A stretch of 58,884 nucleotides of DNA from Myxococcales bacterium. Its GTDB lineage: Bacteria; Myxococcota_A; UBA9160; UBA4427. Position 1 is the stretch's first letter. Each line of letters begins with the position of its first letter. The notes beneath the pieces are model-generated. The model was not told the DNA's origin. It saw only the letters and a list, made by a program, of their open reading frames with translations, and did no database searches. The stretch is from assembly GCA_022563535.1 (NCBI GenBank), contig JADFNE010000025.1, forward strand, positions 1-58,884, given 5' to 3'. Positions 1 through 58,884 of this stretch are shown piece after piece. The translations under genes and the position numbers were made by a program.

Positions 1-39
1 GGTCATTCCATGCGAGGCGTTGACGCTTTCATTTAGTTA

Positions 40-125
40 CGGGGCTTTGGGAGTGAGGCTCGGGGGGATCCTTCTACCCGGCTTGGTTGCCCGTTGGGCG
101 GTTAGGGAAAGGGCGGTTTGGTAGT
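40..125. repeat. left inverted repeat of the RAYT element
   Basis: It begins CGGGGCTTTGGGAGTGAGGC and continues through a G-run to AGGGAAAGGGC near 104-114. It is inverted relative to 1015-1103 and lies just downstream (on the minus strand) of the transposase stop codon. It is read directly from the sequence, and its exact ends are uncertain. Confidence 0.55.
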
Positions 126-172
126 GCGGACGGGGTGGGCGTCGGCGAGAGGGTTGGGGTGGGGGAGAGTTT

Positions 173-883
173 TTAGCCAGGTATTGCGGAGAGGTCGATT
201 AGACCGCGTCTGCGCCAGCCTTTGTTGAGGAGCCAGCTTGCTGCCTTGGCGACTCCTACTACTTCCTGAGTGGCTGCCTTCACTCGCAAGCTCTCAGAGC
301 TTGCGCGCCAGCCGTCGAACTGGCTGCCCGAAGAGGCCTCGTCGATCTTCACCGGCGGCGCATGCCCGTTCCGCTGTTTGAAGTGCTTTCGGATATTGAG
401 AAGTACGTAGCGAAGCGCGTTTCGCACCTGTGTGGGGGACGTGAGAAGCTGAACATGATAACGGCCTGCAATCACCTTACCGGTGCGCTTGAAGACACGA
501 TTCACAGCCAATGCAAACCGAGCAGCAATCGACTTCATGCCCCGGGAGAGGGCATCCTGAGACTCGGCCTCAACGATCATGTGAAGATGATTGTGCTGGA
601 TGGAATACTCAACCAACCGAAAGTCGCCGCGCTCACACCCCTGGGCGAAGGTCTTCCGCACTTCCATCACGAGTGATCGTTGCCGAAGGTTCGAGAGCCC
701 CTTTACAACGCGCAACGTCACATGGGCAGGAGTGAGTTCATTGAAATTAGATCGCTGTCGATGAGGCACTTGGCCCCGCACCAACCGCTTGGCACCAGCC
801 CCTTTGCGCGGGCCGCCATGCCCAGAGGTCATGCGCTTCTGCATGACGAAGTCAGCGAGTTCGAGCTGCTTGATTACTGCCAT
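173..883 (-). CDS. REP-associated tyrosine transposase (RAYT, Y1_Tnp family)
   Basis: The protein has 236 residues. It carries the HUH metal-binding motif HNHLH at residues 97-101 and a candidate catalytic tyrosine, Tyr142, in GRYH. These are the two hallmarks of Y1 single-strand DNA transposases. The N-terminus has the GGPRKGAGAKR basic stretch followed by HVTLRV (54-59). The C-terminus ends with a WLLNKGWRRRG block. Both are familiar in the chromosomal RAYT branch. Such enzymes nick and rejoin single-stranded REP hairpins and are usually single-copy and domesticated. The flanking inverted repeats agree with that role. The start at 883 gives the longest frame; a Met at residue 14 or 18 is possible. 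The frame is intact, so the protein may be functional. Confidence 0.85.
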   Translation of the reverse strand: MAVIKQLELADFVMQKRMTSGHGGPRKGAGAKRLVRGQVPHRQRSNFNELTPAHVTLRVVKGLSNLRQRSLVMEVRKTFAQGCERGDFRLVEYSIQHNHLHMIVEAESQDALSRGMKSIAARFALAVNRVFKRTGKVIAGRYHVQLLTSPTQVRNALRYVLLNIRKHFKQRNGHAPPVKIDEASSGSQFDGWRASSESLRVKAATQEVVGVAKAASWLLNKGWRRRGLIDLSAIPG

Positions 884-1014
884 GCCTCTACTGTAGCAGA
901 AACCATCGCCCTTACCAACCTAATAATGCGTCAGATAAACAAAATAAATACAACCACAACCCGTAAACTTTCATTCACCCACTGTCCGCGCCACCGCAAT
1001 GCCCATCAACGGCT

Positions 1015-1103
1015 ACCACTCCCGAAACTGCCCTTTCCCTCATTGCGCAAATGGCAACAAGCCCAGTAAAGCAAGCCCCCCGAGCCTCATCCTCAAAGCC
1101 CCG
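1015..1103. repeat. right inverted repeat of the RAYT element
   Basis: Read on the minus strand it starts CGGGGCTTTGAGGATGAGGC, matching the left repeat with a few changes, and continues to a shared AGGGAAAGGGC block at about 1026-1037. It separates the transposase from the convergent end of the downstream sugar reductase gene. Confidence 0.55.
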
Positions 1104-1134
1104 CAACAACCCAACCCCACCAGCGCGTAAGCCC

Positions 1135-2028
1135 TTACCCTCCACGCCCCGCACGCCACCCTCCAAGCAGTCCCGCCAACGTCTCCCGCAACGCAATTCT
1201 CGGTCGCCACCCCGTAGCGCTCTGTAGCCGCGCCGGATCTCCTACCAATTTATCCGTAGGCCGGAAGTATTCGGGGTTGATCGAGACTTCGGGATCAATT
1301 CCCGCAAGCTCAATCAGTGTCTCCAACAGCGTCGCAATCTTCAGCGGGATGCCGCTCGCGACATTGAAGACTTGGGGTTCGATTGCGGGGTCGAGCAGCA
1401 AGATATATGCGCTGACGACGTCTTCGACGTCGAGAAAGTCGCGCACCGATTCCAAGTTTCCCACGGTCATTCTCGGTTCGCGGATACCGTCTGCAATTTC
1501 TGCGATCTGTCGGGCGAAACTCGAGGCGACGAAGGTGTCGGATTGGCCGGCTCCCGTGTGATTGAATGAGCGGGTGCGCACGATGTTCAGGCCGCGCTCG
1601 GTTGCGAGGGCACCGAGCAACTCGCAGGCGACCTTGGTGCGGGCGTAGGGCGAGCCCGGCCGCAAGCCGCTTTCTTCTGTGTAGGCGAGAGCGTCTGCCC
1701 GGGTGGTCATGTAGCCGTCGGCGGTACCCACGAGGAGGACGCGAGTGCTGGGCATGCGTCGTTCGACGATGTCGATCAGATTGCGTGTTCCGAGGTAGTT
1801 GACCCGGAAGCTGTCGACCGGATCGCGCCAGGAAGCTGCGACCGAGCTTTGGGCGGCGAGGTGAACAATTGCATCGGGGGCTACCCGTACGAGTTCGGCC
1901 TCGAACGGGTCGAGGTCGCGAATGTCGAGGTTGTCCCCCGCGGCAAAGGCTTCGTGGCCTTCCGCGACCAAGCGGGGCATGAATCGACTTCCCACGAATC
2001 CGGACGCGCCGGTCAAGAAGACTCGCAT
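1135..2028 (-). CDS. NAD(P)-dependent sugar epimerase/reductase, GDP-6-deoxymannose reductase-like
   Basis: This is a short-chain dehydrogenase/reductase of the extended sugar-nucleotide family. The N-terminal Rossmann motif TGASGFVGS follows the start codon at 2028. NVDIRD-like and HLAAQSSV segments follow, and the active-site Tyr-x-x-x-Lys is seen as YARTK. The C-terminal substrate domain includes RPTDKLVGD. The overall pattern resembles GDP-4-dehydro-6-deoxy-D-mannose reductase (Rmd), which makes GDP-D-rhamnose for surface polysaccharide. Other GDP- or dTDP-sugar reductases cannot be excluded. The open frame extends upstream to 2100, but homology begins at the Met at 2028. The gene is divergent from the next gene, with 97 bp between them. 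No other sugar-nucleotide genes are near, so the pathway is unclear. Confidence 0.75.
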   Translation of the reverse strand: MRVFLTGASGFVGSRFMPRLVAEGHEAFAAGDNLDIRDLDPFEAELVRVAPDAIVHLAAQSSVAASWRDPVDSFRVNYLGTRNLIDIVERRMPSTRVLLVGTADGYMTTRADALAYTEESGLRPGSPYARTKVACELLGALATERGLNIVRTRSFNHTGAGQSDTFVASSFARQIAEIADGIREPRMTVGNLESVRDFLDVEDVVSAYILLLDPAIEPQVFNVASGIPLKIATLLETLIELAGIDPEVSINPEYFRPTDKLVGDPARLQSATGWRPRIALRETLAGLLGGWRAGRGG

Positions 2029-2089
2029 GGGAGCGCAGGCTGCCAGAGCCGTTGGAGCCCCGCAATGGGTGGGGGAGTCGCTCCCGCGC

Positions 2090-2118
2090 TTGACCCGCAC
2101 GATTCAAAGCACTAGGTG
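2090..2118 (+). promoter_or_regulatory. candidate sigma70-type promoter for the 2126 gene
   Basis: TTGACC at 2090-2095 and TAGGTG at 2113-2118 are separated by 17 bp. A start site 7-8 bp downstream would fall on or next to the ATG at 2126, and there is no Shine-Dalgarno sequence. The transcript may therefore be leaderless. Confidence 0.45.
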
Positions 2119-2125
2119 TCCGTGC

Positions 2126-2677
2126 ATGATCGTAGGTGTGGCGGGGCGAAACGGCGCCGGCAAGGGCGAAGTCATCAAACTCCTGGAAGCCAAGGGCTAC
2201 CTGGCGTTTTCGTTGTCCGACGTGATCCGCGATGTTCTCGGCGAGCGGGGGCTCGAGCCTAGTCGCGAGCGCATGATCGAGACCGGGCGCGAATTACGCG
2301 CCGAGGGGGGAGCCGGGGTCCTGGGCGAACGACTGCTCGCAAAGATGCAGGGCGATCGTGACTATGCGATCGATTCGGTTCGTCATCCCGCCGAGGTCGA
2401 TGCACTGCGCGCCGGAGGGCAGCCCTTCCTCTTGCTCTGGGTCACGGCCGATGAAGTAGTGCGCTTTGATCGCATGCAGGCGCGGGGACGGGTAGGTGAT
2501 CCCGAAACCCTGGAAGCACTGCGTGCGCTCGAGTCGCGAGAGCTCGGGAGTGCCGATCCAGCTGCGCAGCAGCTCGATGCCGTGGAGAAAATCAGCGACC
2601 AGGTGCTGCACAATGATCGCGGGCTCGAAGCCTTGTCCGAAGCACTCGAGCTGGCGCTCAGCGCCGCTTCGGTCTGA
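2126..2677 (+). CDS. P-loop nucleotide kinase-like ATPase (dephospho-CoA kinase / UPF0200-like)
   Basis: A 183-residue protein with a Walker A motif GRNGAGKG at residues 7-14. It then has a DVIR segment and an acidic/arginine-rich lid region around residues 105-130, typical of small nucleoside-monophosphate or dephospho-CoA kinases. The substrate cannot be assigned from the sequence. Archaeal UPF0200 kinases and deltaproteobacterial 'AAA family' kinases share this layout. The frame is open upstream to 1922, but the ATG at 2126 sits exactly at the start of the beta-strand leading into the P-loop and just after a promoter-like sequence. The gene stands alone and diverges from the sugar reductase. 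Confidence 0.65.
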   Translation: MIVGVAGRNGAGKGEVIKLLEAKGYLAFSLSDVIRDVLGERGLEPSRERMIETGRELRAEGGAGVLGERLLAKMQGDRDYAIDSVRHPAEVDALRAGGQPFLLLWVTADEVVRFDRMQARGRVGDPETLEALRALESRELGSADPAAQQLDAVEKISDQVLHNDRGLEALSEALELALSAASV

Positions 2678-2954
2678 GCGCGTTCCGCTCGTTCGATCAA
2701 ATTCCAGTCGCACTGTATGCGATCGACTCGATCGCAAATCCCCATGCTGAGCGTCGGGTTTTGTCCCGCGGATGCCCAGTGGTTTGCCTCAATCTAGTCG
2801 GGTTTTCAGCCGAAAGATTTACCTGCAATTGCCGCGTTCCGCGCGCGTTGCATTCCTAGAGGGGAACGAGTGGATAGGCTGAGTCGACACCGCGGACACC
2901 GTGATCAATGGGTTCGAGCCGAGGGCAGTGAACGAGTGCGCAGGGGAGGCGTTG

Positions 2955-4640
2955 ATGCGGCCTAGTCCTTTGCGTCTGATGGACCATCGCGAGTTTCCGG
3001 TGCTCTACGTCGACGATGAACCCGACAACCTGCGAATTTTCGAGCTGACCTTCCGACGAGATTTCAAGATCCTGACGGCGGCGAGTGCAGAAGAGGGCCT
3101 CGAAATATTAAACGACAACCCGATCGCCGTCGTGTTGTCGGACCAGCGAATGCCGGGGATGACCGGCGTTGAGTTCCTGGCACGCGTGCGAGAGATCGAT
3201 CCCCAGACCATTCGCATGCTGGTCACAGCCTACGGGGACGCAGAAACCCTGGGCGTCGCGATCAACGATGGCAGCATCTATCGCTACATCGCCAAGCCCT
3301 GGTCTCCTGATGATCTGGGCATGGCCCTGCGACGCGGAATCGAAGCCTACGCCCTGGACCGCGAGCGCGATTCGCTGATCCGGGAACTCACGCAGCTCAA
3401 CCAGCTTTCGAGGAATTTACATAGGGAACTGGATCTCGAGCGAGTGATCGATGTATTGCTGCAGGCTATCCACGAAGAGTTGGAATTCGACGGCGTGGCA
3501 CTGTTGTTCTTCGACGAATCGGGCGACCGACTCCGCTGGGCCGGGGCGGAGCCTCGCGACGAGGTCGCCGTCGAAATACAGAAGCTCGAAATCCGCCGCA
3601 GCAACGCACGCGAGTTCATCGAAGATCTCCAACGCGGTTCGACGCGGACATTGCGCGCCGAACAAGCGCAGGATATCCCTCGCGTCTTGCGCGACTGGCT
3701 GACCGAAGTGTCGGCAGACGAAATCTTCGTTGTCCCGCTTCGCGGTCCGAGCGGAGTGATCGGTGCGCTGGCGATAGACAATCGCAGCGGTGGCAAACGC
3801 TTCGGGGCCGACGACCAGATGTTGCTCGAAGGCATCGCGACCCAGGCAGTGATCGCGATCGAAAACGCGCGCATCGTCGCGGCCCTGCGCACAGCCCAGC
3901 ACCACGTGCAACGCGCTGACCGGCTCGGAACCCTCGGCACCCTGGCGGCCGGCCTCGCTCACGAAATCAACAATCCACTGGTCTCGATTCAGACCTTTCT
4001 CTCGTTGGCCCCGGAGAAGCGCAATACCCCCGACGACACGGAGTTTTGGCAGACCTATCACCAGCTGGCCTGCACCGAACTGGATCGCATCCGCGGGCTG
4101 GTCTCGAGCATGTCGCGACTGGCTCACGGGGGTACCGAGCGCGGCGAACCCGGCCAGGTGTGTCTTTCGACCATGGCTGAAGAAGTTGCGGTGTTACTTC
4201 AGGCCGAAGTGCAGGACGCGGGCATTCAATTGGTGCTCGACTGTGAGCCCGGGACGCCGCCGGTCTTTGGCGTGAGTTCGCACCTTCAGCAAGTCATGCT
4301 GAACCTCGTATGCAACGCGATCGCGGCAACACCTGAAGGGGGAGAAGTCGCCATTCGGGTGTCCCTCGACAGGGATGGAGAACGCGAGACGGTGTGTCTC
4401 CTCGTCGAGGATTCGGGCATCGGGATGGACGAAGAGAATCTCGAGCGGATCTTCGATCCCTTCTTCACCACCAAGGATCCCGATCAGGGAACGGGTCTGG
4501 GATTGATGATTACCGATCGAATCGTGCGCGATCACGACGGCTCGATCGAGGTGAGAAGTCGTCCCGGTGAAGGGTCGCGCTTCTGGGTTCGGCTGCCAGT
4601 CAAAGCCCCAATCGGTTCCGCAGAACTGCCCTCCGCTTGA
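2955..4640 (+). CDS. receiver-GAF-histidine kinase (atypical hybrid sensor kinase)
   Basis: A 561-residue signalling protein. An N-terminal receiver domain has the acidic pair in VDDEPD and phosphoacceptor Asp63 in LSDQRMPG. It is followed by a GAF-like domain (about residues 155-310), a dimerisation/H-box with His336 in GLAHEINNP, and an HATPase_c domain with an N-box (NLVCNAIAA), DSGIGM, FDPFFTTK and a GTGLGL G-box. No membrane segment is visible, so it is cytosolic. With the receiver at the N-terminus, it probably takes phosphate or a signal from another kinase before acting on its own targets. The start chosen is the ATG at 2955, preceded by GGGGAGG with 5-bp spacing. An in-frame ATG at 2901 lacks this. 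No cognate regulator is adjacent. Confidence 0.85.
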   Translation: MRPSPLRLMDHREFPVLYVDDEPDNLRIFELTFRRDFKILTAASAEEGLEILNDNPIAVVLSDQRMPGMTGVEFLARVREIDPQTIRMLVTAYGDAETLGVAINDGSIYRYIAKPWSPDDLGMALRRGIEAYALDRERDSLIRELTQLNQLSRNLHRELDLERVIDVLLQAIHEELEFDGVALLFFDESGDRLRWAGAEPRDEVAVEIQKLEIRRSNAREFIEDLQRGSTRTLRAEQAQDIPRVLRDWLTEVSADEIFVVPLRGPSGVIGALAIDNRSGGKRFGADDQMLLEGIATQAVIAIENARIVAALRTAQHHVQRADRLGTLGTLAAGLAHEINNPLVSIQTFLSLAPEKRNTPDDTEFWQTYHQLACTELDRIRGLVSSMSRLAHGGTERGEPGQVCLSTMAEEVAVLLQAEVQDAGIQLVLDCEPGTPPVFGVSSHLQQVMLNLVCNAIAATPEGGEVAIRVSLDRDGERETVCLLVEDSGIGMDEENLERIFDPFFTTKDPDQGTGLGLMITDRIVRDHDGSIEVRSRPGEGSRFWVRLPVKAPIGSAELPSA

Positions 4641-4742
4641 CGCCCCACGCCCGATGACAGACACTTCGCGCGCCCTGGCATCGGGCTGCGCATCGCTCTT
4701 CGCAGTTCGGCGCCCCAGCCTCGCGCCAGCAGCGGTCGCAAC

Positions 4743-5369
4743 TTGGAGAAATCTGTTCTGCAAAAACGAACATCGAATATTGCCGCGGCGAGCGCCGCGC
4801 TGCTGATCCTGGTCGCGGCAAGTCTCGCCCAGGGCGAGGGACCGGTGCGGATCGCGATCTTGCCCATCGTCGTGCACAGTGCTGACGACCCGACCTACCT
4901 GCGCAACGGATTGGCAGACATGCTCTCGTCGAGAATCGAGCAGGCCGGCGGATTTGAAGTCGTTCGCATCGACGATCTCGCAGCGGCAACCACCCGGCGA
5001 TCCGAAGCAATCGAATCGGGACTCGAGGTCGGAGTCGAGTACGTGCTCTTTGGCTCGTTTACGCGCTTTGGCGCCGGCGCCAGTCTCGACATGCAATGCG
5101 TCTCTACGCGGGAGGATTTCGAGGGCGATTCTCTGCGCGAGATTTTCGTCCACACCGGGAGCATTGGAGAGGTCATTGCAGATCTCGACGAATTAGTCGG
5201 CAAAGTGGGGCGCTTTGCAATCGAGGGATTCGTGGCCAAGGCCGATGTCGCGTCCCCGCCGCCCGCCGGCGGAGATTCCGATGCGACTGCGCAACTCGAG
5301 GAGCGCATTCGGAACCTCGAAAAGGCCGTGGCCAATCTCTCCGCCTCGGTCGAATCCGCAAAACCGTAG
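4743..5369 (+). CDS. predicted secreted protein with TolB-N/FlgO-like domain and C-terminal coiled coil
   Basis: A 208-residue protein starting at a TTG. It has a signal-peptide-like N-terminus: basic residues, then a hydrophobic AAASAALLILVAASLA stretch. The mature part opens with RIAILPIVVHSADDPTYLRNGLADML. This resembles the N-terminal domain seen in TolB/FlgO/CsgG-type lipoprotein and periplasmic families, which senses or binds partner proteins. After a Pro-rich linker, the last 35 residues form a heptad-like coiled coil (LEERIRNLEKAV). No lipobox Cys is seen. No Shine-Dalgarno is evident before the TTG, so the start is uncertain. The function is unknown; it may act as an envelope scaffold. 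It lies between the histidine kinase and a tRNA gene. Confidence 0.55.
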   Translation: MEKSVLQKRTSNIAAASAALLILVAASLAQGEGPVRIAILPIVVHSADDPTYLRNGLADMLSSRIEQAGGFEVVRIDDLAAATTRRSEAIESGLEVGVEYVLFGSFTRFGAGASLDMQCVSTREDFEGDSLREIFVHTGSIGEVIADLDELVGKVGRFAIEGFVAKADVASPPPAGGDSDATAQLEERIRNLEKAVANLSASVESAKP

Positions 5370-5457
5370 TGCCCGAGAGATTTTGCGAGCCATGGCTCGC
5401 CGGGCGACGACCTTGCGCTAGTGTTCGCGCCGCCTCGGAGCGGGGTCGGAAATTTCT

Positions 5458-5534
5458 GGCGGTGTAGCTCAGTCGGTTAGAGCGACGGCTTCATAAGCCG
5501 TAGGTCGCTGGTTCAAGTCCAGCCACCGCTACCA
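5458..5534 (+). tRNA. tRNA-Met (CAU anticodon; elongator Met or Ile2)
   Basis: A 77-nt cloverleaf with encoded CCA (5532-5534). The acceptor stem pairs GGCGGTG with CACCGCT (position 1:72 is a G-U wobble). The anticodon stem ACGGC/GCCGT encloses loop TTCATAA with anticodon CAT. The T-loop TTCAAGT is normal. The initiator signatures (1:72 mismatch, three GC pairs in the anticodon stem) are absent. It is therefore either elongator tRNA-Met or the lysidine-modified tRNA-Ile2. The lysidine enzyme gene tilS lies nearby at 8350. Confidence 0.93.
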
Positions 5535-5723
5535 CTCAAGTTCCCGACATAGGACGATAATTCGTCTTGCGGGGTGGCCAGCCGACTGGCTGCGAAATAC
5601 GGACCGTCCGGCATTCGCCCCGTTCGTGGCGTCGCCGGGCTTCCGGACAAGTCCGAACCGCACGATTTGCGCTCGGGATTAGAGACGACGAATCGGATGT
5701 CCGTCTGCTAGGCTCCCCCGGAG

Positions 5724-6614
5724 ATGTCGCGAACAGACCTCGAGACCTCCACCAGCGAGGCCGTGGCAGCCTCTCTGATCCCCAAACCAGCCCGGTTGTG
5801 GGTTTCTCATCGCTATCGCGCGTGGCGCGAGGGGCAGGACGCCCGTGCCTGCGACGCAATGGTGCTCTCGCGCGCCAAGAGCGGTCGCACCTGGCTGCGG
5901 GCCATGCTTTCGCGGCTCTACCAGCAGCATTACGGCCTCGAAGAAGCCCAGCTGCTCGAGTTCGACAATTTTCATCGACAAAACGCCGAGATCCCGACGT
6001 TCTACTTTACCCACGGCCAATACCTGCGGAAGCGCTTCGAGGACGCGGAATGGAGCCGCAGCTTCGGCGACCGGCGCATCGTGTTTCTCGTCAGGAATCC
6101 GTGCGACGTCGCGGTCTCCGAGTACTTTCAGTCGACCAAGCGCGCAAGTGACCGCAAGGTCGAGCTCTACGGAGTGGATCGCGACGCGTCTATGTTCGAC
6201 TTCGTGATGAGCGGGCCCATCGGCCTGCCGTCCATCGTCGAGTACCTGAACGGGTGGGCGCCCATCATGGCCGCGCACGGGCATGCGTTGGTCGTTCGCT
6301 ACGAAGACCTCCGGGCCGACCCGGTGCGGGGTCTGGGCCGGGTGTCCCGGTTCCTCGATGAGCCGTTTTCGGAGCAGGAGATCGCCGAGGCGGTCGAGTT
6401 CGCCGACTTCGAAAACCTGAAGGAACTCGAGCGCACGAATTTCTTCAACAACAAGCGCCTGAGTCCGAAGAATCCGGACGACCCCGACTCCTTCAAGGTG
6501 CGGCGCGGAAAGGTCGGCGGCTACGCGGACTACTTCGACGCGGAGCAGGTCGAGACGATGGAACAATACGTCCGCGGCCACCTCGATCCGGTCTTCGACT
6601 ACTTCCGCAGCTAG
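5724..6614 (+). CDS. sulfotransferase family protein
   Basis: A 296-residue PAPS-dependent sulfotransferase. The 5'-phosphosulfate-binding loop is SRAKSGRTWLR (about residues 49-59). The 3'-phosphate-binding strand is FLVRNPCDVAVSE (about 119-131). The C-terminal signature is KVRRGKVGGYADYF (about 258-271), equivalent to the RKGxxGDW motif of cytosolic sulfotransferases. It would transfer sulfate from PAPS to a carbohydrate, lipid or small molecule; the acceptor is unknown. GGAG lies directly against the ATG, with essentially no spacer, so the initiation site is not certain. It is convergent with the acyl-CoA ligase gene across a 40-bp gap. Confidence 0.85.
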   Translation: MSRTDLETSTSEAVAASLIPKPARLWVSHRYRAWREGQDARACDAMVLSRAKSGRTWLRAMLSRLYQQHYGLEEAQLLEFDNFHRQNAEIPTFYFTHGQYLRKRFEDAEWSRSFGDRRIVFLVRNPCDVAVSEYFQSTKRASDRKVELYGVDRDASMFDFVMSGPIGLPSIVEYLNGWAPIMAAHGHALVVRYEDLRADPVRGLGRVSRFLDEPFSEQEIAEAVEFADFENLKELERTNFFNNKRLSPKNPDDPDSFKVRRGKVGGYADYFDAEQVETMEQYVRGHLDPVFDYFRS

Positions 6615-6654
6615 CAGCCCGTTGTTTCATCGGATAAAGCCGCGCGCGGTACAC

Positions 6655-8262
6655 TCAACCCAGTCGGTGTTTTTGAACCTTGCCGGAGGCCGTCTTCGGT
6701 AGCGAAGCCACTGCATGGAAACTGTGCGGAAGCTTGTAGCTCGCCAGTTTTTCCCGCCCCCACTCGCGCAGTGCCTGTGGGTCGCAGTCACATTCCGCCG
6801 CCATCACTACGTACGCGGAGCCGACTTCTCCCCACTCGTCATGGGGGATCCCGACGACGGCAATTTCGAGAATTGCGGGATGTTTCTGGTAGGCGGCCTC
6901 TACTTCCGCCGGGTATACGTTCTCGCCGCCGGAGATGAACATTTCTCGCGAGCGACCCACCAGGGTGATGAACCCTTCGCGATCGATGCGGGCCAGGTCT
7001 CCCGTCAGCAGCCAGCCCTCGCGCAAGGTTTCGCGGGTGGCTTCTTCCTGGCGCCAGTAGGCCAACATCGTGATGGGACCGCGCACGACGATTTCGCCAA
7101 CTTGCGAGATGTCCCCGGGTTCTTCTTCCCCGGACGCGGCGACGTCTTCCCAGTTGGCAGGGCTTCCCGCGAGACTCTTGCGATTCACCACCCGCAGTTC
7201 CAGATGTTCGAGCGGTCGCCCCACACTCCCGGCCTTGCGCAGCGCCTGGTCCACGTCCAGACAGCACAGCATGGAAGTTTCCGTCTGGCCGTACCCTTGC
7301 TTGAGAATCACGCCCCGTTCGGCGAAGGCGCGGATGGTCTGGATCGAGGCGGCAGCGCCGGCAGCAAAGAGGAACTTCAGCGAACTCAGGTCGAAGTGCG
7401 ACGGCGCGGATTGTTGTAGACGCTTGAGCAGCCGCTCATAGTGGGTCGGCACGCCTCCCATGTAGGTGATCTGATGGCGCGGGATCGACTCGAGTACCGC
7501 CTCGGCGTCGAAACCCGATTGCAAGACGACGCAGGCTCCGGCGTGAAAGATCGGAAGCGACAAGATGTGCAGTCCCAGGGAATGGAAGAGTGGGGTGACC
7601 ACGAGGCAGCGATCGTCGGCTTGAATTGCAAAGCAGCCTTCGGCGTTCAGGCTGTTGAAGAGCGCCTTGCGGTGGGGGAGCAGGGCGCCCTTCGGCGCGC
7701 CGGTGGTACCGGACGTGTACATCAGCAGCATCGGATCGTCGGCGCGCACGGGGAGGTTGTCGTGCAGGGGCGAGGTCGCCCGAAGTTGGATTCTCCAGTC
7801 GTCCGGGTCCCGGGGAACCGAGATGCGATCGATTGCGGCGCCGGGAACCCGGTCCAGCAACGCATCGGATTTTTCATCCGAAAGCACCAACCGGGGCGTT
7901 GCGTCCGCGAGAATGAACTCGAGTTCAGCGGCTGCGAGTCGCGTGTTGATCGGGAGCGTGATGGCGCCAATCCTCGCGCCGGCGAAAACCGCCTCGAGGT
8001 ATGCCGGATGGTTGTCGAGCAGGATTGCGATGCGATCTCCGGGGACGACACCGCGTTCGACAAAGAGCTGAGCGAGCTTTGCGACGTCGTCTTCGAAGGC
8101 CGTGTAGGAACGGGTGTAGCTGCGGCCCTCGCGCTCGAAGACGAGGGCGCATCGCTCGCCGCCGAGCTCGGCCCAGTGGGAGATCCAGCTACCCGGATTG
8201 TGGGTTGCGTGTGCGGTCGCGGGGTCGGCGAGTGGGCGGTGTGAACGATCGGTGGGGGACAC
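6655..8262 (-). CDS. AMP-binding acyl-CoA ligase (fatty acid/aryl-CoA ligase family)
   Basis: An adenylate-forming enzyme that activates a carboxylic acid with ATP and joins it to CoA. Core motifs are in order: YTSGTTGAPKG (A3 loop), GYGQTETS (A5), GWLLTGDLARID (A7), GRSREMFISGGENVYP (A8), and a C-terminal LPKTASGKVQK with the catalytic lysine (A10). The length of about 535 residues fits the FadD/class I family. The substrate is probably a medium- or long-chain acid, but this is not provable here. The reading frame stays open to 8748, antisense to tilS, and that extension has no homology. I place the start at the GTG at 8262, just before the conserved N-terminus, without a convincing ribosome-binding site. 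Confidence 0.85.
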   Translation of the reverse strand: MSPTDRSHRPLADPATAHATHNPGSWISHWAELGGERCALVFEREGRSYTRSYTAFEDDVAKLAQLFVERGVVPGDRIAILLDNHPAYLEAVFAGARIGAITLPINTRLAAAELEFILADATPRLVLSDEKSDALLDRVPGAAIDRISVPRDPDDWRIQLRATSPLHDNLPVRADDPMLLMYTSGTTGAPKGALLPHRKALFNSLNAEGCFAIQADDRCLVVTPLFHSLGLHILSLPIFHAGACVVLQSGFDAEAVLESIPRHQITYMGGVPTHYERLLKRLQQSAPSHFDLSSLKFLFAAGAAASIQTIRAFAERGVILKQGYGQTETSMLCCLDVDQALRKAGSVGRPLEHLELRVVNRKSLAGSPANWEDVAASGEEEPGDISQVGEIVVRGPITMLAYWRQEEATRETLREGWLLTGDLARIDREGFITLVGRSREMFISGGENVYPAEVEAAYQKHPAILEIAVVGIPHDEWGEVGSAYVVMAAECDCDPQALREWGREKLASYKLPHSFHAVASLPKTASGKVQKHRLG

Positions 8263-8349
8263 GGCTGCGAGGAGTAACTGTATTGGGGGTGGATTGCCAG
8301 GGTGCTGGCTCGAGCCGGTGCGTGTGGGGATTGAAGCTAGAATCTTTCC

Positions 8350-9372
8350 ATGGATGCGGTTCTTGGGAAAATTGAGCAAGCGGTCGAGTCCTTGGGGTTG
8401 AGGGGGCAGCACATTCTCGTGGCTGTGTCCGGTGGGTTGGACTCGAGTGTGTTGCTTCACGCATTGGCGGCTGTGACGGATTCTTGCGGTCTTCGTGTTT
8501 CGGTGGGCCATGTCAATCACGGGCTTCGCGGGGCGGAATCGGAAGGGGATCAAAAAGCAGTCGAGGCGATGGCCGTGGGTTTGGGACTGCCGTGTCGGGT
8601 AACTCGGATCGAGGTGGAATCGGCTCGCGAAGGACATTCGAGTCGCAGCCGGCCGACCCCACAAGAGGCGGCGAGGACGCTGCGATATGAAGCGTTGGAA
8701 GCAATGGCCGAAACGCTCGCCGCCGATCGCATCGCCACCGCACACCATTTGGACGACCAGGCCGAAACCGTCTTGATGCGGATGCTTCGGGGTTGCGGGC
8801 CCGATGGACTGGGCGGGATTGCGGAATCGAGTCGCGACGGTTTGATCGTGCGGCCGCTGCTCTGGGCAAGCCTGGCGGAAATCCGCGCGTACGCTGAGGC
8901 CGCGGGAGTCGTGTGGCGCGAGGACAGTTCGAACGCGAGCGACCGGTATACCCGCAACCGCGTTCGTCGCGATTGGCTACCTGCGCTGTCCGAAGCCTTC
9001 AACCCGCAACTTGCGCGCACGCTCGGGCAGCTGGCTGAATCACACCGACGCGACGCGGAATGGATTGCCGATCTCGTCGAAGCCGAGTTTCGCAATCGTT
9101 TCGAGATCGACAGTGAGCAGCGCATCAAGATCCCGAAGGCCGGTTGGGGGGAGGTTCCGGAAGCGCTCGCGCGGAGGCTGGTGGTACGCGCATTTCACGA
9201 ACTCGGGGCCGGTCGCGACCTGAGTCGGGTACACATTGAGCGCACCTTGGCATTCCTGCGCGAGGGAGTGAGCGCTCCCGGAGGACGCGAGGTGGAATTG
9301 CCGGGGGGACTGCGCTTGCTCAGGACCCGACAGCACCTTCTCCTCTACCGGAAAAATCCGGAATCCGCCTAA
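8350..9372 (+). CDS. tilS: tRNA(Ile)-lysidine synthetase
   Basis: A 340-residue N-type ATP pyrophosphatase with the PP-loop SGGLDSS at residues 27-33. It also has GHVNHGLRG and AHHLDDQAETVLMRMLRG, both diagnostic of TilS. It attaches lysine to C34 of the tRNA-Ile2 CAU anticodon, switching both its decoding (AUA) and its charging. A CAU tRNA gene lies at 5458. The C-terminal tRNA-binding part is short compared with E. coli (432 aa) but similar to compact TilS forms. The ATG at 8350 has no Shine-Dalgarno sequence. A TAGAAT -10-like hexamer at 8338-8343 lies just upstream, which would give an almost leaderless mRNA. Confidence 0.93.
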   Translation: MDAVLGKIEQAVESLGLRGQHILVAVSGGLDSSVLLHALAAVTDSCGLRVSVGHVNHGLRGAESEGDQKAVEAMAVGLGLPCRVTRIEVESAREGHSSRSRPTPQEAARTLRYEALEAMAETLAADRIATAHHLDDQAETVLMRMLRGCGPDGLGGIAESSRDGLIVRPLLWASLAEIRAYAEAAGVVWREDSSNASDRYTRNRVRRDWLPALSEAFNPQLARTLGQLAESHRRDAEWIADLVEAEFRNRFEIDSEQRIKIPKAGWGEVPEALARRLVVRAFHELGAGRDLSRVHIERTLAFLREGVSAPGGREVELPGGLRLLRTRQHLLLYRKNPESA

Positions 9373-9707
9373 TTCGGGTAATGCGGCCCGCGCCATGCTA
9401 GTCTCGCAAGTTGTGCTGCTAGTTCGGCCAGTTGGAAGCAGAAAGCCTCAGCCAGCCCCGCTGCTGCCGCGGTATTCCGGGGATGAAAAATCGAACCCAT
9501 CGCAATCGGTTGGCATCCATTCAAGGCGGGGGCTTTGTGGACCGATTCCCATAGTAGGGACAGCCGAGTCGGGGCGGGATTTCGAGCATTTTCGGGGTCC
9601 GCTCGCCGGTACATGTCGGTACCTAGAGAGTGGTAGAGAGTGGTAGAGAGCGGTGAAAAGAGCGGTGAAGAGCCGAGTGAAATGAATTCGAAGCGCCAGG
9701 GGACTAC
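9373..9707 (+). other. 335-bp non-coding leader upstream of ftsH
   Basis: No convincing gene is present. A TAGTCT -10-like hexamer occurs near 9400 and would give an ftsH leader of about 300 nt. The segment ends in the purine-rich tandem repeat at 9624-9680. No known riboswitch or T-box motif was recognised. Confidence 0.4.
9624..9680 (+). repeat. 10-bp tandem repeat in the ftsH leader
   Basis: TAGAGAGTGG occurs at 9624-9633 and 9634-9643. A variant TAGAGAGCGG follows at 9644-9653. Two degenerate units (TGAAAAGAGCGG, TGAAGAGCCG) complete the array. It lies 28 bp upstream of the ftsH GTG and before its AGGGGA ribosome-binding site. Confidence 0.75.
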
Positions 9708-11630
<1,923 letters not shown>

Positions 11631-11691
11631 CTGAATGCGCGGCTCGAACGAGTAGGGACGAGGCGCTGATCGGCGCGAGGAGGGGCCTCAG

Positions 11692-12576
11692 GTGATTCAG
11701 TATCTGTGGGCATACTTGACGGATTCGTGGGCGCAATTCGCTCTCGACTTCGATCCCTTCCGCGATTCGATCGACATCATGCTGGTCACCGCCGGAATCT
11801 ATTGGCTATTGCTGCTGATTCGCGGCACCCGCGCCGTGCAGATCCTGGTCGGCCTGATCGTCCTGATGGCGGCCAGCCTGGCATCCAAATCCCTTGAACT
11901 CGTCGCGGTGGGGATCGTGCTCGACAACTTCCTGAACAACGCGCCGCTGATCATGGTCGTGCTGTTTCAGCACGACATTCGGCGGGCGCTCGCGCGGGTG
12001 GGTCGAGGATTCTTTCCGGTGGTCTCCGCACAACAAGAGTCGCAGATCGTCGAAGAAGTGGTGCGTGCCGCGCAGACCCTGGCCCGCCGCAAAATTGGTG
12101 CGCTCATGGTGCTCGAGCGCGAGAGCGCTCTGGCTGACCAGGTCGAGGTGGGTACCCGAATCGATTCTGCCGTGACGAAGGACCTGCTCGCGTCGATTTT
12201 CGCGCCATCTTCTCCTCTGCACGATGGCGCTGCACTGATTCAGGACGGTCGCATCGCGGCCGTGGGTTGTATCCTCCCGCTGACGTTGAAAGCGGACTTG
12301 CCCGAAGGCGTGGGGACTCGGCACCGAGCGGCGGTCGGGATCACCGAGGAAACGGACGCGGTGGTGATCGTGGTGTCCGAGGAAACTGGAACCATCTCGA
12401 TCGTCATGGCGGGCGAGATGCTGCGCGGACTCGATGCCCCGCAGCTGCGCGTGGCGTTGCGCGAAATTCTCGTCAACGAACGCCGCGAACTCCCGACGAT
12501 CGAGGAAATCGCGCGTCCGCTCGAGGTTGCGGATGCGGGCGATCCGGGACTCGAATCCAATCGTTCGGGAATCTAG
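11692..12576 (+). CDS. cdaA: diadenylate cyclase CdaA
   Basis: A 294-residue membrane diadenylate cyclase that makes c-di-AMP from two ATP. Three hydrophobic segments occupy roughly the first 100 residues. They are followed by the DAC domain with DGA at 178-180 and RHR at 210-212, the two signature motifs of the active site. The start is a GTG at 11692 with GAGGAGGGG upstream. It is followed by ybbR (cdaR) and glmM, the same order as the cdaA-cdaR-glmM locus in Firmicutes, where both neighbours modulate the cyclase. This suggests c-di-AMP signalling tied to peptidoglycan precursor supply. No dedicated phosphodiesterase is visible in the window. Confidence 0.95.
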   Translation: MIQYLWAYLTDSWAQFALDFDPFRDSIDIMLVTAGIYWLLLLIRGTRAVQILVGLIVLMAASLASKSLELVAVGIVLDNFLNNAPLIMVVLFQHDIRRALARVGRGFFPVVSAQQESQIVEEVVRAAQTLARRKIGALMVLERESALADQVEVGTRIDSAVTKDLLASIFAPSSPLHDGAALIQDGRIAAVGCILPLTLKADLPEGVGTRHRAAVGITEETDAVVIVVSEETGTISIVMAGEMLRGLDAPQLRVALREILVNERRELPTIEEIARPLEVADAGDPGLESNRSGI

Positions 12577-12660
12577 CTAGCGGGTACGATGAATTGGCAG
12601 GGCAATGGCAAAGAGCAAGCATGGAGAAAGGCAGAGAGGGGAGGCGGTCGTAACCATCAC

Positions 12661-13359
12661 ATGTCGCATCGTCTGACCAATTTACGCCCCGGGGCACTGG
12701 CGCTCGCGCTGGTCATCGCAGTGATTCTCTGGGGACTGGCTCACGGAGCTTCGTCGATCGAGCGCGCGTACGATGTTCCGGTCGAACTCGAGGCCATGAG
12801 CGAGGAGTTGGTCGTGACCGACCAGACTCCAACGCACATCAACGTGCGAATCATGGGCAGTCAGGCTGCCCTGCGAAACGTTGATCCCAGTAAGCTTCGC
12901 TATCCCATCGATGTTTCGGGGAGCAAACCCGGGGATGCCGACTTCGAAGTCGATGTCTCCAATGTCGTATTGCCCCGCGGTGCGCGCATCGTGAGTCGAT
13001 CGCCCTCTCGCATCTTCATCCACTTCGAGCCCCGGGGCCGCAAGGCCGTGGGGATTCGAGTCGATACCTCGGGTACGCTTCCCGAGGGCTATGTGCTCGA
13101 ACGCGTCGAAGTCCTGCCCAGTCACGTCTGGTTGACCGGTGCGCGCGGGCACGTGCTGAGACTGCGCGAAGTCGTAACCGAGCCCATCGATCTGACCGGC
13201 CTCAACGCCAATGAAGAACGGGAAGTCAGCCTGTTGCTCGGTGCGGGCACAGTCCGAATGGAAAAGGAAGAAGCTGTGCGCGTGGTGCTGCACATTGCGC
13301 CCGAACCGGTCGAGGAACTCGATTCCGAGACCGCCGAAGAATCGCTGAAGGAATCATGA
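12661..13359 (+). CDS. YbbR/CdaR domain protein, CdaA partner
   Basis: A membrane-anchored protein with one N-terminal transmembrane segment (ALALALVIAVILWGL) followed by extracytoplasmic YbbR-type beta domains. Repeats of the form DVPVELEAM, TPTHINVRIMG and LPEGYVLERVEVLPSHV support this. CdaR proteins bind and regulate CdaA. With 232 residues it holds only about two YbbR repeats, fewer than Bacillus CdaR. The stop overlaps the glmM start as ATGA, so translation is coupled. The frame is open from an ATG at 12589, but the ATG at 12661 places the membrane segment at the N-terminus as in the family. Either start is possible. Confidence 0.8.
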   Translation: MSHRLTNLRPGALALALVIAVILWGLAHGASSIERAYDVPVELEAMSEELVVTDQTPTHINVRIMGSQAALRNVDPSKLRYPIDVSGSKPGDADFEVDVSNVVLPRGARIVSRSPSRIFIHFEPRGRKAVGIRVDTSGTLPEGYVLERVEVLPSHVWLTGARGHVLRLREVVTEPIDLTGLNANEEREVSLLLGAGTVRMEKEEAVRVVLHIAPEPVEELDSETAEESLKES

Positions 13360-14726
13360 GCAGAACCGGCAAGAAGCTGTTTGGAACCGATGGCGTCCGG
13401 GGCGAGGCGAACGTCTATCCGATGACCGCCGAGGTGGCACTGGCGCTCGGCCAGGCGATCGCATTTGTGTTTCGCGGGCGCGGCGGGCGAGACAAACACC
13501 GCATCCTGATCGGCAAGGACACTCGGCTTTCCGGATACATGTTCGAAGATGCCCTGGCGGCGGGAATTACCTCGATGGGTGTCGATGTGCTTCAGGTGGG
13601 GCCGATGCCCACTCCGGCGCTGTCGTTCCTCACCACCGACATGCGTTGCGATGCGGGCGTGATGATTTCCGCGAGCCACAATTCCTATGAGGACAATGGG
13701 ATCAAGTTCTTCGGTCAGGACGGCTTCAAGCTCGCCGACTCGATCGAAAGGCGCATTGAAGATTTGTTGGGTTCGGAAGAGCTGCGTGCCGGGCTCGCGA
13801 CATCGGACCAATTGGGGGCCGCTCGGCGTATCGATGACGCCGCCGCTCGCTACATAGTGAAGCTGAAGAGCGGGTTTCCTCTGGATCGCGACCTTAACGA
13901 TTTTCGCATCGTGCTCGATTGCGCAAATGGCGCGGCGTACAAGGTGGGCCCGGTGGTCTTGTGGGAATTGGGCGCGGACGTTCACAGCATGGGGATCGAA
14001 CCCAACGGTCGCAACATCAATGCGGATTGCGGCTCACTGTACCCTGAAAAAATGGCCGAGCGAGTCGAAGAAGTCAGTGCCGATATAGGGATTGCGCTCG
14101 ACGGGGATGCAGACCGGGTGGTCCTGGTCGACGAACGGGGAAAGGTTTTGGACGGCGACATGTTGCTCTCGCTGTGTGCGCGGGACATGAACAGCCGCGG
14201 TTGTCTGCGCGGCGGCGGCGTGGTCGCGACGGTCATGAGCAACCTCGGCCTCGAAAAAGACCTCGAAGGCCAGGGCCTGAAACTGCGCCGCACCCAGGTG
14301 GGCGATCGCTATGTGGTCGAAGCCATGCGAGAGCACGGTTATAACTTGGGCGGCGAGCAGTCGGGCCACTTGATATTCCTGGACCACGCCAGCACTGGCG
14401 ATGGCCTGAATACTGCGCTCCAGGTTCTGAGCATCATGGCACGGACTGGAAAAAAGCTTTCGGAATTGATCGAGGGCTTCCAGCGCTTTCCCCAGGTCTT
14501 GCTCGGTGTTCGCGTAGTGGAAAAGAAGCCGATCGAATCGCTGCCGAGCGTGCAGCAGGCCATTCGAGAAGTCGAAGCGGAGCTGGGCGACCGCGGTCGT
14601 GTGTTGATCCGCTACAGCGGCACCGAACTCCTGGCCAGGATCATGGTCGAGGGCGAAAGCGAAGACAACGTTCAGGCAATTGCGCAGCGTCTGGCGGAAG
14701 AACTTGCCCGCGCTCTCGCGGCTTGA
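13356..14726 (+). CDS. glmM: phosphoglucosamine mutase
   Basis: A 456-residue alpha-D-phosphohexomutase converting glucosamine-6-phosphate to glucosamine-1-phosphate on the way to UDP-GlcNAc. KLFGTDGVRG is at the N-terminus. The catalytic phosphoserine is Ser107 in SASHN. The metal-binding loop DGDADR lies around residue 250. The sugar-binding GGEQSGH and the phosphate-binding RYSGTE near the C-terminus complete the four-domain signature. The start codon overlaps the ybbR stop (ATGA). In the cdaA-cdaR-glmM arrangement, GlmM can inhibit CdaA directly, which links wall synthesis with c-di-AMP. That link is inferred here from synteny. Confidence 0.97.
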   Translation: MSRTGKKLFGTDGVRGEANVYPMTAEVALALGQAIAFVFRGRGGRDKHRILIGKDTRLSGYMFEDALAAGITSMGVDVLQVGPMPTPALSFLTTDMRCDAGVMISASHNSYEDNGIKFFGQDGFKLADSIERRIEDLLGSEELRAGLATSDQLGAARRIDDAAARYIVKLKSGFPLDRDLNDFRIVLDCANGAAYKVGPVVLWELGADVHSMGIEPNGRNINADCGSLYPEKMAERVEEVSADIGIALDGDADRVVLVDERGKVLDGDMLLSLCARDMNSRGCLRGGGVVATVMSNLGLEKDLEGQGLKLRRTQVGDRYVVEAMREHGYNLGGEQSGHLIFLDHASTGDGLNTALQVLSIMARTGKKLSELIEGFQRFPQVLLGVRVVEKKPIESLPSVQQAIREVEAELGDRGRVLIRYSGTELLARIMVEGESEDNVQAIAQRLAEELARALAA

Positions 14727-14822
14727 AGCCAATCTGCGTACGTCCCTGCGGTTTATCCATTTCGTTTGCGGGTTCAGAATTGGGCCGAACAGAAGCGAAA
14801 GGGTGACGCGAAGAGAGGGCCT

Positions 14823-16478
14823 ATGATTTCCAATCGGGCGCTGTCTCTGGTGAGTGCGGCTGAAATGCGCGCGCTGGATCGCCACACCATTTCGACGCTC
14901 GGGGTTTCTGGCGAGATCTTGATGGAGACCGCCGGACGCGCGGTCGCGGATCGCGTGCTCGCGATTCTTTCCAAGAACCCAGGTGGCGAGGCCCCGGTCG
15001 GGGTGATTTGCGGGGCAGGGAACAACGGAGGCGACGGCTTTGTCGTGGCGCGCCACCTGCATCTGCTCGGAATCGACGTATTCGCGGTCTTGCTTTGCGA
15101 AGCGAAGGGATTGCCCGAGGACGCGGCCAACAATCACAGGCGAATGTTGGCGGTTGGGGTTCCGGTGCAAAATGCCGACTGGGTCGTCCCCAGGGGCGGC
15201 GTGGTGGTGGACGCTCTCTTTGGAACCGGTCTGTCTCGCCTGCTCGAGGGCTCGGCGAGTGAGACCGTGGGTCGCATCAATCGCGCCCGGAAAAACGGTG
15301 CCACGGTCGTGTGCGTCGACTTGCCTTCGGGACTGAACGCCGACACTGGGCAAGTCATGGGGGTTGCGGTGCAGGCCGACGAGACGGTCACGCTGGGTCT
15401 GCCCAAGCTTGGACTGTGTCTCGAACCGGGACGTAGCCACGCGGGTCGTATTTACCTTGCGCGTATTGGCATCGCCGACGAGGCCCCGAAGCTGGTGCCC
15501 CGCGGCGAACTATGGACGCGAGCGACCTGCGCAGCACGTCTCCCCGCGCGCCCCGCCGAGGGCCACAAGGGCAGCTATGGCCACGTGCTGCTGGTCGCGG
15601 GATCCCGGGGCAAGACTGGCGCTGCGCATCTCGCGGCACTCGGCACGGCGAGGGCCGGAGCTGGCCTGGTGACTTTGGCATGTCCAACGGGCATCGGTGA
15701 AATTCTGGAGATCAAGACCACAGAGGCGATGACTGTTCCGGTCGCCGACACCGACGACCACAGCTTTGCCGCTGCGGCAATTTCGCGACTCGTTTCCTTG
15801 GCGGGCGAACGGGACGTCGTTGCGATGGGTCCGGGTGTGGGTCAAAACAACGAAACCGCAGGTCTGATGCGCGAGCTTGCGAAGCTCGTGGAGCAACCAC
15901 TCGTAATCGATGCGGACGGCCTGAACGCATTCGCCAGCGAACCGGGGCTCACCTCTATTCTCATCTCCCGGAGCGCCGCAACGGTCCTCACTCCACATCC
16001 GGGAGAAGCTGCTCGCCTGCTCGGCATGACCAGTGCAGAGATCAACCGGGATCGCGTGTCTGCGGCACGTCGGCTGGCCGAGTCCACCGGCGCCGTGGTC
16101 TTGCTGAAGGGAGCCGGCAGCGTGATTTCGACCCCCGACGGCAGGCTGGCGATCAATCCGACAGGTGGGCCGGAGCTTTCTGCTGGTGGGACGGGAGACG
16201 TGTTGACCGGCATGGTGGCGGCGTTCCTGGCCCAGGGTCTGGACGCCTTCGATGCCGCTGCCCTCGCGGCCTGGATTCACGGCGACGCGGGCGACCGCCT
16301 GGCCCGGCGCGCCGGACATAGCGGCCTGTTGGCCAGTGAACTCGCGGACGAGATTCCCCAAACGTGCGAGTCCCTGCGCGGCACTTCACCTGAGCTTGTG
16401 GAAGCGGTTGGCCGCGAGTCGGAGGCGCGTCGTGACGAGCGAGGATTCTCGTTTCTCCTTCCATTCCCTGGAACCTGA
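14823..16478 (+). CDS. nnr: bifunctional NAD(P)HX epimerase/dehydratase
   Basis: A 551-residue metabolite-repair enzyme. The N-terminal YjeF_N domain has GAGNNGGDGFVVARHL and DALFGTGL, and epimerises damaged NAD(P)HX. The C-terminal ribokinase-like domain (GHKGSYGHVLLVAGS, TPHPGEAARLLG, SAGGTGDVLTG) is the ADP-dependent dehydratase. The ATG at 14823 is used because GAGAGGG precedes it; the open frame reaches back to 14766. The 3' end overlaps tsaE by 47 bp, so the pair is probably co-translated. nnr-tsaE (yjeF-yjeE) is a widespread gene pair. Confidence 0.95.
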   Translation: MISNRALSLVSAAEMRALDRHTISTLGVSGEILMETAGRAVADRVLAILSKNPGGEAPVGVICGAGNNGGDGFVVARHLHLLGIDVFAVLLCEAKGLPEDAANNHRRMLAVGVPVQNADWVVPRGGVVVDALFGTGLSRLLEGSASETVGRINRARKNGATVVCVDLPSGLNADTGQVMGVAVQADETVTLGLPKLGLCLEPGRSHAGRIYLARIGIADEAPKLVPRGELWTRATCAARLPARPAEGHKGSYGHVLLVAGSRGKTGAAHLAALGTARAGAGLVTLACPTGIGEILEIKTTEAMTVPVADTDDHSFAAAAISRLVSLAGERDVVAMGPGVGQNNETAGLMRELAKLVEQPLVIDADGLNAFASEPGLTSILISRSAATVLTPHPGEAARLLGMTSAEINRDRVSAARRLAESTGAVVLLKGAGSVISTPDGRLAINPTGGPELSAGGTGDVLTGMVAAFLAQGLDAFDAAALAAWIHGDAGDRLARRAGHSGLLASELADEIPQTCESLRGTSPELVEAVGRESEARRDERGFSFLLPFPGT

Positions 16479-17010
16479 GCAGACCCGCAGCGCTGCCCAT
16501 GCGCTCGCCCGGATTCTGCCCGATGAGGGATTGGTGCTGAGTCTCTCCGGCGCACTGGGCGTCGGCAAGACGCAGTTCGTCAAGGGGCTCGCAGAGGGGC
16601 TCGGGCTGGACCCGAGTTCCGTCACCAGTCCCACCTTCGCCATCGTCAACGAGTACCGCGCCGAGGCAGGGCCCCCGTTGATTCACATGGATTTCTACCG
16701 CCTGGAGAGCGAGACGGCGCTCGAGGAGGTAGGGTTCCTCGACCTGCTGGCACTCAGGGCGATTCTCGCCATCGAATGGGGAGACCGCTTTCCCAATGCG
16801 TTGCCAGCGGATCGGATGGAGATTGAGCTCGATCGCGAGATCAGCAGCGAGAACGAGGCCCCGCACCCCACGACTACAGGCGAGAAATTCCCGCGCGAGG
16901 TTCGCGTCGTCGCGTTGGGACCGGTGAGCCGAAGCGTGCTTCGCTCATGGCGCGACTCGCAGCCGTGGGAAAGCGCGATCGAATCCGCGAAACAGTACAG
17001 CCGGGATTAG
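16432..17010 (+). CDS. tsaE: tRNA threonylcarbamoyladenosine biosynthesis ATPase TsaE
   Basis: A 192-residue P-loop ATPase needed, with TsaB and TsaD, for the t6A37 modification of ANN-decoding tRNAs. Walker A GALGVGKT is at residues 40-47. The [11 protein letters not shown] switch and HMDFYRLE follow, with IEWGDRF further on. It is longer than E. coli TsaE (153 aa) because of a C-terminal extension with a low-complexity insert near residues 140-155. The start is a GTG at 16432 with GGAGGCG 4 bp upstream, inside the end of nnr. The nearby lysC is separated by only 37 bp. Confidence 0.93.
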
Positions 17011-17047
17011 CCCCGGGGTCGCGAACGCAACAGAGGGAACCGGATCG

Positions 17048-18286
17048 ATGGGACTCATCGTTCAGAAATATGGTGGGACCAGCGTGGCGGATCCGGATCG
17101 AATCCGCAGCGTCGCAAAGCGCGTGGTCGCGACCCAACAAGCGGGCAATCAGGTCGTGGTCTGTGTGTCGGCCATGAGTGGTGAGACGAATGAACTCGTC
17201 GCGCTGGCCGACCAAGTGGGCGGCGATCGGCCGGACCCGCGCGAATTGGACGCATTGGTCTCGACCGGCGAGCAGAAGACCATCGCCTTGCTCACCATGG
17301 CGATCCACCGACTCGGTTTCGAAGCCCGCTCGTTTACCGGGTCCCAGATGGGGATGCTCACCGATTCGGCCCACGGTCGAGCCCGCATACGCGAAATTAA
17401 TTGCGATAACCTGCGCGCGGTACTCGACGACGGCAACATCGCCGTAATCGCCGGATTCCAGGGCGTGGATTCAGACGGAAACATCACCACCCTTGGACGG
17501 GGCGGGTCGGATACCTCCGCGGTGGCGGTTGCGTGCGCGCTCGGGGCCGATGTCTGTGAGATCTACACAGACGTCGACGGCGTGTACACAGCAGACCCGC
17601 GGATTGTCGCCAACGCGCGCAAGCTCGACACCGTCTCCTACGAGGAGATGCTCGAAATGGCGAGTCTCGGTACCAAGGTGCTGCAGATTCGTTCGGTGAA
17701 ATTTGCCACTCGTTACGGGGTGCCGATCCACGTGCGCTCGAGCTTCAAATCCGACGAGGGGACATGGGTTGTGCGCGAGGAGGATGTCATGGAGCGACTG
17801 GTGGTTTCGGGTGTAACGCAAAACTTGAACGAGGCGAAGATCCGGGTGAAGGGCGTGAAAGATCATCCCGGTATCGCGGGCAAGTTGTTTACGCCGCTAT
17901 CTGAGGCCGGGATCGTGATCGACATGATCGTGCAGAATCTCTCGAGCGATGGCACCACGGACATGACGTTTACCGTGCCCCGAGCGGAATACGGCAAGGC
18001 GCTCGAAATCGCGAAAGCCGCCTCGCTGGAGATTGGCGCGAGCGACGTCGAGGGTGACGAATCGATTGCCAAGATTTCGATCGTGGGGCTCGGCATGCAG
18101 GATCACGCCGGAGTGGCTACGCGCATGTTTACCGTGCTGGCTGATGAAAGCATCAACATTCAGCTGATCAGTACCAGCGAGATCAAGATCTCTGTCGTGA
18201 TCGAAGAGAAGTACGCCGAACTCGCACTGCGCTCCCTCCACGCGGAGTTTGTTGAGAATGGTGCGGCGGACCCCGTCTCGGAGTAG
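17048..18286 (+). CDS. lysC: aspartate kinase
   Basis: A 412-residue aspartokinase, the first step of the lysine, threonine, methionine and diaminopimelate pathway. The N-terminal kinase domain begins with [12 protein letters not shown]. It has [24 protein letters not shown] and an [15 protein letters not shown] block. Two C-terminal ACT domains ([12 protein letters not shown] and [12 protein letters not shown]) would bind feedback inhibitors. The length and ACT layout match the class of lysine/threonine-sensitive single-function enzymes. AGAGGGAACC precedes the ATG. The HhH protein gene follows after 2 bp. Confidence 0.96.
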
Positions 18287-18288
18287 AC

Positions 18289-18720
18289 ATGTCGTTCCCG
18301 AAGGCCTTTGCGCGCGCGGGCGCAGCAACGACTGCGCTCTGGCTGGGAGCGGGCTTGTTTCTCTACTCCGGCTTCGGCGGCGACAGCGTTCCCGTGTATG
18401 CGCAATGCCCTCAACCGCGAGAGGCAGCCTCTGTAGACGGTTGGACGACCGAAGTGAGCTGTGTACCGGATCCGAGCCTTGAGCAAAACCTGCGCGGTCC
18501 CGCGCGTCTTCTGTTCGGGCTCGCCCTCGACTTGAACCACGCCGACCCCAGGGCACTCGAAGTGCTCCCACGCATCGGACCCAGTCGTGCAGCGGCCATC
18601 GTTCGGGCGCGGGAAGAGGCTGAGTTTGCCTCTGTCGAAGAACTCGCGAGGGTGCGCGGGATTGGACCCAAGACGATCGAGGGTCTGGCTGGCTGGGTAG
18701 AGGTGGGAGGGGCGCGATGA
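18289..18720 (+). CDS. ComEA-like helix-hairpin-helix protein
   Basis: A 143-residue protein. A hydrophobic segment sits near residues 14-30 (TTALWLGAGLFLYSGF) and may anchor it or act as a signal. Two tandem helix-hairpin-helix motifs form the last 60 residues: ALEVLPRIGPSRAAAIVRAR and ARVRGIGPKTIEGLAGW. This is the ComEA DNA-receptor fold. ComEA binds incoming double-stranded DNA during natural transformation. Whether this is a true competence protein or another HhH protein is open, since no comEC is in the window. The gene is 2 bp after lysC, and its stop overlaps the yihY start (ATGA). Confidence 0.7.
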   Translation: MSFPKAFARAGAATTALWLGAGLFLYSGFGGDSVPVYAQCPQPREAASVDGWTTEVSCVPDPSLEQNLRGPARLLFGLALDLNHADPRALEVLPRIGPSRAAAIVRAREEAEFASVEELARVRGIGPKTIEGLAGWVEVGGAR

Positions 18721-20087
18721 ACATCCCGAACCGCATCTCGATTGCACGGGTGAGACGCTTTCTGGTGCACGATCTGTGGCAGATCGACCTGCGCCCGGGT
18801 TCGTTCGTCGGTTTTGCGACCCGAGCACTTCAGCTGATGATCATGGTCTGCGAGGGCTTCGTGCGGGATCATCTCCTGCTGCGGGCGAGCGCGCTGACCT
18901 ACGTGACGGCGCTTTCGTTGATTCCCCTGCTGGCGGTCGCTATCTCGATCGTGAAGTTGTTCGATCCGAACAATACGCTCGCAGTGACGGCGGTCGGGTA
19001 CATCGCTGCCGGAAGTCCCGACGCGCAGGCGACGATGTTGAAGCTGCTCGGCAGCGCCGACATCGTCGGCCTGGGGAGTTTTGGGGCCGCCGTTCTCTTC
19101 ATCTCTTCCATTCTTGCGTTGCGCCATCTCGAGAAGACTCTCAACTCGATCTGGGGCGTGCGCAAAGACCGCGGCATCGCGCGGCGCTTTTCCGACTATC
19201 TCGCCGTCGTCGTCGTCGCGCCGTTGTTCACGGGAGTCGCCATGTCGCTCGGCGCCACCCTCCAATCCGATCCCGCCGTGGCCTGGCTGCTCGAGGTGCC
19301 CGGTTTTGCGCTGTTCTACGAAAAGGGCCTGCGGCATGCACCGGAGTTCTTTCTGTTGGTTGGGTTTTCGTTTATCTATTGGTTCTTTCCCAATACCCGG
19401 GTGAATGCAAAGTCGGCAATTTTGGGTGGAGCCCTTGCGGCGGTGCTCTTTTCCGTGGCCCAGCAGACCTTCGTCGGGCTCAGCGTTGGCGCTGCACGGT
19501 ACAACGCGCTGTACGGCGGCTTTGCGGCCTTGCCTCTACTCCTCTCGTGGCTCTACGTGTGCTGGGCGATCATCTTGCTCGGCGCGGAGTTCAGCTTCGC
19601 CCATCAGAACCAAGATCATTATCGGCTGGAAGTACAGAGCGGATCCTTGAATGCCGCGGAGGTCGAAACCCTGGGACTCCAGCTTGCCGTCGAAGTGGCG
19701 CGCGGTTTTCGAGACGACACGGCGGCCCCAACCGCGGAAGGACTGGCGAACGGCGTCGGGGCGTCGGTGCGAGCCGTGCGCGAAGTGCTCGGCCTGCTCG
19801 AGGCCCAGGGGATCCTGAGCGTTTGCGCCCTCGAGGGAGACGACGAAGGCTACCGACTCGGTCGTCCCGCCGAGCGAATTCTCGTCAGCGATTTGCTCGA
19901 GGCGATCCGAGGTTCGCGGGGCGAACTTGACAAAGCACTGCAGACGCCCCTGAATCGGGTCGTTTGTGAGATGATCGGAGATCTAGATCGCGCCACTGCG
20001 AGTTATGCGGCATCTCACACCGTGGCGGAAATTCTCGATAAGATCCCGGAGCCACTTCCGCCGGCCACCACACGGAATTCAGCATGA
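18717..20087 (+). CDS. YihY/BrkB family inner-membrane protein with C-terminal winged-helix region
   Basis: A 456-residue protein. Residues about 40-300 contain the six-helix YihY/BrkB domain, with RASALTYVTALSLIPLLAV, a loop FGAAVLFISSILALRHLEKTLNSIWG, WFFPNTRV and YGGFAALPLLLSWLYVCW. The last 150 residues are soluble and resemble a winged-helix module (EGLANGVGASVRAVREVLGLLEAQG). The function of YihY is unsettled; the older RNase BN name was an error. The C-terminal extension is common in deltaproteobacterial homologues. Both ends overlap neighbours by ATGA, so it sits in a tightly coupled operon between the HhH gene and the cysteine desulfurase gene. Confidence 0.85.
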   Translation: MNIPNRISIARVRRFLVHDLWQIDLRPGSFVGFATRALQLMIMVCEGFVRDHLLLRASALTYVTALSLIPLLAVAISIVKLFDPNNTLAVTAVGYIAAGSPDAQATMLKLLGSADIVGLGSFGAAVLFISSILALRHLEKTLNSIWGVRKDRGIARRFSDYLAVVVVAPLFTGVAMSLGATLQSDPAVAWLLEVPGFALFYEKGLRHAPEFFLLVGFSFIYWFFPNTRVNAKSAILGGALAAVLFSVAQQTFVGLSVGAARYNALYGGFAALPLLLSWLYVCWAIILLGAEFSFAHQNQDHYRLEVQSGSLNAAEVETLGLQLAVEVARGFRDDTAAPTAEGLANGVGASVRAVREVLGLLEAQGILSVCALEGDDEGYRLGRPAERILVSDLLEAIRGSRGELDKALQTPLNRVVCEMIGDLDRATASYAASHTVAEILDKIPEPLPPATTRNSA

Positions 20088-21262
20088 GCGAACGAATCTA
20101 TTTGGACCACAACGCCACGACGCCCCTGCATCCCAGTGTCGTCGACGCGATGATTCCGATTCTGCGCGACGGTCACGGCAATCCTTCGAGTACCCACGAA
20201 GAAGGTGCGACCGCCCGCAGATGGGTCGACCGCGCGCGCGATCAGGTGGCGCAGTGCCTCTGTGTGAGTCCCGCCGAAATCGTGTTCACCGGAGGTGCGA
20301 CCGAGGCAAACAATACGGTGTTGCTCGGACTCGACGGGGTTCCGGGCAAGATCGTGACCACCGAGGTCGAACACCCTTCGGTGGTGGCTCCGCTCGAGTG
20401 GCTCGAGAAAATAGGAGTCGAAGTCTGTCGACTGAAAGTGGGGAGCGATGGGCTGATTGATCTCGCGGCCCTCGACGCCGCACTGGAGACGCCGACCAAG
20501 TTGGTTTCGATCATCTGGGCCAATAACGAAACCGGCGTGATCCAGCCGATGGAGCAGATCGCCCAACGGGTCAAAGCCGCTGGAGTCTTGCTGCATGTGG
20601 ACGCGACCCAGGCTGTCGGTAAAGCACCGGTCGATCTCTCGCGGGTCCCGGCGGATTTTCTCGCCTGTTCGGCGCACAAGTTCAACGGACCCAAGGGCAT
20701 GGGCTGTCTGGTGGTTCGAGAGGGCGCGGCCTGCACATCGCTGCTTCGGGGTGGCCCCCAGGAGCGTCGCTTTCGCGGGGGCACCGAGAACGTGGCCAGT
20801 ATTGTGGGGCTCGGAGTTGCCGCCGAACGGGCGCGCGAGGATCTCGAAGCGCGGATCGAGCAGTACGCCGCGCTGCGCGACCGGCTGTGGAAAACGCTGC
20901 GGGACAGAGTTCCCGATGTGCGGCGCAACGGCGACCCAGAATCGACGCTCTGCAACACCCTGAATGTGGAATTTGTGGGGGTGGCGGGAGACATCCTGCT
21001 TCAGTCCCTGGATCTCGAAGGGGTCGCAGTGTCCGTGGGAGCGGCCTGTCACTCCGGCTCGATCAACCCCTCCCATGTGCTCACGGCGATGGGCCGCACG
21101 CCGGAACAGGCCCTGGCTTCTCTGCGTCTAAGCGTGGGACTGGGCATCGACAACGCGCAGGTTGACCGCGCCGCCGAGATCCTGGAGATCCAGGTTGCTA
21201 AAGTACGGGCGGCGGGCGATTCGCCCGGAGATCTGGCAAGTTCTCGCCCCGGCCAGCTTTGA
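20084..21262 (+). CDS. cysteine desulfurase (NifS/IscS family)
   Basis: A 392-residue PLP enzyme that releases sulfur from cysteine as a protein persulfide. IYLDHNATTPL starts the protein and FTGGATEANN follows. The PLP-binding lysine is Lys199 in SAHKFNGPKG, and the sulfur-carrying Cys322 lies in AACHSGS. The neighbouring mnmA is a tRNA 2-thiouridylase that needs persulfide sulfur. Providing sulfur to MnmA is therefore the likely job, alongside Fe-S assembly. No iscU or iscR is adjacent. Translation is coupled to yihY by an ATGA overlap. Confidence 0.93.
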   Translation: MSERIYLDHNATTPLHPSVVDAMIPILRDGHGNPSSTHEEGATARRWVDRARDQVAQCLCVSPAEIVFTGGATEANNTVLLGLDGVPGKIVTTEVEHPSVVAPLEWLEKIGVEVCRLKVGSDGLIDLAALDAALETPTKLVSIIWANNETGVIQPMEQIAQRVKAAGVLLHVDATQAVGKAPVDLSRVPADFLACSAHKFNGPKGMGCLVVREGAACTSLLRGGPQERRFRGGTENVASIVGLGVAAERAREDLEARIEQYAALRDRLWKTLRDRVPDVRRNGDPESTLCNTLNVEFVGVAGDILLQSLDLEGVAVSVGAACHSGSINPSHVLTAMGRTPEQALASLRLSVGLGIDNAQVDRAAEILEIQVAKVRAAGDSPGDLASSRPGQL

Positions 21263-21305
21263 CACCGTAGCGACACCACAGAACAGCCGGCCTGAGAGTG
21301 CCACG

Positions 21306-22418
21306 ATGACAATGACTTCCGACAGCCCTGATCGACCGCAGCGCGAGCGACTCGTCGTCGCCATGTCGGGTGGCGTGGATTCGTCGGTGGCCGCCGCAAT
21401 GCTCGCGCGAGAGGGCTACGAAGTCATTGGTGTTACGATGCGGTTGTCGGGAGATGCCTCGCGTTGTTGTTCCCTCGAGGATGCCGATGATGCGCGACGG
21501 GTGGCCGATACCCTGGGCATTCGCTTCTTCGTCGCCAACTACGCGCGACAATTTCGAAAGGAAGTCATCGAAACATTTGCCGACGAGTATCTCGCCGGAC
21601 GTACGCCCATCCCGTGCGTCACCTGCAATTCCCGCTTCAAGTTCGAACATCTGATGACGAGGGCCGATGTCTTCGGCTCGACCTCGGTGGCGACGGGGCA
21701 CTACGCGCGCATTGAACACGATCCCGAAAACGCTCGAGCGCGGTTGTTTCGCGCGAGGGATCGACGCAAAGACCAAAGTTACTTCCTTTTCGAACTCACT
21801 CAGGATCAACTGGCCCGGGCGCGGTTTCCGCTCGGCGAGATGAGCAAGGATGAGGTGCGAAAGTTGGCGCGAGAATTGGGCCTTGCTACGGCGGACAAAC
21901 CCGAGAGCCAGGAAATCTGTTTCGTACCCGACGGGGACTACGCTGCCGTAGTCGAAGCAGTCCGGCCCGAGGCCAAGAAACTCGAGGGCGAGATCGTCGA
22001 TGCCAAGGGTTCAGTCCTCGCGCGCCATCGCGGCATCCATCGATTCACCGTGGGCCAGCGCCACGGTCTGGGAATCGATCACGCGAACCGACCGCTGTAC
22101 GTGAACCGCATCGATGCGCAGACGGGTCGAATCATCGTGGGGGATCGTGAAGAACTCGATGCGCTGACGGCCATGATCGATCGCGTGAACTGGATTAGCG
22201 GCGAGCCGCCCCGGGAAGCCCTGCGCGCGCGGGTGCAGATTCGCCATCGACACGAGGCGGCGCTGGCCATGTTGTACGTCGAAGCGGACGGCCGTGTTCG
22301 GGTGGAGTTCGAGGCACCCGTACAGGCCGTGACCCCGGGGCAAGCGGCGGTCTTCTACGATGCCGAGTTCAATGAAGAAGTCCTGGGCGGCGGCTGGATC
22401 GGTGACTCCGCGGCATGA
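21306..22418 (+). CDS. mnmA: tRNA-specific 2-thiouridylase MnmA
   Basis: A 370-residue enzyme that thiolates U34 of Glu, Gln and Lys tRNAs. The PP-loop SGGVDSS is at residues 21-27. A first catalytic cysteine lies in PCVTCNSRFKFEHL and a second in SQEICFVPDGDY. The HRGIHRFTVGQRHGLG block is also characteristic. The frame is open upstream inside the desulfurase gene, but the ATG at 21306 (or 21312) is the first sensible start, with GAGAG upstream. The persulfide donor is probably the enzyme encoded just before it. Confidence 0.95.
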   Translation: MTMTSDSPDRPQRERLVVAMSGGVDSSVAAAMLAREGYEVIGVTMRLSGDASRCCSLEDADDARRVADTLGIRFFVANYARQFRKEVIETFADEYLAGRTPIPCVTCNSRFKFEHLMTRADVFGSTSVATGHYARIEHDPENARARLFRARDRRKDQSYFLFELTQDQLARARFPLGEMSKDEVRKLARELGLATADKPESQEICFVPDGDYAAVVEAVRPEAKKLEGEIVDAKGSVLARHRGIHRFTVGQRHGLGIDHANRPLYVNRIDAQTGRIIVGDREELDALTAMIDRVNWISGEPPREALRARVQIRHRHEAALAMLYVEADGRVRVEFEAPVQAVTPGQAAVFYDAEFNEEVLGGGWIGDSAA

Positions 22419-22422
22419 GTGG

Positions 22423-23166
22423 ATGGCAAGCGTGAGCGCAACAGATTCCATTGATGAGGGTGAGCCTGCCTGGCCCGCGGCCAGCGATCTCGAAGCCGTG
22501 CTCGATCACAAATTCAGTTCCATCTCGCTGCTCGAGACGGCGCTTCGCCACGCTTCCTATGCCCATGAATCGAACGTGGGCGAGAGCAACGAGCGACTCG
22601 AGTTCCTGGGCGACTCGATCCTCGGGTTGGTGGTGGCCCACGCGCTTTACCGCGCCCATCCCGATTGGAGCGAGGGCGACCTTTCGCTGGCGTTGCAGCA
22701 CGTGGTCGAGCAGCGCTCGCTTGCCAAGTTGGCCCTCGAACTGGGGATCGGGCCGTATCTTCGACTCGGGCGCACCGAAAGGCAATCGGCGGGAGCGACC
22801 AAGCCGGGCATCCTGGCGGACGCCGTCGAGGCCATCCTCGGAGCCATGTATCTGGACGGCGGACTCGCCCCGGTCGAGCGCTTGCTGCACCGGGTGTTCG
22901 AGAGCGCGCTCAGCAAGGATGCATTCCCGCTTCAGCGCGATGCGAAGACGCGCTTCCAGGAGTGGGTCATGGCTCATACTGGCGCCTTTCCCACCTACGA
23001 GTGCACGGGAAACTCCGATATCGACGGCGATGACAATCGCTTTACGGTCCACGTGCTGATCGGGGATGAAAGTTGGGGAGAGGGGACGGCGCGCAGCAAG
23101 CGGCGGGCACAGCAAATCGCCGCGACGGTTGCACTCGAACGGGTTGATCGCGAGGCAGCGGATTGA
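22423..23166 (+). CDS. rnc: ribonuclease III
   Basis: A 247-residue double-strand-specific endoribonuclease for rRNA and mRNA processing. The RNase III signature NERLEFLGDSILG is present. The second acidic cluster (GILADAVEAILGAMYLDGG) carries the catalytic Asp and Glu. A C-terminal double-stranded RNA-binding domain follows (TRFQEWVMAHTGAFPTYEC, then KRRAQQIAATVAL). The start is probably the ATG at 22423, only 4 bp after mnmA; a GTG at 22432 is an alternative. The stop overlaps the era start, the frequent rnc-era pair. Confidence 0.95.
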   Translation: MASVSATDSIDEGEPAWPAASDLEAVLDHKFSSISLLETALRHASYAHESNVGESNERLEFLGDSILGLVVAHALYRAHPDWSEGDLSLALQHVVEQRSLAKLALELGIGPYLRLGRTERQSAGATKPGILADAVEAILGAMYLDGGLAPVERLLHRVFESALSKDAFPLQRDAKTRFQEWVMAHTGAFPTYECTGNSDIDGDDNRFTVHVLIGDESWGEGTARSKRRAQQIAATVALERVDREAAD

Positions 23167-24068
23167 CGGCGCGAGACGAGCCAGTGCCCGCTCTGCCATT
23201 TCGCGCGGGGTTTGCCGCGATCCTGGGCCCGCCCAACGCCGGCAAGTCGACCTTGATGAATCGCATCCTGGGTGAAAAGCTCGCCATCGTTTCGCGCAAG
23301 CCCCAGACCACTCGCAGCCGGATCCTGGGGATTCACACGACTGCCAATGCACAGGTCTTGTTCGTGGATACACCGGGCTTGCACGCAAGCAGCAAACTAC
23401 TCAACACCGCACTCAACGAAGCCGTGGAAGATGCCGCGCGCAAATGTGACGTCGGGGTGATCTTGGTCGATCTCACCGAGGGATGGCAGGAGATCCATCA
23501 GGTGCTACGCGAAAAGCTCGCTGGTTTCGACAAACACATTATCGTGGTCGGCACCAAGTGCGATCTGGCCGGGGCAGAGAAGCAGATCGAAATTCCCCCG
23601 GCCTCCGGTGAGCCCGTCGTGATGCTGCGGGCTTCGGGGCTCACGGGCGAAGGTACGGCCGAGGTCGTGGCGGCGATTATCGGGCATCTGCCCGAGTCCC
23701 CGCCGCTCTTCGACAAAGACATCCTGACGGATCGACCCGTGCGCTGGCTCGCCGGCGAGTTCGTGCGAGAAGCGGTCTTCGAGTATCTCGGACAAGAACT
23801 GCCTTACAGCATGGCGGTGGACGTGGTCAAGTACAAAGAAGATGCGGCCGACCTGGTGATCATTCATGCAAATATTCTGGTGATGCGAGACTCCCAGAAG
23901 CGCATTGTGGTGGGGAAGGGCGGCGAAATGGTAAAGCGAATCGGGATTCGTGCCCGCAAGCAGATCGAGGCGATGATCGGGAGCCAGGTCCATTTGAAGC
24001 TCTTCGTGAAGGTCGATCCCAAGTGGCTCAAGAGTGCGAAGCGAATTGACGCGCTCGGATACAATTGA
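23163..24068 (+). CDS. era: GTPase Era
   Basis: A 301-residue Ras-like GTPase that assists 30S assembly by binding 16S rRNA near its 3' end. G1 is GPPNAGKST, G3 is DTPG in FVDTPGLHAS, and G4 is TKCD. The KH domain at the C-terminus includes VGKGGEMVKRIGIRARKQIE. The TTG at 23163 overlaps the rnc stop (TTGA); a GTG at 23184 is the alternative. The order rnc-era is conserved in many bacteria. Confidence 0.95.
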   Translation: MTARDEPVPALPFRAGFAAILGPPNAGKSTLMNRILGEKLAIVSRKPQTTRSRILGIHTTANAQVLFVDTPGLHASSKLLNTALNEAVEDAARKCDVGVILVDLTEGWQEIHQVLREKLAGFDKHIIVVGTKCDLAGAEKQIEIPPASGEPVVMLRASGLTGEGTAEVVAAIIGHLPESPPLFDKDILTDRPVRWLAGEFVREAVFEYLGQELPYSMAVDVVKYKEDAADLVIIHANILVMRDSQKRIVVGKGGEMVKRIGIRARKQIEAMIGSQVHLKLFVKVDPKWLKSAKRIDALGYN

Positions 24069-24090
24069 GCGGTACGAGCAATCGGGCGCA

Positions 24091-25107
24091 ATGATGCCAG
24101 TGACAAACTCGCTGTGGCGCGCGCTGATCGGGGTCCCGCTTTGTTGTTGCGTTGCGAGTGCGCCCCTCGCGGTTGCCTCCGACGATGTATGGCGAATCAA
24201 TTTCGAAATCGAAAACGACGTGCTCGTGGCCGAGGACCGGCACTACACCAATGGACTGTTTTTGAGTTTGCTGGCGCCCAGGGATTACGTGCCGTCGTGG
24301 ATTGCGACCGCGGCCCGTCTTCTGCCCCCGTTCACCGACGATCCCTCCGAGGTTCGCTGGGGGGTCGCGCTCGGGCACGAAATGTATACGCCCGAGGATT
24401 ACTTCAGAAGAACGTTGATCCTCGACGATCGACCCTACGCGGGATGGTTGTTCGCGCGCTTTGAGTTGTATCGCGATCGCAACCGAGACCTGCCCGACAA
24501 GATTCCCTACCTCGACAGTTTTCGCGTCAGCCTGGGCGTAGTGGGCCCGGCTGCAATTGCCAAAGAGGCTCAGGCTGGAATTCACGCAGTCTTTTTCTCT
24601 CCGAAGTTCGTCGGCTGGGACAACCAACTCAAAAATGAAGTCGGACTGATCTTGCGCCGGGGCCGGCACTGGCGAATCCCGGGCGAGGCCATCGAGGTTG
24701 GCCGGGGTCTTTGCGTGGACGCGATCGCGAATCTGACCCTTGACCTCGGGAACGTGAAGACAGCCGCCACCACCGGTGTGATGTTGCGCGGGGGTTGGCG
24801 GTTGCCGCAGGACTTTGGTCTCGGACGCTTTTCCCCGGCCGAGGACCCCGACTCGGGCATGCGCCTGTATGCGTTTATCGGCGCGGACATCTCTGCCGTG
24901 GTCCGCAACATCTTCCTCGACGGCAATACCTTTCGCGACAGCCACAGCGTGGACAAGCAAGTGATGGTGATTCACGCGCCGATCGGAATCGCATTCGCCC
25001 GGGGAGGCTTTCGAACCTCGCTTTCGGTGATCTGGATCTCCCAGGAGTTCCGGGGACAGGATGGCGCCGATCTCTCTGGGCGCTGGTCCCTCGGCTGGGC
25101 TTACTGA
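24091..25107 (+). CDS. LpxR-family lipid A 3'-O-deacylase
   Basis: A 338-residue outer-membrane protein of the LpxR (DUF2219) family, expected to remove 3'-linked acyl chains from lipid A. A signal peptide spans about residues 1-30. The mature N-terminus has the family block NFEIENDVLVAEDRHYTNGL, including the Asp/His region near the proposed active site. DDRPYAGWLFARFE follows. Alternating beta-strand segments continue to a C-terminal aromatic residue (WAY), typical of beta-barrels. The start is ATG at 24091, or the next codon. This supports a lipid A-containing outer membrane. It follows era by 22 bp but is functionally unrelated. Confidence 0.85.
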   Translation: MMPVTNSLWRALIGVPLCCCVASAPLAVASDDVWRINFEIENDVLVAEDRHYTNGLFLSLLAPRDYVPSWIATAARLLPPFTDDPSEVRWGVALGHEMYTPEDYFRRTLILDDRPYAGWLFARFELYRDRNRDLPDKIPYLDSFRVSLGVVGPAAIAKEAQAGIHAVFFSPKFVGWDNQLKNEVGLILRRGRHWRIPGEAIEVGRGLCVDAIANLTLDLGNVKTAATTGVMLRGGWRLPQDFGLGRFSPAEDPDSGMRLYAFIGADISAVVRNIFLDGNTFRDSHSVDKQVMVIHAPIGIAFARGGFRTSLSVIWISQEFRGQDGADLSGRWSLGWAY

Positions 25108-25196
25108 GGCGGCAACTTTGCCAGCGAAAGCCCCGTAAAAGCGACAATTTATTCTTCACCCTCGAACTCCGCGAAGAGTCTTCTCAAGTAACGAAA

Positions 25197-25216
25197 GCCA
25201 GTTGACGTTAACTGGC
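25197..25216 (+). promoter_or_regulatory. dyad operator upstream of merR-icmF
   Basis: GCCAGTT and AACTGGC are perfect inverted arms around GACGTT, making a near-palindrome of 20 bp with a single mismatched pair position. It includes TTGACGTTAAC. The shape resembles sites described for MerR-type regulators of acyl-CoA and branched-chain amino acid catabolism such as LiuR. It is the best candidate for autoregulation of the MerR gene that starts 62 bp downstream. Confidence 0.55.
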
Positions 25217-25277
25217 AAAGATGGCTTGCGGACTCTATCATTCCGCAGTTTCAGTGCCCGCGTCCGAGGAGTCCAAA

Positions 25278-25742
25278 TTGCCAGGAGCCCCCCAATCCGA
25301 GCGTGCGGAGGCAAGCCCGCAGCGCGACCTCGAGACCGCTGTTGAACTTGTCGAGATTGCAGAGGCCTGCCGTTCGACCGGAATGTCTCCGCGCACCGTG
25401 CGCTACTACGAAGAGTTGGGGCTGTTGCCGGGTGTTCGTCGCCGGGCCTCGGGTCGCCGGGTCTACGGAAGAGACGAACTCGAGCGCCTGGCCTTCATCG
25501 GGCGTCTCAAGAAGCTCGGATTGAGCCTGGCTGAAATCAAAGAGCTCAACGCCGTGTACAGCATTGGCGGCTCGACCCGGGATATGCTGCGACTGCTCGA
25601 CGGCCACCTCGGCGGACATCTCGAAGAACTCGACTCGCGGATCGCCGAACTCGTTTCCCTGCGCGACGAAATGGTTCAATACAGAGACCATGTCGGTGCA
25701 AGGGTTCAGGCAATCGGTGCGAATCCGGGGAAAGGCGAATGA
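25278..25742 (+). CDS. MerR-family transcriptional regulator (LiuR-like by context)
   Basis: A protein of about 154 residues. The MerR winged helix-turn-helix (VEIAEACRSTGMSPRTVRYYEELGLL, RRVYGRDELERLAFIGRLKKLG) is followed by a dimerisation helix and no obvious metal-binding cysteine pair. This fits organic-ligand members such as LiuR. The TTG at 25278 is chosen as start because GAGGAG sits 6 bp upstream. The ATG at 25221 lies only 4 bp after the operator dyad and lacks a Shine-Dalgarno. The stop overlaps the icmF start by ATGA. It probably controls the IcmF/mutase module in response to an acyl-CoA; the ligand is inferred. Confidence 0.85.
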   Translation: MPGAPQSERAEASPQRDLETAVELVEIAEACRSTGMSPRTVRYYEELGLLPGVRRRASGRRVYGRDELERLAFIGRLKKLGLSLAEIKELNAVYSIGGSTRDMLRLLDGHLGGHLEELDSRIAELVSLRDEMVQYRDHVGARVQAIGANPGKGE

Positions 25743-28700
25743 GCAACCCCCGCGAACAGCTCGTTGCGACCCCCGGTCCGTTGCAACCCGTTCGCGTGGT
25801 GACGGCGGCTTCGCTGTTCGACGGTCATGATGTTGCGATCAATATCATGCGCCGCATCTTGCAAGCCCAAGGGGCTGAGGTGATCCATCTCGGCCACGAT
25901 CGATCGGTGCAGGAGATCGTCGACGCGGCCATTCAAGAGGATGCCCACGCGATTGCGGCTTCGTCCTATCAGGGCGGTCACATCGAGTTCTTCAGCTACA
26001 TGGTCGAAGAACTGCGCGCCCGGGGTGCTCCGGACGTGCTCGTCTACGGGGGGGGCGGCGGGACCATTACCCCCGATGAGATCGAACTGCTCGAGGGCTC
26101 GGGCGTCGCGCGAATTTTCAGTCCCGAGCTCGGCCGTGAACTGGGTCTCGAAGGCATGATCTGCACGATAATCGACGAGTGCCGGGAGCAGGCCCGCGAG
26201 ATTGCGTCGGACGAGGTATCGAAACTCGCGGCAGACGACCCGCGGTCGATCGCGCGAGTCATCAGCCTGGTGGAGTCCACTCATGCACGGGGCGAAACCG
26301 AAACCCTCGCATGGGCCTCTCTGCGCGCGCGCCTCACCGCGATGGCGGGCGAGCGCGCGGCGCTGGTTCTGGGACTCACGGGAACCGGCGGCGCGGGAAA
26401 GTCGAGCGTGCTCGATGAGATCCTGCGTCGGCTGCGTCGCGATGCTCCGGAAGCGAAGATCGCACTGCTGCTGGTCGATCCCACCCGCCGGCGTTCCGGA
26501 GGTGCCTTGTTGGGCGATCGCATCCGGCTCAATGCGCTAGGGGGTCCCAATGTTTTCGTTCGTTCGATGGCCACACGCCAGGCCAACCTCGCGCTGTCGC
26601 AATCGGTCGCCGATTCGCTCCGGGTGCTCAAGGCGGCGCGCTTCGATCTGGTGATCCTGGAGACGGCGGGGATCGGGCAAAGCGATTCCGAGGTGGTCGA
26701 CCTGGTGGATCTCTCCGCATACGTGATGACGCCGGAATACGGCGCACCTTCGCAACTCGAAAAAATCGACATGCTCGAACTGTCGGACTACATCGTGATC
26801 AACAAGTCGGACCGTCGGGGTGCGCTCGATGCGCTGCGCGACGTTCGTAAACAGTGGAAGCGCAACAACGTCGCCTTCGAAACGCCGGACGAACAGGTTC
26901 CGGTCTTTCCGGCGATCGCACATCAGTGGAACGACCCCGGCGTGGACCGTCTTTACGAAGCGATCCGTCGGGATCTCGTGACCTCGGGTGCCCGGGTCTT
27001 CGAGGGCGATGCCCCGGCAGTCCAGACCGCCGATGTAGGTAGCGGCGCGATACTGCCGGCTTCGAGTGAACGCTATCTGGCCGAAATCGCCGAAACCGTG
27101 CGCGACTATCGAAAGCAAACCGAAGTGATGGCCGAACGCGCAGCGGTAGCCGAAGGCATTGCGCGGACCCTGCGCGACCTCGATGCTGACGCAACTGCGT
27201 CTCCTTTACTCGACGCCGGGGCCCGGGAGGCCCTCGCCGAACGACGCCAGAGCATCCTCGACGGGCTACCGGCCGAGTTGCGAACGGCGCTCACCGGCTG
27301 GCCGGCCACCCGCGAGCGCTACACGGCCAGCGAGCAGAACTATCAAGTGCGCGATCGCGAGATCAAGGTGCGGAACTATCACGAAACCCTGTCGGGAACC
27401 GCGGTCGCCAAGGTTGCGCTTCCCCGGACCGACGATTGGGGAGCGCTGGCGCGCTATCTGCGGCTGGAAAATCTCCCGGGGAGCTTTCCGTTTACCAGCG
27501 GCGTCTTTCCCTTCAAGCGCGAAGGCGAAGACCCCACGCGGATGTTCGCCGGAGAGGGAACACCCGAGCGCACCAATCGTCGCTTTCACTACTTGTGTCG
27601 CGGCCAGAGCGCCGCGCGTCTGTCCACCGCCTTTGACAGCGTGACCCTTTACGGCCGCAATCCCGACCGGCGTCCCGACATCTTCGGCAAGGTGGGAAAT
27701 TCGGGGGTCTCCGTTTGTTCATTGGACGACGCAAAGAAACTCTATTCGGGATTCGATTTGTGCGATCCCGCGACCTCGGTCTCGCTCACCATCAACGGTC
27801 CCGCACCGATCATCCTGGCGTTTTTCTTGAATGCGGCAATCGATCAGCAGGTAGAAAAACATTTGATCGAATGCGGAGAACTCGAAGCGGTGCGCGAGCG
27901 CCTGGGCGGCGATGGGTTGCCCGAATACGGCGGCGACCTCCCGGACGGTCACGACGGACTCGGGCTCGGGTTGCTCGGTATTTCCGGAGATCGCGCCGTC
28001 GACATCGAGACCTACGAGCGCATCAAGGCCAGTACCCTCAGCCGGGTTCGCGGCACCGTACAAGCCGACATTCTCAAAGAGGACCAGGCCCAGAATACCT
28101 GCATCTTCTCCATCGGCTTCGCGCTGAAGATGATGGGAGATATCCAGCAGTATTTCGTCGACCACGGTGTGCACAAATTCTACTCGGTTTCGATTTCCGG
28201 CTACCACATGGCCGAAGCCGGGGCGAACCCCATTACTCAGCTCGCATTCACCCTCGCCAACGGCTTGACCTTCGTCGAGTACTACCGAGCCCGGGGCATG
28301 GAGGTGGATGATTTTGCTGCGAACTTTTCATTTTTCTTCAGCAATGGTCTCGATCTCGAGTACAACGTGATCGGTCGCGTGGCCCGACGCATCTGGGCCA
28401 TCGCCATGAGGGATCGCTATGGGGCGTCGGCGCGCAGCCAGAAGCTCAAGTACCACATCCAGACGTCGGGCCGTTCACTGCATGCTCAGGAGATGCACTT
28501 CAACGATATTCGCACCACCCTCCAGGCGCTGACGGCGCTGCAGGACAACTGCAATAGCCTGCACACCAACGCATTCGACGAAGCCGTCACCACACCCACC
28601 GAGGATTCAGTGCGGCGCGCTGTTGCGATTCAGCTGATCATTCAGCGCGAGTTGGGAACTGCGAAGAACGAAAATCCCACCCAAGGTTCCTACCTGATCG

Positions 28701-29152
28701 AACAACTCACCGATCAAGTCGAAGCCGCGGTGTTGGCGGAGTTCGATCGGCTTTCCGAGCGAGGTGGCGTGTTGGGTGCGATGGAAACGCTCTACCAGCG
28801 CAGCAAGATTCAGCAGGAGAGCCTGCACTACGAGTCGTTGAAGCACTCGGGTGAGTTGCCGATCGTCGGGGTCAACACCTTCGAAAACCCCAATCCAGCT
28901 GAAGCGGTGGTAGGCACCGTCGATCTGATGCGTTCGAGTGACGCCGAGAAGCAGGCCCAACTCGACAACCTTCACGCGTTCAAGCGGCGCTTTGCCCCGG
29001 ATTGCGCCGGGGCCCTCGAAGTATTGAAGGACGCGGCCGCAGGAGGTGACAACGTGTTCGAAGCGCTGCTCGAAGCAGTGAAAGTGGCGACGCTCGGGGA
29101 AACCAGTGACGCCCTGTTCGAGGTAGGGGGACGCTATCGTCGGGCAATGTAA
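25739..29152 (+). CDS. icmF: fused isobutyryl-CoA mutase
   Basis: A 1137-residue adenosylcobalamin enzyme that interconverts isobutyryl-CoA and n-butyryl-CoA. It has the full IcmF layout. An N-terminal B12-binding domain carries FDGHDVAI (Asp28, His30). A MeaB-like GTPase domain follows, with Walker A GTGGAGKSS at 215-223 and NKSD. The C-terminal substrate-binding mutase barrel contains FPFTSGVFPF, DRRPDIFGKVGNSG and the HIQTSGRSLHAQEM active-site strand. The built-in G domain guards cofactor loading. It is translationally coupled to the MerR regulator and followed after 105 bp by methylmalonyl-CoA mutase. Likely roles are valine or short-chain acid metabolism; some homologues accept other acyl-CoAs. 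Confidence 0.95.
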   Translation: MSNPREQLVATPGPLQPVRVVTAASLFDGHDVAINIMRRILQAQGAEVIHLGHDRSVQEIVDAAIQEDAHAIAASSYQGGHIEFFSYMVEELRARGAPDVLVYGGGGGTITPDEIELLEGSGVARIFSPELGRELGLEGMICTIIDECREQAREIASDEVSKLAADDPRSIARVISLVESTHARGETETLAWASLRARLTAMAGERAALVLGLTGTGGAGKSSVLDEILRRLRRDAPEAKIALLLVDPTRRRSGGALLGDRIRLNALGGPNVFVRSMATRQANLALSQSVADSLRVLKAARFDLVILETAGIGQSDSEVVDLVDLSAYVMTPEYGAPSQLEKIDMLELSDYIVINKSDRRGALDALRDVRKQWKRNNVAFETPDEQVPVFPAIAHQWNDPGVDRLYEAIRRDLVTSGARVFEGDAPAVQTADVGSGAILPASSERYLAEIAETVRDYRKQTEVMAERAAVAEGIARTLRDLDADATASPLLDAGAREALAERRQSILDGLPAELRTALTGWPATRERYTASEQNYQVRDREIKVRNYHETLSGTAVAKVALPRTDDWGALARYLRLENLPGSFPFTSGVFPFKREGEDPTRMFAGEGTPERTNRRFHYLCRGQSAARLSTAFDSVTLYGRNPDRRPDIFGKVGNSGVSVCSLDDAKKLYSGFDLCDPATSVSLTINGPAPIILAFFLNAAIDQQVEKHLIECGELEAVRERLGGDGLPEYGGDLPDGHDGLGLGLLGISGDRAVDIETYERIKASTLSRVRGTVQADILKEDQAQNTCIFSIGFALKMMGDIQQYFVDHGVHKFYSVSISGYHMAEAGANPITQLAFTLANGLTFVEYYRARGMEVDDFAANFSFFFSNGLDLEYNVIGRVARRIWAIAMRDRYGASARSQKLKYHIQTSGRSLHAQEMHFNDIRTTLQALTALQDNCNSLHTNAFDEAVTTPTEDSVRRAVAIQLIIQRELGTAKNENPTQGSYLIEQLTDQVEAAVLAEFDRLSERGGVLGAMETLYQRSKIQQESLHYESLKHSGELPIVGVNTFENPNPAEAVVGTVDLMRSSDAEKQAQLDNLHAFKRRFAPDCAGALEVLKDAAAGGDNVFEALLEAVKVATLGETSDALFEVGGRYRRAM

Positions 29153-29257
29153 GTCCCCCGGGGCCGGTCTTCGATCGTCCGAGCGCCGGGCTGCTAGACT
29201 CGGCCCCCCTCGATCGGACTGGGCACGACGTGGGGCGAGACAAGGCGCGAACGAAGC

Positions 29258-31420
29258 ATGGAGAGCGACATGGGTTGGGACGGAGCCAAGCGGGCAGACT
29301 CGAAAAAGTGGCGGGAACTCGCGGCCAAAGAACTGCGGGACAAGCCGGTGGACGAGCTCGTCTGGCGCAGTGCCGAGGGCATTGAAGTCAAACCTCTCTA
29401 CACCGCAGAAGACCTCGAAGCTCTCGAGTACGTCGATTCGACCCCGGGCATGGCCCCCTACATCCGCGGTCCCCGGGCGACCATGTACGCCAACCGTCCC
29501 TGGACCGTTCGCCAATACGCCGGGTTTTCGACCGCCGAAGAATCCAATGCGTTCTACCGCGCCAATTTGGCCGCGGGGCAGCAGGGGCTTTCTATCGCCT
29601 TCGATCTCGCGACCCATCGCGGCTACGACTCCGATCATCCGCGGGTAACGGGTGACGTCGGCAAGGCCGGCGTTGCGATCGATTCCATCGAAGACATGAA
29701 GGTGCTCTTCGACGGAATTCCTCTGGCTGACGTCACGGTTTCCATGACCATGAACGGCGCGGTGCTGCCGATCATGGCCTGTTTCATCGCCGCGGGTGAA
29801 GAGCAGGGTGTGCCGCGAGAAAAACTCGCCGGCACAATCCAGAACGACATCCTCAAAGAATTCATGGTTCGCAATACCTATATCTATCCCCCCGAGCCGA
29901 GCATGCGGATCGTGGCGGACATCATCGAGTTCACCGCGCACAACATGCCCAAGTTCAATTCGATTTCGATCAGCGGCTATCACATGCAGGAAGCCGGAGC
30001 GAGCACTGTTCTCGAACTCGCCTTCACGATCGCCGACGGTCTCGATTATGTGCGGGCTGCGCTGTCAAAGGGACTCGACATCGATCAGTTCGCCGGGCGG
30101 CTGTCGTTCTTCTGGGCAATCGGCATGAACTTCTATCTCGAGATTGCCAAGCTGCGGGCCGCGCGGTTGTTGTGGGCGGAGGTGATGCAGCAGTTCGAGC
30201 CGAAGGACCCGAAATCGTCGATGCTGCGAACCCACTGCCAGACCTCGGGGGCCAGCCTCACCGAACAAGATCCAATGAACAACGTAGTCCGCACCACCAT
30301 CGAAGCGATGGCCGCGGTCTTTGGGGGTACGCAGTCCCTGCACACCAACGGTTACGACGAAGCCGTGAGCCTGCCGACAGATGCCGCCGCGCGCACCGCG
30401 CGCAATACCCAGTTGATCTTGCAGGAAGAGACGGGAATTACCGCAGTCATCGATCCCTGGGGTGGCTCCTACTTCATGGAATCCCTCACCCATACCGTTG
30501 CGGAGGAAGCGCGCAAGGTCATTGCGGAGATCGAAGAGCTCGGCGGGATGACCAAGGCGATCATGACCGGAATGCCGAAGCGTCGCATCGAAGAGGTTGC
30601 CACGCGACGCCAGGCCCGCGTCGATCGCGGCGACGACACGATCGTCGGCGTAAACAAATACGTGCTGGAAGAAGAACCCGAGATCGATGTGCGAGAAATC
30701 GACAACACGGCGGTGCGCAATGCCCAGGTCAAGCGGTTGGAAGAAATTCGCGCGAGTCGCAGCCAGCCCGACGTCGATCGCGAACTCGCTGCACTCAAGA
30801 AGCTCGCCGAGACGGGGGAGGGGAACCTGCTCGAACAGGCGATCACGTGTGCAAAGCTGCGCGCCACGGTCGGCGAAATTTCGGAAACCCTGGCCGAAGT
30901 CTACACGCGCCATCGAGCGGAAGTGAGCACCATTTCCGGCGTTTACGGCGGTGTGTATCGGGGAGACGAAGACTTCGACGAAGTCTGTCGAGAAGTTGCG
31001 GCGTTCTCGAAAGAAGAGGGCCGCCGACCGCGCATGTTGGTGGTCAAGCTCGGCCAGGACGGACACGATCGCGGGATGAAGGTGATCTCGACGGCCTTCG
31101 CTGACATGGGATTCGACGTGGACATCGGCCCGTTGTTTCAGACCCCAGACGAAGCGGCGCAGCAGGCGATCGACAACGATGTTCACGTAGTCGGCGTTTC
31201 GAGTCAGGCCGCGGGACACAAAACCCTGGTGCCGATGTTGATCGAAGCGCTCAGAAACGCGGGTGCCGAAGAGATCAAGGTGATCGTCGGCGGCGTCATT
31301 CCTCCGCGTGATTACGCTTTCTTGCGCGAAGCGGGCGCGGCGGCGATCTTTGGTCCGGGCACGGCGATTCCAAAAGCCGTGCGTGAGGTACTAGGCGTGC
31401 TGAGGAATCGCCCGAAATGA
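29258..31420 (+). CDS. scpA: methylmalonyl-CoA mutase (single-chain)
   Basis: A 720-residue AdoCbl enzyme interconverting methylmalonyl-CoA and succinyl-CoA. The N-terminal barrel has the [16 protein letters not shown] block (the Tyr that shields the radical) and the [14 protein letters not shown] substrate strand. The C-terminal B12 domain has base-off His in D601-x-H603-x-x-G606, with a second [12 protein letters not shown] loop. It is homodimer-type, not a heterodimer subunit. A TAGACT -10-like hexamer lies at about 29195 in the 105-bp gap after icmF, so it may have its own promoter. meaB follows with ATGA overlap. It would feed propionyl-CoA carbon into the TCA cycle. Confidence 0.96.
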
Positions 31421-32415
31421 CCCCCGGGCCCGAGTCCCCGGAAGCCTCCGCTGAGTTTCTCGACGCCATCCGCAAGGGTGAGCGGAGGGCGCTCGCGCGG
31501 GCCATCACCCTGCTCGAAAGCTCGCGGGACGATCTGGCCGTGCAGGGCCAGCGAATTCTGGACCAGTTGATTCCCGAGACCGGCAAGGCCATTCGGCTCG
31601 GAGTCACGGGCCCCCCAGGGGTGGGCAAGAGTACTTTCATCGAGGCGCTCGGTCTGGAACTGATCAAAAAAGGTCATCGCGTGGCCGTGCTGGCGGTGGA
31701 TCCGACCAGCCCCGTCAGTGGTGGCAGCATCCTGGGGGACAAGACCCGGATGGAGCTCCTGTCGCGCAATTCCGCGGCGTTCATTCGACCGTCTCCCTCC
31801 GGCAGCGCCCTGGGCGGGGTCGCGCAGAGTACCCGCGAAGCCATGCTTCTATGCGAGGCCGCGGGCTACGACGTTGTAATTGTGGAGACGGTTGGAATTG
31901 GTCAGTCTCAGGTCGCGGTCGCAGGCATGGTCGACTTCTTCCTGCTCATCCTGATGCCGGGGGGCGGAGACGAACTGCAGGGCATCAAGAAGGGCGTGGT
32001 CGAGATCGCAGATTGCCTGCTTGTGAACAAGGCCGATGGACCCACGGCCGAGGTCGCCGAGCGCACTCGACTGGAGTACGCGAGCGCCATGCAGGTGATT
32101 CGCTCGCTGAGTTCGAACTGGGAGCCGCCGGTGCTCAAGGCCAGTGCGTTGACCGGGGAAGGCGTGACTGCGCTTTGGGAGACGGTTCTTGCCCATCGCC
32201 AAAAGTTTGAGGATAGCGGAGAACTCGATCTGCGACAGCGCCGACAAGCGCGAGAGTGGATGTGGAGTCTGCTCGAGGACGGGCTCAGATCGGCATTTCG
32301 CGGCCACCCGAAGGTGGCCAGCGAGATCGCTTCGCTCGAAGCGGCTGTAGAAGCCCGAGAGATGACCCCTGGAGCGGCCGCGAAAGGCCTGCTCGAGCGC
32401 TTCCTGAGGGGCTGA
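31417..32415 (+). CDS. meaB: methylmalonyl-CoA mutase-associated GTPase MeaB
   Basis: A 332-residue G3E-family P-loop GTPase. Walker A GPPGVGKS is at residues 65-72. The family strand [24 protein letters not shown] follows, then an ETVGIGQSQ switch and NKAD base-recognition motif. MeaB chaperones adenosylcobalamin delivery to the mutase and ejects damaged cofactor. It is translated directly from the mutase stop (ATGA). IcmF carries its own equivalent domain, so this copy serves the methylmalonyl-CoA mutase. Confidence 0.96.
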
Positions 32416-32544
32416 GCGCAGTCCGGGCGGGATGTTTTTTACCCCAAGGGCTTCCTCTTCCTACACCTTACAGGCCAATCTGCCGATTGTGGGGAAGGAT
32501 TCGGGACGGGCCCGACGCTGCCGACTTGTGCGGAGATCCTGAGC

Positions 32545-33222
32545 ATGGTTCAGATCAACATGGCGAATCGCGAGATCAGCGTGAAGGTCGTCTATTACGG
32601 TCCCGCGCTCTCGGGCAAAACGTCCAACCTGCTGAAACTCCACGAACTGATGAACCCCGATTCCCGGGGCAAGATGGTCACCCTCGATACCAAGGACGAC
32701 CGCACGCTCTACTTCGATTTCCTTCCGGTCGAGTTTGTCACGGCGGGTGGCTTTTCGATCAAGACCAAGGTGTTCACGGTTCCCGGACAGGTGATGCACA
32801 AGTCGACACGCAAGGTGGTGTTGGCCGGTGCAGATGCAATCGCATTCATCGCGGATTCCCAACGATCCTCCGCCAGTGCCAACGCGTATTCGTGGCGCGA
32901 CATGGAGGCGAACCTCAAAGCCAACGGGTTCGACTTCGAACGCATTCCAAAAGTAGTTCAGTTCAACAAGCGCGATCTGCCGGACGTCAAACCCCTGCAA
33001 GATATTCGCGATGCGTGGCAAGGTATTCCCACGTTTCCCGCGGTCGCCATTCGCGGCGAGGGTGTGATCGAAACCTACCGCGAGCTGATGCGCGTGCTCT
33101 ACCAAAGCCTCGACGAGAAGCACGACTTCGCAACCAAGTTTGGGCTTTCGGAAGAGGACTTCCTGAAGGGGCTGTTGCGCAACTTTGCCGCGCCCCCAGG
33201 AACCGGCAGCGGCACCGCCTGA
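32545..33222 (+). CDS. MglA-like small Ras-type GTPase
   Basis: A 225-residue GTPase of the bacterial MglA clade. G1 is GPALSGKT at residues 19-26. The conserved RTLYFDFLP strand, the switch-II TVPGQV, and the ADSQR and NKRD (G4) motifs follow. MglA sets cell polarity and drives gliding or twitching in Myxococcus together with its GAP MglB. No mglB is adjacent, and the P-loop differs slightly from classic GPGLCGKT, so this may be a paralogue. The ATG at 32545 is used; a second ATG is at 32560. The 129-bp upstream gap has no gene. A TTGACA promoter starts immediately after its stop. Confidence 0.85.
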   Translation: MVQINMANREISVKVVYYGPALSGKTSNLLKLHELMNPDSRGKMVTLDTKDDRTLYFDFLPVEFVTAGGFSIKTKVFTVPGQVMHKSTRKVVLAGADAIAFIADSQRSSASANAYSWRDMEANLKANGFDFERIPKVVQFNKRDLPDVKPLQDIRDAWQGIPTFPAVAIRGEGVIETYRELMRVLYQSLDEKHDFATKFGLSEEDFLKGLLRNFAAPPGTGSGTA

Positions 33223-33251
33223 TTGACACCCAGGGCCTGTGCTGATAGCTT
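33223..33251 (+). promoter_or_regulatory. strong sigma70-type promoter for the ribBA leader
   Basis: TTGACA at 33223-33228 and TAGCTT at 33246-33251 have 17-bp spacing. It lies immediately after the mglA-like stop codon. Transcription from about 33258 would give ribBA a 5' leader of about 330 nt. Confidence 0.6.
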
Positions 33252-33300
33252 CACTTCTTCAATTCACTGCTGAGCTGAGAGCCCGATTCGATTGCGATGA

Positions 33301-33349
33301 GGGGGCAGCTCGGTTGCGACCGGGTCGCCTCCGAGCGTGAGTCACCCCC
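33301..33349 (+). other. three-tier hairpin in the ribBA leader
   Basis: Nested complementary blocks form one extended stem: GGGGG 33301-33305 with CCCCC 33345-33349, CTCGG 33309-33313 with CCGAG 33331-33335, and GCGAC 33316-33320 with GTCGC 33324-33328, with a 3-nt loop. Further downstream are AGCGCCC/GGGCGCT (33478-33494), the palindrome CTTGAAGCTTCAAG (33493-33506) and GGCAGC/GCTGCC (33517-33535). I do not see the conserved bases of an FMN riboswitch. The leader contains no credible gene. Confidence 0.5.
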
Positions 33350-33351
33350 AA

Positions 33352-33405
33352 CTGCCGAAAGTGCGGAAACTGCCGAAACTGCGGAAAGTGCCGCGAGTGC
33401 CGAAA
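33352..33405 (+). repeat. 9-bp tandem repeat in the ribBA leader
   Basis: Six consecutive 9-bp units of the form (C/G)TGC(C/G)GAAA run from 33352 to 33405. One unit, GTGCCGCGA, is divergent. The array immediately follows the large hairpin and lies about 180 bp before the ribBA start. Confidence 0.8.
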
Positions 33406-33587
33406 GCTAGCTAGACTCGTTCTACCTGCTTTCGGGGACCGCCAGAGACCGCCAGACACGGCCCACCATCGCATGCGAGCGCCCATCGGGCGCTTGAAGC
33501 TTCAAGAAGACAACCGGGCAGCTACGTCCGCTGCCAGGGATGGGCGCATCACCGATCCAGGCGAGAACCAGCGAGGTCTACTTGTAG

Positions 33588-34877
33588 ATGCCGAAGAACA
33601 CGAGAACACTTAGCGCCGTCGACGACGAGAGTCTGCGCGGTCATCCCGAGAATCCCGAGTCGATCGTGAGTTCGATCCAGTCGGCGCTCGCCGATATTGC
33701 CGCTGGCAAGATGGTGATCCTGGTCGATGACGAAGACCGGGAAAACGAGGGCGATCTGTGCATGGCCGCCGAAGCCGTGACTCCCGAGTCCATCAACTTC
33801 ATGGCGACCTACGGCCGTGGCCTGATCTGTTTGAGCCTGGAGGATGAGCAACTCGAACGACTGCATCTCGGCATGATGGTCCCCGACTACGAAAACACCG
33901 CGACCTATGGCACGGCCTTCACCGTTTCGATCGAAGCGCGCGAAGGTGTTACGACGGGTATCTCGGCTCACGATCGCGCGCGAACCATTCAAGCGGCCAT
34001 CGCCGAAGACGCGGTGCCCTCGGACATCGTGCGCCCCGGTCACATCTTCCCCCTGCGCTCCCGCGCGGGTGGCGTGCTGCGACGTGTGGGACAAACCGAA
34101 GGATCGGTAGATCTGGCTCGCCTGGCGGGCTTGAAGCCGTCGGGCGTGATCTGCGAGATCATGAACGAAGACGGCACCATGGCTCGCATGAGTGATCTCG
34201 CAGAGTACGCAAAGCTGCACGATCTCAAGATCGTTACCATCAAAGACTTGATTCAGTATCGCCTGGCAAACGAGAAGCTCGTGCGCCGTGTTGCCACTGC
34301 AAACATGCCCACGATCAACGGCGGAGAGTTTCGTTGCATCGCCTACGAAAATGACATCGACAATGTCGACCACGTGGCGTTGGTGAAGGGCGAGATCAAT
34401 TCCGACGAGCCGGTGCTGGTGCGCGTGCACAGCGAGTGCCTCACTGGGGACGCATTCGGTTCCGCCCGCTGCGACTGCGGGGAACAGCTTCAGGCCGCGT
34501 TGAAGATGATCGAGGAGGAAGGCAGCGGAATCCTGCTCTACATGCGACAGGAGGGCCGCGGGATCGGGCTCAAGAACAAGATTCGCGCCTATGCACTGCA
34601 GGATGAAGAAGGCCTCGATACGGTGGAGGCGAATCATCGGTTGGGCTTTGCCGCGGACCAGCGAGACTACGGTGTCGGCACCCAGATCCTGGTTGATCTC
34701 GGCGTGCGTCGCATGCGCATGATTACAAACAACCCGGTCAAACGTGCCGGCGTTGAGGGCTACGGGCTCAAGATCATCGAACGGGTTCCACTCGAGATCA
34801 AACCCAACGAGGCCAATCTCAAGTATCTACAAACCAAGAAAGACAAGCTCGGGCACGTGCTTCATTTGATGAGTTAG
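33588..34877 (+). CDS. ribBA: bifunctional DHBP synthase / GTP cyclohydrolase II
   Basis: A 429-residue fusion supplying both precursors of riboflavin. The N-terminal RibB domain has [12 protein letters not shown] and the [12 protein letters not shown] and RPGHIFPL motifs. The C-terminal RibA domain has the zinc site [16 protein letters not shown] and a RQEGRGIGL catalytic segment. The Cys ligands and the catalytic arginine region are intact, so both activities are expected. The ATG at 33588 has no good Shine-Dalgarno and follows a 330-nt structured leader. No other rib genes are adjacent, so it is a stand-alone flavin gene and the leader is a likely control point. Confidence 0.95.
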
Positions 34878-34895
34878 CGCGGGCCGAACGGGTCG

Positions 34896-34955
34896 TCGCC
34901 AGGCTCTTCGCCAAGCGCATTGCCAAGCCCTCCGCCAAGCCCTTCGCCAGGTAGG
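34896..34955 (+). repeat. 12-bp tandem repeat upstream of the MoxR-type gene
   Basis: Five 12-bp units with core CGCCAAGC run without gaps: 34896, 34908, 34920, 34932 and 34944. They end just before the TAGGAG ribosome-binding site of the next gene, so they form most of its 5' leader. Confidence 0.75.
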
Positions 34956-34976
34956 CAACACATAGGAGCGTTTTCC

Positions 34977-35969
34977 ATGTTCGATAGTGTTGATCGCGTC
35001 GTCATCGAGCTGGGAAATCAGGGCTATGTGTGCGACCAGCGAATCGCGACTGTCGTTTTCCTCGCCCAGAAATTGGGCAAGCCCGTGCTGATCGAGGGGC
35101 CGGCCGGGGTCGGCAAAACCGAACTGGCCAAGGTCGTTGCCACGGCTCTTGACCGCAAACTCATTCGTCTGCAGTGCTACGAAGGCCTCGACGAAGCCAA
35201 GTCGCTCTACGAGTGGGAATACTCGAAGCAACTCTTGTATACCCAGTTGCTCAAGGATCATGTCAGCGAGGCGATGGCCGGGGCGAAGAACCTCGCCGAA
35301 GCTGCCGATCGCGTCGCCGCCCAGGAGTCGGTGTTCTTCTCCGAACGATTTATCGTGGCGCGTCCGCTGATGCAAGCGATCACCTCGGAAGTTCCGGTGC
35401 TGTTGCTGATCGACGAGGTCGACAAGTCCGATCCGGAATTTGAAGCCTTCCTGCTCGAAATTCTCTCCGATTTTCAGGTCACGGTCCCCGAGTTGGGGAC
35501 GATCAAAGCTGTCCAGATCCCCCTCGTCATGCTGACCTCCAACGATGCCCGAGAATTGAGCGACGCCCTCAAGCGGCGCTGTCTCCACCTCTGGATCGAC
35601 TATCCCAGCGAAGAACTCGAACTGAGGATCCTCGACCAGAAGGTGCCGGAGATCGACAAGCGTCTGGCGCAAGATCTGGTGAGCTTGATGCACAAGATCC
35701 GCAATCTCGACCTCAAGAAGGTTCCCTCCATCAGTGAAACTCTCGATTGGGCGCGTGCGCTGCTCGCGCTGAACGCAAGCGAACTCGACGAGAAGATGGT
35801 TACCGACACCCTCAACGTGATCCTCAAGTATGAGGGCGATATCAACAAGACACAAAAAGCGCTCTCGAAGCTGCTCTCGGAAAAGGCGGCCAAGGCTGCC
35901 GGAAGTGATGCGCAGACCGTCGAGTCGCCCGCGCCCGCGTCGCCCCAGAAAAAGGGAGTGCTCCACTGA
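34977..35969 (+). CDS. MoxR/CoxD-type AAA+ ATPase
   Basis: A 330-residue AAA+ protein of the MoxR family. The Walker A motif GPAGVGKTE is near residue 42, Walker B is LLLIDEVDKSD, and a sensor-1 LTSNDAREL and a sensor-2 arginine region follow. The start at the ATG 34977 has TAGGAG upstream. Together with the VWA protein that follows after 2 bp, it forms the MoxR-VWA (CoxD-CoxE) chaperone pair. Such pairs insert metal cofactors or remodel enzyme complexes. In carbon monoxide dehydrogenase loci they mature the Mo-Cu centre, but no CODH genes are here, so the client is unknown. Confidence 0.9.
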   Translation: MFDSVDRVVIELGNQGYVCDQRIATVVFLAQKLGKPVLIEGPAGVGKTELAKVVATALDRKLIRLQCYEGLDEAKSLYEWEYSKQLLYTQLLKDHVSEAMAGAKNLAEAADRVAAQESVFFSERFIVARPLMQAITSEVPVLLLIDEVDKSDPEFEAFLLEILSDFQVTVPELGTIKAVQIPLVMLTSNDARELSDALKRRCLHLWIDYPSEELELRILDQKVPEIDKRLAQDLVSLMHKIRNLDLKKVPSISETLDWARALLALNASELDEKMVTDTLNVILKYEGDINKTQKALSKLLSEKAAKAAGSDAQTVESPAPASPQKKGVLH

Positions 35970-35971
35970 GC

Positions 35972-37390
35972 ATGCAGCGCAAGGTGCTGGAGTTTGCGAA
36001 CTTGCTTCGCAAGAGCGGGATTCGCGTTTCCGTTGCTGAAGGGATCGACGCTTTCGAAGCACTGGACGTGTTGTCGATCGACAATCGCGAACTCTTCAAG
36101 AACGCCCTGCGCACGACCATGGTCAAGCGCGGCGACGAGATTTCGACCTTCGACCAGATCTTCGATCTCTACTGGTCCGGCTTCTACGACAGCCTGCGTG
36201 ACTCGTTCGGCGCTGTGGGCGACAACATGGCGTCCATGGATATCGACCTGGACGCTTTGATGAAGCAGATCACCGAGATGCTCGCCGAGATGGACGGCGA
36301 TCTCGATCTCGGCGAACTCGCCAAGGCGCTGCTGACCCAGGATCTCTCCCAGCTCGAAGGCATGATCCGCGACGCGGCCCAGCAAGCGGGCACCGGCAAT
36401 ATTGAAAACATGCTCCAGGTGGGCTTCTTCAGCCGCCGTACCGTGGAAGGCATGGGGATGGACGGCGCGGGCCGCGAACTCGAAAGCCTGGCGACGCGCC
36501 TCGAAGAGGCGGGGATGTCTCCCGAACAAGTGCAGGCTCTGCGCGAGATGATCAGCGCGATGATGGAGAGTCTGCGCAAAGTGGTGCGGAGCTTCACCGA
36601 GCGCGAACTCCAGACCCAGAATCACGACTACATGGAAAAATTTCGCCAGGAGATGCTCACGGAGAAGAGCTTTTATCACCTGACGGAAGATGAGATCGCC
36701 CGCATGCGCGAGGTGGTCCACCGGCTCGCCCAGCGCATCAAGAATATTCTCTCGATCCGACGTCGGCGCGACAAAAAGGGCAAGCTCGACCTGCATACCA
36801 CCCTGCGCCGCAACATGGCGACCGGGGGTCTGCCGTTCAAGGTGATCTACAAACATCGCCGCAAGGAGCGTCCCAAGCTGGTGATCCTGTGCGACGTATC
36901 CTCGTCAGTGGCCAATGTGTCGCGCTTCATGCTGCAGTTCATGTACAGCCTGCAAGAAGCCTTCACGCGCATTCGCTGCTTTGTTTTCGTGTCCGATCTC
37001 GGGGAAGTGACGCCGGTCTTCAAGAATGCGGATGTCAGCGGCGCGATCGAGAAGGCCTTGGAAGGCGGCGACGTGATCAACGTCTACACGCGCTCCAATT
37101 TTGGTCTGGCCTTCAATATCTTTTGGCGCGACTACTTGTCTGCGGTCGACAAGCGAACCACGGTGTTGATCCTCGGCGACGCGCGCAACAACTACAACGA
37201 CGACAAGGCCTGGTGCTTGCGCGACATCCAGGCAAAGGCCAAGAACGTGGTCTGGCTCAATCCCGAGAGCCCGAGTGCCTGGGGCTTCGGCGACAGCGTG
37301 ATGAACCGTTATCTGCCCTACACCGATATCGCAGAGGAATGTCGCAACCTGCGACAACTTGCCAAGGTGGTCGACTCGATCGTTCTTTGA
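35972..37390 (+). CDS. CoxE-like VWA domain protein
   Basis: A 472-residue protein. A helical N-terminal region (VLEFANLLRKSGIRVSVAEGIDAFEAL) is typical of CoxE/VWA_CoxE. A long acidic and helical middle follows. The C-terminal von Willebrand A domain has the MIDAS motif DVSSS in LVILCDVSSSVANVSRF, a later FVFVSDLGEVT, and DARNNYND. The metal ion at the MIDAS would mediate client contact, while the upstream AAA+ ATPase provides energy. The two genes are 2 bp apart and certainly co-transcribed. The gap after this gene holds the candidate antisense-strand small RNA. Confidence 0.88.
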   Translation: MQRKVLEFANLLRKSGIRVSVAEGIDAFEALDVLSIDNRELFKNALRTTMVKRGDEISTFDQIFDLYWSGFYDSLRDSFGAVGDNMASMDIDLDALMKQITEMLAEMDGDLDLGELAKALLTQDLSQLEGMIRDAAQQAGTGNIENMLQVGFFSRRTVEGMGMDGAGRELESLATRLEEAGMSPEQVQALREMISAMMESLRKVVRSFTERELQTQNHDYMEKFRQEMLTEKSFYHLTEDEIARMREVVHRLAQRIKNILSIRRRRDKKGKLDLHTTLRRNMATGGLPFKVIYKHRRKERPKLVILCDVSSSVANVSRFMLQFMYSLQEAFTRIRCFVFVSDLGEVTPVFKNADVSGAIEKALEGGDVINVYTRSNFGLAFNIFWRDYLSAVDKRTTVLILGDARNNYNDDKAWCLRDIQAKAKNVVWLNPESPSAWGFGDSVMNRYLPYTDIAEECRNLRQLAKVVDSIVL

Positions 37391-37449
37391 GGTGTCTTCC
37401 CTCGCGAGTCCGCACTTGTTCCCCATCGCCGCGCGCCGAGCCCCAAAAC

Positions 37450-37670
37450 GAGAAAACGCCCCGCCGGCCTTGATGGCCAACGGAGCGTTCGACAGGGGGA
37501 GGGCGGTGGACTCATTATGGGGGGTGAGAGGTTGGACATTTCCATTAGAAATGACCAATCCACCGCCGCTCCGAAACCCGAAAACTCCTCTTCAAACTCG
37601 CTTGCGACCGTTTGGCCCACTTGCGAACCGTGTTCTGCCAAGTCGGCTCGAGGCTGCCGCGACCTCGATG
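37450..37670 (-). ncRNA. candidate small RNA of about 220 nt on the minus strand
   Basis: The 507-bp gap between the CoxE-like gene and miaB has a complete transcription unit on the minus strand: a TTGACA/CATAAT promoter at 37704-37677, and a terminator at 37489-37453. Between them are strong secondary structures. TCGAGG/CCTCGA forms a 5' hairpin (37648-37668). A perfect 9-bp stem joins 37502-37510 and 37559-37567 and encloses a 10-bp hairpin at 37532-37558 with one mismatch. No convincing open frame with a start and ribosome-binding site fills it. It does not resemble 6S, tmRNA, RNase P or SRP RNA as far as I can tell. The family is unknown. Confidence 0.5.
37453..37489 (-). terminator. rho-independent terminator, minus strand
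   Basis: Read on the minus strand, AACGC pairs with GCGTT, then CGG with CCG, then GGCC with GGCC around an ATCAA loop, with small mismatched internal loops. It is followed by TTTT, CTCG and another TTTT. On the plus strand no T-run follows the hairpin, so it is oriented to the minus strand. Confidence 0.6.
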
Positions 37671-37676
37671 GAACCC

Positions 37677-37704
37677 ATTATGTAGTGCGCGGCAGATTTG
37701 TCAA
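37677..37704 (-). promoter_or_regulatory. consensus-like sigma70 promoter, minus strand
   Basis: On the minus strand TTGACA (37704-37699) and CATAAT (37682-37677) are separated by 16 bp. This is the closest match to sigma70 consensus noticed in the window. It points away from miaB into the candidate small RNA. Confidence 0.6.
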
Positions 37705-37897
37705 ACACGATTTTGAAACCGTGTAGCCAAAGGGGAAAAAGCCATGTGAGTTCAGCCCCTTACGGGCCTATATCCCAACCGATCGCAAGTCGATTTGGGG
37801 CGGCAACCGGCTCCGCGCCAGTGGGAGTGGGAGCGAGGATCCAGTAGTCTCCGCCTCCCTGCGATCCCACCTCCAACCCGTAGTTTTGGCCGAGTTC

Positions 37898-39310
37898 ATG
37901 AGCGCAATCAAACGTTTTTCAATCCGCACTTTTGGCTGCCAGATGAACGTCCACGACACGGAGAAGCTTTCCAACCTGTTGTATCACGCCGGCTACGAGG
38001 CGGCTGCGAACGAGGACCAGGCTGACCTGCTGGTAATCAACACGTGTTCTGTGCGCGAGAAGGCGGAGAACAAGCTCTACAGCGATCTTGGGCGGCTGCG
38101 CGAATGGAAGGCGGAACGACCCGGGCGCTTGATCGGCGTCGGTGGCTGCGTGGCCCAACAAGAAGGGCAGACGATCCTGCGGCGCTTCAACCACGTGGAT
38201 CTAGTATTCGGAACGCACAATCTGCTAGCCGTTCCGGCGATGCTCGACGGCGCAGCCGAGGGACATGCGAGCGTGCGGGTTGAGGAATCGGTGTCGCTCG
38301 CGCGCTTTGACTTGCCCGAACGGCACCCCGCATACCGCGGACCCGACACCGGACACGCATTTGTGACGGTGATGGAAGGCTGCGACATGTTCTGCAGCTT
38401 TTGCGTTGTGCCCAGGACCCGGGGCCGTGAAATCAGTCGGCCGGCGGCGAGCATTGTCGACGAGGTGCAGAAGTTGGTGGCCAGGGGTGTCAGCGAGATC
38501 ACCCTGCTGGGCCAGACGGTCAACGCCTACGGACGGCACGACGTCAGGCGGGGAGCGGGCGAGGCACGGGGGACGATTCCGTTTGCGGCCCTGCTCCGGC
38601 GGCTCGACGCAATCGATGGGCTGCGGCGAATTCGCTACACGAGTCCTCATCCGCTCTTCTTCGATCAAGCCCTTTTGGCTGCCCACGGAGACCTCGAGAA
38701 GCTTTGCCCTCACGTCCACATGCCGGTCCAGAGCGGTTCAGACCCGGTTCTCGAGCGCATGCGCCGGCGCTACACGCGGAGCGACTATCTGGGAATCATC
38801 GAACGCCTGCGGGCCCTGCGAACCGACGTCGTCGTAACGACGGATCTGATCGTGGGCTTCCCCGGTGAGAGCGACGCGGAATTCCGTGAAACCCTCTCCC
38901 TGATCGAGGAGATCGGTTTCGTCGACAGCTACAGCTTCAAGTATTCCCGCAGGCCAGGCACCAAAGCCCTCGAATACGCGGATGTCGAAATCTCGCCCGA
39001 AACGATCTCGGCGAGGCTCTCCGAGCTGCAGGATCTTCAGCGCAAGCTCACGCTCGAATACCATTTCAGCAGGGTTGGAAAGCGCGCAGAAATTCGGGTC
39101 GAGGGGGCGAGTCTGCATCGCGCGGGCCAGATTAGGGGACGAGATCTTCATCATCGCGTGGTAAACGTGAATGTGAATGGCGATCACACGTCCCACGCTG
39201 CGCTGGGTGTACTCGAACCCGGTCGTTATCTCGAAGTCGAGGTCGTCGAGGCGACGCCGCACTCGCTGATCGGCGTCCCGACAGCCGAACTCCTCCCCAT
39301 TTCAAGCTGA
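37898..39310 (+). CDS. miaB: tRNA-2-methylthio-N6-dimethylallyladenosine synthase MiaB
   Basis: A 470-residue radical-SAM methylthiotransferase acting on i6A37 of tRNAs reading UNN codons. The N-terminal UPF0004 domain carries cluster cysteines in TFGCQMN, NTCSVRE and GGCVAQQ. The radical-SAM motif CDMFCSFC binds the catalytic [4Fe-4S] cluster. A C-terminal TRAM domain follows. All key cysteines are present. The ATG at 37898 is preferred over a TTG at 37886. It is preceded by the small-RNA-containing gap and followed by the signalling cluster. Confidence 0.95.
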   Translation: MSAIKRFSIRTFGCQMNVHDTEKLSNLLYHAGYEAAANEDQADLLVINTCSVREKAENKLYSDLGRLREWKAERPGRLIGVGGCVAQQEGQTILRRFNHVDLVFGTHNLLAVPAMLDGAAEGHASVRVEESVSLARFDLPERHPAYRGPDTGHAFVTVMEGCDMFCSFCVVPRTRGREISRPAASIVDEVQKLVARGVSEITLLGQTVNAYGRHDVRRGAGEARGTIPFAALLRRLDAIDGLRRIRYTSPHPLFFDQALLAAHGDLEKLCPHVHMPVQSGSDPVLERMRRRYTRSDYLGIIERLRALRTDVVVTTDLIVGFPGESDAEFRETLSLIEEIGFVDSYSFKYSRRPGTKALEYADVEISPETISARLSELQDLQRKLTLEYHFSRVGKRAEIRVEGASLHRAGQIRGRDLHHRVVNVNVNGDHTSHAALGVLEPGRYLEVEVVEATPHSLIGVPTAELLPISS

Positions 39311-39420
39311 AAACCCGATACGCAGGTGAAGCGCAGTCGGCGGTCTGCCGATGAGCGCTAGCGAGTTGCGTCCCAAACGGGGTCAACGGCTACAGCGATC
39401 GTTCGCCAGGTGGGGTGGAT

Positions 39421-41262
39421 ATGGCAAAAGCACGCATATTGGCGGTCGACGACCAGCGCTACTTTCGCGAGCTGCTCGAAGGGCTGCTGCGCGAAGAGGG
39501 CTACGACGTCGAGACCGTTTCGAGCGCCGAAGAAGCCCTTCACGTCCTGGAGCGAGACACCTTCGATGTCGTGGTGACCGATCTGGTGATGCCCGGCGTG
39601 GACGGCACCGAACTGGTCGGCCGCATCAAAGAACGCCTTCCCGACCAGGATATCGTGATGGTCACGGGTGTCGTCGACGTCAAGACGGCCGTCGAAGCCA
39701 TGAAACAGGGCGCGACCGACTACATTCTCAAGCCGTTTGATCGCAATACGCTTGCGCGCTCCATCGAAAAGATTCTCCAACGCCGCCGCCTGGGCGACGA
39801 ACACGAACGGCTGATGTCGGAGAACCTCGAGTACATGGGCGTGCTCTCGCTCTACGAGCGCGCCACCCGCCTTTTCTCGACCCTCGCGGTCGAGCCCCTG
39901 GCAGAACGAATGATCGAGGGCTTGTGTCTCGAATCCCGGGCCCAGGGCGGGGTGTTGTGGATTGCAGAGGAACTCGGCAGTGATCGACTCCGGCTCGAAG
40001 GTGTGCGGGGCATCATCCGGGTGGAGGAGGAACGCGAGGAACTGCTCGCAGGCGATCTCGGCGAACCGCTCGAATCGCTGCTCAGTCCCGGACACGCGAT
40101 CATCATGCCCCGGCCCAACCAAACGGGCAACGCTTTGTTCGTACCCCTGCGCTTCGGAGGCGATCTGATCGGGCTTGCGCGTCTGACCGATCCTCTGGAC
40201 GAAATTGAATTTGGTGAGTCCGAACTCGCCTCGGTGGAAAAGTTTGGTGCATACGGAGCCACGGCGGTGGTCAACGCCCTGCGCTTTCGCGAGCTGGAGC
40301 GGCGATCCTTTCGCGACCCGACGACGCGGGCCTACACCCACGTTTTCTTTCAGGACGCGGTGCGAAACGAGATTCAGAAGGCCGCCCGCTTCGGTCGCTC
40401 GCTTTCGGTCGTCCACGTCGACGTAGGACCGGTTGCAAATCTCGTTCGGCGCGCCTCGGATGCCGAAATTTCGCGCACGGTTGCCAACCTGATCGAACAT
40501 CTGAGTGGGGCGCTGCGTATTACCGATCTTTTGGCTTCGCAAGACGCACGCCACTACAACATTTTGCTGCCCGAAACAGACGCTGTGGGGGCCGCCGTTC
40601 TGAAGCAGCGCATTCGCGAGTTGCTGGAAGAATCCGAAATTCTCAATTCGGCCTCACCCGAATCGAGCGAAGTGCTGGCCCTGGCGGCTGTGACGTATCC
40701 GACCGATGGCAGCCAAATGGAAACCCTCGAACTGGGCATCGAGGCACGGCTAAACCAGGACCGCAACATGTTGCTCCGCAGCCTGTCGACCGGAGAGCAA
40801 AGTTTCTCTCGCTCGATCGATCGCCTGCTCGAAGAAGGCGCGATGGAGCGAGCGGAGCTGAGCGCAGAAGCGACGCGCTTGCTGCTCGACGAGATTGCAC
40901 GCAGACCCAAGGATCGCGGTCTATTGTTCTTGTCCCCCAGCGAAGCCGTCGTGCCGGTGGTTCGCGAGGGACTCGCACGCTTGCGCGAACTGCAGACGAA
41001 GACTGAAATCGTATTGGTCGGTGAGGATCGTCAACTGGCCGAAGAATCCGGTGGGGTGACGTGCGTGCCCAGCCATCGAGCGGGGACGGACCGACCCTTT
41101 GCGCTCTACTACGGGGAGGGACCCGTGTATGCGATGGTGACGGCCCATCAGCCCGACGCGGACCGCATACGTCTGTTCCACACAGAGGATCGCAGCCTCG
41201 TCGAACACCTGGCGTTCCAGCTCCAGAAGGACCTCGGGCTGCCGTTGGGAGCACCGGCCTGA
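39421..41262 (+). CDS. receiver-GAF-degenerate GGDEF signalling protein
   Basis: A 613-residue cytosolic protein. An N-terminal receiver has an intact phosphoacceptor Asp (VVVTDLVMPG) and the invariant Lys in LKPF. A GAF-like domain occupies about residues 140-290. Then comes a GGDEF-fold region in which the catalytic GGDEF is replaced by DARHY before NILLPETD, so diguanylate cyclase activity is not expected. The remaining 170 residues form an unassigned C-terminal domain. The start is ATG at 39421 behind AGGTGGGG. The next gene starts inside its stop codon (TGATG), so the two are translated together. It may act as a phospho-regulated binding platform. Confidence 0.8.
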   Translation: MAKARILAVDDQRYFRELLEGLLREEGYDVETVSSAEEALHVLERDTFDVVVTDLVMPGVDGTELVGRIKERLPDQDIVMVTGVVDVKTAVEAMKQGATDYILKPFDRNTLARSIEKILQRRRLGDEHERLMSENLEYMGVLSLYERATRLFSTLAVEPLAERMIEGLCLESRAQGGVLWIAEELGSDRLRLEGVRGIIRVEEEREELLAGDLGEPLESLLSPGHAIIMPRPNQTGNALFVPLRFGGDLIGLARLTDPLDEIEFGESELASVEKFGAYGATAVVNALRFRELERRSFRDPTTRAYTHVFFQDAVRNEIQKAARFGRSLSVVHVDVGPVANLVRRASDAEISRTVANLIEHLSGALRITDLLASQDARHYNILLPETDAVGAAVLKQRIRELLEESEILNSASPESSEVLALAAVTYPTDGSQMETLELGIEARLNQDRNMLLRSLSTGEQSFSRSIDRLLEEGAMERAELSAEATRLLLDEIARRPKDRGLLFLSPSEAVVPVVREGLARLRELQTKTEIVLVGEDRQLAEESGGVTCVPSHRAGTDRPFALYYGEGPVYAMVTAHQPDADRIRLFHTEDRSLVEHLAFQLQKDLGLPLGAPA

Positions 41263-42884
41263 TGGGATTTGGAAAGGGAAACGATCGAAACAAAAATGTG
41301 CGTTCGATCCTCGTGGCGGACAGCAATCAGGCCCGAGGACAGAAGTTGGTGCGAGACTGCACCGAGTTGGGAATGCGAGCCGTTGCGGTAGAGAACGGTT
41401 CCGCAGCGCTCGAAGTGGCCCTGGCGAACCCCGTGGATCTGATCGTCAGCGAAGTCGACCTGCCGCTGGTGAGCGCATCGAAGCTCGCCGATATTTTGCG
41501 CGCCAATCCACGCACCCACGCCGTGCATTTTTTGTTCCTCAAGCCGGAAACAGGGAGCGCGATCTCGCTCGAGGTCGGTGATGTCGTGCTGCCAATCTCT
41601 GCGCCGCGCGATGAAGTCATGCGCGTGATTGCTGCGCAGATGACCAAATGCGATCGCATCGAGGCCCTGGAGTCAGCCTCCAAGTCCGGTATCGCGGTCG
41701 ACGGCGATCTGACAAAGATTCCCCTGGCGGATCTGCTGCAGGTTGCCCATCTGGCGCGCAAGACCGGCCGGATGGAGCTCGAACGCGATGGCGACGGTGA
41801 AGAACTGCAACTCGAAGGTGAGCCGTCGCAGGGCGGCCGAGAGCACGGCTTCGTGCTGTTGCACGAAGGCGAGGTTCTGCAGGCGGAGATCGGGAAGGTG
41901 GTGGGCGAGAAAGCCCTGTACCGCATGCTGGCATGGCGTGAGGGACGCTTTAAATTCGAGACGGGACGTCCCCCAGACATGACCGCGAAAAAAATGCTGG
42001 CTCCGGTTCGCGCGCTGCTCGCCGAGGGACTGCGGCAGATCGCCGAGTGGGATCGCCTCGCTCTGCAGTTGCCGCCGCTATCCGCGACGGTCAATCTCAT
42101 CGTCAAGAACGCTGAACTGCCCAACATCGTCCACCCGCTGACCCAGGAAGTGCTGTTGCTGCTCGAGCACTTCGACCGGGTGCGAGACATCGTGGATCAC
42201 AGTTCGTTTCCCGACTATCAGGTGCTGCGAACCCTGTACACCCTGTCTCAGCGCAACATCGTGAGAGTGGAACAGACTCCGGTGCGCGGGCTGAGTGCGG
42301 CCGAGGGTGGTTTATTCGACGAGGCGCAGCTGAGACGCCTGCGCGACTACCTTCAGAGTGCGACACCCCGGGGCGAGCGCATGATCCCGGGAAAGATCCT
42401 GGTGGAGGCGCGCGAACCCCAGGCGCTTTCCAGCCTGGTGAAGCTGCTCGAGTCGCTGCCAGCCTTCAAGATTGCGCCCGAACTCGAGGGGGGGGTCGAG
42501 CCCCAGATCCGACTGGGATCTCTGGGCACGCTTCGATTCGAGGGCGACCTGGAATTGGAACTGCTCCAGGTGCCCAGCTCTGATTCGTACCGGCCGTTGT
42601 GGCCGATGGCCGCCAATGGCGCGCTTGGAACCCTGCACCTTCACGGTCCAGATGTCTCCGAGGGGGCACTGCACGACCGCGAGATTTTCGAAGTATTGGA
42701 GGCGGGCACCCGAACCGACGCGCTCCACGTCGTGTTGTTTGCCCGTAAGGATCGCTTGCGTCCCGAGGACCTGCAGGAAAACCTCGCGCTACTCGGGGAC
42801 GCATCACTCTTCCTGATCCGGCTCGATAGCGACAAAGATTCCACCACACTCTTGCGCAGCATGTTCGCGAGGGTCGTGCCGTAA
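41262..42884 (+). CDS. pseudo-receiver-DUF4388 (PATAN) protein
   Basis: A 540-residue protein. Residues 14-120 form a receiver-like fold in which the phosphoacceptor position is Glu64 (VSEVDLP) and the usual C-terminal lysine is lost; it is probably locked and not phosphorylated. Residues about 150-245 are a DUF4388/PATAN domain (GDLTKIPLADLLQVAHLARK, GRMELE, GEVLQAEIG). After a helical segment, the C-terminal 170 residues resemble a degenerate MglA/Rab-like GTPase fold (LELELLQVPSS, then ARKD), without a P-loop. DUF4388 proteins are common in myxobacteria and Geobacter and link receivers to polarity or motility GTPases. It is coupled to the gene upstream by TGATG overlap. Confidence 0.75.
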   Translation: MGFGKGNDRNKNVRSILVADSNQARGQKLVRDCTELGMRAVAVENGSAALEVALANPVDLIVSEVDLPLVSASKLADILRANPRTHAVHFLFLKPETGSAISLEVGDVVLPISAPRDEVMRVIAAQMTKCDRIEALESASKSGIAVDGDLTKIPLADLLQVAHLARKTGRMELERDGDGEELQLEGEPSQGGREHGFVLLHEGEVLQAEIGKVVGEKALYRMLAWREGRFKFETGRPPDMTAKKMLAPVRALLAEGLRQIAEWDRLALQLPPLSATVNLIVKNAELPNIVHPLTQEVLLLLEHFDRVRDIVDHSSFPDYQVLRTLYTLSQRNIVRVEQTPVRGLSAAEGGLFDEAQLRRLRDYLQSATPRGERMIPGKILVEAREPQALSSLVKLLESLPAFKIAPELEGGVEPQIRLGSLGTLRFEGDLELELLQVPSSDSYRPLWPMAANGALGTLHLHGPDVSEGALHDREIFEVLEAGTRTDALHVVLFARKDRLRPEDLQENLALLGDASLFLIRLDSDKDSTTLLRSMFARVVP

Positions 42885-42896
42885 TGAGCGAGGTGG

Positions 42897-43364
42897 GTGA
42901 GTCCCGTGAGTCCCGATGATCTGAAGGTGTTCTCGTTGTTCGTCGAATTCGACGAAGAGGGTCGAATCGACCTCTTTGAACTTCTCGAGCCCCTCTCCCT
43001 GGCAGAAGGGGAGAGCCTGTTCCGCGAGGGCGACGAGGCCGACACCCTGTATCTGCTCTGCGAGGGAAGCATTCGCATCAAGAGCGAAGGCTGTGGCGAT
43101 CTGTCACTGTTGTGCGGAGGTTCCGCCCTGGGAGTCATGTCACTGATGACGATTGGCGCGCGCGAGGCCCACGCCGTCGCCGAAGGCGATTGCGAACTCC
43201 TGGCCCTCAGTCGTGCCGGTTTCATGCGTCTCGCCGGAGACGCGCCGCGTACCGCGTGCCGCCTGGCCGAAGCGGCGGTGGCCGAGTTGGCCACGGAACT
43301 GCGCCCCAAGCTCGCCCGCATAAAACGCGAATTTTCCAGCGACGAGATCGTCTTCAGCGGTTGA
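42897..43364 (+). CDS. cyclic-nucleotide-binding (CAP_ED-like) domain protein
   Basis: A 155-residue stand-alone cNMP-binding fold. EPLSLAEGESLFREGDEADTLYLLCEGSIRI is the diagnostic beta-barrel start. A shortened phosphate-binding cassette follows (LGVMSLMTIGAREAHAVAEGDCELLALSRAGF), and a C-terminal helix may mediate dimerisation. It has no DNA-binding domain. It may sense a cyclic nucleotide or act as a degenerate adaptor; the canonical Arg of the phosphate cassette is not clearly present. The GTG at 42897 follows the PATAN gene after 12 bp, and a GTG at 42906 is an alternative. It is the third member of the signalling cluster, just before guaB. Confidence 0.75.
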   Translation: MSPVSPDDLKVFSLFVEFDEEGRIDLFELLEPLSLAEGESLFREGDEADTLYLLCEGSIRIKSEGCGDLSLLCGGSALGVMSLMTIGAREAHAVAEGDCELLALSRAGFMRLAGDAPRTACRLAEAAVAELATELRPKLARIKREFSSDEIVFSG

Positions 43365-43464
43365 CCGCACGCGACCTGCCCCGTAAGATTGCACAGCAAA
43401 CAGGAGGCCTTGGACGGCAATCGTCCAACCCATCGCCCCCCTTTGCCTAAGCGAGAAGCTCTGA

Positions 43465-44925
43465 ATGGATGAGAGCCGAATTCGCGAGGGGCTGACGTTC
43501 GACGACGTCCTCCTCGTGCCCGGTGAGTCGAGTGTTCTACCCAACGAAGTTGATCTTCGCTCCCAACTGACCCGCGAGATCGATCTCAATACCCCGCTGC
43601 TTTCCGCCGCGATGGATACCGTGACGGAACACGAGACCGCCATCTCCATGGCCCAGAACGGGGGCATTGGCATCATCCACAAGAACATGTCGATCGCCAG
43701 CCATGCGGCCGAGGTCGACAAGGTGAAGCGTTCCGAGTCGGGTATGATCGTGGATCCGATCACCATGTCCCCCGATCAGCGCGTCTACGAAGCCATCGAA
43801 GTGATGGCCCGCTATCACATTTCTGGGGTTCCCGTGACCCGGGACGGCAAGGCGGTTGGAATCTTGACCAATCGCGATCTTCGCTTCGTGAAAGACACCA
43901 ACGCCAAAGTGTCTTCGATGATGACCCGCGAGGACCTGGTCACGGTGCCGCCGGGGACCGGCATGGAGCGCGCCAAAGAGTTGCTGCACCAGTTCCGCAT
44001 CGAAAAGCTTTTGGTGGTCGATTCCGAAGGCAATCTCCGCGGACTGATCACCATCAAGGACATCGAAAAAAGCGAGCGTTACCCAGACGCCTGCAAGGAC
44101 TCATTGGGCAGGCTGCGCTGCGGCGGCGCGCTCGGCGTTGGTGACGAACGGCTGGAGCGGGCCCAGGCGCTGGTGACCGCCGGAGTCGATGTCGTGGTCG
44201 TCGATACTGCACACGGTCATTCCCAGAGCGTGCTCCAGGCCATCACCGAATTGCGCAGCCACTTTCCCGATCTGCCGATCGTCGGCGGCAACGTCGCGAC
44301 GGGAGAAGGCGCCGAGGCGTTGATCAAGGCCGGGGTGTCGGCAGTCAAGGTCGGGATCGGGCCCGGATCCATTTGCACTACGCGGGTGATCGCCGGAGTC
44401 GGAGTGCCGCAATTCACCGCCGTCATCGACGCCTTCGAGATTGCGAGTCGCTACGGAATTCCCGTGATTTCGGACGGAGGCATCAAATATTCTGGAGACG
44501 TCGTGAAGGCGTTGGCCGGTGGCGCCTCCACCGTGATGATTGGCTCTCTATTTGCGGGCACCGACGAAGCCCCGGGCGAAGTCGTGTTGTTCCAGGGGCG
44601 TTCGTACAAGGTCTACCGCGGCATGGGTTCACTCGGTGCCATGGCCCAGGGCAGCAGCGATCGCTACTTCCAATCGCAGGTACAGGACAGCAATCTGATT
44701 CCCGAGGGCATCGAAGGGCGAGTTCCGTATCGGGGTGGCTTGTCGGCTAGCCTGCATCAACTCTACGGCGGGCTCCGGGCGGGAATGGGGTACTGCGGTG
44801 CCGCCAACCTGACCGAGCTTCGGACCCGGGCGCAGTTTGTGAAAATCTCCTCGGCGGGGCTACACGAGGGCCATGTTCACGACGTGATCGTGACCAAGGA
44901 AGCTCCCAATTACCGCATTGACTGA
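43465..44925 (+). CDS. guaB: IMP dehydrogenase
   Basis: A 486-residue enzyme oxidising IMP to XMP, the committed step to GMP. The N-terminal [13 protein letters not shown] is typical. Two CBS domains are inserted between about residues 95 and 200. The catalytic loop [11 protein letters not shown] has Cys304, and the flap contains GMGSLGAM. The C-terminal NYRID is short but normal. The stop codon lies 5 bp inside the guaA reading frame, forming a translationally linked guaBA operon. Confidence 0.97.
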
Positions 44926-46570
44926 CGCCGCGTCTACACCAACTACACCAACTACACCAAGTACACCAAGTGCACCAAGTGCACCAAGTGCACCCGATGC
45001 AGCCGCAGATGGGGGCGTGCGCGACCGAATCCTGATATTGGATTTTGGTTCGCAATTCACGCAATTGATCGCCCGGCGCATTCGGCAACAACATGTCTAT
45101 TGCGAGATCCATCCCGCCGGGATGAATCTCGATGAGATCGCGGCCTTTGGGGCCGCGGGGATCGTGCTGAGCGGGGGCCCGTCGAGTGTCCACGACCCCG
45201 ACGCTCCGGATATCGATCCGGCGGTCTTCGAACTGGACATTCCGATCCTCGGCATTTGCTACGGACTTCAGTTGCTGGTCGCGCGGCTCGGGGGGCGGGT
45301 CGAGAAAGCCGACGAATCCGAATACGGTCGCGCTCATCTCAGCCTCGTCGATGGGGCGGGCAGCTCCGACCGTTTGTTCGAAGGAATATCGGCTGACGCA
45401 GACCACGTCGTCTGGATGAGTCACGGCGACAAGGTGCTGGCGCTACCCAAAGGCTACGAGATCCTGGCGACCAGCGAAAATTCACCCTACGCGGCGATCC
45501 GGCACAGCGAGCGTCCGATCTGGGGCCTGCAGTTCCATCCCGAGGTCGTCCACACCGAATGCGGCTCGCAGATCCTCGCCAACTTCGTGGTCGACATTTG
45601 CGGTTGCAGCGGGAACTGGACGATGGACGCCTACATCGATCAGGGCATCGAACAGATTCGGCGGCAAGTGGGAAAGGGACTCGTTTTGTGCGGACTGTCG
45701 GGAGGCGTCGACTCCTCGGTGGCCGCCGCGCTGGTCCACCGGGCGATCGGCGATCAACTGACCTGCATCTTCGTCGATCACGGAATGATGCGACGCAACG
45801 AGCGGCAAGAAGTCGAAAAGCTCTTTGCTGGTGCCCTCGGCGTCAAGTTGGTGAGCGTAGACGCATCCGATCGATTCTTGTCGGCGCTCAAGGGCGTGAG
45901 CGATCCCGAGCAGAAGCGGCGCATCATCGGCGGCTTGTTCATTGATGTCTTCGAGGAAGAGTCTCAGAAGCTCGGGGACTGCGACTACCTCGTTCAGGGG
46001 ACGCTTTACCCCGACGTGATCGAGAGCGTTTCCGTCAAGGGAGCCTCGGCCACGATCAAGACCCACCACAATGTCGGCGGCCTGCCGGAGGACATGCGTC
46101 TGCAACTCGTCGAACCTCTGCGCGAACTCTTCAAGGACGAGGTACGGGAGGTGGGGCGAGCGTTGGGTCTGCCCGACGCGCTGGTTGGACGTCATCCGTT
46201 TCCCGGACCGGGCCTGGGGATCCGCATCCTCGGCGAGGTGACACCGGAAAGGCTCACGCCCCTGCGCGCGGCCGATGCCATCATGCTCGAGGAGATTCGC
46301 GCCGCCGGACTCTACGATGAAATATGGCAGGCGCTGTGTGTCTTCCTTCCTGTGCAAAGTGTGGGCGTGATGGGGGACGCACGGACCTATGAAAACGTCA
46401 TTGCAGTGCGTTGCGTAACCTCGGTCGACGCCATGACTGCCGATTTTGCGCACATCCCTCACGATGTGCTGGCGCGTATTTCGAGTCGCATCATCAATGA
46501 GGTCCCGGGAATCAACCGGGTCGTGTACGACATCTCGTCCAAGCCCCCTGCCACGATCGAGTGGGAGTAG
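44918..46570 (+). CDS. guaA: GMP synthase (glutamine-hydrolysing)
   Basis: A class I glutamine amidotransferase fused to an ATP pyrophosphatase. The glutaminase nucleophile is in GICYGLQLL, and its His/Glu lie in [10 protein letters not shown]. The PP-loop is GLSGGVDSS. The C-terminal dimer domain has [11 protein letters not shown] and ends in PPATIEWE, the universal GuaA end. The longest frame starts at a TTG at 44918, overlapping guaB by 8 bp, and gives a Thr/Pro/Ser/Ala-rich N-terminal tail encoded by a 9-bp tandem repeat. A GTG at 45017 would remove that tail and start just before the conserved [10 protein letters not shown]. Confidence 0.96.
44935..44995 (+). repeat. 9-bp tandem repeat at the guaA 5' end
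   Basis: About 6.7 units of TACACCAAC, drifting to TACACCAAG and then TGCACCAAG, run from 44935 to 44995. The unit length is a multiple of three, so the guaA frame stays open and reads as repeated Thr/Ser/Ala-Pro tripeptides. Confidence 0.85.
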
Positions 46571-46574
46571 GGGC

Positions 46575-49500
46575 GTGCCGAGTCCCTTCGTTCATCTCCA
46601 CCTGCATACCCAATATTCGCTGCTTGATGGCGCCATCAAGCACAACCCGCTGTTCGAGCACGCAAAGGCAATGAACATGCCGGCGGTCGCGCAGACCGAT
46701 CACGGCAATTTGTTTGGCACCGTCGAGTTCTACAACAAGGCTCTGGCCAACGACATCAAGCCGATCATCGGTTGCGAAGTCTACATTGCCGGCAACTCGC
46801 GCTTCGATCGAGAGAAGCGTGAGCGCACCGAAGGAGGCTTTGACGCGATCAGCCATCTTCTGCTGATCGCGATGAACGCGACGGGCTACAAGAACTTGAT
46901 GTATCTGGTGTCGAAGGCCTACCTCGAGGGCTTCTACTACAAGCCGCGTATCGACATGGACCTGCTGAGGGAACGCCACGAAGGTCTGATCGCAACCTCG
47001 GGTTGTCTGTCAGCTCCGGTTCCCCGGGCCATCGTGCACGGGGAGGTGAACCGGGCCTGGGAGGTCGCCGAAGAGTTTCGCGGTCTGTTTCAGGATCGCT
47101 TTTACCTGGAGTTGCAGCGCCACGGCATCGCGGACCAGGACCTGGTCAACGCCGAGCTGATCAAGATGTCCAGCGATATGGATATTCCCCTGGTTGCGAC
47201 CAACGACGCCCACTATCTCAAGGATTGTGATCACGAGCATCACGACGCGCTCTTGTGCGTGGGCACCGCGTCGAACCTCTCCGACGAGAAACGCTTTCGC
47301 TTCGACGGACGGGGCTTCTACGTAAAAGACGGCGACGAAATGCGAGAGTTGTTTCACGATCACCCCTCGGCGATCGAAAACACCCTGGTCATTGCCGAAC
47401 GATGCGACGTTGAAATTCCCATGGGCACGTACCACATGCCAGACTTTCAAGTGCCGGCAGGTGAGAGTCTGGACGAGGTCATGGAGCAGCAGTCCTGGGC
47501 GGGTTTGCGCAATCGCCTGGGGATGGATCCCGATCAGCCCTTCGAAGGTTCTGTGCACGAGACCTATGTCGAGCGCATGAATCACGAACTCAAGGTCATC
47601 CGGGAGTTGGGCTTTCCTGGCTACTTCCTGATCGTGGCGGACTTCATCAATTACGCCAAAAAGAACGGGATCCCGGTGGGTCCCGGGCGGGGAAGTTCGG
47701 CCGGTAGTCTGGTGGCGTATGGGATGAACATCACGAACGTAGACCCGATCGAATACGACATCATTTTTGAACGCTTTCTGAATCCCGAGCGCATTTCGAT
47801 GCCGGATATCGACGTCGACTTCTGCATGCGGGGACGTGAGCAGGTGATCCGCTACGTCAGCGAGAAGTACGACGGTGTTCGACTCCAGGAAGAAGACGGG
47901 TCAAAGAGCCAAATCGAACACGACGCCGAACATTACGAAACGATGAAGGTTTGCCAGATCGTCACCTTCGGAACATTGCAAGCCAGGGCGGTGATCCGCG
48001 ATGTTGGCCGGGTGATGGGGATGCCGTACGGAGAAGTCGATCGTATCGCCAAGCTGATCCCCGACGTGCTGGGCATCAAGCTCGATCAGGCGATTGAACA
48101 ATCTCCCGAGTTGCGGACCCGCATAGAGTCGGATTCTCAGGTTGAACGACTGATCGAAACCGCGCGCAGTCTCGAGGGATTGACCCGGCACGCCTCAAAA
48201 CACGCGGCCGGGGTCGTGATCGGCAATACGCCCCTGATCGAGATGGTTCCGCTCTACAAGGACCAGAAATCCGGCGTCGTGATGTCCCAGTACAACATGA
48301 GCTGCATCGAAGAAATCGGCCTGATCAAATTTGACTTCCTCGGCCTCAAAACCCTGACCCTGATGGCCGACGCGGAGAAGATGATCCAGCGCAAGCCGGG
48401 CTTCGAAGACTTCGATGTCAATGCCATCCCTCTCGACGACAAAAAAACCTACGACATGCTCTGCGCCGGCGACACCGAAGGGGTGTTCCAGGTCGAGTCC
48501 TCGGGCATGACGGAACTGGTCGTCAAGTTGCAGCCGCGCACATTCAAAGAAATCATTCCGCTGGTCGCCCTTTATCGTCCGGGGCCGCTGCAGTCCGGCA
48601 TGGTAGACGACTACGTCAACCGCAAGCGCGGCAGTGTGCCCGTGAAGGCCTTGCATCCCCGGATCGCACACCTGACCGAGGAAACCCTGGGTGTGATCGT
48701 GTACCAGGATCAGGTCCTGCAGATCGCTCAAACCATGGCGGGCTACAGCCTGGGGGAGGCGGATCTGCTCCGCCGTGCGATGGGCAAGAAAAAGGCCGAC
48801 GTCATGCAGCAACAGCGCGCTCGCTTCGTGGACGGTTCGGTCGAGAACGGGGTCGACGCAAGAGAAGCCGGCGACGTTTTCGATCTGATCGTTGAATTTG
48901 CGGGCTACGGTTTTCCAAAGGCGCATTCGACCGCCTATGCCTACATCACCTACCAGACGGCCTACCTGAAGGCGAACCATCGCGAGGAGTTTCTGGCCGC
49001 GGTCCTGACCATCGAGTCGGGCAGTCACGATCGTCTCTCTCGCTATATCGCCCACGTGCGGGCCATCGGGATCGAGATCCTGCCCCCGGACGTGAACGAA
49101 TCCCAGCGAGATTTCGCGGTGGTGAACGGCGCCATTCGCTTTGGCTTTGCCGGCATCAAGAATGTCGGGGCCGGTGCGATCGACTCGATCCTCGCCTCGC
49201 GGGAGCAAGACGAGGGACGCTTCAAGAGTTTCTTCGATTTCGTATCGCGGCTGGACTCGCGCAAGGTCAACCGACGCGTGGTCGAGTCCCTGGTCAAGTG
49301 CGGAGCCTTCGACACCCTGCACGAGGAACGCGCGTCGGTATGGGCGTCGGTGGACGCCGGGCTCGAACGCGCGGCGGCGACCCAGCGCGACCGCGCCGTC
49401 GGCCAAGAAAGCTTGTTTGGCGGGATGGATATGCAGGATTCGCAATCCGGACTCGAGCTGACCCGGGCCGTGCCCTGGTCCGATCGGGAAACCCTGGGAT

Positions 49501-50138
49501 ACGAAAAAGAACTGCTCGGTTTTTACGTGAGCGGACATCCGCTGGGCGAGGTCCTCCCCTTGCTCTCGCGCTTCTGCGACTGCACCGCCGCAGATTGGCA
49601 AAGTAAGGTGCAACGCGAGGTTCGCGTGGGCGGGCTGCTCACTGCCCTGCGCGAAACCCGAACCAAACGCGGCAAGCGCATGGCCTTTGCAACCTTGGAA
49701 GATCTGGAGGGGAGCTTCGAACTCGTGATCTTCAGCGATGCCTTCGAAGCGAATGTGGAGTTATGGAAGCGGGCCATGAACGGCGACGAGGGCCAGGGAC
49801 CTCTGCCGCTGTTGGTTTCGGGAAAACTCGAGGACGGCGAGACGCCCAAGATTCTGGTGTCGGACGTCATGCCCCTATCCCAGGCCGAAGAGAAGTTGGC
49901 CGGAACGCTGCGGGTGAAGATGCTGGCGAGCGACGTCAGCCAGGACCGCCTGGAGGCCCTGATCAAGGTTCTCGCAAGCCATCCGGGAGACTGCCCGGTC
50001 GTGCTCCACGTGCTAATCCCCGGGGAGAGTGAGACCATCGTATCGGTCGGCGCGGTCCGCGGGGTGCGTGCGACACCGGAAATGTGTCGGGATGTCGATG
50101 CACTCTTTGGCCACAACGTGACGGAGTTGAGTATTTGA
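46575..50138 (+). CDS. dnaE: DNA polymerase III subunit alpha
   Basis: A protein of about 1187 residues, the replicative polymerase. The N-terminal PHP domain starts with FVHLHLHTQYSLLDGA. The palm-domain catalytic aspartates are in MPDIDVDF. GRGSSAGSLVAYG, an RPGP motif, and GYGFPKAHSTAYA follow. The OB-fold near the C-terminus (REVRVGGLLTALRETRTKRG) and a final tau-binding region are present. The length matches the DnaE1 type. The GTG at 46575 begins 5 bp after guaA. The frame is open further upstream within guaA, but homology starts here. The stop overlaps the next gene's TTG (TTGA). Confidence 0.97.
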   Translation: MPSPFVHLHLHTQYSLLDGAIKHNPLFEHAKAMNMPAVAQTDHGNLFGTVEFYNKALANDIKPIIGCEVYIAGNSRFDREKRERTEGGFDAISHLLLIAMNATGYKNLMYLVSKAYLEGFYYKPRIDMDLLRERHEGLIATSGCLSAPVPRAIVHGEVNRAWEVAEEFRGLFQDRFYLELQRHGIADQDLVNAELIKMSSDMDIPLVATNDAHYLKDCDHEHHDALLCVGTASNLSDEKRFRFDGRGFYVKDGDEMRELFHDHPSAIENTLVIAERCDVEIPMGTYHMPDFQVPAGESLDEVMEQQSWAGLRNRLGMDPDQPFEGSVHETYVERMNHELKVIRELGFPGYFLIVADFINYAKKNGIPVGPGRGSSAGSLVAYGMNITNVDPIEYDIIFERFLNPERISMPDIDVDFCMRGREQVIRYVSEKYDGVRLQEEDGSKSQIEHDAEHYETMKVCQIVTFGTLQARAVIRDVGRVMGMPYGEVDRIAKLIPDVLGIKLDQAIEQSPELRTRIESDSQVERLIETARSLEGLTRHASKHAAGVVIGNTPLIEMVPLYKDQKSGVVMSQYNMSCIEEIGLIKFDFLGLKTLTLMADAEKMIQRKPGFEDFDVNAIPLDDKKTYDMLCAGDTEGVFQVESSGMTELVVKLQPRTFKEIIPLVALYRPGPLQSGMVDDYVNRKRGSVPVKALHPRIAHLTEETLGVIVYQDQVLQIAQTMAGYSLGEADLLRRAMGKKKADVMQQQRARFVDGSVENGVDAREAGDVFDLIVEFAGYGFPKAHSTAYAYITYQTAYLKANHREEFLAAVLTIESGSHDRLSRYIAHVRAIGIEILPPDVNESQRDFAVVNGAIRFGFAGIKNVGAGAIDSILASREQDEGRFKSFFDFVSRLDSRKVNRRVVESLVKCGAFDTLHEERASVWASVDAGLERAAATQRDRAVGQESLFGGMDMQDSQSGLELTRAVPWSDRETLGYEKELLGFYVSGHPLGEVLPLLSRFCDCTAADWQSKVQREVRVGGLLTALRETRTKRGKRMAFATLEDLEGSFELVIFSDAFEANVELWKRAMNGDEGQGPLPLLVSGKLEDGETPKILVSDVMPLSQAEEKLAGTLRVKMLASDVSQDRLEALIKVLASHPGDCPVVLHVLIPGESETIVSVGAVRGVRATPEMCRDVDALFGHNVTELSI

Positions 50139-51031
50139 ATCGAACCAGCGAAAGCTTGTGCGCGCGACTTGTCGCGATCATCGCGTTTGCAGCCGTGGCG
50201 TCGATGCAGCCCGCAGTCGGGAGTGCGGAGGTGCGGACGCTCGAAGTCGTGGGCACGGTGTCGATCGATCCAACCCGCATGGCCTCCGTGGTGCCGCGAG
50301 ATGCGGCGATCGCTCAAGCCCTGCGCGAAGCGGTGGTGCGAGTCGCCAAGGACTTCCTGGCCGATCAGCCGATTGACGAATTGAGCGACGAGGAGATCGA
50401 CCAGGAGTTGATCGACCGCGAAAGCCGCGACCCGCTGGGTTCTCCATACCTGGACGATCCTGTGAACGGGATCACCGGCGACCCAGAATACGATCCCAAT
50501 GCTCCCGATCTCGACGCCATCCTGGGCGAGAAGATGGTGCCCTATACCTTGCGCTTCCGGGTGATCGAAGACCGCGGACGCAGGCCCGCCCTGTTTTCCG
50601 ACGATCCCGACGTAAGCGAGGAGTACCTGGTGATTGTCGAGGTTCAGGTCGATGTCGATCGCATTCAAGCGAAATTAGTAGAAGCGGGTCTTCTGATTCC
50701 GGGCGAGAACGCCCTGGGTTCAAACGAAGTGCGACTCGAAATTGACGGTCTGACGATTTATCCCGCGTACCTCGCCATGCGGGAACTGCTCGAGGGGCCA
50801 CTTGGCGCCACGGGTGTCTATCCAGTCGAGATGGGGCATGGTCGAACGATTCTCGACGTCGAGACGCAGGCTTCGGCCGTCGAATTTCTCGAACAGATGC
50901 TGATACTGGCTCCGCCGGCCTTCGAGATCGTTCCGGTTCAAGCCAGCGGCAATCGGGTGCACATCGTGGTCAATTGGGTTTCGGACCCCACAGAGGCGTC
51001 GGAGCCTGGCCTCCCCAGGGTCGAGCATTGA
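50135..51031 (+). CDS. predicted secreted protein of unknown function (FlgT-N-like region)
   Basis: A 298-residue protein starting with a TTG that overlaps the dnaE stop (TTGA), with GGAG about 10 bp upstream. A signal peptide covers about residues 1-32 (LVAIIAFAAVASMQPAVGSA). The mature N-terminus (VVGTVSIDPTRMASVVPRDAAIAQALREAVVRVAKDFL) resembles the N-terminal fold of FlgT-like periplasmic proteins. A very acidic middle and beta-rich C-terminal half follow. The function is unknown. No flagellar genes are nearby, so the FlgT similarity is a fold-level guess only. It probably shares the dnaE transcript. Confidence 0.6.
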   Translation: MNRTSESLCARLVAIIAFAAVASMQPAVGSAEVRTLEVVGTVSIDPTRMASVVPRDAAIAQALREAVVRVAKDFLADQPIDELSDEEIDQELIDRESRDPLGSPYLDDPVNGITGDPEYDPNAPDLDAILGEKMVPYTLRFRVIEDRGRRPALFSDDPDVSEEYLVIVEVQVDVDRIQAKLVEAGLLIPGENALGSNEVRLEIDGLTIYPAYLAMRELLEGPLGATGVYPVEMGHGRTILDVETQASAVEFLEQMLILAPPAFEIVPVQASGNRVHIVVNWVSDPTEASEPGLPRVEH

Positions 51032-51056
51032 CTCGAATCCGGGAAAAGGGTAAATA
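51028..51056 (+). promoter_or_regulatory. candidate tRNA-Val promoter
   Basis: TTGACT at 51028-51033 (overlapping the preceding stop codon) and a TAAATA at 51051-51056 are separated by 17 bp. Transcription would start about 15 bp before the tRNA 5' end. Confidence 0.4.
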
Positions 51057-51078
51057 CTCCGGCTCGTTAGCTCGATTT

Positions 51079-51154
51079 AGGCACGTAGCTCAGGGGCTAG
51101 AGCGCTGCCTTGACACGGCAGAGGTCGGCGGTTCGATCCCGCCCGTGCCTACCA
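51079..51154 (+). tRNA. tRNA-Val (GAC anticodon)
   Basis: A 76-nt cloverleaf with encoded CCA. Acceptor AGGCACG pairs fully with CGTGCCT. The anticodon stem CTGCC/GGCAG encloses TTGACAC with anticodon GAC. The T arm is GGCGG/CCGCC with loop TTCGATC. It lies 166 bp upstream of thrS, probably on the same transcript. Confidence 0.95.
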
Positions 51155-51223
51155 TCGGGACCGCTGGCTACCGTCCGAGCCGACTCGATCGATGAGCCGA
51201 TGGCGCAGATGGCAAGGTTGAAT

Positions 51224-51262
51224 GAGTCGAAGCAGGAGTCGAAGCAGTCGAATGAGGCGAAT
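51224..51262 (+). repeat. tandem repeat in the thrS leader
   Basis: GAGTCGAAGCAG occurs twice (51224-51235, 51236-51247), followed by two 9-bp units (TCGAATGAG, GCGAATGAA). A further TTCCAGGAG/TTCCAAGAA pair lies at 51281-51298. All unit lengths are multiples of three, so the thrS frame stays open through them. Confidence 0.7.
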
Positions 51263-51319
51263 GAAAAGACCGACAGACAGTTCCAGGAGTTCCAAGAACA
51301 TCATGCCGCACCACAACTC

Positions 51320-53263
51320 ATGAGCGAGATCAATATCCGTCTCCCCGACGGAAATACGGTGGCGGTGGCTCAGGGCTCGACAGTGCTACAGGTTGCGGAG
51401 AAAATCGGGCCGGGCCTCGCCAAAGCTGCCCTGGCCGGCCGCATCGACGGACAACTCGTAGACCTCCGCCTGCCTCTCTTGCAAGATGTTGCGATCGAGA
51501 TCGTCACGTCCAAAGACGAAGACGGCGGTGACGTAATCCGGCACTCCGCTGAGCACGTGATGGCGGACGCCGTCAAGCGATTGTTCCCCAACGCACAGAT
51601 CGATGCCGGACGCGCTGACCACAGTGAGAAGTTTCAGTACGACTTTTTGGTCGACGAACCCTTTACGCCAGAAGACCTCGAACGCATCGAAAAGGAAATG
51701 GCGAGCATCATCGCGACCGACGCCCCATTCAATCGCGAAGTGGTGACTCGTGAAGAGGCGAAGACACGCTTCGAGCAGCTGGGCGAAGCCTTGAAGCTGA
51801 CTCGTATCGACGACATCCCCGAGGACAGCGAAATTACGCTCTTCAGCCACGGTGACTTCGTCGACTTGTGTCGCGGCCCCCACGTGAGGAGCACCAAACA
51901 GATTGGCGCGGTGAAGTTGACCGAAGCCAGCGGTACCTACTTCAAGGGCGACGAGTCCAGCCACAAGCTACAGCGCATTTACGGCACGGCGTTCAGCAAC
52001 AAGAAGCAACTCAAAGCTCACCTGGCCCGGCTCGAGGAGGCGAAGAAGCGGGACCACCGCAGGGTGGGGGTCGCGCTCGAACTGTTCCTTCTGGACCCGG
52101 TTTCCCAGGGCTCCCCATTTTATCTGCCCAAGGGCATGGTGGTCTACAACGGCTTGGTGGACTTTATCCGGAGTCTCCATCCCAAGTATGGCTTCCAGGA
52201 AGTCATGACCCCGCAGTTGTGCCGGGCCGAGTTGTTCAAGATCTCGGGGCACTACGAGATGTTCTACGACGACATGTACTGGTTCGAAGGCGAGGGGGAG
52301 GGCGAAGAAATCGGTCTCAAGGCGACCAACTGCCCGGGCCACTGTCATCTGTTCGGCAGCCGTCTTCGTTCGTATCGAGAGCTTCCCCTGCGCCTGGCCG
52401 AATTCTCGCGTCTGCATCGCAACGAGCGCAGCGGAACCCTCAATGGACTGGCCCGAGTGCGTTCCTTCGCCCAGGATGACGCCCATATCTATTGCGAGCC
52501 CGATCAAGTGGCCGCAGAGGTGCAAAGCTTTTTTGAGATGATGGCCGACGTGTACGGGGCCCTTGGTCTCGAGGGGGTCACTCTGGCGGTCTCGACCCGA
52601 CCGGAAGAATTCTTGGGGCTTCCCGAAGATTGGGACCGCGCCGAGAAATTGCTGGTGGAATGTGTCGAAAACGCTGGGTTTGAATGCACCATCAAGGAAG
52701 GCGAGGCCGTCTTTTACGGTCCGAAGGTCGAGGCGGATTTCTCTGACGTGTTGGGCCGGGCCTGGACCCTGGGCACGATCCAGATCGACATGGCCATGCC
52801 CGATCGCTTCGGTCTCGAGTATGTCGGCCGCGACGGCGAGCGACACCGACCCGCGATGCTCCACCGCGCCGTGCTCGGCTCACTCGAGCGCTTCATAGCC
52901 CTTTATATCGAGCACACGGGTGGGGACTTTCCCTTCTGGCTATCGCCGGTTCAGGTTCTCGTCCTGCCTATTTCAGAAGCCCAGCACGTCCGGGCGGAGG
53001 AAATTACCAAGACTCTCGTGGCCGCGGGAGTGCGTGCCGACGTAGACGAACGCAGCGAGACCCTGGGCTTCAAGATACGAGAAGCCGAGATCGCGAAGAT
53101 TCCCCTCACCCTGGTGATCGGAGAAAAGGAAATCGAAGCCGGAACGGTGACACCCAGGCTTCGCAAGACGAAGAAACAGAGTACAGAGCCCATAGCCCTG
53201 GATGCTCTGGTGAGCCAACTTGTAGCCAGTATCAGTGCAAGACAAATGGGACCGTTGTCCTAG
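51320..53263 (+). CDS. thrS: threonyl-tRNA synthetase
   Basis: A class II aminoacyl-tRNA synthetase of 647 residues (E. coli 642). The N-terminal TGS domain begins with INIRLPDGNTV. The editing domain has RHSAEHVMADAV and CRGPHV. The catalytic core has zinc ligands in the MTPQLCRAELF and TNCPGHCHLF regions, and ESNRERSG-like motif 2 is RLHRNERSG. The anticodon-binding domain ends the protein. The frame extends upstream to 51110. The ATG at 51320 matches the family start, while 51200 would add a Glu/Lys/Gln-rich tail. A six-codon ORF from 51303 ends on this ATG (ATGA) and could couple translation. Confidence 0.95.
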   Translation: MSEINIRLPDGNTVAVAQGSTVLQVAEKIGPGLAKAALAGRIDGQLVDLRLPLLQDVAIEIVTSKDEDGGDVIRHSAEHVMADAVKRLFPNAQIDAGRADHSEKFQYDFLVDEPFTPEDLERIEKEMASIIATDAPFNREVVTREEAKTRFEQLGEALKLTRIDDIPEDSEITLFSHGDFVDLCRGPHVRSTKQIGAVKLTEASGTYFKGDESSHKLQRIYGTAFSNKKQLKAHLARLEEAKKRDHRRVGVALELFLLDPVSQGSPFYLPKGMVVYNGLVDFIRSLHPKYGFQEVMTPQLCRAELFKISGHYEMFYDDMYWFEGEGEGEEIGLKATNCPGHCHLFGSRLRSYRELPLRLAEFSRLHRNERSGTLNGLARVRSFAQDDAHIYCEPDQVAAEVQSFFEMMADVYGALGLEGVTLAVSTRPEEFLGLPEDWDRAEKLLVECVENAGFECTIKEGEAVFYGPKVEADFSDVLGRAWTLGTIQIDMAMPDRFGLEYVGRDGERHRPAMLHRAVLGSLERFIALYIEHTGGDFPFWLSPVQVLVLPISEAQHVRAEEITKTLVAAGVRADVDERSETLGFKIREAEIAKIPLTLVIGEKEIEAGTVTPRLRKTKKQSTEPIALDALVSQLVASISARQMGPLS

Positions 53264-53267
53264 GAGG
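53262..53267 (+). promoter_or_regulatory. perfect ribosome-binding site deciding the infC start
   Basis: AGGAGG overlaps the thrS stop codon and lies 8 bp before an in-frame ATT at 53276. No ATG, GTG or TTG occurs in frame between here and 53348, which is already inside the conserved IF3 sequence. Confidence 0.75.
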
Positions 53268-53275
53268 AAATTCGC

Positions 53276-54034
53276 ATTCCTGCAAGATCGAGATTTCGAA
53301 TCGTAGCTCCGGAGCGAGACGCCACGCGCATCAACGAAAGAATTCGTGTGCGTGAGGTCCGCGTCATTGGAGCAGACAGTGAACAGCTCGGTGTGATGAG
53401 CCCCGAAGATGCATTGATCAAGGCGCGCGAAGCTGGCCTTGATCTGGTCGAGGTCGCGGCAAATTCGCGTCCTCCGGTTTGTCGCATCATGGACTATGGC
53501 CGTTACAAGTATGAGCAGAAGAAAAAGAAGTCGAGCAAACAGTCCCACGCGGCGAGTTTGAAAGAGATCAAGCTGCGGCCGGGTACCGACCTGCACGACC
53601 TCCAATTCAAGCTCAACAACGCCCGCAAGTTCTTGATGGATGGCGACAAGGTCAAGCTGACGGTGATGTTCCGCGGACGCGAGATGGTCCACATCGATCG
53701 CGGCCGGAAGAAGCTCCAGCAAGTCAAGGAGATGCTCGGGACGCTCGCCAAGATGGAGAACCCTCCGCGCATGGAAGGTCGCTTCATGTCCATGATCCTG
53801 GTCGCCGACCGGGAAGTGGTAGCGGAAGCGAAGCGCCTGGAAGAAATCGAGGCGGCGAAAGTCGGCGGGGTTTCGAGCGAGCCGGTGGTGGACAAGAAGG
53901 CCGAGCGACGCGCGGCCAAGCAACGCAAGGCGGACGAGGCGCAGGCCTCGGGGCTGCACGAGGACAGCGAGGCGCCCGGGCCAGTGGCGCCGACCGGGGA
54001 GGAGCCGGCCAGCTTGGGAGACGAGGCGGGCTGA
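53276..54034 (+). CDS. infC: translation initiation factor IF-3 with ATT start codon
   Basis: IF3 prevents premature 50S joining and proofreads start-codon selection. The conserved RINERIRVREVRVIG begins at 53327, upstream of the first conventional in-frame start (GTG 53348), so translation must begin earlier. The only well-placed start is ATT at 53276, 8 bp after AGGAGG. E. coli infC also uses AUU, and IF3 discriminates against it to limit its own synthesis. Later blocks are PPVCRIMDYGRYKYEQ, LKEIKLRPG and FRGREM. A charged C-terminal extension of about 70 residues makes it 252 residues long (E. coli 180). rpmI and rplT follow in the classic operon. Confidence 0.9.
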   Translation: MPARSRFRIVAPERDATRINERIRVREVRVIGADSEQLGVMSPEDALIKAREAGLDLVEVAANSRPPVCRIMDYGRYKYEQKKKKSSKQSHAASLKEIKLRPGTDLHDLQFKLNNARKFLMDGDKVKLTVMFRGREMVHIDRGRKKLQQVKEMLGTLAKMENPPRMEGRFMSMILVADREVVAEAKRLEEIEAAKVGGVSSEPVVDKKAERRAAKQRKADEAQASGLHEDSEAPGPVAPTGEEPASLGDEAG

Positions 54035-54153
54035 ATTGGAGGGGCAGTCGGCAGAAACCCGCCAAAAATGGAAAAAAACAACGCGAATCACAGGGTTACG
54101 TGGTAGCGTCCCCGGTCCCGCGGAACGGGCGTGCGCGATGCATCCCGAGGGAA

Positions 54154-54202
54154 GCGCAAACCAGAGTTATCAGAGATAGCGCAACCAGAGTTATCAGAGA
54201 TA
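54154..54202 (+). repeat. 24/25-bp tandem duplication in the rpmI leader
   Basis: GCGCAAACCAGAGTTATCAG plus five bases is repeated with a single-A deletion (54154-54178, 54179-54202). It ends about 22 bp before the rpmI ATG. In other bacteria the L20 translational operator lies in this leader. Confidence 0.8.
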
Positions 54203-54224
54203 AAGAGGCGCAGGAGAAACAGGC

Positions 54225-54422
54225 ATGCCCAAGATGAAGTCCCACAGCGGGGCCGCCAAACGGTTCAAGAAGACCGGGACTGGCAAGATCGTGCGACAGA
54301 AGGCGAACAAGCAGCACATCCTCACCAAGAAACGAACCAAGCGTAAGCGCGGTTTGCGCCAGGACACTCTGCTTGCTCCCGCCGACGTGAGTCGGGTGAA
54401 GAGGATGATCCCGGGTTTCTGA
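54225..54422 (+). CDS. rpmI: ribosomal protein bL35
   Basis: A 65-residue basic protein. [19 protein letters not shown] starts it, and the middle [20 protein letters not shown] is the standard bL35 sequence. AGGAG lies upstream of the ATG. It sits between infC and rplT, as in most bacteria, so it is probably regulated together with them by L20 feedback. Confidence 0.97.
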
Positions 54423-54448
54423 ACGATCAGTATAGAACGATCAGTATA
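54421..54448 (+). repeat. 14-bp tandem duplication after rpmI
   Basis: GAACGATCAGTATA occurs at 54421-54434 and again at 54435-54448. The first copy overlaps the rpmI stop codon. Confidence 0.8.
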
Positions 54449-54470
54449 GAAGACGGGTCGCCTATCCAAT

Positions 54471-54506
54471 GTCTAAACCAAGGTCTAAACCAAGACCTAA
54501 ATCAAG
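54471..54506 (+). repeat. 12-bp tandem repeat before rplT
   Basis: GTCTAAACCAAG is repeated at 54471-54482 and 54483-54494, then in the variant ACCTAAATCAAG at 54495-54506. Related A-rich sequence continues to about 54530. The 177-bp rpmI-rplT gap is unusually long and A-rich for this pair and holds no gene. Confidence 0.8.
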
Positions 54507-54599
54507 ATCAAAGACCCAAAGTCAAAGAACCGCATCACGTGCGAAACGATTGAGTGCACAATCCGCAGCACCAATCGAAACAATCGAGGGAAGATCAGC

Positions 54600-54962
54600 A
54601 TGGCTCGGGTAAAACGAGGGGTAGCGGCCGCGAAAGGTCGCAAGCGACTACTCAAACTTGCGAAGGGTTACTACGGCGCGAGAAGCAAGCTCGCCGGTAC
54701 TGCGAAGGAGGCCGTCGACAAGGCGGGTGTCTACGCGTATATCGGTCGCAAGCAACGCAAGCGCGAATTTCGCCGGCTCTGGATTGTGCGGATCAACGCT
54801 GCCTGCCGCGATCAAGGTCTCTCGTACAGTCGATTCATCAACGGCCTCAAGCAAGCCGGCGTGGAGATGGATCGCAAAGTCATGGCCGAGTTGGCGGTGA
54901 GCGATCCGACGGCCTTCAGCGAACTCGTCAAGAAGGCGAAGGAAGCTGCCACCGCCGCCTGA
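54600..54962 (+). CDS. rplT: ribosomal protein bL20
   Basis: A 120-residue ribosomal protein. [29 protein letters not shown], shown here as [14 protein letters not shown] then [11 protein letters not shown], is the N-terminal tail. [20 protein letters not shown] and the final ELVKKAKEA complete the typical sequence. bL20 binds 23S rRNA early in assembly and, in other bacteria, represses the infC-rpmI-rplT operon at a leader site. GAGGGA precedes the ATG. Confidence 0.97.
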
Positions 54963-55165
54963 GCCACGAGATTCCGCCTGAGCACCGTTTCGCACGTCTA
55001 CCTAGTGTTGATTTCGCCCCAATCTTGATTAGCTGTTGTTTTTCAGGAAGTTGGGCTAGCCTGCCCGGCGGTAAGGCGACGAAAGACAGCGACGAACAGC
55101 CAGCAACAGCAGATGGTTCGAGGGCGTCCGAAGCATTGGGACCCTGACAAAGGGAGACGGAATCA
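54963..55165 (+). other. 203-bp intergenic region upstream of ihfA
   Basis: No gene is seen. A TAGCCT -10-like hexamer at about 55060, preceded by T-rich sequence containing TTGTTT, may be the ihfA promoter. The spacing is slightly short, so this is tentative. Confidence 0.3.
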
Positions 55166-55480
55166 ATGACGAAGGCTGAGATTGTTGAGCAGATCTACGA
55201 GCGGGTCGGTTTCTCGAAGAAAGAAGCAGCTGAGCTCGTCGAAAAAGTCTTCGACATCATCAAGGAAACCCTCGCCCAGGGTGAGAAGGTGAAAATCTCT
55301 GGTTTCGGGAACTTCGTCGTTCGCAAAAAGAACGCGCGCAAGGGACGCAACCCGCAGACCGGCGAAGAGATTTTGCTGCAGGCGCGTCAAGTACTCACCT
55401 TCAAACCAAGCCTCGTACTCAAGAACATCCTGAACGACGAACCCGTGAAAGAAAGCACCAACGACGACCCCCCGGCCTGA
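55166..55480 (+). CDS. ihfA: integration host factor alpha-like DNA-bending protein
   Basis: A 104-residue HU/IHF-family protein. TKAEIVEQIYERVGFSKKEAAELVEKVF, in parts TKAEIVEQIYERVG and SKKEAAELVEKVF, is the helical body. KISGFGNFVVR and RKGRNPQTGEEI form the DNA-inserting arm with the intercalating proline. The Gly-Arg-Asn-Pro and the similarity along the length favour IhfA over HU. Partner IhfB is not in the window. An acidic tail of about ten residues is present. The order rplT, ihfA, merR resembles the pheST-ihfA-merR region of many proteobacteria, though pheST is missing here. Confidence 0.9.
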   Translation: MTKAEIVEQIYERVGFSKKEAAELVEKVFDIIKETLAQGEKVKISGFGNFVVRKKNARKGRNPQTGEEILLQARQVLTFKPSLVLKNILNDEPVKESTNDDPPA

Positions 55481-55541
55481 TCCATCGAAAGCCCCGAGGA
55501 GCGGTCGTCCGGCTAAAGACGCCATTCAGTTTCATTCCGCT

Positions 55542-55571
55542 TTGACTTCGACGAAGTCTTTCATCTAGTCT
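55542..55571 (+). promoter_or_regulatory. candidate promoter of the second MerR gene
   Basis: TTGACT at 55542-55547 and TAGTCT at 55566-55571 are separated by 18 bp. The predicted start site is about 45 bp before the MerR ATG. The TTCGACGAAG spacer is palindromic and could be an operator. Confidence 0.5.
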
Positions 55572-55622
55572 CTCCACTGTGGTCTTCAAGCAGTCTTTGA
55601 CGATTCATAGACGGGGGGCGTG

Positions 55623-56174
55623 ATGGGAAATACGATTCGCGAAAAGATCAGACAAGCCCAGCTCTCGCGGAAGCAAGCGAAGGCCGCCTCGCCTGATTCG
55701 ACTGGGTCGGAGTCCCACGTCCCATCGGCGCCAGCACAATTGAACGATGACGCCACGCAAGAGGAACGCGTCGCATCACTGTTGCCTGCCGGATTGCTTC
55801 CCAAGGACGGCAAGCTCTACTACCGGATTGGCGAAGTGAGCAAGATCACCGGCGTGAAGCCATATGTATTGCGTTATTGGGAATCTGAATTTCGCTGGAT
55901 GGCCCCTCAAAAGTCTCGCTCAAAGCAGCGGCTCTACCGTCGCAAAGACATCGAGATGATCCTGTTGATCCAGCAACTGCTTCACTCCCAGCGTTACACC
56001 ATCGCCGGGGCTCGCAAGCGCCTGCGCGAGTTGGGCATCGGTCGAGCCCTCGAAGAAGCAGCGGAAGAGTCGGCGCGAGAGGCCGCGGAACGCCCGGCCT
56101 TCGACCACGCCGATTCCGCAGAGGCCTTCCAAAGTATCCGCAACGAATTACTCGCCATCCGAGAAATGCTCTAG
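55623..56174 (+). CDS. MerR-family regulator (ihfA-linked type)
   Basis: A 183-residue protein. A low-complexity N-terminal region of about 65 residues precedes a MerR helix-turn-helix: YYRIGEVSKITGVKPYVLRYWESEF, in parts YYRIGEVSKITG and YVLRYWESEF, then KQRLYRRKDIEMILLIQQLL. RYTIAGARKRLRELG and a C-terminal helix follow. This subtype is regularly encoded beside ihfA in deltaproteobacteria. The ligand and targets are unknown. The ATG at 55623 follows a G-rich GGGGGG ribosome-binding stretch; a GTG immediately upstream is also possible. Confidence 0.88.
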   Translation: MGNTIREKIRQAQLSRKQAKAASPDSTGSESHVPSAPAQLNDDATQEERVASLLPAGLLPKDGKLYYRIGEVSKITGVKPYVLRYWESEFRWMAPQKSRSKQRLYRRKDIEMILLIQQLLHSQRYTIAGARKRLRELGIGRALEEAAEESAREAAERPAFDHADSAEAFQSIRNELLAIREML

Positions 56175-56252
56175 CCAGCTGCGGATCCGAAGCGGTTTCC
56201 CCCTCGATCCGACGTGCAGGATTTGCCCATGTGGGCTACCCACTAGGCCGTT

Positions 56253-56329
56253 CGGGCCGTGGCGCAGCTTGGTAGCGCGCTTGACTGGGGGTCAAGAGGT
56301 CGCGAGTTCAAATCTCGCCGGCCCGACCA
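56253..56329 (+). tRNA. tRNA-Pro (GGG anticodon)
   Basis: A 77-nt cloverleaf with encoded CCA. Acceptor CGGGCCG pairs with CGGCCCG. The anticodon stem CTTGA/TCAAG holds loop CTGGGGG with anticodon GGG. The T-loop is TTCAAAT. An integrase remnant begins 24 bp after its end, the usual position for a site-specific integration into a tRNA gene. Confidence 0.95.
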
Positions 56330-56352
56330 AAATCAAGTTTAAAATCAGGTAG

Positions 56353-56487
56353 TTAAGAGTGCCGATTTTGCTTGTGGGCCACTTGTGGGCCACTTTTCAA
56401 TCTATGCAGGCTGCCAAGCGCCTGCGGCGCAACGTCGAGATAGCGTTCCGTGCTCTTGATGTCCGCGTGACCGAGCCATGACTTCAA
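56353..56487 (-). pseudogene. C-terminal remnant of a tyrosine recombinase (integrase)
   Basis: Read on the minus strand, the frame gives LKSWLGHADIKSTERYLDVA and continues to a stop at 56353. This is the last part of a tyrosine recombinase: the LGH box and the Tyr nucleophile about ten residues later. Everything upstream of the LGH box is missing. A stop lies in frame just beyond 56502, within dispersed repeat copy A. A CTTGTGGGCCA pair is tandemly repeated inside its tail (56371-56392). The gene was cut by rearrangement, leaving a scar of an element that once used tRNA-Pro. Confidence 0.75.
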
Positions 56488-56514
56488 ATTTGCGGCTTGA
56501 ATTTACTATTCTCG
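56475..56514 (+). repeat. dispersed repeat, copy A (partial)
   Basis: CTTCAAATTTGCGGCTTGAA and the following TTTACTATTCTC match the right-hand 40 bp of copies B (57391-57491) and C (58602-58701). It sits at the broken 5' end of the integrase remnant. Confidence 0.7.
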
Positions 56515-56530
56515 ATCGTAATTCCTATCC

Positions 56531-57061
56531 CTACGCTCGATTCTGCTCGAGATGCGCCCAGGCTGCAGGCAACCGGATGTCCCGATTCGGCTCCTTCGGA
56601 GGCATGTTGAAACCTCCGGTCGGCCGCCACTGCATCGCCTTCATCGTCTGTCCGACATGCGTCATGTTCAGCATGTCGTGGCTGTAGCAGAAGAGGCCGT
56701 CGCCAGCGTAGTAGAGAATCGAGAGACCGGCGACGAACCAGGGTGAGCCATCTTCTCTCTCACCGAGGATCTGGTCCCACTGGCCCACGACCCGGGGCCC
56801 ATCGGTCATGACCCAATTTTCGGGCGTCGACCAGCCGTAGCCCGTGAGGCCCATCATCGATTCAACGAAGAAGCTGCGGATATTCTCCCGGCCTTCGATC
56901 CGCCCCCAGGCGGGATCGATGTAAGCGGCATCTTCGGTGAAGAAATCGGCAAGGGCCGACCAGGTCTTGCTGCCGACATCGATCTCGTCGCGCACAGCAA
57001 CGAATTTTTCGTACGTGGCGCGCGCCTCACTTTCGGTCTTCTGCTTGTCGTCATCTGCCAT
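56531..57061 (-). CDS. SnoaL/NTF2-like fold protein
   Basis: A 176-residue protein of the NTF2-like superfamily: YEKFVAVRDEIDVGSKTWSALADFFTEDAAYIDPAWGRIEG, in parts TYEKFVAVRDEI and FFTEDAAYIDPAWGRIEG, is the usual cone-fold start. Then come EGRENIRSFFVESMMG and GQWDQILGEREDGSPW. Many such proteins are small isomerases, cyclases or hydrolases of hydrophobic substrates; the substrate cannot be predicted. GAGGAG lies 8 bp before the ATG at 57061. The frame runs further upstream without homology. It lies on the minus strand between repeats A and B as an isolated single gene. Confidence 0.75.
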   Translation of the reverse strand: MADDDKQKTESEARATYEKFVAVRDEIDVGSKTWSALADFFTEDAAYIDPAWGRIEGRENIRSFFVESMMGLTGYGWSTPENWVMTDGPRVVGQWDQILGEREDGSPWFVAGLSILYYAGDGLFCYSHDMLNMTHVGQTMKAMQWRPTGGFNMPPKEPNRDIRLPAAWAHLEQNRA

Positions 57062-57201
57062 CGGCTCGCTCTCCTCGTGATCGACGTCCTCGACCGACGT
57101 CACAGGCGTGACGCTAGCATCCCGCGGAGGAACACTCGCCGCGTCGAGGGGCAGAAGAGGCTTCAATGAGCAACTGACGGCGGGCGATCCGTCGTCTGCG
57201 A

Positions 57202-57387
57202 CTAGTAGCAGCTGATGTTCGCGACGCCGTTGCCGATCGGAGGGTGGGAGATTCGAGCCGTGTTTTTGGTTCTGCCGACAAGCAGCACGATCTCGAAGCG
57301 ATCGAGGCCGGAGGGGGCGATCCCGATCAGGGTCCCCCGATCGGGGAATAGCCCCGGTCTCGTTCCATTCGACATTCTGTTGCACAT
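57202..57387 (-). pseudogene. possible C-terminal gene fragment of unknown family
   Basis: A short minus-strand frame ends in IGNGVANISCY and contains LIGIAPSGLDRFEIVLLVGR, a protein-like composition. It begins a few bases from the left end of dispersed repeat B, as if its 5' part had been removed. I do not recognise the family. It could equally be a chance frame. The rest of the 560-bp gap 57062-57621 shows no other gene. Confidence 0.25.
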
Positions 57388-57390
57388 CGC

Positions 57391-57491
57391 CCGAAGACAG
57401 GACGGTTCTCTCGTTTCCGGTTTGACGTAGACCCGTTACTGGCAATTGCTTCAAATTCCCGGCTTGATTTTACTGTTCTCACCTGACGAAC
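57391..57491 (+). repeat. dispersed repeat, copy B
   Basis: A repeat of about 100 bp from CCGAAGACAG to CTGACGAAC. It is colinear with copy C, sharing TCTC, TTTGAC, AGACCCG, TCAAATT, CGGCTT and TTTTACT blocks in the same order with small gaps. Confidence 0.7.
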
Positions 57492-57621
57492 ACTTAGGTC
57501 AAGAGGAAGACGACGTGTAGAGAGGGCATTGGAGGGGTATGGCATAAAATGAGGGGCATTGGTCATTTACGCCATTTGGGCTTGCGACGATACTGGGGTC
57601 CAACGAAGCTTCAACGAAGGA

Positions 57622-58542
57622 ATGGAGAATGCGATGACCATTCTAAGGCGACCCACGAGCACACTTCCCGGCAAGCTGCGAGGCTTGCACCTCTTTCACT
57701 ACGGCGGAGCACCCTGCGCCCAGCGGGTGCGCTTCGTGCTCGCCGAGAAGGGAGTCCGCCGCGCTGCCGACGTACCGTGGCGATCAGACGCGGCGCTGCA
57801 TCTCGAGGCGACTCCGGGCAGCTATATCGGTCGCCCCGTATCACTGCCTCGGCAGGAAAACCTCACCGCCGACTACGCGGCGATCCACCCGCATCTTGTG
57901 GTACCGGCGCTCGTCCACGATGGCGTCCTGCACATCGAATCGGTCGATATCATGAACTACCTGGACCGTACGCTGCCGGGCCCTTCGTTGGTGCCCGAGG
58001 GCCAGGCGGGCCAACTCTGTAGCTTGCTCATGAAGCGCGCGTCGGAGCTTCAGACGTCGGTGCGGTATGTCACGTACAGGTGGAGTCTCGGCGGACTCGC
58101 AAAGCTCAATGCGAAGAAGCAGGAAGAGCTGTTCCGTCTCGACGCACCGGACTCGCCGGAGCAGCTCGCCGAGTTCTATCGCCGATTCAGCAATGACGAG
58201 ATCTCCGAAGCAACGTATGCCGACCACGTGGCCCGCCTCGAAGACGGCTTCGGTGAAGTCGAGAAGTTGCTGAAGGAGGACAGCCGCTCGTGGCTCAGTG
58301 GGGACGATTTCTCGATGGCGGACATCATCTGGTCGGTGAAGATGCTTCGAATCAGCGAAGCGGGTTACCCCTTCGAGATCAAGTTTCCCCACCTGAAGAA
58401 TTGGTTCGATCGAATCCGCGAGCGGCCGACCTTCGAGGAAGCCATCGGGCGCGACATGCGAGTCGTGGGCCCCGCGTTTCGGGCCAAGGCAGCGGTGCAA
58501 AACTTCTTCGGCCGCGGCCTCCGCCGCCTCGCCAGCGAATAA
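57622..58542 (+). CDS. glutathione S-transferase family protein
   Basis: A 306-residue protein. The N-terminal thioredoxin-like half has LHLFHYGGAPCAQRVRFVLAEKGV, in parts LHLFHYGGAPCAQRVRF and VLAEKGV, with a CAQR site where GSTs carry the catalytic Ser or Cys. VVPALVHDGVLHIESVDIMNYLD contains the cis-Pro and glutathione-binding Glu-Ser. The helical C-terminal half includes WLSGDDFSMADIIWSVKMLR. It probably conjugates or isomerises an electrophile. Starts at 57622 or 57634 are both plausible; GGAG lies 6 bp before the latter. It stands alone between repeats B and C, with a new ribosome-binding site and a truncated ORF just after it. Confidence 0.85.
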   Translation: MENAMTILRRPTSTLPGKLRGLHLFHYGGAPCAQRVRFVLAEKGVRRAADVPWRSDAALHLEATPGSYIGRPVSLPRQENLTADYAAIHPHLVVPALVHDGVLHIESVDIMNYLDRTLPGPSLVPEGQAGQLCSLLMKRASELQTSVRYVTYRWSLGGLAKLNAKKQEELFRLDAPDSPEQLAEFYRRFSNDEISEATYADHVARLEDGFGEVEKLLKEDSRSWLSGDDFSMADIIWSVKMLRISEAGYPFEIKFPHLKNWFDRIRERPTFEEAIGRDMRVVGPAFRAKAAVQNFFGRGLRRLASE

Positions 58543-58557
58543 GAGAGGAGAGATTCA

Positions 58558-58638
58558 ATGCCACCATCGAAAGACACGATCGCCATGGGAGCCACTTCCC
58601 CCCGAAGACAGGGGAGGCTCTCTCATTTCAAGTTTTGA
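58558..58638 (+). pseudogene. truncated ORF start (26 codons)
   Basis: An ATG at 58558 follows GAGAGGAGAG with good spacing, 15 bp after the GST stop. It opens MPPSKDTIAMGATS, then runs into dispersed repeat C near codon 15 and stops at 58638. It looks like the 5' end of a gene that was co-transcribed with the GST and was cut by the repeat. The family is unknown. Confidence 0.35.
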
Positions 58639-58701
58639 CATGAGACCCGGCATCGGCCATGTCCTCAAATTCGCGGCTTAATTTTACTATTCCCGACGAA
58701 C
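58602..58701 (+). repeat. dispersed repeat, copy C
   Basis: It runs from CCGAAGACAG to CCGACGAAC. It contains an imperfect palindrome at 58622-58644: CTCAT and ATGAG as outer arms, then TCAA/TTGA around GTT. The copy separates two gene fragments. Confidence 0.7.
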
Positions 58702-58844
58702 TCACGGCACCGAGCAAGGAGTCCACCGGTGGATTCTATATCATCATCATCGAAGTCGAATCGATGAATGAGGCGGTGGAGTGGGCGAAAAGAGAACGAT
58801 TTCGACTCGGGGCGAACGAAGTGAGAGAACTCCGAGACGATTGA
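58702..58844 (+). pseudogene. 5'-truncated YCII/DGPF-domain protein
   Basis: The frame reads KESTGGFYIIIIEVESMNEA then VEWAKRERF and ends NEVRELRDD. This is the C-terminal third of a YCII-related (DGPF domain) protein, where a GG(F/Y)Y strand and an EAVEWAKR helix are typical. The N-terminal part, including the family's catalytic-type His/Asp region, is missing, replaced by dispersed repeat C, from which an ATG at 58659 opens the same frame. It is probably non-functional. The last 40 bp of the window hold nothing recognisable. Confidence 0.55.
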
Positions 58845-58884
58845 GAACGCGCCGTCGAGCGGACGGGGAGGGCAGGGTGAGATC

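Follow-up and report, generated by a model that had tools for sequence, protein, structure and literature searches.

The mycobacterial small RNAs (sRNAs) B11 and 6C are C-rich and do without Hfq, which mycobacteria lack, and B11 acts through its C-rich loop (PMC12395582). The sX13 RNA of Xanthomonadaceae (RF02232) likewise does not need Hfq, and depends on its own C-rich motifs and on G-rich ones in its targets (PMC3771888). Myxococcota are a group without an hfq homologue, and the myxobacterial sRNA Pxr, from this phylum, has three stem-loops and a predicted sigma54 promoter beside pxrR (PMC5684412).

The element described here is encoded on the minus strand of a 58,884-base stretch of DNA (the window) and resembles each of these RNAs in part. 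It shares with 6C/B11 of Actinobacteria a C-rich unpaired loop, a stand-alone arrangement with a predicted terminator and a lineage in which Hfq is lacking (PMC12395582). However, the C-rich loop through which B11 acts belongs to its terminator hairpin, whereas the element has one long loop of fixed sequence inside an asymmetric internal loop. The sX13 RNA is of similar length, strongly structured, equipped with C-rich loops and independent of Hfq (PMC3771888), but it is composed of three stem-loops with short CCCC motifs, and common descent with the element is not evidenced. Pxr is also an sRNA found in Myxococcota. In contrast to Pxr, the element has a sigma70-type promoter and neighbors miaB, and identity with Pxr was rejected on the basis that no sigma54 promoter lies next to a pxrR gene.

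No Rfam family reached threshold in searches at gathering and permissive settings, in agreement with a preliminary description of this DNA, which had recognized no known RNA class by eye. The best sub-threshold match is sX13, which scores 21 bits when the full model is used (gathering score 50), at E = 0.088 for a search of 541 bases. The RF01066 model, which we take to represent 6C RNA, does not match the element. The element is best filed as a new stand-alone sRNA family that works perhaps like 6C or sX13, with membership in either by analogy only. This apparently undescribed family is conserved through a class of uncultured Myxococcota in which Hfq was not found.

A predicted sRNA gene and its distribution

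The preliminary description proposed a minus-strand sRNA with its own promoter and terminator. A real stand-alone sRNA gene at positions 37445-37704 is now strongly supported, because sequence, structure, promoter and synteny are conserved class-wide, and the element is almost certainly a functional RNA gene. It combines a promoter, an intrinsic terminator, a noncoding sequence and a conserved structure. The gap in which it lies does measure 507 bp (37391-37897), given the miaB start listed with the other features in Table 1.

The RNA would be transcribed from the predicted promoter, with a start near 37670 as judged from the position of the -10 element. This promoter was earlier called the best sigma70 promoter in the window, and it is indeed the sole site that matches at least 10 of 12 positions; shuffled sequences contain 0.2 sites per window at 11/12 or better. 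Among homologues, 48 of 75 have a -35 element of TTGAC type and a -10 element close to TATAAT, separated by 16-18 nucleotides and at most 200 nucleotides upstream (with a 16-nucleotide spacer in 32 of the 48), compared with 1 of 3649 control segments. Because the distance from promoter to core varies from 14 to 171 nucleotides among relatives, the core appears to be the functional unit. A 5' hairpin reported earlier sits in the leader and is not conserved.

The core comprises an outer stem that encloses a hairpin, at the coordinates first proposed; the inner hairpin has 10 pairs with one U.U mismatch. Folding z scores are -5.2 for positions 37450-37704 and -7.0 for the core. A scan for terminators did not exceed chance overall (3 found, 2.5 expected), but the stem of the predicted terminator, previously noted as a hairpin with T-runs, covaries across relatives.

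Table 1. Positions of the predicted RNA gene, its parts, the neighboring genes and the viral hairpins
Feature	Position	Strand	Remarks
Sigma70-type promoter TTGACA-16-CATAAT	37677..37704	-	-35 TTGACA 37704-37699, -10 CATAAT 37682-37677, 16-nt spacer; 11/12; conserved within genus; variable distance in homologues
Non-conserved 5' leader	37578..37670	-	From predicted start (~37670) to core; length variable among relatives
Conserved sRNA core	37445..37577	-	~130 nt including terminator and tail; covariance model 131 bits; DNA identity 76-96% through order
Outer stem, 5' arm GGAG-C-GGCGGUGGA	37559..37572	-	Pairs with 3' arm (GGCGGUGGA 37567-37559 with UCCACCGCC 37510-37502)
Outer stem, 3' arm UCCACCGCC-CUCC	37498..37510	-	Pairs with 5' arm
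Inner hairpin UUGG-U-CAUUUC...GAAAUG-U-CCAA	37532..37558	-	Inside outer stem
C-rich loop CAACCUCUCACCCCCCA	37518..37534	-	Inner 16 nt AACCUCUCACCCCCCA essentially invariant
Predicted intrinsic terminator stem-loop	37454..37490	-	16-bp stem; T-rich tail to ~37445
AAA ATPase	34920-35969		Paired with VWA_CoxE gene
VWA/CoxE gene	35972-37390	+	VWA_CoxE protein; flanks gap
miaB	ATG 37898	+	Flanks gap
Response regulator with GAF and GGDEF-like domains	39415-41262		Follows miaB
L179 hairpin	3133-3210		Between WYL_2-domain ORF and phrog_1574 gene
L232 hairpin	13605-13720	-	16-pair stem unrelated in sequence to host RNA
L231 hairpin	681-738		Perfect 12-bp stem just before serine recombinase gene

Paired positions were compared in an alignment of 75 sequences. 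In this alignment, 97.9% of cells pair, and changes on both sides of a pair affect 18 pairs and 188 cells, against 10 pairs and 38.8 cells in shuffles, although the alignment was fitted to the model and the pairing counts are to be read with that caveat. Slid controls all fall far below the real pairing values. Within the terminator, 11 of 13 pairs have changed on both sides across the 75 sequences. When judged against a tree-aware null, which is approximate and was computed with our own script, two terminator pairs lie beyond every null value. In the core, the outer-stem pair 18-92 stands out by the same null (rank p = 0.0002), and most core pairs are too conserved to test.

Of 61 relatives searched at the DNA level, 55 gave matches, almost always to the core. 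The covariance model, built from 30 of the matching relatives, finds one strong match per genome in 76 of 91 genomes of the class that we take to be GTDB class UBA9160, with scores of 61-145 bits for full-length copies. Elsewhere in the phylum, covariance matches reach only 29-42 bits, which is noise level. Candidate members outside the class with such scores (L227, L228 and L229) were read and rejected, as all are without the loop.

Ten class genomes that lack the RNA were checked. In five, miaB was not matched at the threshold applied, in four the gene is cut short at or close to the end of a contig, and one has an intact miaB. This last genome (G037; L216, G037:C162), a member of the order, has no recognizable RNA upstream of miaB, and genuine loss is likely. 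Named records that contain the loop and a matching 3' arm comprise 68 contigs, all of them MAGs or assemblies, many of which apparently coincide with class genomes already counted. Their labels are Myxococcota, Deltaproteobacteria, Proteobacteria, bacterium and, once, Spirochaeta, and include UBA9160 and SZUA-336.

The invariant loop and its viral copies

The loop is found in all 75 aligned sequences, in one of them with an extra C. The exact 16-mer AACCUCUCACCCCCCA occurs once per genome in 76 of the 91 class genomes and in none of 288 other Myxococcota genomes, and the reversed 16-mer has zero occurrences in both sets. The loop presents a C-rich unpaired motif of the kind present in sX13-like sRNAs, and its invariance over 16 nucleotides extends further than an ordinary sRNA seed needs. 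Such an unchanging loop makes its partner experimentally approachable.

The 17-mer CAACCTCTCACCCCCCA is also found in three IMG/VR contigs, L179, L232 and L231. It is always on the 3' side of a long stem (16, 16 and 12 pairs, respectively), and none of 500 shuffles of the flanks gave a stem as good. A fourth contig, L275, keeps 15 nucleotides of the loop with an 11-pair stem. Among the 79 IMG/VR contigs that contain the 14-nucleotide core of the loop, stems are longest in these four. Nothing comparable encloses the core in the remaining 75, which were set aside as chance background for want of a strong stem. The loop is constant among the four contigs, while the stem sequence differs: it partly matches the host RNA in L179 and L275, and in L231 and L232 it is unrelated. 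The presence of the loop on different stems is natural evidence that function resides in the loop.

The contigs carry recognizable phage genes. L179 encodes a sliding clamp, a clamp loader, a dUTPase and an endolysin, and has T4-like replication genes. The surroundings of the hairpin in L275 are as in L179, and the following gene is common to both, as judged by matching sequence. L232 has portal protein, terminase and head-protease-like genes, and L231 encodes an exonuclease as well as a serine recombinase. Known phages in INPHARED gave no match to the L179 hairpin by blastn, a search that is weak at 67 nucleotides. We infer that phages with loop hairpins infect this class, and their copies of the loop suggest that the RNA matters during infection. 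The viral hairpins are reminiscent of phage-encoded sRNAs and RNA sponges, in that these are phage-carried RNAs that act on host circuits. However, the viral hairpins keep an unbroken 15- to 17-nucleotide loop of a chromosomal RNA, with a stem of different sequence.

Possible modes of action

By analogy with described C-rich sRNAs, the RNA is most likely a chaperone-independent, trans-acting sRNA that base pairs with its targets, a reading to which we give very nearly even confidence. The stem would be a scaffold that holds the long C-rich loop open, and the loop would be the active part, pairing with G-rich stretches in target mRNAs and needing no Hfq, in the manner of 6C/B11 and sX13. Phage hairpins that present the same loop would presumably join or blunt the same control. 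Sequence evidence shows a conserved gene, its structure and strand, the invariance of the loop and the phage copies; transcription, the action in trans, the base pairing and this role of the phage copies we infer. Hfq was found in none of the 91 class genomes, whereas 5 of 14 control genomes were positive. The lack of Hfq in the class fits with chaperone-free C-rich sRNAs such as sX13 and B11, and the element offers a test of sRNA action in a Myxococcota lineage without this protein.

The earlier suggestion of a trans-acting regulator is plausible. The invariant C-rich loop does suggest such a role, but target tests were negative and no target was found. Allowing at most one mismatch, the 13-nucleotide complement GGGGTGAGAGGTT is not enriched in 41 genomes, with 152 matches (about 37 of which are the RNA gene itself) against 165 for the reversed control, both totals being summed over per-genome rows. 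Similarly, pairing of the loop with start-codon regions of 605 crudely called genes in three genomes is no better than that of permuted loops. A small regulon would be missed by both tests.

A serious rival to base pairing, which we consider possible but rather doubtful, is that an RNA-binding protein specific to the class recognizes the loop within its stem and is sequestered or guided by the RNA. CsrB-type RNAs or 6S RNAs would be precedents, and the phage hairpins would be decoys or operators for the same protein. Sixteen essentially invariant unpaired nucleotides on a stem of exchangeable sequence argue for protein binding, as does the lack of enrichment of complementary sites. Also, the hairpin immediately precedes the same phrog_1574-type gene in the related contigs L179 and L275, a position that could suit an operator. 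However, no candidate binding protein was identified, the single site per RNA is unlike multi-site sponges, and C-rich loops are typical of base-pairing sRNAs.

A wider proposal covers both kinds of partner. The RNA, near-universal and single-copy in the class, may act via its fixed 16-nucleotide loop and a protein or RNA partner, and phages of unrelated lineages may mimic only the loop so as to seize that partner. We advance this tentatively, as somewhat short of an even proposition.

It is improbable that the phage copies are not functional mimics but attachment-site remnants left when phages integrated into the RNA gene. The serine recombinase gene just downstream of the hairpin in L231 is consistent with such an origin. 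However, all the stems are complete and perfect and they differ in sequence, an outcome not expected from recombination with the host gene. In addition, the examined stretches of L179, L232 and L275 contain no recombinase, and none of the 91 class genomes has a second copy of the loop.

Strand, coding potential and gene neighborhood

Among 74 homologous loci, 73 have the RNA gene and miaB arranged head-to-head, and the remaining locus begins 60 nucleotides upstream of the RNA. Given this constant divergent neighbor, a plus-strand cis-regulatory leader for miaB might be considered in place of a minus-strand RNA, but we regard this as very improbable. The promoter, the T-tract and the G.U pairs all indicate the minus strand, and any gene on that strand is set apart from the RNA by the terminator. 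The ratio of G.U to A.C combinations is 116:13 overall and 70:1 in the core, which supports the minus strand as the RNA.

Still less probable is a diverged 6S RNA (RF00013) or another promoter mimic that binds RNA polymerase. Like the element, 6S RNA is a conserved single-copy bacterial RNA, of about 130-220 nucleotides, and RF00013 finds no 6S RNA in the genome from which the window comes. However, the folds differ, the element has no 6S match at E<=10, and the CATAAT sequence in the loop is not conserved. Moreover, the two RNAs coexist at separate loci in two carrier genomes that have genuine 6S RNAs (G041, contig 39 versus 368; G065, contig 25 versus 69), and 6S RNA was excluded on these grounds. 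As to 6S RNA itself, the RF00013 model finds none in most of the class genomes listed, the window's own (G000) among them. It is common in the phylum, and in these genomes it has probably diverged.

A small protein-coding gene can be dismissed: mechanically called ORFs cross the element, but conservation follows the stems, and a conserved protein frame, which the preliminary description had asked about, is excluded because the core spacings vary out of frame and stops interrupt every one of the six frames in at least 34 of the 75 sequences.

On the side away from miaB, the RNA gene usually converges with vwa, moxR and ribBA in loci that stretch that far. The pair of VWA_CoxE and AAA ATPase genes adjoins the RNA through most of the class. 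The response regulator gene that follows miaB is likewise found in most loci that extend far enough to include it.
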